Below the pieces are notes generated by a model. It searched no databases. It was not told the origin of the DNA and saw nothing but the letters and a program-made list of their open reading frames with translations. Shown here in pieces: positions 1 through 31,905 of a DNA stretch of 31,905 nucleotides. How positions within the stretch are numbered: the first letter of the stretch is position 1; the number at the start of each line of letters is the position of its first letter. The stretch is taken from positions 1-31,905 of IMG/VR virus record IMGVR_UViG_3300031951_000776; one strand, 5' to 3'. Position numbers and translations under genes: made by a program. The stretch comes from a virus.

Positions 1-1
1 A

Positions 2-1072
2 AACTACGCTGATTACCTATCATCTAAACTGAACGAATCTATTAAATATACTGAGCATGTTGCTGAGACTACTAACAACGGTATCGAGTATGCTAGCTAT
101 ATTGGTGAGAAACTAAACGAGTCAGTAAACTATCAAGATTACTTGGCTGAGAAGTTAAACGAGAACATCAACTACTCTGAGTACTTGAAAGAGAACTTAA
201 ACTCTTCTATCAAGACTCTTAACAATTCTGTAAAATACCAAAACTATCTAGCAGAAGAGTTAGACAGAGGGTTACAGTACACTGAATACGTTGCTGAAGG
301 TGCAAACAGAGGAATTGAATTTGCAGAATACCTTGCAGAAAACGTAAACGCTAACCGTGACTACGCTCAATACATCGCTGAAAAACTAGATCAAAACATT
401 GGTTACTCTGAATACATCGCTGAATCTCTTAACGGAGGAACAGTAGTAGGAGGAAGAAACGTTCTTGGTGGAGTTGCTGGATTAAACGAGTCTACTTCAA
501 TCGACAACTTAATCTCTAAAGTAGATGCAGTTATCACAGAAGTTAACAGTTCTTCAGCTAAAGCAGTTCTTGAAAGCAAATATCCTTTCTTAAAGGTTAT
601 GAGCGAAAACAACAAGAAGTCTTTCCACGGTCTAGATACAGACAGCAAACAAGCAATCGTAGAAGCTCTTAACGGATCTCTTTGGTTCAACGAGAACGAC
701 GTATTAGGAATTATGGAAGCAGTTCTTAACCACAAGAACGAAAACGTTCCTAGCTACGTTAGATTCATGCCAGTAGAGTACAAGACTCTTTGGACTGAAA
801 TGAACGAAAGCGAGAAGAATAGAATTCACGCTAAAGCTCAACTTTACACAGTAAACACTCCTTACCAAGCCAAAGCGTTTTGGGACGAAATGGACATGAG
901 AGGAGTACAATACAGAATCGAAGAAAGCAAACAACAAAATAAATTGCAACAACTCAACGAAAGCCAAAGTACAGAAGGCCTAATACCTGTAAATCAGGTT
1001 GTTGAGATGCAGAGAGGTTACTCTCAAGGTTACCTACAAGGTCTACAGAGATCTGCAGATCTTAGAAAGTAA
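2..1072 (+). CDS. Scaffold-like prohead core protein with 14-residue repeats (5' end outside window)
   Basis: The reading frame is open from the left edge, so the true start lies upstream; the TTG at 143 is not a convincing start. The visible N-terminal half is about ten copies of a 14-residue unit of the form YxxYLAEKLNExIx, with one 7-residue half unit (TLNNSVK) in the array. A 14-residue, two-heptad period suggests a long helical or coiled-coil rod. The C-terminal part is non-repetitive, helical and Glu/Lys-rich (around SKYPFLKVMSENNKKSF and VRFMPVEYKTLW). It sits 27 bp upstream of the gp23 homologue, where T4 has the core scaffold gene 22, so a prohead core role is inferred from position and architecture rather than recognised sequence identity. 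Two matches to the T4 prohead protease consensus (I/L)xE|(A/G), IVE|A and IME|A, occur in the C-terminal part. A long tail fibre or other structural rod is a less likely alternative. Confidence 0.6.
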   Translation, partial: NYADYLSSKLNESIKYTEHVAETTNNGIEYASYIGEKLNESVNYQDYLAEKLNENINYSEYLKENLNSSIKTLNNSVKYQNYLAEELDRGLQYTEYVAEGANRGIEFAEYLAENVNANRDYAQYIAEKLDQNIGYSEYIAESLNGGTVVGGRNVLGGVAGLNESTSIDNLISKVDAVITEVNSSSAKAVLESKYPFLKVMSENNKKSFHGLDTDSKQAIVEALNGSLWFNENDVLGIMEAVLNHKNENVPSYVRFMPVEYKTLWTEMNESEKNRIHAKAQLYTVNTPYQAKAFWDEMDMRGVQYRIEESKQQNKLQQLNESQSTEGLIPVNQVVEMQRGYSQGYLQGLQRSADLRK

Positions 1073-1099
1073 CAAAAACTAAAAAAATCATTTTAACAA

Positions 1100-2770
1100 A
1101 TGGCACGTACAAAAATTTTCAGACGTTCAAGCGATAATCGCTTGGCAACTACCTGGAACCCAATCTTAGAAGGATATGGTGCAGACGTTGCAAAGACTCC
1201 ATGGTTAGCTGAGTATGCTCACAACCACGCGATCTTTGATAACGCTACTCCATTGTTCGAACAGACTGCTCCTGGTGTATTCTTACAAACTCCTGGATCT
1301 CTTGGTGGATTCATGGGTAACCCACAAGCTCCAACACCTTCTCAAACTCCATTCACAGGCGGTGTTAAAAATGCTTACTCTGACTCAGGTTCAGGTGACA
1401 AGTTTCCATCTTTGTTACCAGTAGCGATTCAGGTTGCTGCTAAGACTATCGGTTTCGATCTAGTTCCTGTAATCCCTATGGATTCTCCAGTTGGATTCCT
1501 TCCTTACTTGGATTATCTATATGCAGGTGGTCGTACAACTGGTTCTGACTTTGATCCTTATTTAGTAAAACTAGAAGGAATTAAAGCAGACGTTCTTACT
1601 GCTACTCCTGAAGCTGGTGATGCTGTTAGAACTGCAGGTGGTGGTGGTGACATTACTGCTGAATTCGTTGGATTCTCTCGCGTAGACGGTACAATGATCA
1701 TCAAGATCCTTGCTGACGCTTCAACTGGAGGTACTACTACAATCGACGGTGAATTTTCAGGAAACGATATCGACATCAATTTTGGTGCTGGTTTCATTAA
1801 CCAAGTAGGAACAAACGTTGATGCTGTTTCTTTAGTATCTGCGTTAGAAAACCACATTTCTGGTTTCACTTCAGTATCTGATGCTGAGTATGATCAACCT
1901 CAAGGTAGATTCTACGGTAACTACTTACCTACAACTGGAAACACTCCTAACGGAATGTCTCGTGAGGCTGGTGAGAACTCTAAGTTCCGTCAAATGGGTC
2001 TAAGAATGTTCACTAAGTTTGTTGAGGCTAAGACTGACCAGGTTTCTATCTCAGCAACAGTTGAGCAAATCCAAGACTTGAACAGAGTATGGAACTACGA
2101 CGTTATCTCTATGTTAGAGAACGTTGCAGTAAACGACCTTGCTCAATCTATCAACAAGCAACTTGTTGACCGAGTATTCCAAATGGCTGATGTTCACAAC
2201 GGTGAGATCGACCTAGTTGAAGGTACTGGAATCACAACTCTTGACCTTTCTACAGGTACAGGAGGTTTCGAAAACGTTTCTACATTGCAACGTAGATTAG
2301 TTACTAAAGTTCTTGAACTTGCTAACTTGATCTACCATAGAGGACGTTTCGGAGCTGGTACATTCATGGTAACTAACGGACGCCTTGCTTCTGCATTGGC
2401 AGACGTTGCTGGTTACTCAATTGCACAAGTTCCAACTGATATGACTGGTGTTGCTGGAAACCTTTACCCTGCTGGTAAAGTTTACGGTGTACAGGTTTAT
2501 GTTGACCCTAACTTATCTTGGGGAGATACAAGACTTGCAATCGGTCGTAAAGGTGCTGACGAAGAGCCTGGAGTTAAATTCATGCCGTACATCATGGCTG
2601 AATCTCTTCAGACTATCGCAGAGGGTACATTCTCTCCAAAAATCGGTATGAAATCTCGTTACGCGATTACTGAAGCTGGATGGCACCCTGAAACACAGTA
2701 TGTTAACATGGATATCCAAGGTGATATCGCAGTTCTTACTGGTGGTGTTGCACCTGCAAACTTTAGCTAG
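1100..2770 (+). CDS. 23: Major capsid protein, T4 gp23-like
   Basis: This 556-aa protein (T4 gp23 is 521 aa) builds the hexameric capsid lattice with an HK97-type fold. Recognisable gp23 blocks are the PMDSPVGFLPYLDYLYAGG stretch near residues 126-144, the QMGLRMFTKFVEAKTDQVS segment near 298-316, the RRGAG-like HRGRFGAGTFMVTNGRLAS segment, and the C-terminal VYVDPNLSW ... GMKSRYAI region. Residues about 150-285 are a Gly/Thr/Asp-rich stretch that looks like an inserted surface domain. The N-terminus contains NPILEGYG; I22-L23-E24|G25 fits the T4 gp21 protease consensus, which would remove 24 residues (T4 removes 65). It follows the scaffold-like gene by 27 bp with no promoter box between, so the two are probably co-transcribed, and it is followed by a strong terminator. 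The leader is A-rich without an SD. Confidence 0.95.
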   Translation: MARTKIFRRSSDNRLATTWNPILEGYGADVAKTPWLAEYAHNHAIFDNATPLFEQTAPGVFLQTPGSLGGFMGNPQAPTPSQTPFTGGVKNAYSDSGSGDKFPSLLPVAIQVAAKTIGFDLVPVIPMDSPVGFLPYLDYLYAGGRTTGSDFDPYLVKLEGIKADVLTATPEAGDAVRTAGGGGDITAEFVGFSRVDGTMIIKILADASTGGTTTIDGEFSGNDIDINFGAGFINQVGTNVDAVSLVSALENHISGFTSVSDAEYDQPQGRFYGNYLPTTGNTPNGMSREAGENSKFRQMGLRMFTKFVEAKTDQVSISATVEQIQDLNRVWNYDVISMLENVAVNDLAQSINKQLVDRVFQMADVHNGEIDLVEGTGITTLDLSTGTGGFENVSTLQRRLVTKVLELANLIYHRGRFGAGTFMVTNGRLASALADVAGYSIAQVPTDMTGVAGNLYPAGKVYGVQVYVDPNLSWGDTRLAIGRKGADEEPGVKFMPYIMAESLQTIAEGTFSPKIGMKSRYAITEAGWHPETQYVNMDIQGDIAVLTGGVAPANFS

Positions 2771-2790
2771 TATTAAACTAACTATAAAGG

Positions 2791-2816
2791 AAAAAGGAAC
2801 CTTCGGGTTCCTTTTT
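2791..2816 (+). terminator. Strong intrinsic terminator after the capsid gene
   Basis: There is a perfect 11-bp stem, AAAAAGGAACC pairing with GGTTCCTTTTT, closed by a stable C(UUCG)G tetraloop and running into a T tract. It lies 20 bp after the capsid stop and 14 bp before the next late-type promoter box, so it separates the head operon from the holin/Dps-like pair. The A tract on the other arm means it could also act on the opposite strand. Confidence 0.9.
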
Positions 2817-2829
2817 CTTGTTTATAGGG

Positions 2830-2837
2830 ATAAATAA
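2830..2837 (+). promoter_or_regulatory. T4-late-type promoter box ATAAATAA
   Basis: The core ATAAATAA, with an overlapping second copy at 2834-2841, starts 23 nt before the holin-like ATG. It resembles the T4 late consensus TATAAATA, and no convincing -35 element is seen. The same core precedes three other late-type genes in this window at similar distances. Confidence 0.6.
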
Positions 2838-2852
2838 ATAAAACGAACAAAG

Positions 2853-3020
2853 ATGAATAAAGAACAAGTAATCGGAATAGTAAGACACTGCTTAACTTTT
2901 ATAGGCGGTCTCTTAATCATGAAAGGAATCGTTGATGAATCTACTTCAAACGAAGTTATTGGTGGAATAATTACCTTGGTTGGTACCATCTGGTCAATTG
3001 TTGAAAAAAACAAAGCATAA
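2853..3020 (+). CDS. Small holin-like membrane protein (55 aa)
   Basis: This short ORF begins MNKEQVIGIVRHCLTF and ends IWSIVEKNKA. It has two hydrophobic segments (about residues 13-25 and 36-49) separated by the polar loop DESTSNE, and a charged C-terminus. Size and pattern match the small phage proteins annotated as Pam3-gp28-type putative holins, recalled from memory, which would permeabilise the inner membrane for the endolysin. It lies directly behind a late promoter box and 6 bp before the Dps-like gene, so the two form a late operon. The endolysin is about 27 kb away at 29962. The family assignment is moderately sure; that it is a real membrane protein gene is well supported by promoter, composition and spacing. 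Confidence 0.75.
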   Translation: MNKEQVIGIVRHCLTFIGGLLIMKGIVDESTSNEVIGGIITLVGTIWSIVEKNKA

Positions 3021-3026
3021 GGAATA

Positions 3027-3392
3027 ATGGCAACATTTGCATCAGCCTTTTTAGGCATACTTTCGCAACTAAAGGTCTTACACTGGCAGACCAAATCATA
3101 TGCAAAACACGTTGCATACGGAGAAGCGTATGAGGTTCTAGACGGCCTAGTAGATAGCTTTACTGAGATCTATATGGGAAAATACGGTAGAGTAATCATC
3201 GAACAGGACGATTCTATTAACTTAGTAAACATCGGTGAGATGGACCAAGACGAGTTCTTAGGAGTAATTTGTGAGTTCTTATTGTCTCTAGACAATCAAT
3301 TAGATTCTAATAAGGATACTGACTTATTAAACCTGCGTGACGAGATGTTAGCAGAAATCAACAAGCTTAAATATCTATTGACTCTACAATAG
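3027..3392 (+). CDS. Short Dps/ferritin-like protein (DUF5856-type)
   Basis: This 121-aa helical protein has an N-terminal helix containing LHWQTKSYAKH, which resembles the Dps signature LHW...H. Four residues can be laid over the Dps ferroxidase ligands: H19, H28, D43 and E47. The H28-D43-E47 spacing (15 and 4) equals E. coli Dps H63-D78-E82, while the first pair is 9 apart instead of 12. I recall related proteins in T4-like phages under DUF5856, function unknown. At 121 aa it is shorter than Dps (167 aa), and the second half (ending NKLKYLLTLQ) is another helix pair. The start is supported by an AAGGA-like sequence just upstream. It shares the late transcript with the holin-like gene. Iron binding is an inference. 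Confidence 0.75.
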   Translation: MATFASAFLGILSQLKVLHWQTKSYAKHVAYGEAYEVLDGLVDSFTEIYMGKYGRVIIEQDDSINLVNIGEMDQDEFLGVICEFLLSLDNQLDSNKDTDLLNLRDEMLAEINKLKYLLTLQ

Positions 3393-3405
3393 AATCTATT
3401 TCCAG

Positions 3406-4395
3406 TCAATCTTTAGAACTAAAGCCTATCGTTTTTTCGTTAGGCTTTTTTATTTTAGGTTTGACCTTCATGCCTTCAAGCAAGGCAATCGCCTCATCGA
3501 ACGTCTTATCTAATAGGAATACTGATATGACTAGTTCTTTTAGGTGGGATAGGGACATGTCCTCTGTTCTCTTTATCCAACGAACCACGTCTATATCTTC
3601 TATCTTTTTTCCTAGTTTTGCTCTTAGGTATGCCTCCCTGATCTCAGAATTAGGCATGTCAACCTGATATCTACGGTCAAATCTAGACGGACGATTAGAG
3701 ATACGTTCTTCTAGTTTTTCTGGATAATTGGTCGTAGCGATGTAGACAACGTTTTCTATCTGCTTAACTCCGTCTAAAATATTTAGCAATTGGCTGGTTG
3801 CATACTTGCCTTCTCCGGCAATTGCTTCCAAGTCTTCAAGGATTACTACGATCGGCCTAGTCGGCTCGATGCTTCTAAACAAGGGCATGAAATCGATAAA
3901 GTAATCTACTGAATCTTCGTCCTTGATGTTTATCACAAGTCCTCCAAGCTGAATGATTTGCTTAACGCAGAGCTGTATGATTCCAGACTTACCGCAACCC
4001 GGCTCGCCATATAGAAGAATACCTCTCTTGTGAACGAACTTATAATTGCTATAGAGTTCTTTGCTTTCCCAAAATCGGTTGATGTCAGAAAGGATCTCTT
4101 GGATCTCAGCAGAAGGTAACTCATACAGTTCATCGGTCTTAAATGGAAGACGTTTTAAGATGACTTGATTTACGTCCCTATTGTAGACAGGTTCGTATAG
4201 GCCTGAAGGAACTGATGCTATCGTTGCGTGGGCAGGACAATATTCACCGTCAGACAAGGGTCTCCAACAGGAAACCTTTTTTGTATCATCAACTTCGTTT
4301 GGTTTTGAAGCATTCCCTTCAAGCATGATGTCTAAGTTACTTAGTTCTTCGGCTATATCGATTCGTGTTTTAATCGCTTTATTTTTTCCCATCAT
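3406..4395 (-). CDS. AAA+ ATPase (BCS1/FtsH/proteasome-ATPase-like module)
   Basis: This 329-aa protein has one classical AAA module in its C-terminal two thirds: Walker A GEPGCGKS (130-137), Walker B VVILED (183-188), sensor 1 TTN (221-223) and the arginine-finger region RPSRFDRR (235-242). Such enzymes form hexamers that remodel or unfold proteins. The N-terminal 110 residues hold two cysteines and a histidine (C43, C53, H56) that might bind metal and could be a substrate-recognition region. No protease domain follows, so it would act as an unfoldase or remodelling factor with an unknown target. It is the last gene of this - strand cluster, and its start overlaps the stop of the secreted 98-aa protein (ATGA), so translation is coupled. 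A role in the phage is not assignable from sequence. Confidence 0.9.
   Translation of the reverse strand: MMGKNKAIKTRIDIAEELSNLDIMLEGNASKPNEVDDTKKVSCWRPLSDGEYCPAHATIASVPSGLYEPVYNRDVNQVILKRLPFKTDELYELPSAEIQEILSDINRFWESKELYSNYKFVHKRGILLYGEPGCGKSGIIQLCVKQIIQLGGLVINIKDEDSVDYFIDFMPLFRSIEPTRPIVVILEDLEAIAGEGKYATSQLLNILDGVKQIENVVYIATTNYPEKLEERISNRPSRFDRRYQVDMPNSEIREAYLRAKLGKKIEDIDVVRWIKRTEDMSLSHLKELVISVFLLDKTFDEAIALLEGMKVKPKIKKPNEKTIGFSSKD
3420..3451 (+). terminator. Terminator overlapping the 3' end of the opposing ATPase gene
   Basis: AAAGCCTA pairs with TAGGCTTT, extended inward by a CG/CG step across one T-T mismatch around a T-rich loop, and is followed by a T run. It would stop transcription from the late holin/Dps pair. 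It lies within the last codons (KPNEKTIGFSSKD) of the convergent AAA+ gene, so it doubles as coding sequence. Confidence 0.65.
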
Positions 4396-4688
4396 CTCTT
4401 GTTTCTAGACTTCTTTTTTCTTTTAGACTCAATCGCTGTCGATTCTGCTAATATTTCATATCTTTGATGATAGACTGTTAAGTCGTCTACGAGTATTGGA
4501 GTGACCTTTTTTCCATGGTAGTATGGATCATAGATCCAAGACCGATAGATGTTTTTACCAGTAGGATCGTTCTTGATGTAAACTGTGTCTCTCTCTAAGT
4601 TAGAAACAACTAGGTCATTACTAACAAAGTTTGCTTGAGCAAAGGCTAATCCTGAAGATAAAAAAAGTACTAATAACGTGATTTTCAT
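4392..4688 (-). CDS. Small exported protein with signal peptide (unknown function)
   Basis: The 98-aa product starts with a typical Sec signal peptide: MK, a hydrophobic core, then AFAQA with a likely cut around residues 17-19. The mature part has the Tyr/Asp-rich segment SWIYDPYYHGKKVTP and ends in a very basic tail (ESKRKKKSRNKR). It would be sent to the periplasm or cell surface during infection. I do not recognise the family. Its stop overlaps the AAA+ ATPase start by 4 bp, and it is separated from the topoisomerase gene by about 35 bp containing a possible TATAAC -10 element at 4708-4713. The AQA-type cleavage end looks bacterial. A lysis accessory or envelope-modifying role is possible but not shown. 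Confidence 0.75.
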   Translation of the reverse strand: MKITLLVLFLSSGLAFAQANFVSNDLVVSNLERDTVYIKNDPTGKNIYRSWIYDPYYHGKKVTPILVDDLTVYHQRYEILAESTAIESKRKKKSRNKR

Positions 4689-4723
4689 TTTGTATGTTTT
4701 ATGCTAGTTATACTTGGAAGAAA

Positions 4724-6082
4724 TTAAAAAGTTTTATTCAAGGCCTTTTTTAGCTCTAAAAGATCACTTTTATACATTTGAATGGGCTCAATGCTTCTAA
4801 TTTTCTCTAACTCTGCTTCCTTACCTTCTAACTGGTTTAGCAACTCTTGAAACTTTTCTAGAGTCAAGGTATGGATTGCCATGTTTAGTAAGTAATTGTA
4901 AGAACCATCTACTTGATCAAAATCAGCAGTCTCTAAGTAAAGTATGATTTGACTCTTAGGAACGTTGTTTACCACTAGTTCCCCATCGATTATTGCCTTA
5001 ATGAAACGTGCTCTATTTGATAACACCAAGAGTTCTGACTCTAGCTTGTTTATTATGTGAGCCTTTCTTTTTGAGTAATAGCTCAATCTAAAGTCAACGA
5101 AATACTCGATTATCTCTTTGGCTGTGGTAAATATCTTAAGTTGGCCGTTTTCATCAAGAACGGTAAAGTTTTCAGTCTGTTTTTCTTCCATCTTTAGAAG
5201 TCGTTCTAGCTTGACTGAATCTTTGATGGTCTTTAGGTCTTCCCTTCTAAACTTTATGGTGTAGTTGATGTTAGACTTACAGTTGTTTTCGTATGCTGCA
5301 ATGCTGCGTTTTTCCTCAATGTTGATCAGATGCTGGTCAAACTTCTCATAAGTGACGGATGGAGGTAATTCAGAAACAGCAACAGTTGATGTGTTTTTTA
5401 TCTCATACTTACCTCTAAATATCCAAGAAAGGTGAGAGTCTGGTGATTGGATACACTCTCCATTAAATTCTAGATACCATGGAGAAGGGTCTTCAAACCT
5501 TTTACCCTCAAGCTTCTTTAGACAAGCATCAATTAGGTTGATTGGGTTTCGGTTTAGGATGTTTGTCGCAAAGCCTACAGCGATTCCACTTCCTCCGTTT
5601 AGGAGAACAGTTGGAATTATGGGTAAGAAGAACATGGGTTCTATTTCATTACCTTCCTCGTGTCTAGACTCTAACAGTTCAAAGTCCTTGTAAAGCAGTC
5701 TAAAGTTGGGATGTAGCTTGGTGGATATGTATCGAGGAGCACCTGCTTCTGGAGAACGTAAGGAACCGAACTGTCCTATTGAATCTAACACAGGCATTGA
5801 ATTTTTAAACTTTTGTGCCATAGTAATTATAGCGCCGTTTAGAGATCCGTCACCGTGATGATAGTGAGCATCTGAGGCAACCTTTCCTGCGAGTTGGAAT
5901 ATCTTCAATGGCTTCTCATTTCCAGTCCTCCAGACCCTATTTGCGACGAATATTATCTTTCTTTGAGTAGGCTTAAAGCCGTCTATCACTGAAGGGATTG
6001 CTCTTTCTTCAACGACGTATTTTGCGTATTCTTTATAGTCAGTATCTAAGTATTGAGTTATAGTCTTTACTTCTGGTCGCAT
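4724..6082 (-). CDS. 52: Type II DNA topoisomerase medium subunit (gp52-like)
   Basis: This 452-aa protein (T4 gp52 is about 440 aa) is the breakage-reunion subunit, related to GyrA/ParC. It shows the winged-helix region with HYHHGDGSL (residues 73-81) and the active-site context SPEAGAPRYIS with catalytic Tyr118, which makes the transient phosphotyrosine link to DNA. Next come the tower segment and a coiled-coil region near the C-terminus (KFQELLNQLEGKEAELEKI). Like T4 gp52 it lacks the GyrA C-terminal beta-pinwheel, so it should relax and decatenate rather than introduce supercoils. Its partner is encoded at 6544-8415 with two small genes between. Its start overlaps the end of the 111-aa gene by 16 bp. 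Confidence 0.95.
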   Translation of the reverse strand: MRPEVKTITQYLDTDYKEYAKYVVEERAIPSVIDGFKPTQRKIIFVANRVWRTGNEKPLKIFQLAGKVASDAHYHHGDGSLNGAIITMAQKFKNSMPVLDSIGQFGSLRSPEAGAPRYISTKLHPNFRLLYKDFELLESRHEEGNEIEPMFFLPIIPTVLLNGGSGIAVGFATNILNRNPINLIDACLKKLEGKRFEDPSPWYLEFNGECIQSPDSHLSWIFRGKYEIKNTSTVAVSELPPSVTYEKFDQHLINIEEKRSIAAYENNCKSNINYTIKFRREDLKTIKDSVKLERLLKMEEKQTENFTVLDENGQLKIFTTAKEIIEYFVDFRLSYYSKRKAHIINKLESELLVLSNRARFIKAIIDGELVVNNVPKSQIILYLETADFDQVDGSYNYLLNMAIHTLTLEKFQELLNQLEGKEAELEKIRSIEPIQMYKSDLLELKKALNKTF

Positions 6083-6402
6083 TTAAAATATTTGTTAGTT
6101 TTTAAGTAATCGAAGAGCTCGTCAACGTTTGCTATTATTTCTACCTCTTCCTCATCAGTTGTAGAATAGGCCTTTATGTCTTCTCTACCGATTCCATCAT
6201 TGATTGCCCCTTTTTCATACATAAACCAATTATACCAATCTAGGCCATCAGTAGTAAGTATTTGTGATAATAAAAGGTTGGAAATCTCGTTACCAGTATC
6301 AGTAAAGTCTAGTAGGTCTATTCCGACTTCGAACGCAGCGTCGATTTTTTTGGAGCGCATCACCGACAGCTCAATTAGTTTTTTGAAGTCTGAAAGAATC
6401 AT
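6067..6402 (-). CDS. Small acidic protein of unknown function (111 aa)
   Basis: The product is acidic, with an N-terminal helical part (DFKKLIELSVMRSKKIDAAF), a Trp-containing stretch (GLDWYNWFMYEKGA) and a C-terminal segment rich in Glu/Asp ending DYLKTNKYFKCDQK. No signal peptide, membrane segment or enzyme motif is visible. Its position between the two topoisomerase subunit genes and the 16-bp overlap with gene 52 suggest co-expression, possibly as a topoisomerase partner, but this rests only on context. The ATG is preceded by a 17-mer (reading ATAAAAAATAACCTAAA) that also occurs, at the same 3-nt distance, before the membrane protein gene at 15172. Confidence 0.7.
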   Translation of the reverse strand: MILSDFKKLIELSVMRSKKIDAAFEVGIDLLDFTDTGNEISNLLLSQILTTDGLDWYNWFMYEKGAINDGIGREDIKAYSTTDEEEVEIIANVDELFDYLKTNKYFKCDQK

Positions 6403-6436
6403 AAATTTAGGTTATTTTTTATGTTCTACTCTGAAA

Positions 6437-6547
6437 TCATAAAAAAGTTCTAACTAACCACCAAACTATGGAAACGATGCCTATTATTCCGATCAGCCAA
6501 ATCGCTATAAACTTTGGAGCACGTTGGTGTTCGTTGTAATACTTCAT
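6437..6547 (-). CDS. 36-aa single-span membrane peptide
   Basis: The short ORF reads MKYYNEHQRAPKF, then a hydrophobic stretch rich in Ile, Trp and Val (about residues 14-31), then the end VRTFL. This is one clear transmembrane helix with a charged, probably cytoplasmic, N-terminus. Its ATG overlaps the stop of the topoisomerase large-subunit gene in the ATGA arrangement used throughout this cluster, which is the main evidence that it is translated. It resembles no family I can name; a small inhibitor or envelope peptide is possible. Confidence 0.6.
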   Translation of the reverse strand: MKYYNEHQRAPKFIAIWLIGIIGIVSIVWWLVRTFL

Positions 6548-8415
6548 TCATCTTCATTATTTGCTAAGATCCTCTCCTTTCTAGGTTTAGAATCTCCTCC
6601 GAACCAGGCCTGTAGTGATTCTTTATAGTCTTTGTCGTTCTTTAGCTGTACTAAGTATGGATTCTTGATTATCTCTTCGTATTCGCTATCCTCTAACGCA
6701 GCAAGTCCCTTTTTGTATTCTATTTCCCAAGAGCTTACTTGGTTCTTTTTACTCCACTTTTCAAACTCATCGTTTGTGTAAAAATTAAGTGCCTTCGTGC
6801 CTTTTTTGGCAACAACTAACGGAGTCATCACCTTATAGACTCTACCCTGATCAAAGAGCTCAGGCCAATACCTATCGAAGAAGTTTATGAGAAGAGAAGC
6901 GATCGAATTACCGTCTGGATCAGCATCTGTGTAGATATAGATCCTTCCATATCGTAAACTGTTTGGTTCTTCGCCTAGTTTCAAGCCTAGTGAAGCCATT
7001 AACTGAACGGCCTCATCGTTTTTGATGATTTCGGAGCTTTTCATCTCACTAACGTTGATAAACTTACCCTTTAGTGGAAAAGCACCAACCGTTTGTGTGT
7101 CTCTAAACTTACGAACTGCAGAAAGAGCAGAAAGACCTTCATATATTCCTAAAACACAGACTCCGCGATCGCCCTTTCGTTGGGCATCGATTAGTTTGGG
7201 AATCTTGGTCTTGTCTAGGTTACTATTTAGCTTTCTAAGCTCAGCTCGTTCTTGGGCTAGGGCTTTTTTCTCAACCCAGTCTAAGACTGACTGAATTATT
7301 TCGGACTTGAACACAAGTTTGGCTAACTTATCAGTAACCTCATGTCTAGTGCCGAAATCTTTTACTTCAGTTATCAGTTTTTCTTTTGTCTGTGAGCTAA
7401 AGAAGGAATTTATGATGGTAGAATCGATAAAGACATAGAGATGGTTACGAATATCGCTAGGTTTTACCTCAACTCTGTGCTTTTTCTTAATCATCTCTCT
7501 TAGCTGAGCTATGAGTTGATTTGTGATGTATTCTACGTGAGTTCCGCCATCTTTAGTGTGAACAGAATTGACGAAACTTACGTTTTGAAAGCCATTTTCT
7601 GACTTAGCAAAACCTATCTTCCAGTTTTTAGTCTCTTCAAAGAAGTACTCATCTGCATAAAGCTTGATGTATTCATCAAAGCTCTTAAACTTAAGCACAA
7701 AGTCCTTTTTTTGACCGTCTTTTATCTTGGTCAGCTTTAAGGTAAGTCTATTGTTACATGCGACTAGGTCTAAGCATCTCTTAAAGAGTATTTGAAACGA
7801 TTTTTCATCGATTTTCTTCATCTTGAATCTTTCTAGGTCTGGAAAGAACTCGATTTCAGTAAATCCTCTTTTTGCAGGATTGATCTTAGCAGTAGACCGT
7901 TTGCTCATGTTATTTGTGAAGGTCTGTTCAAATCGATTGGTGCCGTCACAGGTAGATATTGAGAAAGTCTTGCTAAATATGTTAGTTAATGTGGAACCGA
8001 CACCGTTTGTTCCAGCAACCGTTCGTTGCTCAGTGTCATCGAAGTTTGAACCGGCCTTTAGGTTAGAGAAAATCATTTCTGGAATCCATTCTTTGTGGAC
8101 TGGGTGCTTCTCTACTGGGATACCACCATTGTCCCAAACGATTATTCCATTTGTGTCTAGGTTTATTGTGACTCTGATCTCGTTTAACTTGGGATTTCTT
8201 CTGTGTTCATCCACTGAGTTTGAAACGATCTCATCAAAGATCTTAATGAATCCTGGATTGTAGTGAACTTCTTCAATCGTCACCTTTTCGCCATCATATA
8301 GGTATTGATCACCAGTATGAATCGCAACAGATCCAATATACATGGACGGTCTAAGAAGAACGTGTTCTGTGTCTGTTAGTTTTTGATACTTGCTTTCTAT
8401 TGATTTTTTAGCCAT
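6544..8415 (-). CDS. 39: Type II DNA topoisomerase large subunit, ATPase plus TOPRIM (gp39/gp60-like, unsplit)
   Basis: This 623-aa GyrB-like subunit begins with a GHKL ATPase domain: E62-x3-N66 in DEIVSN, DNGG at 95-98 and the lid GTNGVGS at 135-141. A transducer domain follows, then a TOPRIM domain with the catalytic Glu in YEGLSA (E426) and the metal-binding DADPDG at 497-502. In T4 this polypeptide is divided between gp39 and gp60; here it is one continuous gene. It pairs with the gp52-like subunit to manage replication topology. Its ATG shares one base with the stop of the upstream helicase gene (TAATG), and its stop overlaps the start of the 36-aa peptide, so expression is tightly coupled. 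Assignment is secure. Confidence 0.95.
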   Translation of the reverse strand: MAKKSIESKYQKLTDTEHVLLRPSMYIGSVAIHTGDQYLYDGEKVTIEEVHYNPGFIKIFDEIVSNSVDEHRRNPKLNEIRVTINLDTNGIIVWDNGGIPVEKHPVHKEWIPEMIFSNLKAGSNFDDTEQRTVAGTNGVGSTLTNIFSKTFSISTCDGTNRFEQTFTNNMSKRSTAKINPAKRGFTEIEFFPDLERFKMKKIDEKSFQILFKRCLDLVACNNRLTLKLTKIKDGQKKDFVLKFKSFDEYIKLYADEYFFEETKNWKIGFAKSENGFQNVSFVNSVHTKDGGTHVEYITNQLIAQLREMIKKKHRVEVKPSDIRNHLYVFIDSTIINSFFSSQTKEKLITEVKDFGTRHEVTDKLAKLVFKSEIIQSVLDWVEKKALAQERAELRKLNSNLDKTKIPKLIDAQRKGDRGVCVLGIYEGLSALSAVRKFRDTQTVGAFPLKGKFINVSEMKSSEIIKNDEAVQLMASLGLKLGEEPNSLRYGRIYIYTDADPDGNSIASLLINFFDRYWPELFDQGRVYKVMTPLVVAKKGTKALNFYTNDEFEKWSKKNQVSSWEIEYKKGLAALEDSEYEEIIKNPYLVQLKNDKDYKESLQAWFGGDSKPRKERILANNEDE

Positions 8416-10016
8416 TACTTTTTCGCTAATTTTTTTATCTTTAGTGCCTCTTTAAAATAGGTAGGAACGTCAGTGGTCTGTAGGATCTGATCAAAACATT
8501 CGTCAAGAATGTAGGTCTCTGCCCAATCTTCCTCGTTTCTTATTGATCTACCATAAGCCTGTAAAATGTCGATCAGGGCCTTCCAATTGTACCATTCTGG
8601 ACGAGTTTCAAGCCTCTTTTTTATCTTTTTACTCATGAGGTTCGGAAAAGGAACCTTAAGAATCACTTGGAACCTAGAAAAATCGTCCTTTAAGTCTATT
8701 CCATTAATCATAGACGGTGAGACCAGCACTGTGCTTTTTTCAGACTTTAGGTGTTTTTCTAAAGAAGCTTCCCTAGTGGAAGAATCGTGGAATATCAACC
8801 TAGCATCTTCAATTGAGGACTTTATCCAGTTACTGAATTCATAGGTAGACGTGTGTATTATTCCTTTCACCTGATAATTTTTCTTAAGAATCACGTCTAT
8901 GATTGGAACTGCTCTACTGAAGGTGTCCTTCTTATTGTAATAAGACATCTTGCCGAATTTTGCATAGATGACTGGTCTTTTCTCAGGTTTAAAAGGGCAA
9001 GGAAGGCTTAGATAACTAACGTCTTCGCCTTCTATTCCCATAATAAAAGAGAAAAGGTCCCGATCAAGAATGGTACCGGACATCATAATCACGTGATCAT
9101 ACTCTCTCCAAAATAGATCATTTAGATATATGTTTCCCCAAATAGGTTCCGCTAGGATCCTTATTTTACCAAACTGATCGAGATCCTTTTCAAAGATCCA
9201 ATTGCTCTCGTAGTTTTCTTTATCTTTTACGAATCTGCCGAACTTACAAAGAGCCTTATCGGCATGGTCTGCCTTTCTTAGTAGTTCAAGCTTCTTCTTT
9301 TTGTTTCTTATCTCCTTTGCCTCAGTTATGAGTTCCTCAGCCCTATCTCCCAACAAAGGAATTAGGACATCAGCGACATACTCAGATAACTCGTTAAGAG
9401 AAGTTATGTTTTCTAGGTCTTTCTCCATCCAGTCTCTCCATATCTCAAGAAGCTTTAAAGAACGTTCTGAGTATACTGATGAGATGAAATCACAAAAGGT
9501 CTCTTCAAAAGAGTGAGCCTCATCTATTATCAAGAGCCTAGACTTACGTTCAGCCAACATGTCTGGCGAATACATTGAATATGCCGTGATCAGGTGAAAG
9601 TTTGTGATGCTAAGTGGGCTACGTAAGAATCTACCTTGAGCTACCTTATATGGACAAGCGGTGCAGCTTGATTTGGCTGCTTGATTCAATACTGTTGCTT
9701 CTCCACAATTCATGCTGTGTGTCCTACACCAATAATTACTTTTGCCTTTAAGGTTAGCTGCAAACGGAAAGTCTCTTATGTATTGTTCTTGCAGTAATTT
9801 CGTGTTTGTTAAGATATCGATCTTTGCCTTTTTAGCAAACCCATTACGATACCATTCAGAGATCATGACAGCTGCGTATGATTTACCTACACCAGTCGGT
9901 GCATCGATCATTATGAACTTCTTACCGGAATCTATTTCGTTTTTTACGAATTCCAGTATTTGAGCCTGTTGTTCTCTAGGTTCAAACTCAAGTTCAATCT
10001 CTGCGCTATTTGCCAT
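8415..10016 (-). CDS. XPD/DinG-type superfamily 2 DNA helicase with Fe-S cluster motif
   Basis: This 533-aa protein shows Walker A APTGVGKS (39-46), DEAH (165-168) in LLIIDEAHSFEET, and a motif VI-like QAYGRSIRNEEDW near the C-terminus. Between motifs I and II lie four cysteines (C97, C104, C118, C121) in the position and rough spacing of the 4Fe-4S cluster domain of XPD, FancJ and DinG. These enzymes unwind DNA 5' to 3', acting on forks, R-loops or G-quadruplexes in repair. T4 itself uses Dda, UvsW and gp41, so this is an added or replacement helicase. The start follows directly after the stop of the 56-aa gene, with no spacer. A role in damage processing fits its neighbour, the Nei-type glycosylase. 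Confidence 0.9.
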   Translation of the reverse strand: MANSAEIELEFEPREQQAQILEFVKNEIDSGKKFIMIDAPTGVGKSYAAVMISEWYRNGFAKKAKIDILTNTKLLQEQYIRDFPFAANLKGKSNYWCRTHSMNCGEATVLNQAAKSSCTACPYKVAQGRFLRSPLSITNFHLITAYSMYSPDMLAERKSRLLIIDEAHSFEETFCDFISSVYSERSLKLLEIWRDWMEKDLENITSLNELSEYVADVLIPLLGDRAEELITEAKEIRNKKKKLELLRKADHADKALCKFGRFVKDKENYESNWIFEKDLDQFGKIRILAEPIWGNIYLNDLFWREYDHVIMMSGTILDRDLFSFIMGIEGEDVSYLSLPCPFKPEKRPVIYAKFGKMSYYNKKDTFSRAVPIIDVILKKNYQVKGIIHTSTYEFSNWIKSSIEDARLIFHDSSTREASLEKHLKSEKSTVLVSPSMINGIDLKDDFSRFQVILKVPFPNLMSKKIKKRLETRPEWYNWKALIDILQAYGRSIRNEEDWAETYILDECFDQILQTTDVPTYFKEALKIKKLAKK

Positions 10017-10187
10017 CTATATCTTTTCTATGATCGTTTTAAGATCAACTGCAACTTCATCTTCAATGGGTTGAGTCTTTCCCTCTTTTTGTCTTTTTAG
10101 TATTGACTTTAAAGTCGTTTCACAACATACTTTCACTATCTCCTCTTCCCTCTTACTAAACTTTGGTTTTAGAAATCTAAATCGCAT
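10017..10187 (-). CDS. Small basic protein (56 aa), unknown
   Basis: The ORF starts MRFRFLKPKFSKREEEIVKV and contains a Cys-Cys pair (CCETTLKS), a Lys/Gln-rich middle and an acidic end (IEDEVAVDLKTIIEKI). No membrane segment or known motif is visible. It fills the gap between the glycosylase and helicase genes, is in the same orientation, and its TAG is immediately followed by the helicase ATG, which supports translation. The function is unknown; a helicase accessory factor is only a guess from context. Confidence 0.6.
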   Translation of the reverse strand: MRFRFLKPKFSKREEEIVKVCCETTLKSILKRQKEGKTQPIEDEVAVDLKTIIEKI

Positions 10188-10207
10188 CTTGTTTAATTTA
10201 ATTCTTT

Positions 10208-11017
10208 CTATAGAACTAAGAGATCGGCTTTTGGTTTTAATTGGCTATCGTGATACCAAATGGCTCGCCCAGTCCCATCTATCTTTTTTTGAGACTTTCC
10301 ATAACATTGGATCCACTGCCCAAAACTAAACCTTGGAATCTTAAATGGACTCTCCCAATCCTTTAACTGGCCTCCACCTAATTGATAGGCTTCTAGAGGA
10401 AGTCTTTTACATAATTCGGTGATCAATGGATTTTTAGTTAAGGCCTTTCTAGCTTCCTCAAATGGATCTTGAGAGGCACGATATAGTATCTCTGCCCTAA
10501 GATAGTTGCCTATTCCATTGAAATATCTTTGGTCTAGTAACACTTCACATATTGGTTTTGAAAATGCGGATCTTTTCAAGTTATCACTAATGTTCTCTAA
10601 AAAAGAATCATGCTCTTCTACAGGACAAGGCCCTCTGTTTTGAGACCAACTTTCAACTACCTTCCATTTTGCGAATCTACGTACATCGACTAGACACAAC
10701 GATGAGAATCCAATTGCATTAAACTTAACGTGCGTGTGTTTTGGAGGCTCTTCACCCGCATTAATCCACTTCCAGTGACCTGACATTCCCATAGAGAAGC
10801 TCATCTTCATAAAGATTTCTCCTTGAATGATGGAAAGAAGCAGTTCTTTTCCTCTGGCTTCCGCAGATATTCGAAATACCTGAAGGTCTGAAGGTTGAAC
10901 TATTCCTAGCTTCCTAGCAACTGCACTTTCAGAAAAAGAAATGCTAGTAAAGTCTTTGTTATCGCAGACATCATTTATATAGTCTGACATTATTCGTATT
11001 TCTGCTAATTCCGGCAT
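10208..11017 (-). CDS. Fpg/Nei-family DNA glycosylase with NEIL1-like zincless finger
   Basis: This 269-aa base-excision repair enzyme removes oxidised bases and nicks the abasic site. It starts MPELAEIRI; after Met removal the N-terminal Pro and Glu are the catalytic pair (cf. E. coli Fpg P1, E2, E5). Lys57 in ARGKELL matches the family's essential Lys56, and the helix-two-turn-helix segment contains FNGIGNYLRAEILYRA (Asn171 matches Fpg N168). The C-terminus lacks the Cys4 zinc finger and instead has GTGRAIWYHD (R251), much like the zincless finger of NEIL1 and mimivirus Nei. It is the first gene of this - strand cluster, facing the late unit at 11113 across a 95-bp divergent region. Confidence 0.92.
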   Translation of the reverse strand: MPELAEIRIMSDYINDVCDNKDFTSISFSESAVARKLGIVQPSDLQVFRISAEARGKELLLSIIQGEIFMKMSFSMGMSGHWKWINAGEEPPKHTHVKFNAIGFSSLCLVDVRRFAKWKVVESWSQNRGPCPVEEHDSFLENISDNLKRSAFSKPICEVLLDQRYFNGIGNYLRAEILYRASQDPFEEARKALTKNPLITELCKRLPLEAYQLGGGQLKDWESPFKIPRFSFGQWIQCYGKSQKKIDGTGRAIWYHDSQLKPKADLLVL

Positions 11018-11086
11018 AACATAAGAATACTAAAAATTCTTTAACACTTAAACTTTTAATTACAGGAAAAAAGCTTAGATTAAAAG

Positions 11087-11094
11087 ATAAATAA
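11087..11094 (+). promoter_or_regulatory. T4-late-type promoter box ATAAATAA
   Basis: The box sits in the 95-bp divergent gap between the glycosylase and the 75-aa gene. Its core begins 26 nt before the ATG, is preceded by G and followed by an A-rich leader. No -35 element is evident. It fits the late boxes at 2830, 12902 and 26412. Confidence 0.6.
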
Positions 11095-11112
11095 TAAAAA
11101 AATTAAGATACA

Positions 11113-11340
11113 ATGGCAAATCCAGTTATGAATTACAATCAGTTCATGGCAGCTTTCAAAAGAGCAGAGTCTGGTTATAGAGGTAAAGCTAACGTTGCAG
11201 CTCATGACAAAAACGGTTCTGCAAAACTTAATCAAGGTTTAGTTGAAGGTCCTGTAAAAGGAAAAGGTACTCCTCACATCGATAAGTACACTAAATCTTA
11301 CATGGCAACTGCTAAGAAGAAGAATATCGTAGGTAAATAA
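11113..11340 (+). CDS. Small basic late protein, possible virion/internal protein (75 aa)
   Basis: The product is Lys/Gly/Asn-rich with the N-terminus MANPVMNYNQFMAAFKRAES and a basic tail ending AKKKNIVGK. It lies directly behind a late-type promoter box, which points to a structural or morphogenetic role. The NYNQFMAAF segment recalls the T4 internal-protein targeting peptide (MKTYQEFIAEA), and a match to the prohead protease consensus, L43-V44-E45|G46, is present in GLVEGPVKG. Cleavage there would release a 30-residue basic peptide. These are suggestive similarities only; I do not recognise a family. Confidence 0.7.
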   Translation: MANPVMNYNQFMAAFKRAESGYRGKANVAAHDKNGSAKLNQGLVEGPVKGKGTPHIDKYTKSYMATAKKKNIVGK

Positions 11341-11351
11341 TTTAACCTTAA

Positions 11352-11615
11352 ATGAAAAGAGCAATCGAAAGATTTGAACAATACGCTCTATTTGAAAAGA
11401 AGGGCGATCTCAAAAAGCTAGTCGGAAAAGACGAAGACGAAGAGTTGACGGTGAACGACGCCAAGCGATTGGGTGTTAAGATTGCTAACATGGATGGTGA
11501 AGACAAGAAAAAATACGTCGGAATCATTAACTTCTTAGGAGCTTCGTGTAACATCTATAACGAGATCTGGAAGAATTATAGAAGAACCCGAGACAGAAAA
11601 GAACGAAATGCATAA
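11352..11615 (+). CDS. Small charged protein of unknown function (87 aa)
   Basis: The protein is highly charged. It starts MKRAIERFEQYALFEKKGDL, continues with the acidic GKDEDEELTVNDAKRLG, and ends in a basic helix (NYRRTRDRKERNA). The N-terminal RFEQYALFE has the same look as LFEDFSRIYE at 29464, a pattern seen in T4-type head-targeting peptides, though LFE|K does not fit the cleavage rule well. It follows the 75-aa gene by 11 bp, and its last 8 bp overlap the next gene, so all three are one late operon. Structural or assembly function is inferred from operon context only. Confidence 0.7.
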   Translation: MKRAIERFEQYALFEKKGDLKKLVGKDEDEELTVNDAKRLGVKIANMDGEDKKKYVGIINFLGASCNIYNEIWKNYRRTRDRKERNA

Positions 11616-12885
11616 GCTATTTGAAAATTCTTATGACGACGCCTCAGAAATAAAAGACGGCGGCTTTGTTTTTCAAGCGATCTTAAGTTATGACATGAGA
11701 TGGTCAATAGTTGACGGCGAAGCTAAATATGATCAACGTTGGGTAGAAGGAAAGCTACATCAAGTAGACGTTTATCCAGACCTAAAATTCATGGAGGGTT
11801 ATGCTACCCTAAATTACGTAGTACTTAGTGAAGTCAATCTATTCAAGAGAAAGTTAGATCTTGCTACTGAATACATTAAGATGGCTTTTTCTAAGGGCTA
11901 CGCTGATGAGATAAACGGAATAGCGTCTACTCAAAAAGACCCTATCGGAGGCGGAATTCCTGACATAGTTCCACCAGAAGAAGATGAACTAGCTAACATC
12001 GATTTTACTGAAGCTTTAAGAAAGGCTGAAGAAGCAAAGAACAAGAACAAGCCGAGCGAAGATTCAACAGTGGCTGGTGAAATTGGCCAAGGACAAAAAC
12101 AGATAGCTTTACCTGGAGCCAAGAATGAAGCTGACTCTTCAAACCTACCGGCGACTACTGGAGGTTCTCAACAACTAACGACCACTGGAGGTTCTCAACA
12201 ACTAATGACGACTGATGGAGAATCCCAAAACACTGAAGAAACTGCAGAAGAGGAAGAAAAACCGCCTGTAGTACAGGAGAATCCTAATCCAGAGCCAGTT
12301 AACGTTCCACCTACTTCAGAAGAAAGAAAGGCGATAAACGACAAATACTTTAAAGGAACTACTATACAGATACGATTCGAAGCAAAAAGAGTCGTTCTTA
12401 GGGAGATATCAACAAGTAGTGTAGACTCAGGAAGACCTACGTGTACCTTAAAGCTTTCTACTGGAATGGTAGATACTTTAGACGGACAGCCCATAAATTC
12501 TTGGAATGGATTTAAGATCTATGCAAGCGGTGCTCCGTTTGATGGAATGGCGATAGACAACGAAACTGTTCCACCTATCTCGAAGGCAATGATGTATGAT
12601 CCTATCGATAACGCAAATGACTTGATATTTAGAACATTATTACCTTCTCTTTATCTTGAATTCTCAGGAGACTCTGCAAAGATCGATACTTACAATAACA
12701 GATCAGCGCAAGTAGGATTTAAAACAGAAATTGATTTTGACGAAATATTCAAGGAAAAAGGATCGACTCCTGTAATTGAACCAGAAGAAGGAGAAGAGGA
12801 AAGCGGTGAAGCTGAATCAGACGAAGAGACTTCTACTGAAATTGCAAAAGCAATTCCTCCTAGCGAAAAAACAAAAGGTGGATAA
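11608..12885 (+). CDS. Large late protein with low-complexity middle, probable structural protein
   Basis: This 425-aa product has three parts. An ordered N-terminal region (about 1-110) contains VFQAILSYDMRWSIVDGEAK and KLHQVDVYPDLKFMEGYATL. A Gln/Thr/Gly-rich and acidic linker (about 130-245) includes two nearly exact 9-residue repeats (TTGGSQQLT, TTGGSQQLM). A folded C-terminal half (about 246-390) contains TIQIRFEAKRVVLREISTS and ends in a strongly acidic tail. I do not recognise the family. It is followed 44 bp later by the tail tube gene with its own promoter box, and lies in a late + strand operon, so a tail or head component is likely. The start overlaps the 87-aa gene by 8 bp. Confidence 0.75.
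   Translation: MHKLFENSYDDASEIKDGGFVFQAILSYDMRWSIVDGEAKYDQRWVEGKLHQVDVYPDLKFMEGYATLNYVVLSEVNLFKRKLDLATEYIKMAFSKGYADEINGIASTQKDPIGGGIPDIVPPEEDELANIDFTEALRKAEEAKNKNKPSEDSTVAGEIGQGQKQIALPGAKNEADSSNLPATTGGSQQLTTTGGSQQLMTTDGESQNTEETAEEEEKPPVVQENPNPEPVNVPPTSEERKAINDKYFKGTTIQIRFEAKRVVLREISTSSVDSGRPTCTLKLSTGMVDTLDGQPINSWNGFKIYASGAPFDGMAIDNETVPPISKAMMYDPIDNANDLIFRTLLPSLYLEFSGDSAKIDTYNNRSAQVGFKTEIDFDEIFKEKGSTPVIEPEEGEEESGEAESDEETSTEIAKAIPPSEKTKGG
12153..12233 (+). repeat. 27-bp tandem repeat (two near-perfect copies plus one decayed)
   Basis: Copies at 12153-12179 and 12180-12206 differ at only a few bases around a shared core CACTGGAGGTTCTCAACAAC-like sequence, and 12207-12233 is a degraded third copy. 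The unit is in frame, encoding TTGGSQQL(T/M), so copy number can change without breaking the gene. Confidence 0.85.
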
Positions 12886-12901
12886 TTCACTGGAAAGAAA
12901 A

Positions 12902-12909
12902 ATAAATAA
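12902..12909 (+). promoter_or_regulatory. T4-late-type promoter box ATAAATAA
   Basis: The core begins 28 nt before the tail tube ATG in the 44-bp gap after the 425-aa gene. The base before the core is A rather than the G seen at the other three sites. It would give the tail tube gene its own strong late transcript. Confidence 0.55.
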
Positions 12910-12929
12910 CTAAAAATAATCTACACAAA

Positions 12930-13505
12930 ATGGCAGGTTTACCGTATTGGACAAACTCGACGGCAGCGGTTAATTACTATGAACCGATCTACCAAAACCA
13001 ATTTGAAGTAATTCTTACGCCTCCACCGGTAGTCAGTGGACCAAACGTTGCTTTACTCGTTGAACACGTAACTAAGATATCGGGTCTACCTGATGTTAAT
13101 TCGGCAGGTCAGTTAGTTGATCAAGAGTACAAGTTCGCAAAGCGTAGCTTTGCTGCATCGGTTCCAGACACTACTACAGCGGACATTGACATTAGCTTTA
13201 CTGTCAACTTGAATGAGGAGAATGACGCATACGTTTACAACATCTTAAGAGCTTGGAACGATATAGTTTACAATCCACAAAGCGGTGCCCAAGGTCTTAA
13301 AAGAAATTACGTAGGTGAATGTGCAGTAGTTATCTTTAACAAGGCTGGTGAGATCTTTAGAGAGTTTAAGTTTCCATCAATCATTCCAAACGGTGGACTT
13401 AAGTCAATGGAGCTGGACTACACAGCGACTGGAATATATGAACTTAGTATGAAGTATAGAGCCGATTACTGGATCGAAACTAGAATCGGACAAATAAACG
13501 TATAA
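12930..13505 (+). CDS. 19: Tail tube protein, T4 gp19-like
   Basis: This 191-aa protein (T4 gp19 is 163 aa) is the repeating subunit of the inner tail tube through which DNA passes. The N-terminal LPYWTNSTAAVNYYEPIYQNQFEV context, the hydrophobic beta strand pattern, DIDISFTVNLNEENDAYVYNILRAWND and the C-terminal LDYTATGIYELSMKYRADYW match the gp19/phage tube fold seen across T4-like phages. Abundant expression is expected, consistent with its own late promoter box. In T4, genes 18 and 19 are adjacent; here the sheath gene is about 13 kb downstream, across the replication cluster. Confidence 0.9.
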   Translation: MAGLPYWTNSTAAVNYYEPIYQNQFEVILTPPPVVSGPNVALLVEHVTKISGLPDVNSAGQLVDQEYKFAKRSFAASVPDTTTADIDISFTVNLNEENDAYVYNILRAWNDIVYNPQSGAQGLKRNYVGECAVVIFNKAGEIFREFKFPSIIPNGGLKSMELDYTATGIYELSMKYRADYWIETRIGQINV

Positions 13506-13509
13506 GAAT

Positions 13510-14154
13510 ATGGAAATGTTCAACACACACAGAAGAGACTTATTGGGATTTGAAGATTACATGGACCTTAAGAAGCCTGGCTTCGGAGGACCTAAATCAG
13601 CTATTCCTTCAAGAGATGCTAAGGGTAAGTCAATAGATAAGAGCCCTAAGCTTGCTCAATATCGCAGAACTGTTGAACGCGATCCTGCATTCTCACATAA
13701 AGTATGGGACTCTACATATAAGGCAATGACTCATGACTTGGTGTACAAACAAGAAGGTAAAAAACCTTTTACTTATCCTGATCCATACTTGACTGCATAT
13801 CCAACGGTTGAGGTTGGAGAAATAGACGAAAACACGAACGTTGTTTCTTTTAGTCGTTTTGTAAACGAAAACGATGAACCAGAAGAAGGATTCATGCCTG
13901 AAGACTATCCAGAAGACACTTATCCGGAAGGAACGGATGAAACTGATTATCCTACCCCATACGATGATAAAGGATTACCTTTAGCTACATCTGATATTAA
14001 GGAAATTGAAGCTAGATTAAGAGGATATGAAGGTTCTGGTAGAACAGGATCTGAAGAGTCTGATGAGTATGGCCTAAATCCAACTGATGCTGAAAATCCA
14101 CTAGGATTAACTAAAGAAGAAATGGATAAGTTTTTAGCTGAACTGAATCGCTAA
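13510..14154 (+). CDS. Acidic late protein of unknown function (214 aa)
   Basis: The protein lies 4 bp after the tail tube gene in the same orientation. Its N-terminal half is basic (FGGPKSAIPSRDAKGKSIDK) and the middle has KKPFTYPDPYLTAYPTVEVG and VVSFSRFVNENDE. The C-terminal half is very acidic and Pro/Tyr-rich, with repeats of the type EDYPEDTYPEGTDETDYP. It ends with a helix, KEEMDKFLAELNR. No known domain is recognised. Tail or neck association is suggested only by its position after gp19. ATG codons at 13510 and 13516 are both possible starts. Its stop overlaps the stop of the convergent gene at 14151 by 3 bp. Confidence 0.75.
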   Translation: MEMFNTHRRDLLGFEDYMDLKKPGFGGPKSAIPSRDAKGKSIDKSPKLAQYRRTVERDPAFSHKVWDSTYKAMTHDLVYKQEGKKPFTYPDPYLTAYPTVEVGEIDENTNVVSFSRFVNENDEPEEGFMPEDYPEDTYPEGTDETDYPTPYDDKGLPLATSDIKEIEARLRGYEGSGRTGSEESDEYGLNPTDAENPLGLTKEEMDKFLAELNR

Positions 14155-14564
14155 TCTTCTTTTATTAAGTTCAAGATCGCTATCTTAGGATGAGAGATTA
14201 TCTCTTCATCTTCTTCTAAGTCTTTTGATGGAATCATTAGATAATCAAATTCTATTTCCTGGTATTCCTCGTTAATGAAATCTATAGAATTCAATATTGT
14301 GCTAATCGATAGGTTAGCATTCAAGTAAATGATTCTTGTATATTTCTTATTCTTTACCTTGATTGCCTTGTCTAAAAGCTTTTTTACTTCATAGTTTAGC
14401 AAAAAGGATTGTACTTTATTCGGTACGATGAATCTGGTGTTAAACTTGTCTTTTACGATCTTAGTAACATTGAGAATATAGTCAGTCTTGCTCTTTTTAG
14501 AAAAGGCTCCTATAAAGCTTTTGTATTCTCTAACAAAAACGACTTCTATCTTTCTCTTCTCCAT
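14151..14564 (-). CDS. Protein of unknown function at end of nucleotide cluster (137 aa)
   Basis: The product is rich in Lys and Ile with alternating hydrophobic strands (RKIEVVFVREYKSF, YTRIIYLNANLSISTIL, EFDYLMIPSK), suggesting a small alpha/beta fold. No Walker A or other catalytic motif is visible. It begins one base after the dCMP deaminase stop and is the last gene of the long - strand cluster, so it is co-expressed with nucleotide and recombination genes. I cannot assign a function. Confidence 0.75.
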   Translation of the reverse strand: MEKRKIEVVFVREYKSFIGAFSKKSKTDYILNVTKIVKDKFNTRFIVPNKVQSFLLNYEVKKLLDKAIKVKNKKYTRIIYLNANLSISTILNSIDFINEEYQEIEFDYLMIPSKDLEEDEEIISHPKIAILNLIKED

Positions 14565-14565
14565 C

Positions 14566-14985
14566 CTATATGTCCAAGTGGATGACTTCTATGCCAGCCT
14601 CTCTAAGTATTTTTACTCCAGAAATGTCTCTATATTCTTCTCGATATATGACTCTCTTTATTCCAGCCTGGATTATCATTTTAGAGCAGTCTTTACAAGG
14701 AGAATATGTGACGTATAACGTAGCTCCATCTGTGTTTTGAGTAGACCTAGCTACCTTTAACATCGCATTGGCTTCTGCATGAAGAACGTACCAGTGAGTG
14801 TCACCGTTAGCGTCTTCACAATCGTTTGGAAAACCCTTAGGCGTTCCATTAAACCCATCAGAAATTATGGTTCCGTCCTTTACTATCAGTGCGCCGACCT
14901 TCTTGCGTTTACAACAAGAAAGAGCGGACCACTCAGTGGCCATCTTAAGGTAAGTCAAGTGATATTTTAGATCCTTTTGAGTCAT
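14566..14985 (-). CDS. cd: Deoxycytidylate (dCMP) deaminase
   Basis: This 139-aa zinc enzyme converts dCMP to dUMP. It has HAE (69-71), which supplies the zinc histidine and proton-shuttling Glu, and PCKDC (96-100), which supplies two zinc cysteines. Also present are the substrate-side FNGTPKGFPNDC segment and the N-terminal helix DLKYHLTYLKMATEWSALSCC. It is shorter than T4 Cd (193 aa), closer to compact bacterial forms. The ATG at 14985 is preferred over Met16 because the first helix is part of the fold; it gives a 41-bp overlap with the membrane-protein gene. It adjoins a thymidylate-synthase-family enzyme, so deaminated dCMP may feed dTMP, unless that enzyme uses dCMP itself (see findings). 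Confidence 0.93.
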   Translation of the reverse strand: MTQKDLKYHLTYLKMATEWSALSCCKRKKVGALIVKDGTIISDGFNGTPKGFPNDCEDANGDTHWYVLHAEANAMLKVARSTQNTDGATLYVTYSPCKDCSKMIIQAGIKRVIYREEYRDISGVKILREAGIEVIHLDI

Positions 14986-15172
14986 TCTTTTCTTTTGGTG
15001 TTTTATTTAATGGTCCAACTACTAAAATGTTGATTATTAGCTCTATTGAAATCCACTGCATATAGTTGGGTTCGACTCCAAATATGCTCTTTAGTCCTGT
15101 CCAAATGTAAACATACTGACAGATAAGTGCAGTTAGGAAAAAAGTCGCTATGCTTATTAGAAACTGTCTCAT
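14945..15172 (-). CDS. Small two-span membrane protein (75 aa)
   Basis: Two hydrophobic segments are visible: about residues 4-24 (FLISIATFFLTALICQYVYIW) and 38-53 (NYMQWISIELIINILVVG). A polar Lys/Ser-rich tail follows (NKTPKEKNDSKGSK). The ATG overlaps the stop of the thymidylate-synthase-family gene (ATGA) and the 3' end overlaps the dCMP deaminase gene by 41 bp. It is preceded, 3 nt before the ATG, by the same 17-mer found before the 6402 start. Function unknown; membrane anchoring or superinfection-related roles are possible but unsupported. Confidence 0.7.
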   Translation of the reverse strand: MRQFLISIATFFLTALICQYVYIWTGLKSIFGVEPNYMQWISIELIINILVVGPLNKTPKEKNDSKGSKISLDLP

Positions 15173-16047
15173 GAGTTTAGGTTATTTTTTATCCAAGTCA
15201 TCAATTCATCTCCTGTGGTTGAAGAAGCATCGTTTTGAGTAGAGAACAGTCTATTAAATAGAGGAGAAGGCTTACCTTCTACTGAAACCAGTTCTTCTCT
15301 AACTTGAGGAATCTTGAGTGGTTCAAACTCTTCTTTAATCATTCTTTCAACTAGATCGAAATGTCTTTCGTAAACGTGAAAAGAATTTGCAATGTGAGTG
15401 TATGTACCTAGTTCCAACTCCTTAAATTCTTCTCCACCGTGCGTCACTAAGTGAAATAACATTTGGGATTGTAAAGTAGCAAAGAATGCGATATCTGTAG
15501 GTAATCCTAGGATCACATCATTGCTTCTCATGCTAACCGTTAGGTTAAGCTTGTTGTCTCGTATCTGGAAGATTCCATACATCGTGCACACAAAATCTTT
15601 GTTTCCAACCCTTTGATGGATAGGTAGATTGAAGTGCATCACTGCTTGTCTGCTATCTTTATCTTTTCTTAAGGATTCAAATGCCCAATGATATTGAGTA
15701 AATCCATGTTCGTTTGGCGTAGAAAACAGGAGATGACCATATGCTGAATTGACTGTGCCATCCTCGTTTTGAATCGATTCCCAAAACTTAGCAAACTTTG
15801 AAATGTATTCAACATCGTTTCTTCCCATGAAATACCATAAGAGTTCAGCCGAAATGTATTTGAATTGAGAAGAACGAACCGGGTTTTCGTAAAGACACGA
15901 AAGAGGATCTTCTATGATTAGAGCAACGTCACAATTCTCCTTAATCTCCATATCCCTAGGTCGAGTGACATACTCAGGAAAAGTAAATAAATCAATAAGG
16001 CTTTTTTGATAGGCCCCAGCAAATGTTTCAGATCTGTAAGTTAACAT
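15169..16047 (-). CDS. Thymidylate synthase-family enzyme, probably acting on dCMP (hydroxymethylase-like)
   Basis: This 292-aa protein has the ThyA fold markers: AELLWYFMGRNDVEYI, the phosphate-binding DSRQ (131-134), catalytic Cys154 in FVCTMYG, RSND (174-177), GLPTD (181-185) and HVY (224-226), equivalent to E. coli TS R166, S167, D169, G173, H207 and Y209. Two features are unlike dTMP synthase. The usual PCH around the catalytic cysteine is VCT, and the base-reading Asn177 of LPFN is Asp185 here. In T4 dCMP hydroxymethylase (gp42) this position is Asp, and changing the TS Asn to Asp shifts activity to dCMP. A dCMP hydroxymethylase or methylase is therefore favoured over dTMP synthase, as an inference. 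It overlaps the next gene by ATGA. Confidence 0.88.
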   Translation of the reverse strand: MLTYRSETFAGAYQKSLIDLFTFPEYVTRPRDMEIKENCDVALIIEDPLSCLYENPVRSSQFKYISAELLWYFMGRNDVEYISKFAKFWESIQNEDGTVNSAYGHLLFSTPNEHGFTQYHWAFESLRKDKDSRQAVMHFNLPIHQRVGNKDFVCTMYGIFQIRDNKLNLTVSMRSNDVILGLPTDIAFFATLQSQMLFHLVTHGGEEFKELELGTYTHIANSFHVYERHFDLVERMIKEEFEPLKIPQVREELVSVEGKPSPLFNRLFSTQNDASSTTGDELMTWIKNNLNS

Positions 16048-16053
16048 ATAAGT

Positions 16054-16084
16054 ATTATATTAAGAAAGAGTAAAAAGGTTTCAA
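16054..16084 (-). promoter_or_regulatory. Possible host-type promoter before the TS-family gene
   Basis: On the - strand, TTGAAA (16084-16079) and TATAAT (16059-16054) are separated by 19 bp, longer than the usual 17. A start at the expected distance would fall about at the ATG, giving a nearly leaderless mRNA. The signal is weak but lies in one of the few gaps in this gene cluster. Confidence 0.3.
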
Positions 16085-16090
16085 ATAAAG

Positions 16091-17761
16091 TTAGATCTTT
16101 ACTATTTCCATGTCTGAAAAGTGATCTACTTGGTTTACTATTATTCGATAATCGAAGAATTCTTCAGGTAAGGCTTCGTGTGAGACCACGAATATTGTCA
16201 TGTTATACTTCTTAGCGTATTCCTTTAGGATCGCGATCGACTTATAAACGTTGTTCTTGTCTAATGAACTAAAGATCTCGTCCAAGAACATCACGTTCAT
16301 CTGGCTATGTTTCATCTTGATTATCTCAATGAATGCTAATAAGACTATTAAATTCATCTTTTTACGTTGTCCGCTGGAAAGACTTTCCGGTGATATGTCT
16401 AGCCCTAAGTATGTTATGTGAGGATCGAATTCGTTATCAAACTCAAAAGCAAACTTAAATTCTAACTTTTCAGATATCTCTTGAATCCTAGCATTTAGAG
16501 TAGGAATTATCTTATCAATCATTGATTTCTTTATTCCAGAATCAGATAGCAGGTCGTCTAAGCTTAAATATATCACCTTTTTCTCAGTAAAGGAGGCTAG
16601 TGTCGTCTTATCTTCTTCTATTTGAGTCTTGACTGATTCTATTATCTGTACTAGTGATTCTGACGAGTCGTCTGATTCATCCTTTTTTTGAGATTCAGCA
16701 AGTGATTTCTTGAGTGAGTTTAAGTCTGCAGAAATTGAATACTTCGAAGAGTCTAAATCAGTCTTTTCAGATAAAAAAGAGGTCTGTTTTGAGTTTAGAT
16801 CAGAATAGGCTTTTTGTTTTTCAGGTAGAGAAACCTTTAGCTCTTCTAATTTCTCTTCGATCTTACTCTTTACTTCTAGAGAAGAGTCAGAATGAAGGTC
16901 ATTCAAGCAATGAGGGCATCGATTCTTAGAATAAACTTCTAATTTAGAGTTTAGGTCGCGTATTCCATTCTTGATCTTATTAACCTCTTCTTCAGAAGAC
17001 TTTAATAGGGAATTCACCGAATCCATTTGAGTCTTTAGATTAGAAAGAGCCGTGGTGTTTTGGTCTAATTCTGCTTGCTTCTCTGCGATCGCAGCAATCA
17101 ACTCACCCTCTATCTTTTGTTTCTTAACTGTTAGCTTTTCCTTTAGCGAAGAGAGCTGCTCTGAGTAGGTTTCTAAGTTTCTTTGGTTTCTAGATATTGA
17201 GGACTCCAGTAAATCAGACTCGCTCTTTATTTCTCGTAACGACTCTTTTACTTTAGCTCGCATGTCAGAAAGAATGTCTATTCCAAATATCCTATCGACT
17301 ATCTTTCTCTTATCGTCTTTGCTTAGGTTGACGAATGACTTGAAATCGTCAAAAGAAAGGCTTATCGTGTTGCAAAACACGCTAAATGGAATCTTAGATA
17401 GCTCTTCTTCAATAAACTCATCAACCTTTCTCTTATCGGGTAAGTTAAAGACGTTATCGTTTATCTTTATGTTGCTAAAATTAGGGTCTATTCCTCGATC
17501 TAACTCAATAGTTTCACCTGAAGTAGTCTCAAACTTGACTTGAGTATATGCGTTCTTGTTTATCCAATTAGGAATGTCTTTCATCTTACGAATCGCAGAC
17601 CTTCCATATATCGAAACAGTCAGAGCTTCTTTGATTGAAGACTTTCCTGCACCATTTTCGCCCTCTACTAATATAAGCTTAGGACCATCATCAAACTTGA
17701 AGGTCTGTAACTTATTTCCATATGAAAGTATGTTCTTATAGGAGAACTCTAAAAGCTTCAT
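16091..17761 (-). CDS. 46: Recombination endonuclease subunit gp46 (Rad50/SbcC-like)
   Basis: This 556-aa ABC-type ATPase (T4 gp46 is 560 aa) works with gp47 to resect DNA ends, creating 3' tails for recombination-dependent replication. It shows Walker A GENGAGKS (34-41), two long coiled-coil arms, the zinc-hook CPHC (282-285) at their apex, the ABC signature LSSGQ (461-465), Walker B VMFLDE ending near 495, and the switch His528 in VVSHE. It overlaps the gp47 gene by 4 bp (ATGA), so subunits are made in balanced amounts. The two ATPase halves and the hook all look intact. Confidence 0.96.
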   Translation of the reverse strand: MKLLEFSYKNILSYGNKLQTFKFDDGPKLILVEGENGAGKSSIKEALTVSIYGRSAIRKMKDIPNWINKNAYTQVKFETTSGETIELDRGIDPNFSNIKINDNVFNLPDKRKVDEFIEEELSKIPFSVFCNTISLSFDDFKSFVNLSKDDKRKIVDRIFGIDILSDMRAKVKESLREIKSESDLLESSISRNQRNLETYSEQLSSLKEKLTVKKQKIEGELIAAIAEKQAELDQNTTALSNLKTQMDSVNSLLKSSEEEVNKIKNGIRDLNSKLEVYSKNRCPHCLNDLHSDSSLEVKSKIEEKLEELKVSLPEKQKAYSDLNSKQTSFLSEKTDLDSSKYSISADLNSLKKSLAESQKKDESDDSSESLVQIIESVKTQIEEDKTTLASFTEKKVIYLSLDDLLSDSGIKKSMIDKIIPTLNARIQEISEKLEFKFAFEFDNEFDPHITYLGLDISPESLSSGQRKKMNLIVLLAFIEIIKMKHSQMNVMFLDEIFSSLDKNNVYKSIAILKEYAKKYNMTIFVVSHEALPEEFFDYRIIVNQVDHFSDMEIVKI

Positions 17762-18870
17762 TGATCGTAGTGTTTTGTGTTTCTAAGCGAATCGTATATT
17801 TCTTTGAATTTATCACTTATCTGAATAGATTGATAGTTCGGTAGGTTTAGTTCCAATAACTTCTCATCAAGTATCGTGAATATGTTATACTCATAGGTCG
17901 AATCTAGTTCAACTTCGCTTCTAGACTTTATTTGTTCTAGAGAATATGACGAAAATTCCAATCGACGATGGCCTAAGTCTTTAACTAGATCAGTAAACCT
18001 TGCAATTGAGAACCTTTGTGAAAAGTTAGACTCGATTGAAACGTCTACGAAGTTATTGTGAAAAATGTTCTTTAATTCTGCTAAGTTAAAGTCTAATAGG
18101 TCAGTTGCCTCAAACTTTAGGTGTTTTGGAGATAGAGTATTTGGAACAAACTTCTCAGTCACTTCAGATCCACTGACGTCTAGTACATAAAACCCTTTCT
18201 CGTTTCCCCTATCTCCCCTGTCCATCTCATAAGGAGTTCCAACATAAAGAACGTTTCCTTTTTCTTGGCGGATGTGTATGTGTCCTGAAAATATTCGTTT
18301 AAAATCAATTATGTCTGAAGCTTCTAGTCCATGTTCAAGCTTTGTGACCTTATTTAGGTTAAATCCTTTAAAATCAGTATGGCAGAATACGTGAGTGGCT
18401 GAAGAGTTCTTCTTGATCTCCGACTTTAGGTTTTCTAGGTTTTCTATCCAAGGAAGCATTAAGAACTTGTGAGAGTTTATCTTTAACTGTTCAGGCTTCT
18501 CAAATATGTGAAAGTTCTTGAATATCTTATCAAAACCTTCTAAAGAATGGGTGTCTGTTCGATCTTTGTAGTAAACGTCATGGTTTCCAAGTATCACATA
18601 GACTCCTCTAGTAAACTTCTTAGTGAAGGCTTCAGCTATCTTTATTGAGAGCTTATAGATTCGAGTATTAGTCGATTCTCTTACGTGATTCCAATCCCCT
18701 ACTTGTACGAGTATGTCTGTTTTTGGGTCAAATCCTTCTTCATCAACCTTCTTTAAAAAGAAATTGACTAAATAGTCGTATTGTATTTCTGACCATTCTA
18801 GCGAATTATTTCTCACACCAAGGTGCAGATCGCCTAGAACGAATATCTTTCTAATGTTTTCTAATATCAT
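17758..18870 (-). CDS. 47: Recombination endonuclease subunit gp47 (Mre11/SbcD-like)
   Basis: This 370-aa metallophosphoesterase (T4 gp47 is 339 aa) is the nuclease partner of gp46. All metal-binding motifs are present: GDLHLG (D14, H16), GDWNH (D59), GNHD (N96, H97), CHTD (H164) and GHIH (H197, H199). The C-terminal part is the capping and Rad50-binding region. It sits immediately upstream of gene 46 with an ATGA overlap and overlaps the preceding 75-aa gene by the same arrangement. Confidence 0.95.
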   Translation of the reverse strand: MILENIRKIFVLGDLHLGVRNNSLEWSEIQYDYLVNFFLKKVDEEGFDPKTDILVQVGDWNHVRESTNTRIYKLSIKIAEAFTKKFTRGVYVILGNHDVYYKDRTDTHSLEGFDKIFKNFHIFEKPEQLKINSHKFLMLPWIENLENLKSEIKKNSSATHVFCHTDFKGFNLNKVTKLEHGLEASDIIDFKRIFSGHIHIRQEKGNVLYVGTPYEMDRGDRGNEKGFYVLDVSGSEVTEKFVPNTLSPKHLKFEATDLLDFNLAELKNIFHNNFVDVSIESNFSQRFSIARFTDLVKDLGHRRLEFSSYSLEQIKSRSEVELDSTYEYNIFTILDEKLLELNLPNYQSIQISDKFKEIYDSLRNTKHYDQ

Positions 18871-19094
18871 TGTTGTGCAGCTAACGTGTCTATGTCTATT
18901 ACTCTAACTATGCTTTCAAGTTTAGCGACGACTTCTGCCCTATCGCTTGCGCTTGAAAAAGAATAAACAGTAGGTGAGGCATTCGTATTATCAGAAATAG
19001 TTAAGTCAACTGTAGAAGTCTCTTCGATGCTTACTACTTGGTCTAGGTTCAAATACACTGAACCTGATAAATGTGTTAGCTTGATAAAAGTCAT
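18867..19094 (-). CDS. Small FlbD-like beta protein (75 aa), unknown role
   Basis: The sequence begins MTFIKLTHLSGSVYLNLDQVVSIEET, which resembles the start of bacterial FlbD-type small beta proteins (IKLTxLNGxxxxLNxDxIxxIE). A loop rich in Thr/Ser/Asn and a C-terminal helix (SDRAEVVAKLESIVRVID) follow. The resemblance may only reflect a common small beta fold. It is sandwiched between the 185-aa gene (TAATG overlap) and gene 47 (ATGA overlap), so it is co-translated with the recombination genes. T4 also has small genes near 46/47, but I see no identity to claim. Confidence 0.7.
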   Translation of the reverse strand: MTFIKLTHLSGSVYLNLDQVVSIEETSTVDLTISDNTNASPTVYSFSSASDRAEVVAKLESIVRVIDIDTLAAQQ

Positions 19095-19651
19095 TAGTGT
19101 ATTCTTTTTTTATGCATTTTTCCGTCTAGGAAGTTATATTTCTTGTCAAGTTCAACTAATAGTAGCTCTTGAGCGTCTGTGTCTAGGGCATCAAATATCT
19201 TTTTATAGTCGAAACCAGAAAAAGAAGATATTGCTTCTAAAACATAAATTGGACTGTAAAAGGTGGTGTTTTGACCTACTTCGTCCAATGAAGTGTGTAT
19301 CTTATTAAAGATGACGTTTATTTCATCCTTAGCAAATTTATTCTTAAATACTAGAGAGTTGTCGATTGAATGAAAGACCATTTTATTTAGTGAGTCATCC
19401 TTTTTGATGGTATCAAATATTCCATCCATGATAAACTGTGTCTCTAGGTTTTCTTCGTATTCATAAACATCCTTTAGGTATGAGTCTGAATAGTCAGACG
19501 ATACTGATATCTTTTTTGAGAACTCATACTCGCCAGTGTCGCGTAACCCTTCTCCAGTATTGTATCGGTTGTTGAAGATCTTATCTTCTTTGTGTACGAA
19601 TTCTTCTGATCCGTTTAGGTTTTCATCGTTTTCATAATCATCTTTTGACAT
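19094..19651 (-). CDS. Acidic protein of unknown function between helicase and gp47 genes (185 aa)
   Basis: The first 75 residues are strongly acidic and look disordered (SKDDYENDENLNGSEEF), followed by a helical C-terminal domain (DGIFDTIKKDDSLNKMVFHS ... YVLEAISSFSGFDYKKIFD ... KKYNFLDGKMHKKRIH). No enzyme motif is visible. It lies 14 bp downstream of the gp41 helicase gene, so it belongs to the replisome transcript. A helicase or primase adaptor would fit the location, but no sequence feature proves it. Confidence 0.72.
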   Translation of the reverse strand: MSKDDYENDENLNGSEEFVHKEDKIFNNRYNTGEGLRDTGEYEFSKKISVSSDYSDSYLKDVYEYEENLETQFIMDGIFDTIKKDDSLNKMVFHSIDNSLVFKNKFAKDEINVIFNKIHTSLDEVGQNTTFYSPIYVLEAISSFSGFDYKKIFDALDTDAQELLLVELDKKYNFLDGKMHKKRIH

Positions 19652-19665
19652 TAGATTTAATTATT

Positions 19666-21153
19666 TTATATTGAGGCAAAGAGGGAATCATAATCTTCAT
19701 CTGTCTTTACCGGAGAACTCTTTTGTTCTTCTATTTTTTTATCTATTTCTTGATATTCCTCGCGAAGCTCGTCTGCCATTCTATTTACTTCTTCGTCATC
19801 ACTATAGAACTCGCTGTTTGAGCCGACTTCCTCAGCTAACCTAAAGAAGTCCTTGTGCATGGAATAGAACTTGTAACTTTCCTCATAACCATTATCACGA
19901 TTTGCAATAACTTTAATCTTCATTCGGCTTTCTAATGGGCTTCGCATCAGACCAAATAAAGCATCGACTGTGTGGATCAAACCAAACGATTCAGCAACTG
20001 CGTCCATCCCTAAGTCAAAGTTATCAACGTCTTCTCTACGGATTTGAGTTGCACTAACTATACACCATTCATTTCTCATTGCGATCCCTCTAAGCTCCTC
20101 AGAAATCATCTTGATCTTTTCATATAGACCGTTTTGATCCTTGATAGGTCTAAGAAGATTTAAGTAGTCAACGACTATTATCTTGAACTTTTTGTTCATT
20201 TTCTGTTCTAGTCGTAAGAAGTAGTTCTCAATGTCGATTGCGGTTGCTCCACCGGTTGGAAACTCTTTGACTATAAGTTCACCGACTGGCCTTCCGCTAG
20301 CCTTTAGTTCGTCTATCTTGTCTCTAATAAGCTTAGAAGCAGTTTCATCTGTTATTCGAGCATAATCGTCTGATTTAATGCTTAAGATGTTTGAACCTAT
20401 ACGTTTCATATAAGCACGATCAGCGAGTTCCACAGTAACTAGTCCAGTGACATTACCTGCTAAGAATGATCTAGCTGCGATATTTCCAAGTACCATTGAC
20501 TTACCGACCTTAGGTCGACCTTGAAATACGACTAGGGATTTGGAGTTCCAACCTCCACCTTGAACCTTATCCAAAAAAGGAAAACCGGTAGGGCTACCTG
20601 TTTTAGAAATCTGAATGTGGGATTCAGGATTAAAGAAGTTAAGTCCACTGTCTCCGCTTGAGAAGTTTATGGCAAGCTTGTTACTTATGTCATTTCTTAC
20701 CTTTTGTGAGATTTGATCGATGTTTTCAGGATCGATTGCAGTAGTCTTTAGATAGGTAAAAAGATCGGCAACAGTTAGGTTTAGGTTTCTAAGAAGAATG
20801 AATGACCTTACGTATTTGTAAAGGTAATCATAATTGTATTCGCTTAATGAAAAAGCATAGAGGTCTTCAAACTCTTCATCAGTTACTGAACAGTTAAGTA
20901 GTTCTAGATAGTTTCTTAATTCTTTTGGATTCGGAATCTTCTCGTACTCTTTAAAGAACTTAAGAGCCACCTTAAATGATTCTTGTCGAAGGTCATCGTT
21001 AAAATAACTCGGCTTAACCATGGTGATAAGTTCTTCTTTTCTTAAAGAGTCATGGTTGCTCGGCTTAATGTCGTTAACATCATTTCTGGTGTTAAGCAAA
21101 AAGTTCCAAACCATTTTCTCTAAAGAGTCAATATTTTCCGTGAAATCAATCAT
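19666..21153 (-). CDS. 41: Replicative DNA helicase gp41-like (DnaB family)
   Basis: This 495-aa protein (T4 gp41 is 475 aa) is the hexameric 5'-3' helicase that drives the fork with primase. The RecA-type domain shows Walker A GRPKVGKS (212-219), an ELADRAYMKRIGSNIL segment, Walker B IIVVDYLNLL (325-334), and the DnaB-like VSATQIRRE (366-374) with RDNGYE further on. The N-terminal 180 residues are helical, as in gp41. Its start overlaps the preceding gene by 8 bp. The order uvsX, small gene, 41 is the same as in T4, where gene 40 sits in the middle. Confidence 0.94.
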   Translation of the reverse strand: MIDFTENIDSLEKMVWNFLLNTRNDVNDIKPSNHDSLRKEELITMVKPSYFNDDLRQESFKVALKFFKEYEKIPNPKELRNYLELLNCSVTDEEFEDLYAFSLSEYNYDYLYKYVRSFILLRNLNLTVADLFTYLKTTAIDPENIDQISQKVRNDISNKLAINFSSGDSGLNFFNPESHIQISKTGSPTGFPFLDKVQGGGWNSKSLVVFQGRPKVGKSMVLGNIAARSFLAGNVTGLVTVELADRAYMKRIGSNILSIKSDDYARITDETASKLIRDKIDELKASGRPVGELIVKEFPTGGATAIDIENYFLRLEQKMNKKFKIIVVDYLNLLRPIKDQNGLYEKIKMISEELRGIAMRNEWCIVSATQIRREDVDNFDLGMDAVAESFGLIHTVDALFGLMRSPLESRMKIKVIANRDNGYEESYKFYSMHKDFFRLAEEVGSNSEFYSDDEEVNRMADELREEYQEIDKKIEEQKSSPVKTDEDYDSLFASI

Positions 21154-21484
21154 TTATCTGATAAAAATGTGTTAATGCTTTTTTTGTAAACAGGATCGAC
21201 TCGCCTTTTGAAACAAGGTAGTCTTCCTTTAGTAGTTCCTTTAAAGATTGAACTATCTCTTCCTTAAAGGTTTCATCTTTTAACTTATCTCCAAAAACAT
21301 ATTTTAGAGACTTCGAAGAAAATTTAAAGGAGCTCATTTCGAGCTCCTTTGTCTTGGCGTTATGTACTTTAATCAGATATTGCGAAATTTCAAATAGGGG
21401 ATAGAATGTATCTCGCACTGATTCCTCTCCATGTAAACCAAGATAGTATTTTATGGGAAGGTCTTCCTTAATTAAGAGTGTCAT
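21146..21484 (-). CDS. Small protein between uvsX and 41 (about 112 aa), gene 40 position
   Basis: The frame is open back to 21514, but the ATG at 21484 (MTLLIKEDLPIKYYLGLHG) is a more natural start because it reduces the overlap with uvsX to 17 bp; 21490 is also possible. The C-terminal part (FKEEIVQSLKELLKEDYLVS then SILFTKKALTHFYQ) looks like a winged-helix, with helix-turn-helix followed by a beta wing. It holds the position of T4 gene 40 (uvsX-40-41) and has similar length, but I cannot show homology. A perfect 10-bp inverted repeat with an internal SD and ATG lies within it at 21326-21350. It overlaps the helicase gene by 8 bp. Confidence 0.75.
   Translation of the reverse strand: MTLLIKEDLPIKYYLGLHGEESVRDTFYPLFEISQYLIKVHNAKTKELEMSSFKFSSKSLKYVFGDKLKDETFKEEIVQSLKELLKEDYLVSKGESILFTKKALTHFYQIND
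21326..21350 (-). promoter_or_regulatory. Perfect hairpin enclosing an SD sequence and in-frame ATG
   Basis: On the - strand AAAGGAGCTC and GAGCTCCTTT form a perfect 10-bp stem with the 5-nt loop GAAAT. AAGGAG is a strong SD placed 6 nt before an in-frame ATG (MSSFKFSSK) whose bases are in the loop and stem. It could hide an internal start, or act as a weak terminator since AAATTTTC follows. Confidence 0.5.
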
Positions 21485-22667
21485 CGTCATCGTTAAGATT
21501 TGATAACTCATCATTCTCTAAAAGATCGATTTCTTCTTGAGTTTCAGGGAATTTAAAAGTTGGTTTGATTACTTTTTCATCAAGTTCCTTTAGGACGTCA
21601 TCGGTAAATAGCTTAGAAGTAAAGAAGTCTTTAACTGGGACCAAGTCTCCACTGTGACGAATCACGTAGCTCTTTCCTAGTTTCTTAGGTAAGAAGTAAA
21701 ACTTTTCTCCTCCTACTTCAAACTCAGAGCATAGCGACTGTTCGTCTGCTTTTAACTTAGAAAACTCCTTTTCAGTTAGCTTATTTCCTCTACCCGCTCC
21801 ACAGTTTTCCCAATTTACGAATTGCTCTAGTCCAACGAACTTGTTCATACCTTTATGGAAGGATATGTGAAATTCTATGTCAATCGGTTTAGCTAAACGA
21901 TTCTTTCTAGTCTTGGATCTAACTATGATTCCTGTTGTAGTCTTTGCCTCGTCTCTTAGAGTACCTTTGCTCAACATCAAGATGATTGAAGCTGAAAACT
22001 CAGGACCTCCGCCGCCAGACATACCCTTTGGAGTGTATTGATCCATTGAGGCATATGTGTGATTAGTAAAAATGAAAGGAACCTTTAGGTTAGATAGATC
22101 GAGAGTAAACGACTTAAACATCGCTCTTAGTTCTTTAGATCTAAGACCCATATCGGCTGCGTTCTTACCTGCATCCATGTCTCTTTTACTCTTGTCGGTA
22201 TCTAACATACCTACTGAATCTACGAAGATTGCTGCCTTCAGACCGGTGGTTTCCTTCATGGTGTCAATAAAGTCATTGATGAAGAACTTAACGTCACTGA
22301 TTAGACCCATACGAAGGTATTTCAACTTGTCTAGGTCGACTCCAAACTTTTCATAGTCTGAACGGTCTATCGCTCCCTCAGTATCGATGTAAAATACAAA
22401 ATAGTCTTTCTTTTGTAGCTCACGAACAGCGTTTAAACATAGGAAAGTCTTACCTGCACCAGAATCTCCAGCGATCCCAATGCTTCTAGTGTTTGGATAT
22501 CCTCCAAAGAGGGAACCAGATAACTGTGCATTCAATAAGTAGTTTCCAGTAGGAATATACTCATCAATGTCAGAAAATCCCATTAGAGTGACCTTTGATT
22601 TTACTTTTTTCTCAAGAAGGTCGTTGAATTTATTAAATGCTGAAATTGCATCTTTTGAGCTTGACAT
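21468..22667 (-). CDS. uvsX: UvsX recombinase (RecA-like)
   Basis: This 399-aa protein (T4 UvsX is 391 aa) forms filaments on single-stranded DNA and catalyses strand exchange for recombination-dependent replication and repair. It has Walker A GDSGAGKT (67-74), a YIDTEGAIDRSDYEKFG segment (93-109), Walker B AAIFVDSVGML (145-155) and the DNA-binding loop region with the Gly-rich MSGGGGPEFSASIIL (216-230). The very acidic C-terminus (LLENDELSNLNDDDDTLN) is typical of RecA/UvsX tails that tune DNA binding. There is a 44-bp gap before it, one of the larger ones in the cluster, which could hold a promoter, though I cannot define one. Confidence 0.95.
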   Translation of the reverse strand: MSSSKDAISAFNKFNDLLEKKVKSKVTLMGFSDIDEYIPTGNYLLNAQLSGSLFGGYPNTRSIGIAGDSGAGKTFLCLNAVRELQKKDYFVFYIDTEGAIDRSDYEKFGVDLDKLKYLRMGLISDVKFFINDFIDTMKETTGLKAAIFVDSVGMLDTDKSKRDMDAGKNAADMGLRSKELRAMFKSFTLDLSNLKVPFIFTNHTYASMDQYTPKGMSGGGGPEFSASIILMLSKGTLRDEAKTTTGIIVRSKTRKNRLAKPIDIEFHISFHKGMNKFVGLEQFVNWENCGAGRGNKLTEKEFSKLKADEQSLCSEFEVGGEKFYFLPKKLGKSYVIRHSGDLVPVKDFFTSKLFTDDVLKELDEKVIKPTFKFPETQEEIDLLENDELSNLNDDDDTLN

Positions 22668-22711
22668 AAGATATTGTTTTATTTTCTTTTACAAAAAATT
22701 CTAAAAAAGTT

Positions 22712-23260
22712 CTATTCTGAGATATAAGAAAGAAGTAAAAGAGTACAAGATAGGACTAGTGAATCTGAGACCTCGCCGTTTACTACTCTGCTCAGCCTAA
22801 CTTTATCTAAGGCGTGCTTAGCATTAGGATTAGAGTAAGAAAAACCAGTAGGCTCATCGGAATACTGGTTTAAATTAATGGCATAGGTCTTATATGTCTT
22901 GTGAAATGGCGCTCCATGTTGAACATTTCCTAAGTAGTAGATGTCGTTTGGATCGACTTTTTCTACTCCTAATTCATCGCTGATGCAGCTTATTAATGAA
23001 TCGTGATAAGTATCAAAATCGTCTGGGTGAAGCGTTCTAGTTATACACTTTTTGTTAGGTCGGTTTAGAACATGATCGTGAAATCCATGTAAATACACGT
23101 TCTTAATTTGACCGTTTTCGTTCATATCAAAAGGAAGAATACAGATTGAATCGTTTAATGCAATTGCACGTTTAAAGTCGCCTTTTTCTCCTTTAACGCT
23201 GATTACCTTATACTTACCATCTAAGTATTCTTCTTTTTCTATGACGTGTTCTTTATTCAT
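22712..23260 (-). CDS. Protein of unknown function upstream of uvsX (182 aa)
   Basis: The sequence has an N-terminal beta-rich part (GKYKVISVKGEKGDFKRAIA, ICILPFDMNENGQIKNVYLHG), a His-rich segment and DSLISCISDELGVEKVDPND, which vaguely recalls the end of a Nudix box (EELG) but lacks its other residues. The end is hydrophobic (SDSLVLSCTLLLLSYISE). The fold could be a degenerate Nudix-like domain, but no catalytic claim is justified. It overlaps the preceding gene by 8 bp and lies 44 bp before uvsX. Confidence 0.72.
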   Translation of the reverse strand: MNKEHVIEKEEYLDGKYKVISVKGEKGDFKRAIALNDSICILPFDMNENGQIKNVYLHGFHDHVLNRPNKKCITRTLHPDDFDTYHDSLISCISDELGVEKVDPNDIYYLGNVQHGAPFHKTYKTYAINLNQYSDEPTGFSYSNPNAKHALDKVRLSRVVNGEVSDSLVLSCTLLLLSYISE

Positions 23261-23879
23261 GAATCTCAGTAAAGTTTATTTCACCTGATTTTTTGGCAGG
23301 CTGAGGAACGTCAAACATCTTAGTGATAGACTCTTTGACTACTTTTTTATTTATCACTCTAAACACGAAATCAGTCAATTCATCCATGAACTTGTCCTTA
23401 TCCTTTGCATTAGAGTAAAGCATCCCAAGGAAGTCTTGATCAGGAAGCTTAACTGTGATACCTAACTGAATGTCTCTATCATTTGAGTCAAACATTTCAA
23501 ACATGCTTGAAACTGGTTGAGTGGGTGGAGGCGTGTTGCTGTGTCCAGGCATAGATTGAGTGACTGAATCAGTTATCTGAGAGTTTACAGGTTGAACCCT
23601 AGGTTTTGGTTGAACTCTAGAAGGTCCAGCGATTGCTTCTACTTCAGCTTTAGATAAAGGTTGCATGTCTTCAGTTATCATGAACAATGCGCTATTGAGC
23701 TGATCAGAATCAACTGATGAACCGTCATCGAACAATACGATGAACTTGTTTCCTCTAGGTTCAATGGATCGACATTTTACAGTCTTTCCCAATAGTTCAG
23801 GTCGATTCGTCTTTATCCATTGAAAGTTTTGACCTTTGAAATTCTCCATTAATTGGATGAGTCTTTCTTCGTTTACCAT
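23253..23879 (-). CDS. Two-domain protein of unknown function with Pro-rich linker (208 aa)
   Basis: The start chosen is the ATG at 23879 (MVNEERLIQLMENFKG), 16 nt after the preceding stop; the longer frame to 23963 would overlap that gene deeply and its extra 28 residues look like antisense noise. The N-terminal part has a small beta-barrel-like segment (LGKTVKCRSIEPRGNKFIVL ... DDGSSVDSDQLN), then a Pro/Gln-rich disordered linker (residues about 80-125), then a C-terminal domain (RDIQLGITVKLPDQDFLGML and DELTDFVFRVINKKVVKES). No function is recognised. Its place between polymerase and recombinase genes suggests a replication-associated adaptor. Confidence 0.72.
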   Translation of the reverse strand: MVNEERLIQLMENFKGQNFQWIKTNRPELLGKTVKCRSIEPRGNKFIVLFDDGSSVDSDQLNSALFMITEDMQPLSKAEVEAIAGPSRVQPKPRVQPVNSQITDSVTQSMPGHSNTPPPTQPVSSMFEMFDSNDRDIQLGITVKLPDQDFLGMLYSNAKDKDKFMDELTDFVFRVINKKVVKESITKMFDVPQPAKKSGEINFTEIHE

Positions 23880-23895
23880 TTTGATTTTGTTTTTT

Positions 23896-24198
23896 TTATT
23901 CTCCGAAAAGTTCTTCCATGGTAGAAGCGTTTTTACTTTTCTCAATAGCTGCTTGAAAGTCATCTTCTAGGAATTTTTCTGGTGATCCATTAGGAACAGT
24001 AGTTAGGCCGAACGTCGTCATGGCTTGAACGGGAGGTAGCGGTGCGTCTTGGCTCCTTAGGATCTCAGCAGCTCGCTCCTCGCTTTTTAAGCTTTCCAGC
24101 TTTTTTCTAATGTCTTTTACGTGTTGAGCGGTTGGCTTGTTTTTACAAGCATCTAATAAACCTTCCAACCAATTTGTGAATCTTTCGTGTGAATTCAT
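23896..24198 (-). CDS. Small helical protein downstream of the polymerase fragment (100 aa)
   Basis: It starts 2 bp after the polymerase stop. The N-terminal half is helical (MNSHERFTNWLEGLLDACKN, then KDIRKKLESLKSEERAAEIL), the middle is a Pro-rich linker (QDAPLPPVQAMT), and the end is an acidic motif STMEELFGE that looks like a short peptide-binding tail. It is not a continuation of the polymerase: no motif B (KxxxNSxYG) or motif C (YGDTDS) is found in it. Function unknown. Confidence 0.72.
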   Translation of the reverse strand: MNSHERFTNWLEGLLDACKNKPTAQHVKDIRKKLESLKSEERAAEILRSQDAPLPPVQAMTTFGLTTVPNGSPEKFLEDDFQAAIEKSKNASTMEELFGE

Positions 24199-24200
24199 GA

Positions 24201-25631
24201 TTATTTGTTTTTTGAGTTTTTGATTTGTTTAATTTCTCCTTGAGTCTTGATACGTTCATCATAGAGTCTAGTAAGAATCGTTCTAGCGACTGAATCTGAG
24301 CCACTTGAGAATGCGGTATTGTTCTTAGTATGAATCTCTTTTCCTGTTCTCTTTATTTCATCTAGCTTACCTAGATACGTATCTGGAGAAATGTTGAATT
24401 GAATCTGTATGTTAGGATACATTGATGAAAAGTCATAACAAGCAACGGCTCCATAATAACCTGGAACTGGATCCTTTACGTAGGCACCTTCATACGTTGC
24501 ATCCATGTCGTTTGATTCCCCCCAAGGAAGCTTCATCATCTTTAGGTTTTTATTGAGGAATTCACGGCACATTAAGATCTCTGCGATGTAAACTGGACTA
24601 AATACTTTGTTGATCTCTACTTGTGCGACGTTTGCCATTGAAAAGGCAACATCCAATATCGATAACTTGTCCTCAATAAGCTTGACTAAGATAACGTCAA
24701 TCACGTTATACATGGTAAAGAGGTAAGTGTCCTTTTGAAATTCCATAAAGGAGTCGTAGTCGTGCTTAAGCTTAGCTGTACCTAAAACTAGTTCTGAAAT
24801 ATAGTCAAGCTTATAGTTTTCTACGACCTTAAACGGTTTTAATTTCTCAAAGACTTGCATGTAATCAAGTATTCCTAAGTGAGTTGGAATCTTTATCTTA
24901 GAAACAGTAGTCTTAGTCGGCATGGTTTGAACAGGATCGATCTTGATGTTCTTAGCGCGATTCATCAAGTACTTCCAGTCGAATTCAGTAACGTTCCAAC
25001 CAGTAACGAATGAAAAGTGGGGCATTACTTTATGAAAGTAAAATTCCATCATTGCTTCTTCTGTTTCAAAGAACTTGTACTTGATCTTAAATTCTTGTTG
25101 AAAGAGCTTAGCGTCTTCTGGTCGAAGAGGAACAGTCTTTCTAAAGTATTCATTAACTTCTTTCTCCATCTTAACTATCTCTTCAGGAGCAAGACCTTCT
25201 GGTTGTTCTTCTGTGTTTAAGATAGAAAGAATGTAGGTGACGTTATCTTCGTTACAGAAAGAGATAAGGCCGACTGGCATTCTAGCTTTGTCTGGCTCAG
25301 GGAAAGAGTCATCAATTAGCTTGATCTCAATATCGAGATATGTCTTCTTTGGAAAGTTATCGAAGTTGTAGATTAGTTCCTGTTCTTCAGTAGTGAGCTT
25401 TTCTCTAATCAATTCTTGTATTCTGAATTGGTTTACCCATTGGCCTTGGGTTGAGCTCTTTTTAGTGAACTTGCCATTCCAGTTTTTAGTAGTAGTCGCA
25501 GATGTTGATTCGACCCAATTAAATACTTCATGATCGACTAGTCTTTTTCTAATAAAGTCGACCTTTCCCTTATCATTGTAATAAGAGATCATTAATTGAT
25601 TGTCGTGAGTTACTTCAGAGCCTACTATCAT
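24201..25631 (-). CDS. 43: Family B DNA polymerase, N-terminal part only (gp43A-like)
   Basis: The 476-aa protein carries the gp43 N-terminal and 3'-5' exonuclease domains and the start of the palm. Exo I is LDIE (D100, E102), Exo II is NVTEFD (N213-D218), Exo III is YNVID (Y308, D312), and polymerase motif A is DFSSMYPN (D400-N407). It ends in KNSKNK at a TAA before motifs B and C. T4 gp43 is 898 aa, so about half, including the second catalytic aspartates and thumb, is absent, and the following reading frames encode a different gene. Split gene 43 is known in some T4-like phages. The proofreading half appears intact. The ATG overlaps the zinc-ribbon gene by 4 bp. Confidence 0.9.
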   Translation of the reverse strand: MIVGSEVTHDNQLMISYYNDKGKVDFIRKRLVDHEVFNWVESTSATTTKNWNGKFTKKSSTQGQWVNQFRIQELIREKLTTEEQELIYNFDNFPKKTYLDIEIKLIDDSFPEPDKARMPVGLISFCNEDNVTYILSILNTEEQPEGLAPEEIVKMEKEVNEYFRKTVPLRPEDAKLFQQEFKIKYKFFETEEAMMEFYFHKVMPHFSFVTGWNVTEFDWKYLMNRAKNIKIDPVQTMPTKTTVSKIKIPTHLGILDYMQVFEKLKPFKVVENYKLDYISELVLGTAKLKHDYDSFMEFQKDTYLFTMYNVIDVILVKLIEDKLSILDVAFSMANVAQVEINKVFSPVYIAEILMCREFLNKNLKMMKLPWGESNDMDATYEGAYVKDPVPGYYGAVACYDFSSMYPNIQIQFNISPDTYLGKLDEIKRTGKEIHTKNNTAFSSGSDSVARTILTRLYDERIKTQGEIKQIKNSKNK

Positions 25632-25840
25632 ACTTTCGGTTTAAACAGTTCGTTAATATTTCCACATTTTGAGCAAGCCATGACAGGAATTGGGACTATT
25701 GAGTCCTGATTGGAGCCGGTCATGAACTTTGAGACCTTTTTAATCATCATCTTTTCCTCAAACGTAGTGTTTTGGCAAGCCTCACACTCAAGATAAGGGA
25801 TCTCAGAAAGATTGATGTTTAGTTGGGGTTGTTGTTCCAT
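25628..25840 (-). CDS. Small zinc-ribbon protein (70 aa)
   Basis: Two CxxC pairs, CEAC (19-22) and CSKC (56-59), separated by about 33 residues would bind one zinc. The surrounding sequence (TFEEKMMIKKVSKFMTGSNQ, then PIPVMACSKCGNINELFKP) is typical of small phage zinc-ribbon proteins encoded next to replication genes. Its stop overlaps the polymerase start (ATGA), so it may interact with the replisome or simply be co-expressed. The function is unknown. Confidence 0.8.
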   Translation of the reverse strand: MEQQPQLNINLSEIPYLECEACQNTTFEEKMMIKKVSKFMTGSNQDSIVPIPVMACSKCGNINELFKPKV

Positions 25841-25856
25841 TATTATTTTACTTTTT

Positions 25857-26324
25857 TTAGTAACCGCGTTCTTGGCGGTCTCGATTTTCTTTGTTTTTTG
25901 CCATGTACATGTTGTACATCTCTTCTGGAGTCATGCCTATTGAGATTGCCATGTTCATGAAGAAGTGTAAGATGTCAATGATTTCAAATTTTGCTTCAAG
26001 CTGATCGCTTTCAGAAAGATCTGAAAACTTAATTTCAGAATACTTTGAGTAATCCTTTTTCCAATACTTCCAGATCGCGTTTCCGCTACCGTCTTTGATT
26101 CCTCCCAAAGCATCAGTTGCTTCGTGGATTTCATCGACTAGCGCATGAGTGTTTGCATGCCAAAAAAACATGATCTCGCGAAGAGACATTTTGGAAAAAT
26201 CGTACCCATAAACGGTCAGTTGGGTGTCCTTCTGAAGGATCATTATGTCGCCTAAAGTGTCATTACTTTGGCTATAAAGGTCTTCTATCTCAAGACCAGC
26301 ACATTGGTTATCAGTATTTGCCAT
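25857..26324 (-). CDS. dUTPase/dCTPase-type all-alpha NTP pyrophosphatase
   Basis: This 155-aa protein belongs to the all-alpha (dimeric dUTPase/MazG/gp56) superfamily that hydrolyses dUTP and/or dCTP to the monophosphate. It has ALVDEIHEATDALGGIKDG with E65 and E68, WKYWK (85-89), FEIIDILHFF with E114 and D117, and the C-terminal KNKENRDRQERGY segment that closes over the substrate. The last motif is diagnostic of the dimeric dUTPase group. In T4, gp56 uses both dCTP and dUTP to clear cytosine before hydroxymethylation. It is the first gene of the - strand replication cluster. Confidence 0.85.
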   Translation of the reverse strand: MANTDNQCAGLEIEDLYSQSNDTLGDIMILQKDTQLTVYGYDFSKMSLREIMFFWHANTHALVDEIHEATDALGGIKDGSGNAIWKYWKKDYSKYSEIKFSDLSESDQLEAKFEIIDILHFFMNMAISIGMTPEEMYNMYMAKNKENRDRQERGY

Positions 26325-26341
26325 TCTATCCTATTTGATCT

Positions 26342-26347
26342 ATTATA
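26342..26347 (-). promoter_or_regulatory. Possible -10 element (TATAAT) for the replication cluster
   Basis: On the - strand TATAAT lies 18 nt upstream of the dUTPase-like ATG, in the 115-bp divergent region, preceded by GTAG. No good -35 is found at the usual distance. TATAA(T/C) also occurs before the TS-family and the secreted-protein genes, so it may be part of an early/middle promoter class. Confidence 0.35.
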
Positions 26348-26411
26348 CTACTAAATCGATTAAGGATCTAGTAATTTTTACCCTTTTTAGAATTTATCTG
26401 TGCCTGAATAG

Positions 26412-26419
26412 ATAAATAA
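26412..26419 (+). promoter_or_regulatory. T4-late-type promoter box ATAAATAA
   Basis: The core begins 28 nt before the tail sheath ATG, with the preceding G seen at 2830 and 11087. It faces away from the possible early promoter of the dUTPase-like gene in the same gap, so this is a divergent early/late control region. Confidence 0.6.
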
Positions 26420-26439
26420 TTAAAAATATTTTAGAAGAA

Positions 26440-29439
26440 ATGGCAGAACCAAGAGTAAACTTAAATAACTTCAAGTCTAGTGGTGTCTATACCATTGAAA
26501 TAGACGCTAGCGAGAACGTAGTTTTACCTCTTACCACAGGAAGACTTGTGGTTGGATCGAGTAAGGTAGGGCCTTTCAACACAGTTGTGTTAATCAATGA
26601 CGTTAGAACTCTTAGAGCAGTATTCGGTGAAATTGACCCTAAACTAGAAAAAGCAGGAAGCTACTTCCACAGAACAATCGAGGTTGCTTTGAGAGAAGGT
26701 CCTGTTTTTGCATTAAACGTTATGCCGTTAGACACGGAAGACGATCCTGCTCTTAACTTAGATCAGGCATACTTCACTACATTCAATACTGAATCAACTT
26801 CAAACAATAATCAATCTTTACCTGACCAATGGCCAGCAGTAGAGTTCTTCAACAGAAGAAGACTTTGGTTTGCTAGCGACGATGAGTTGAACAAGTCAAA
26901 AAACCTTGCACTTGGTGACGATTATATTAACAACCCTGGAGGATTTGGAAACACTACTTCAACTTCAAATAAAGTATTATCATTTGTTAACTTAGGAAAT
27001 TCTAACTTGACGATTTGGGTAAGAAGAGCAAGCATCACAGGATACGACGTTACTGCTAAGGAATGGTATTCAACGATCGGTGGAGGAAATGCTATTGAAT
27101 TCCCTTCATTCGTTCACCCAGACGATTTCATCTCTGATTATTTCGTTGAAGTTATCGTTATTAATGGTGACTGGTCTAACTACTTAAAATTAGCAAAAGA
27201 CCCTGTTTACAGTCAGTTCTTTACTCCAGCTGGATTAAGAGCAGAAAAATCTACTGATTTCTTTGCATTAAGAGAGATTAAAGTGATTAACAGAACAATC
27301 GGAAGTTTGATCCCTGGATTTAGAGATCAGTCTGGAAACACAGTATCAGTAGATGCCTTAGTAAATAGAGTTTTTGCTAGCACTGGAGTTCTTTGTGCGA
27401 TCGATGCTGAAAAACTTGACTTAGTTAACTTAGATACTACCGGATTCGTAGATAACGACATGGAGACTCACCGAATTGACTTGATTGGTCATGGTTTTGA
27501 CGAACTTGATTCTCAAGACACATACACTGCAGATGACGGTGGATACGATGTTACAGGTTCTCCTTTAGATACAGCTGACGCAACTCCATTGATTGACTTA
27601 TTGAGCTACACTAGACCGGCAGACTCTAACTTGATCTTCTTAATCAGCAATAACCCTAGCGTAAACACGTTAGATGAAGTTGATTTCTTAGCTGGATACA
27701 ATGATACTCCAGGAGCAACACCAGTTGCTTTAGGAGACACATACTTAGTAGTTCCTGCATCAGGAGATGAGTATCTTGCAGCAATGGAAGGTAGTAAACT
27801 TTATCAAGCATACGCTAAAGGTTTCTTGAGAAACGGAGACACTATGATTGATGGCACAAACACATACTACATTAAGACTACTGACAACTTGATTAGCGGT
27901 GGATTTAACTATGTTAAGATTGCTACATACCAAGACATAACGTTATTAAACCAAGTAAACACTAACTATTACACTGGACCAGATTCAGAAGACTATATCA
28001 AAGTAGTATTAGATAATGGTGCTGAGTTTAAACATACGTTTGACTTGACTGATACTACATTCTTTACAAGTTACGATGCTCAACAACCTAACAAGATCGT
28101 ATTAGGAATCAATACTACTAACACTGCAAACAAAGCTAAGATCGACGAGTTTATTAAAGTAAACAACTTCATTAAAGCTAAGGTTGCTGGATCAGTTAGA
28201 CCTAGATTATTAAAGATAATTTCAGTATCTTCTGCTGAAGAGCTTAGTCCATATGCTTTGACTTACACAGTTACGACTATGGCTCCTAGTGTTGACGATA
28301 TCATTGGACTTGATGTAGACGGTAGCGAATTGAAAGTTTACAAAGGAATCTATAACTTCGTGACTGAATTAAAAGGTCAAAACTTAGGTTCTTTCAGACT
28401 AAGAGATGCTTCTCTTCCTAACGGAACTGCAGATCGTCAAGCCAACATCTTAAGCTACTTATTTAATTACACTTCAATACCAGAAGCGTTAGCTAATGGT
28501 GAATTGGTTGACTTTAGATATGTAGTTGACTCTTATGAAGGTGAGATCTCAAGCAACTCTAAATATTACTTGGCGAAGATTGCAGCAATGCACGGACAAG
28601 CTATGGCTTTACTTAATGCTCCGTCAATAAGACAGTTTGAGAAATCAGTTACACCAAGCTTTATCAACCCAGTTAGCAAATTAGTTTCTTCTGAGTATAT
28701 TTCAACTGGTGGTAACTTGTCTCTTAACCCAGAGTTCACGTTTAAGTTTGCTGAAGAAGACGTTAATGGAGTTCCATTGTCTTCTTATGCCAACTACACT
28801 TTCCCTAACGTTATCGTTAGAAGCGGATCTAGAAACATCTCAGTTCCGCCTGCAGCATACATCTCTAACTTATACGTTAGAAAATTCAAGAACGGAACAC
28901 CATTCTTGATCGTAGCTGGTGGAAAACGTGGAGCAATCACAGATCCTGAATTAGTAGGATTAGAATACGACTTAACGGATGCAGATAGAGATTTCTTAGA
29001 GCCTGCAGGATTCAACCTTATCGTTAGAAGAAGAGGATTTGGAACTATCTTGTTCTCAAACAATACTGCATACCAAAGAATCAATTCAGCTCTTAACAAT
29101 GCTCATGTTAGAGATAACTTATCTACTATCGAAAGAGATATCGAACGAATCTTATTCAACTTCTTGTTTGATTTCAATGATGAGATCACAAGACTTAGAG
29201 TTAGAACAATCGTTGAAAATTACTTAGATGCAGTAGTTAATGCTAGAGGTATTAGTTCTTATGAAGTTATCTTTGATACTTCAAACAACACTGGCGAAGT
29301 GATATCAGCTAATGCTGCGGTATTGGACATTAGAGTAGATTTCCCAAGAGGAATTCAAAAGTTCATCAACCGAATCACTATCACTAGAGTAGGAGGAACT
29401 TTAAGCTCAGACGCTACAGGATTTATTCCAAGCTTTTAA
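26440..29439 (+). CDS. 18: Tail sheath protein, T4 gp18-like, enlarged
   Basis: This 999-aa contractile sheath subunit is about 340 residues longer than T4 gp18 (659 aa). The N-terminus (SGVYTIEIDASENVVLPLTTG, then VGSSKVGPFNTVVLI) and the C-terminal domain (REKSVTPSF-like region, TIERDIERILFNFLFDFND, VEVIFDTSNNTGE-like strand, and FPRGIQKFINRITITR) match the conserved sheath core that packs around the tail tube. The extra length lies in the middle, roughly residues 130-700, which is Thr/Asn/Asp-rich and likely forms domains on the outer tail surface. Codon use is uniform and A/T-ending, as expected of a highly expressed gene. It has its own late box 28 nt upstream. Confidence 0.93.
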   Translation: MAEPRVNLNNFKSSGVYTIEIDASENVVLPLTTGRLVVGSSKVGPFNTVVLINDVRTLRAVFGEIDPKLEKAGSYFHRTIEVALREGPVFALNVMPLDTEDDPALNLDQAYFTTFNTESTSNNNQSLPDQWPAVEFFNRRRLWFASDDELNKSKNLALGDDYINNPGGFGNTTSTSNKVLSFVNLGNSNLTIWVRRASITGYDVTAKEWYSTIGGGNAIEFPSFVHPDDFISDYFVEVIVINGDWSNYLKLAKDPVYSQFFTPAGLRAEKSTDFFALREIKVINRTIGSLIPGFRDQSGNTVSVDALVNRVFASTGVLCAIDAEKLDLVNLDTTGFVDNDMETHRIDLIGHGFDELDSQDTYTADDGGYDVTGSPLDTADATPLIDLLSYTRPADSNLIFLISNNPSVNTLDEVDFLAGYNDTPGATPVALGDTYLVVPASGDEYLAAMEGSKLYQAYAKGFLRNGDTMIDGTNTYYIKTTDNLISGGFNYVKIATYQDITLLNQVNTNYYTGPDSEDYIKVVLDNGAEFKHTFDLTDTTFFTSYDAQQPNKIVLGINTTNTANKAKIDEFIKVNNFIKAKVAGSVRPRLLKIISVSSAEELSPYALTYTVTTMAPSVDDIIGLDVDGSELKVYKGIYNFVTELKGQNLGSFRLRDASLPNGTADRQANILSYLFNYTSIPEALANGELVDFRYVVDSYEGEISSNSKYYLAKIAAMHGQAMALLNAPSIRQFEKSVTPSFINPVSKLVSSEYISTGGNLSLNPEFTFKFAEEDVNGVPLSSYANYTFPNVIVRSGSRNISVPPAAYISNLYVRKFKNGTPFLIVAGGKRGAITDPELVGLEYDLTDADRDFLEPAGFNLIVRRRGFGTILFSNNTAYQRINSALNNAHVRDNLSTIERDIERILFNFLFDFNDEITRLRVRTIVENYLDAVVNARGISSYEVIFDTSNNTGEVISANAAVLDIRVDFPRGIQKFINRITITRVGGTLSSDATGFIPSF

Positions 29440-29463
29440 ATGAAAATTAAAAATTAAAAAGTT

Positions 29464-29922
29464 ATGCATAAATATATTAAATTGTTTGAAGATTTTTCTA
29501 GAATTTACGAAGCTGATACTTTAGAGATGTCAGGTCTAGCTAAACGTATTTACAATGACTTGAAAAGAGAAGGCATGGACGTTAGTTTAAGTTATCAAAA
29601 TGAAACGATGGCTAAACGCAGTAAGACTAAAGAATTGGGCGATTCTGGCGGAATGGATAAAATCACAGTAGCATATGCGACTGATCCTCTAGGAAAAGAG
29701 GATTATATTCACGTTTTAGGATTACCTGATGAAAATTATGCTAGAGACTTAGCAAATCGATATGAATCAGAGAACGTTTCTGGAGAAGTATCATATTCTT
29801 ATGAAAGTTGGAAAATTACTTTTAAGCTCAAGCAAGAAGATCAGAGAATGAAATATGAGTTAGGAAGAGGATATGAGACTCGTAAAAACAAAAACGATCG
29901 TAAAAGGAGAAGAAGAGATTAG
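29464..29922 (+). CDS. Probable internal head protein with capsid-targeting peptide
   Basis: The 152-aa product begins MHKYIKLFEDFSRIYEADTL. Residues I14-Y15-E16|A17 fit the T4 prohead protease rule (I/L)xE|(A/G), and the whole segment resembles the IPIII targeting peptide MKTYQEFIAEA, which is cut after its Glu during head maturation. Removal would leave a mature basic protein ending in KNKNDRKRRRRD, suited to binding DNA inside the capsid. The rest is a mixed fold with VSLSYQNETMAKRSKT and YARDLANRYESENVSGEVS. No family is recognised. It lies 24 bp after the sheath gene. Packaging and injection into the host are inferred, not shown. Confidence 0.75.
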   Translation: MHKYIKLFEDFSRIYEADTLEMSGLAKRIYNDLKREGMDVSLSYQNETMAKRSKTKELGDSGGMDKITVAYATDPLGKEDYIHVLGLPDENYARDLANRYESENVSGEVSYSYESWKITFKLKQEDQRMKYELGRGYETRKNKNDRKRRRRD

Positions 29923-29961
29923 GAAATTATCCCTAGCTTCTAATAAAAAAATAAATTGAAG

Positions 29962-30801
29962 ATGTTGTTAAAACTTGGAAGTAAAGGAGACGACGTTGTT
30001 AAGCTACAACAAAAACTTGGAGTAGATCCAGTAGGTAACTTTGGACCTAAAACCGAAGCTGCAGTTAAGGCTTGGCAAAAGGCAAATGGTTTAAATGACG
30101 ACGGTATAGTAGGCGATGCTACTTGGTCTAAACTATTTGGAGGAGTTACTGAATCAGTAGCTGCACCAGCTGCACCAGCAGCCGCTCCAGTTTCTTCTGG
30201 AAAGATTGATTTAAACAGACTTAAGGGACACGTTCCAGACGCAGTCTTATCTCAGATCCCAGAAATAATTGAGAAGTTTAACTGTAACACTCCTCTTAGA
30301 CTAGCTCATTTCTTAGCACAATGCGGTCATGAGTCTGGAGGATTTAAAGCAGTTTCTGAAAACTTAAATTATAGCGCAAAAGGTCTATTAGGTACATTCC
30401 CTAAATACTTTAATTCAGCAACAGCTACACAGTATGAAAGAAAACCTGAAATGATTGCTTCTAGAGTTTATGGAGGAAGAATGGGTAATGGAGATGAGTC
30501 TACTAAAGAAGGATTTAAGTTTAGAGGTAGAGGATACATCCAATTGACTGGAAAGTCTAACTACACTAACTTTGCTAAGTTTATAGGTGAAGACACAGTA
30601 GCAAATCCGGACTTAGTCGCTACTAAATATCCTCTTGCTTCTGCAGCTTTCTTCTTTGATTCAAATAAACTTTGGTCTATTTGTGATAAAGGATCAGACG
30701 ACGCAACCGTAACATCAGTAACTAAAAGAGTAAATGGTGGTACTATTGGTCTTGCCGATCGTATTAAACACTTCAAAGAGTATTATGCTCTTTTAAAATA
30801 A
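29962..30801 (+). CDS. Endolysin: peptidoglycan-binding domain plus GH19 (chitinase/lysozyme-type) domain
   Basis: This 279-aa lytic enzyme cuts the cell-wall glycan. Residues 1-60 form a PG_binding_1 domain (LKLGSKGDDVVKLQQKLG ... NFGPKTEAAVKAWQKANGL), followed by an Ala/Pro linker (66-80). Residues about 84-279 form a GH19 domain with HESGGF (catalytic E124), SENLNYSAKGLL (E133, a candidate second acid) and FRGRGYIQLTGKSNY (188-201). The ATG at 29962 is preferred to the TTG at 29956 because the domain begins there. There is no signal peptide, so a holin, probably the one at 2853, is needed for export. It is 9 bp upstream of the YceI-like gene. Confidence 0.93.
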   Translation: MLLKLGSKGDDVVKLQQKLGVDPVGNFGPKTEAAVKAWQKANGLNDDGIVGDATWSKLFGGVTESVAAPAAPAAAPVSSGKIDLNRLKGHVPDAVLSQIPEIIEKFNCNTPLRLAHFLAQCGHESGGFKAVSENLNYSAKGLLGTFPKYFNSATATQYERKPEMIASRVYGGRMGNGDESTKEGFKFRGRGYIQLTGKSNYTNFAKFIGEDTVANPDLVATKYPLASAAFFFDSNKLWSICDKGSDDATVTSVTKRVNGGTIGLADRIKHFKEYYALLK

Positions 30802-30810
30802 AACTTATTT

Positions 30811-31347
30811 ATGAAAAATTACAAAATTGATCCATTGCATTCGGATGTATCATTTAGAATTAAACATCTAATGATATCTAATGTTAACGGATTTTTCGGA
30901 GAATTTGATGCAACTATGGAATCTAATACTGAAGATTTTTCCGATGCTAAAATTTGGTTTCAGGCAAAAGTTAACACGATATCAACTAACATCACTGATC
31001 GTGATAATCATTTAAAAGGACCTGACTTTTTTGATGTTGATAATTTCCCTCATTTAACTTTCGAATCCTCTAAAGTAGAAAAGAAAGACGATGAATACGT
31101 AATCGTAGGAAATTTAACAATCAAAGGAGTTTCTAGAGAAGTAACCCTATCTGGAAATTATAACGGAAATGATGTAGATGCGTACGGGCAAACCAAATAT
31201 GGATTCGAACTTAATGGATCTATAAACCGAAAAGACTGGGGTTTAACATTCAACCTAGAAGGTGGTAAAGGTTCACTTTTGATTGGTGATGAAGTTAAGC
31301 TTATGGTTAATATACAAATGATGGAATCATGTGATAATATCAACTAG
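30811..31347 (+). CDS. YceI-family protein (lipid/isoprenoid-binding lipocalin-like)
   Basis: This 178-aa protein is all beta, with the YceI opening KIDPLHSDVSFRIKHLMISNVNGFF, the KIWFQAKVNTISTNI strand, RDNHLKGPDFFDVDNFPHLTFES and NRKDWGLTFNLEGGKGSLLIGDEVKLMV. The family binds polyisoprenoids or other amphiphiles in an 8-stranded barrel. Bacterial versions usually have a signal peptide; this one has none and would stay cytoplasmic, like many Bacteroidota members. It lies between the endolysin and a sensor-kinase-like gene, so it may be an accessory (host-derived) gene. The phage role is unknown. Confidence 0.92.
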   Translation: MKNYKIDPLHSDVSFRIKHLMISNVNGFFGEFDATMESNTEDFSDAKIWFQAKVNTISTNITDRDNHLKGPDFFDVDNFPHLTFESSKVEKKDDEYVIVGNLTIKGVSREVTLSGNYNGNDVDAYGQTKYGFELNGSINRKDWGLTFNLEGGKGSLLIGDEVKLMVNIQMMESCDNIN

Positions 31348-31905
31348 AAGTAAAGTAACATTAGGGATAGCTGGCTTATGTATGCTTATATTCTTTATTG
31401 TTAAGTCTTTTACTCTATTAGGTATATTTGAACAATGCTGGGCAACTAATTGGATTGAGTATGGATGTTTTATCGCATTCTGTCCTCCGGCATATTTGTT
31501 TGTTCGAGACTTCTTACGAGAGAAGGAAAGAATACATCAATTGACGGTAGATCAGCTACAATATAAGAATACATACTTAGAACATGCAGCTAAGATTCTT
31601 CGACATGATATGCATTCAGGAATTAACGTTTACATACCAAGAGGAATAAGTTCTTTAGAAAGAAGAATACCCACCGAAGTAATCGAGCAATATAATCTAG
31701 CATCTCCTCTAAAACTACTTAGAGAAGGACTTATACATACTCAAAAAGTTTATAAAGGAGTTTATGAATTTACTAACCTAGTAAAACAAGGAAAATCTCT
31801 GGAGTTTAAAGAAGTTAAACTTGATGAATGCTTAAGAAAATACTTGGAAACTACTTCATACAAAGATCAGGTTATTATTGATGTTTTACCAACTGCAAGA
31901 ATTAA
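31331..31905 (+). CDS. Membrane-bound sensor histidine kinase-like protein (3' end outside window)
   Basis: The frame is open to the right edge. The GTG at 31331, overlapping the YceI-like stop by 17 bp, is preferred because it keeps the first hydrophobic segment whole; the in-frame ATG at 31382 would cut it. Two membrane segments are visible (around LGIAGLCMLIFFIVKSF and WIEYGCFIAFCPPAYLFV), then a short coil, then HAAKILRHDMHSGINVYI, whose H-D context resembles the H-box of HisKA-type kinases. FTNLVKQGKSLEFKEVKLDE follows, as expected at the end of the dimerisation domain before the ATPase domain. The catalytic N, G1 and G2 boxes would lie beyond the window, so kinase activity is not proven. 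Confidence 0.7.
   Translation, partial: MIISTRSKVTLGIAGLCMLIFFIVKSFTLLGIFEQCWATNWIEYGCFIAFCPPAYLFVRDFLREKERIHQLTVDQLQYKNTYLEHAAKILRHDMHSGINVYIPRGISSLERRIPTEVIEQYNLASPLKLLREGLIHTQKVYKGVYEFTNLVKQGKSLEFKEVKLDECLRKYLETTSYKDQVIIDVLPTARI

Follow-up and report, generated by a model that had tools for sequence, protein, structure and literature searches.

A probable head-scaffold rod of 14-residue repeats, fused to its prohead protease, before the capsid gene of a T4-like phage

Introduction

In phage lambda, the 3' part of the gene for the head protease C also encodes, in the same frame, the scaffold Nu3; this protease belongs to another family and no repeat rod is known there. In T4, the prohead protease gp21 and the scaffold gp22 are instead encoded by two separate genes, and a passage of PMC9026906 places gp21 cleavage after L/I-X-E. 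The way in which the core of T4-type phages fixes the size of the head is described as unsolved in a section of PMC3012670. In the herpesvirus pair UL26/UL26.5, protease and scaffold share one frame and one 3' end, and there is a shorter, scaffold-alone product (PMC4498786, in the part dealing with this pair). A single fused protein lies before the capsid gene in Tenacibaculum phage PTm1, annotated as 'prohead core scaffolding protein and protease'.

The locus described here lies at the beginning of a 31,905-nt stretch of viral DNA (the window; IMG/VR record IMGVR_UViG_3300031951_000776), in which a regular repeat array precedes a capsid gene. The array is probably the rod of a head scaffold that is fused to its own protease, with a nested scaffold-alone product. 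As such, the gene would be a counterpart, in the T4 lineage, of the protease-scaffold gene of herpesviruses, and clearance of the core would be explained by a cut site that recurs along the rod. It would also offer a natural series of scaffolds with protease and scaffold in one gene, stepping in rod length by whole 14-residue units across phages of ~250 to 735 kb, in which comparison of unit number with head diameter would be a direct test of how heads get their size. A literature search found no published description of the 14-residue repeat or of the internal start.

Results

The frame carrying the array is open from the first bases of the window, and the gene lies directly 5' of a gp23-type capsid gene (Table 1). 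Relatives were gathered from 28 loci through its C-terminal part, from 80 through the capsid protein, and from further searches. Relatives of the C-terminal part are up to 94% identical, and their intact ORFs start with a Peptidase_S77 domain. In L029, one of the two closest intact relatives, this domain scored 41.7 bits (1.1e-10) against a cut-off of 27; L344 and L079 were also above the cut-off, and L108 was below it (20.2 bits). Among PDB sequences, T4 gp21 is matched by the protease domain of intact relatives, and in a fold search with residues 27-172 T4 gp21 (5jbl; Z 17.8, rmsd 2.4 over 136 residues) was followed by herpesvirus proteases (Z 7-10). Residues H78 and S133/S134 are invariant in 78 sequences and align with T4 His85 and Ser140/141, which we take to be the catalytic pair of gp21.

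Table 1. Features of the array gene and its neighbour in the window.
Feature	Window position	Strand	Remarks
3' part of fused prohead-protease/scaffold gene (scaffold array and C-terminal domain)	2..1072	+	5' end outside window
Ten 14-residue units	5..445	+	Consensus YSEY[LI]AENLDKNIx; predicted single alpha-helix; profile scan and AlphaFold. Units by the 14-residue profile: aa 2-15, 16-29, 30-43, 44-57, 58-71, then, after the step, 79-92, 93-106, 107-120, 121-134, 135-148
7-residue step TLNNSVK	215..235 (aa 72-78)	+	Half unit, one heptad
Scaffold linker and C-terminal domain	446..1069	+	With gp21-type LNES motifs
Major capsid protein, gp23 type	1100..2770	+	Pfam Gp23, 3.2e-35

Protease and array lie in a single frame in 166 intact family ORFs (170 less four outgroup proteins), including that of L327, which has one recognisable unit. 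The order in the intact protein is protease domain, linker, internal Met, array and C-terminal domain, with 193-277 residues ahead of the internal Met in the 161 ORFs where it could be placed. No match to a Pfam scaffold family was obtained. An earlier note, made from the window alone, had proposed a head-core protein, with a tail or fibre protein as the alternative. The assignment to the head core holds because a gp23-type gene is next to the array gene and a gp21-type protease is on the same protein in intact relatives, while a tail or fibre protein is ruled out by this head-gene context. The fusion of protease and scaffold had not been foreseen.

Among other candidates, the PSCyt2 (DUF1549) Pfam match on the array was below the cut-off every time and was discarded as coiled-coil noise, and phrog_2782 and phrog_3378 gave short, weak matches to families with no assigned function.

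Elsewhere, the window contains a T4-type tail sheath gene and T4-type genes for topoisomerase subunits, a family B DNA polymerase, and RecA-like, DnaB-like and SbcC-like proteins. The phage appears to be T4-like and related to the largest known phages. Pfam S21 was found in 12 of 25 records, and from these matches a relationship with the bS21 clades of the literature is likely. An ORF of unknown family (11608-12885) also contains a tandem repeat with a 27-bp unit, present in 2.3 copies that are 91% alike (window 12152-12214).

The profile scan agrees with the earlier description of about ten 14-residue copies, in which a single 7-residue step is the sole break in an otherwise strict register; the half unit, however, which had been located at the end of the array, is placed by the profile inside it. 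Likewise, the '42-bp repeat' of that description stands as a register kept at the protein level, but not as a set of DNA copies, because these have diverged: on the array DNA, Tandem Repeats Finder reported merely 1.9 copies with a period of 30 bp. The unit profile was built from 187 distinct relatives and found no units in shuffles of 60 related proteins. The fixed positions are Y1 (88%), Y4 (92%), L/I/V5, A6 (81%), E7 (92%), and L9 and I13 (77%). The step looks like a duplicate of the preceding half unit, NLNSSIK, the DNA identity between the two being 12/21 nt in the window, 15/21 nt in L004 and 14/21 nt in L029; among the 170 intact ORFs, it is restricted to the closest relatives of the window. 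While the window array is cut off at its 5' end, a count of all copies is available from the two closest intact relatives, L004 and L029, which have 11 units and the same step.

The hydrophobic periodicity of the array peaks at 102 degrees, as in a heptad helix. For the window array with 43 relatives, AlphaFold gave one unbroken helix over residues 2-144, ending near the end of the array, with ten-residue blocks at pLDDT 75-92 (mostly 85-92); two of the five array-only models were good and three poor (33-40). When L029 was modelled at full length, the array came out helical at a pLDDT of ~50 and broken near the step, and the C-terminal domain mostly helical. One continuous helix of ~143 residues, roughly 21 nm long, is thus predicted for the array. 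Among the 170 intact ORFs, the array spans 154 aa in 55, 196 in 47, 182 in 34, 210 in 7, 140 in 6 and 168 in 4; the span is a multiple of 14 in at least 153, and the 17 with other spans include four outgroup proteins that have no unit. The one-heptad exception keeps phase, and therefore fits a coiled coil rather than separate 14-residue modules. Judged by its sequence, the array is a phase-locked heptad rod. Such helices would associate laterally into coiled coils, and the packed helices would make up the prohead core, around which the capsid shell would grow.

In T4, about 580 gp22 are found to 55 gp21, according to a passage of PMC9958956. This amounts to about ten scaffolds per protease, whereas a fusion alone would give one to one. 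Of the 166 proteins, 161 have an internal ATG after the linker of the protease, the other five (L060, L063, L065, L067 and L265) having no anchor and being left out of the placement; this supersedes an earlier version, in which 74 of 166 were placed and the internal ATG was the highest in A in 54 of the 74. The loci nearest to the window form a window-type set of 66, which takes in seven more distant phages (L107, L327, L343, L344, L346, L347 and L350). In all 54 distinct window-type leaders, A occupies positions -17 to -14 and -12 of the internal ATG, coinciding with the peak of the capsid-gene leaders. Scored with a profile of capsid starts, the internal ATG outranked every other in-frame ATG in 61 of the 66 window-type proteins and in 57 of the 95 from the huge clade, where the signal is weaker. 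Lysine codons just before the internal ATG are AAA 81 : AAG 6, compared with 2419 : 1055 elsewhere. The p-values for the leader and codon counts are overstated, because these counts come from related sequences. The upstream start of window-type genes can only be GTG or TTG in 45 of 66, may be ATG in 18 and was not placed in 3.

Bacteroidetes, the predicted hosts of related phages in a section of PMC9723584, normally have starts that lack a Shine-Dalgarno sequence and are tuned by upstream adenines (PMC6847099). The conserved internal ATG, with its A-rich, capsid-gene-like leader, probably serves to make a protease-free scaffold. The weak upstream start (TTG or GTG in most window-type relatives) would yield little of the full-length protease-scaffold and the internal ATG much scaffold alone, and with few fusion molecules the protease would be built into the core in small amount. 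The internal ATG might instead be unused, the fusion being the sole product and its protease diluted, or inactive until assembly. This is consistent with the weaker signal in the huge-type proteins and with a Met column that might be conserved for other reasons, but the position-matched leader, the codon bias and the weak upstream start of the window-type phages argue against it, and we regard it as quite unlikely.

The motif TATAAATA(ATAA) is presumably the late promoter motif of T4. Of the 66 window-type loci, 34 have this T4-late-type TATAAATA just 5' of the fused gene, with a TTG, GTG or ATG start close behind (e.g. L048, L055 and L070). An internal promoter of this type for the scaffold was rejected, since TATAAATA precedes the internal ATG in only one of the 66 window-type loci and in none of the 95 huge-type loci.

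The L/I-x-E motif occupies unit positions 5-7 in 1470 of 1910 units, although in merely 394 of 704 window-type units. Its density in window-type arrays is 4.85 per 100 aa (shuffled 1.93), the highest of all the regions compared; the capsid N-arm is also rich in it, while the mature capsid protein is at chance level (0.66 per 100 aa; shuffled 0.53). The protease domain is enriched too (2.90 versus 1.33 shuffled), and helical composition therefore explains part of the signal. The enrichment supports, but does not prove, cutting of the array by the protease. In the capsid N-arm, [LIV]xE is present in 45 of the 46 alignment rows that were inspected by eye, the remaining row (L071) being a misread start; the window capsid has LFE, with E54 encoded at 1259-1261, and this conserved motif is likely the maturation cut. 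Once the shell is closed, the fused protease would cut the capsid N-arm and most of the units after L/I-x-E, and the core would fall into short peptides, leaving room for DNA.

The array was found at the matching place in records of 634,780, 636,363, 642,428 and 735,411 bases; complete, circularised phage genomes of 634, 636, 642 and 735 kb are reported in a passage of PMC7162821. A 462-kb record has a degenerate array. Protease and scaffold are separate genes in T4, GAP32, Munch, PA5oct and a cyanophage. None of the scaffolds of these five phages, nor the fused proteins of PTm1, pT24 and MA9V-2, contains the 14-residue unit (0 of 8). Because the fusions of PTm1, pT24 and MA9V-2 lack units, the fusion is wider than the array, which is limited to one branch. 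No array ORF precedes the capsid gene in the Lak phages (L111 and L114), which have their protease match elsewhere, or in MaF61, where a gene of its own, annotated 'putative prohead scaffold', gives the match. Profile matches are absent from 12 of 350 loci (L111, L114, L116, L083, L088, L315, L324, L329, L335, L339, L341 and L342), some of which end before the gene.

Discussion

We consider it likely that the array is the rod of a T4-like head scaffold, that its gene gives two products, and that the protease cuts the core at L/I-x-E. The likeness to T4 gp21/gp22 includes the protease family and fold, the catalytic His and Ser, the order protease-scaffold-capsid and the L/I-x-E motif. It should be noted, however, that the two genes of T4 are fused in all 166 intact family ORFs, that the scaffold showed no homology to T4 gp22 at the sequence level, and that gp22 has no 14-residue unit by the profile, as the earlier note had supposed. 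With UL26/UL26.5 the locus shares the one-frame arrangement and the related protease fold; the difference is that the inner product is predicted here to arise from an internal ribosome start. PTm1, in turn, shares the single fused protein before the capsid gene, but its repeats (L110:4507-6300; FTKELSEGIEKWI...) are ~22 residues long by eye and gave 0 matches to the 14-residue unit. Since they look unrelated, repeats in such scaffolds may have more than one origin.

The earlier note had suggested that the copy number is tunable by recombination and sets head size, and had given an invariant repeat number as a point against this. The number is not invariant, as the spans vary from 140 to 210 aa in 153 of the 170 intact ORFs. 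Tuning by recombination is borne out in the huge-phage clade, whose near-identical units form exact DNA repeats of at least 60 nt (the limit of the count) and which shows at least 21 changes in unit number on a tree of 159 of the 161 proteins with a placed internal Met. It does not extend to the type of the window, where the array is frozen: most proteins span 154 aa, and in 46 proteins the same unit is more alike across phages (0.615 aa identity) than are the units of one protein (0.372). Judging from these identities, window-type units are position-specific and old.

As for head size, the idea is now testable. Under this idea, unit number would set core radius and head volume, and phages would resize their heads by gaining or losing units. 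Array lengths do step by whole units, at least 32 changes in unit number are seen on the tree of 159 proteins, and a section of PMC3012670 gives the core as what is believed to decide prohead shape above all, by a mechanism called unsolved. For comparison with genome size, helix slots of 11, 11, 11, 14, 12, 14 and 16 were counted for phages of 253, 271, 462, 635, 636, 642 and 735 kb, the first two taken as complete solely from recurring records of near-equal length; rho is 0.90 (p 0.006) over these seven phages, which are related and not independent, and 0.63 within the four largest genomes. However, the slot definition was picked after the data had been seen, the slots of the 735-kb phage include 28 non-unit residues, and contiguous units alone give a rho of 0.56 (p 0.19). 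In addition, the 635- and 636-kb genomes are two slots apart while those of 253 and 462 kb do not differ, a 230-kb record of uncertain completeness has 14 units, and T4 head length is also altered by point mutations of the capsid protein, as a passage of PMC9958956 reports. A ruler of this kind seems unlikely to us; the unit number is not invariant and not clearly a ruler.

The units might also be tandem tags for binding to the core and for cutting, like the capsid-targeting sequence of T4, so that cargo with a few units would join the core. T4 IPII and IPIII both begin with MKTYQEFIAEA, where YQEFIAE is in either protein the top-scoring match to the 9-residue profile (p 0.036 for IPII and 0.008 for IPIII against shuffles), which suggests a docking code shared between the units and this tag; small non-scaffold ORFs of huge phages, moreover, carry one to four units. 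Yet the likeness, which was spotted post hoc, covers only seven residues, IPII and IPIII have one tag in common and count once, the best match in IPI falls outside its own tag, and T4 gp22 is devoid of the unit. Furthermore, tag-like N-termini were absent from the 54 window ORFs and from the 854 ORFs scanned at 40 of the 66 window-type loci. The T4 tag is an N-terminal cargo tag of ~10 residues, while the array is internal to the scaffold, and the likeness is one of motif only. We give this reading little credence. A broader scheme, in which each unit would be at once a self-association module, a cut site and a docking code, the scaffold a tandem chain of units and the cargo one to four copies, and in which huge phages would step their core radius by recombination, heads following genomes up to 735 kb, is very unlikely in our view. 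The scaffold-rod reading given above is the one we prefer.

Units were also seen away from head genes, at L351:1261-1884 (+), L352:1436-1687 (-), L384:671-910 (+) and L407:747-974 (+), and in one such ORF they follow a collagen-like GVSGSSG tract. In MA9V-2 (L117:1762-2007), an 82-aa ORF 5' of the fused protease begins with MKTFTYFINEA, close to the capsid-targeting tag of T4.

The 735-kb phage (LR756501) encodes the peptide DPYGEE[ND]W 59 times (e.g. at 48367, 131122 and 716591), close to one terminus or the other of many proteins that have little else in common, as a repeated short linear motif; the reversed motif was found 0 times, and the motif itself 0 times in four related genomes. The same phage has a second gp21-like domain of 178 aa with no scaffold, near 11.3-11.9 kb (L353:815-1351, -). 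This domain has Tyr for the aligned His (GELGYP), FRPRAAG for SSRAAG and DPYGEENW at its end, and is likely a pseudo-protease.

What the first reader, a model, noticed from the sequence alone, without database searches (positions are those of the whole stretch)
29464..29922. Candidate packaged head protein with a T4-like capsid-targeting sequence
MHKYIKLFEDFSRIYE|A resembles the T4 IPIII/IPI targeting peptide MKTYQEFIAE|A and obeys the gp21 cleavage rule (I-Y-E|A). The mature product is basic with an RRRR tail. T4 internal proteins are injected with DNA and counter host defences, so this unknown protein could be an injected effector.
Basis: partly seen in the sequence, partly recalled or inferred. 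Interest (0 to 1): 0.65.

Follow-up and report, generated by a model that had tools for sequence, protein, structure and literature searches.

The report
Head-targeted phage cargo gene, recently inserted
A small gene freshly inserted behind the tail-sheath gene of an uncultured T4-related phage starts with an address label found on dozens of unrelated proteins in its relatives; the label looks like one repeat unit of the phage's own head scaffold, so the protein is probably packed into the head and injected into the host.

Summary
The ORF is real (29464-29922, 152 aa). Across 2,017 proteins (460 families) from relatives, an N-terminal tag [FY]xx[FYW](x0-2)[LIVM]xE is strongly enriched. Families at spacings 0, 1 and 2 number 34, 10 and 16, against 1.6, 1.3 and 1.4 in shuffles; spacings 3 and 4 show little or no excess. 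The ORF carries the spacing-2 form (F8-ED-F11-SR-I14-Y-E16|A17). T4 is a positive control: the spacing-0 pattern finds IPII, IPIII and the gp23 cleavage site. Scanned over all proteins, the tag profile recurs repeatedly inside one family above all: the protease-scaffold fusion, whose scaffold is built of 14-residue repeats (YxxYLAE). This suggests the tag mimics a scaffold repeat, i.e. is a capsid-targeting sequence. A near-clonal relative lacks the gene exactly; other relatives show the insertion is derived, and it left a second copy of the sheath 3' end. The mature protein has no detectable relatives. Packaging, cleavage, injection and any anti-defence role are inferred. A tail-terminator-like fold is a weak rival. 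New variant of a known kind (T4 internal proteins).

The parts
29464..29922 (+). Accessory ORF, 152 aa, predicted head cargo
   Evidence: absent from near-identical L040
29464..29511 (+). Predicted capsid-targeting propeptide, residues 1-16 (MHKYIKLFEDFSRIYE); aromatic pair F8/F11, processing pair I14/E16
   Evidence: low-confidence, mostly unstructured in the model
29512..29829 (+). Predicted mature alpha/beta domain, residues 17-122 (H16-35, E40-45, E67-73, E80-87, H90-100, E105-112, E115-122)
   Evidence: AlphaFold2 single sequence; best blocks pLDDT 84-92, loop 47-63 below 50
29830..29919 (+). Basic low-confidence tail, residues 123-152, ending RRRRD
29406..29439 (+). Recoded last codons of the sheath gene (4 synonymous differences from L040), left edge of the insertion
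29927..29943 (+). Leftover copy of the original sheath 3' end (TTATCCCTAGCTTCTAA), right edge of the insertion
26440..29439 (+). Tail sheath gene, insertion target
   Evidence: PHROG tail sheath 1.2e-91
2..1072 (+). C-terminal part of the head protease-scaffold fusion, with eight CTS-like motifs mostly 14 residues apart
1100..2770 (+). Major capsid protein, T4 gp23-like

Best explanation
The ORF encodes a T4-internal-protein-like cargo. Its first 16 residues are a capsid-targeting sequence that mimics one 14-residue repeat of the phage's own scaffold, so the protein co-assembles into the prohead core. The head-maturation protease then cleaves after E16, leaving a 136-aa protein with a basic tail among the packaged DNA. 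It is ejected into the host with the genome, most likely to counter a host defence or assist take-over. The gene was recently gained, probably by recombination at the 3' end of the sheath gene. Shown: the ORF, the tag class, the scaffold similarity, the gain. Inferred: packaging, cleavage, injection, function.
For: The tag is enriched at N-termini of unrelated families at spacings 0, 1 and 2. T4 positive control and crAss001 negative control behave as expected. The tag profile recurs internally in 16 of 17 members of the protease-scaffold family, up to five per protein, and in no other family to that extent, with motifs stepping by 14 residues or multiples. Relatives carry a head-maturation protease, PHROG E=1.2e-29. 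In T4, CTS residues 4/7 target and 8/10 process (PMC9026906), matching the aromatic pair, I/L/V and E of spacing-0 tags. Nearly the same start, MxKYIKL[FY]ED[FY], occurs on otherwise unrelated proteins, and MKYI-x-x-YE-x-F tags occur on many proteins of huge phage LR756500. A P-loop protein with a spacing-2 tag sits in the same post-sheath slot in L005. Recent clean gain.
Against: No virion proteomics were found for this lineage. The ORF's tag is not the commonest form and scores poorly ungapped. No homologue of the mature part was found. The weak fold match is to tail terminators rather than to IPI*. Some tagged families are conserved genes near head-tail genes, so not every tag need mark an injected effector.
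Confidence: 0.7

Rival explanations
1. A tail-associated protein: the mature domain has a tail-terminator (gpU-like) fold and works in the neck or tail beside the sheath.
For: VIA-align lists many phage tail terminators near the top (best Z 7.7, T1); viral Foldseek top hits include 'tail completion protein'; the gene follows the sheath gene.
Against: Z below 8 is within the range of unrelated folds (note), from a single-sequence model of mean pLDDT 67. A near-identical phage and four other relatives lack the gene at this place, so it is not an essential terminator. It does not explain the N-terminal tag.
Confidence: 0.12
2. The N-terminal tag is real but serves another step, such as anchoring to the baseplate or regulating translation, without head packaging or cleavage.
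For: No experimental localisation; some tagged families are conserved genes of unknown location.
Against: Match to T4 CTS spacing, to the gp23 cleavage site and to the scaffold repeat, and presence of the head protease.
Confidence: 0.12
3. The N-terminal resemblance of this one ORF is chance.
For: About 1.4 of 460 families would show the spacing-2 pattern by chance.
Against: 16 are observed, so roughly nine in ten such matches should be true (fewer if some listed hits are spurious); the KYIKLFED start adds further similarity.
Confidence: 0.06

Closest known systems
T4 internal proteins IPI, IPII, IPIII
   Same: Short N-terminal targeting peptide with an aromatic pair and [LI]xE|A cleavage motif; small variable accessory proteins; mature parts unrelated to each other; IPI also separates targeting and cleavage motifs
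   Different: Two-residue spacer rather than zero (IPII, IPIII) or nine (IPI); no sequence similarity found in the mature part; only mildly basic; host and target unknown
T4 Alt
   Same: Packaged, N-terminally processed enzyme; tagged enzymes (Nudix, kinase-like) occur in relatives here
   Different: Different propeptide (cleaved at ITE-6, PMC5694885) and a large ADP-ribosyltransferase
phiKZ/SPN3US ejection proteins
   Same: Propeptides removed by a gp21-related protease after Glu
   Different: Several propeptides exceed 100 residues there (PMC5694885); short here

Membership tests
T4-type CTS-bearing internal protein | N-terminal aromatic pair spaced [FY]xx[FYW] | tested here: met
   F8xxF11; class enriched 16 vs 1.4
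T4-type CTS-bearing internal protein | gp21-type cleavage motif [LI]xE followed by A/S/G | tested here: met
   I14-Y-E16|A17 in sequence; T4 sites for comparison
T4-type CTS-bearing internal protein | Fixed zero spacing of the two motifs, as in T4 IPII/IPIII (not defining: T4 IPI also departs from it) | tested here: inconclusive
   Two extra residues here; nine in T4 IPI; spacing-2 class enriched in relatives
T4-type CTS-bearing internal protein | Phage encodes head-maturation protease and scaffold core | tested here: met
   Scaffold part in window; protease-scaffold fusion in relatives; the protease half lies outside this window
T4-type CTS-bearing internal protein | Accessory, variable gene | tested here: met
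   Absent from 99.9%-identical L040 and other relatives
T4-type CTS-bearing internal protein | Basic mature protein | tested here: inconclusive
   pI 8.7 but net charge only +2
T4-type CTS-bearing internal protein | Packaged, cleaved and injected | not testable with these tools
   Needs virion proteomics
Phage tail terminator (gpU-like) | Tail-terminator fold | tested here: inconclusive
   Best Z 7.7 from a single-sequence model
Phage tail terminator (gpU-like) | Essential, conserved tail gene | tested here: not met
   Missing at this place in a near-identical phage, no match in its 64-kb record

The most novel reading that the evidence does not exclude
In this T4-related lineage the capsid address label is a single copy of the 14-residue scaffold repeat, worn with a flexible 0-2 residue spacer by about 15 to 20 largely unrelated proteins per large contig, so the head carries a broad, swappable injected proteome that can be read from sequence; this ORF is one freshly swapped-in item.
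Probability: 0.5. Interest if true: 0.78.

Novelty: new variant of a known kind. Interest (0 to 1): 0.6.

Why it matters
If true, head-packaged and injected proteins of a large uncultured phage group can be listed from sequence with one N-terminal pattern, including enzymes (Nudix, kinase-like) and many unknowns. The similarity of cargo tag and scaffold repeat suggests how capsid-targeting sequences may be recognised by the core. T4 Ip1-3 are all inhibitors of type IV restriction enzymes (PMC12373910), so such lists are candidate sources of new anti-defence proteins.

Tried and rejected
Homologue searches of the ORF: PHROGs, Pfam, NCBIfam, PADLOC, PDB sequences, INPHARED, IMG/VR, genome contigs and four relatives' records gave nothing credible. 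Weak NadE (0.011) and HGTP_anticodon (8.6e-4, below Pfam's cut-off) hits set aside: the SGGMD stretch that resembles NadE falls mostly in a low-confidence loop of the model. Homing-endonuclease cargo: no such domain found. A donor with the recoded sheath end was not found in IMG/VR. The ungapped tag profile does not recover this ORF. T4 IPI* is not among the listed fold matches, which says little. No published account of this tag in this lineage turned up in five literature searches, which does not prove absence.

Full report
Observation. The ORF is at 29464-29922 (+), 152 aa, between the tail sheath and an endolysin. The window is a 31,905-base virus record of a T4-like phage whose capsid protein is nearest, in public phage records, to the huge phage LR756500 and Prevotella Lak phages. 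The mature part (A17-D152) has pI 8.7 but a net charge of only +2.

Recent gain. L040 (IMGVR_UViG_3300033571_021637) matches the window over 11 kb upstream and 2 kb downstream. The first 10,966 bases are identical, then four synonymous differences fall in the last 34 bases of the sheath gene, then comes the inserted stretch (504 bases longer overall), then 1,979 bases with one difference. A leftover copy of the original sheath 3' end lies directly behind the ORF (29927-29943). L002, L003, L007 and L017 (roughly 75-83% identical) have the L040 arrangement, so the ORF is derived. The pattern fits recombination with a relative that carried the gene behind its sheath gene; that step is inferred and no donor was found.

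The tag. Loci around 75 related sheath genes, loci around capsid genes and five long contigs gave 2,017 proteins in 460 families, clustered on residues 29 onward so that the tag did not drive the clustering. Families with [FY]xx[FYW](x_n)[LIVM]xE in the first 26 residues number 34, 10, 16, 4 and 4 for n = 0 to 4; shuffled representatives give 1.6, 1.3, 1.4, 1.4 and 1.2. The observed counts allow any family member while the shuffles use one representative; representatives alone give 29, 6, 14, 2 and 2. Some families look related by eye (several 70-90 aa proteins) and some spacing-2 hits look spurious (for example the RecA-like protein), so the true numbers are somewhat lower. The patterns were chosen after looking at these sequences, so the T4, crAss001 and LR756500 tests below are the more independent ones. 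The ORF has the spacing-2 form, as do MSNILNFKNWLRVNED, MSHVLNFRNWYRVYES and MKYLLNYTRWVALYEA. The last is a P-loop protein in the same post-sheath slot in L005. A natural pair, MSNILNFKNWLNES and MSNILNFKNWLRVNED, shows the two-residue difference.

Controls. In T4 the spacing-0 pattern finds IPII, IPIII, one other ORF and, internally, the gp23 cleavage site FGSFLTE|A; crAss001 has none. T4 IPI separates the aromatic pair (F4, F7) from its cleavage site (ITE19|A) by nine extra residues, so spacing is not fixed even in T4. In T4, residues 4 and 7 govern targeting, and 8 and 10 processing (PMC9026906). In LR756500, 15 of 204 predicted genes in 200 kb carry the spacing-0 tag (0.9 expected from the internal rate), most with a start like MKYI-x-x-Y-x-x-F-[LI]-x-E, on mostly unrelated proteins, three of which are similar to each other; spacings 1 and 2 are absent there.

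Link to the head. A profile from 33 N-terminal tags, scanned over 546,690 residues, finds repeated internal hits mainly in one family: the protease-scaffold fusion, 16 of 17 members, up to five per protein at the threshold. Motif positions step by 14 residues or multiples. The protease half matches a PHROG head maturation protease at 1.2e-29. The window holds only the C-terminal, scaffold part. The inference is that the tag joins the scaffold as if it were one repeat and is cut by the same protease.

The mature protein. A single-sequence AlphaFold2 model has an alpha/beta core between residues 20 and 122 (best blocks pLDDT 84-92), a low-confidence tag and a low-confidence tail. Fold comparisons favour tail terminators weakly (Z up to 7.7), within the range the tool warns is uninformative. 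The protein cannot be an essential terminator, because a near-identical phage lacks it.

Verdict. The ORF is probably a head-targeted, protease-processed, injected accessory protein of the T4 internal-protein kind, with a variant tag. By analogy with T4 Ip1-3, which inhibit type IV restriction enzymes (PMC12373910), an anti-defence role is the best guess for its function (about 0.45), untested.

Noticed in passing
window 2-1072; G006:C1:55647-57485: Head protease and scaffold are one ORF in relatives; the scaffold part has 14-residue repeats (YxxYLAE) resembling T4's CTS.
   Followed up: yes
LR756500 313382-317720: Five genes in a row, one on the opposite strand, start with nearly the same tag (MKYILEYEEFLLE, MKFILEYEEFLFE or MKYIQTYDDFLNE) on largely unrelated proteins, one of them a repeat protein similar to tagged paralogues at 180972 and 198758.
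   Followed up: partly
G005:C1:170051-170542; G012:C1:29277-30209; G005:C1:133644-134609: Tagged enzymes or enzyme-like proteins: Nudix hydrolase, P-loop kinase-like protein, protein with an HELTH motif.
   Followed up: partly
window 11352-11615: 87-aa protein has a spacing-1 tag (MKRAIERFEQYALFE), possibly a core or cargo protein.
   Followed up: partly
window 13510-14154: Internal FSRFVNE motif; the tag profile hits all 6 family members internally; possible protease site in a structural protein.
   Followed up: no
slot after the sheath gene, 75 loci: Hypervariable slot: different lytic enzymes, kinase-like and tagged unknown proteins.
   Followed up: partly
window 30811-31347: YceI-like protein gene in a phage, next to the endolysin.
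   Followed up: no
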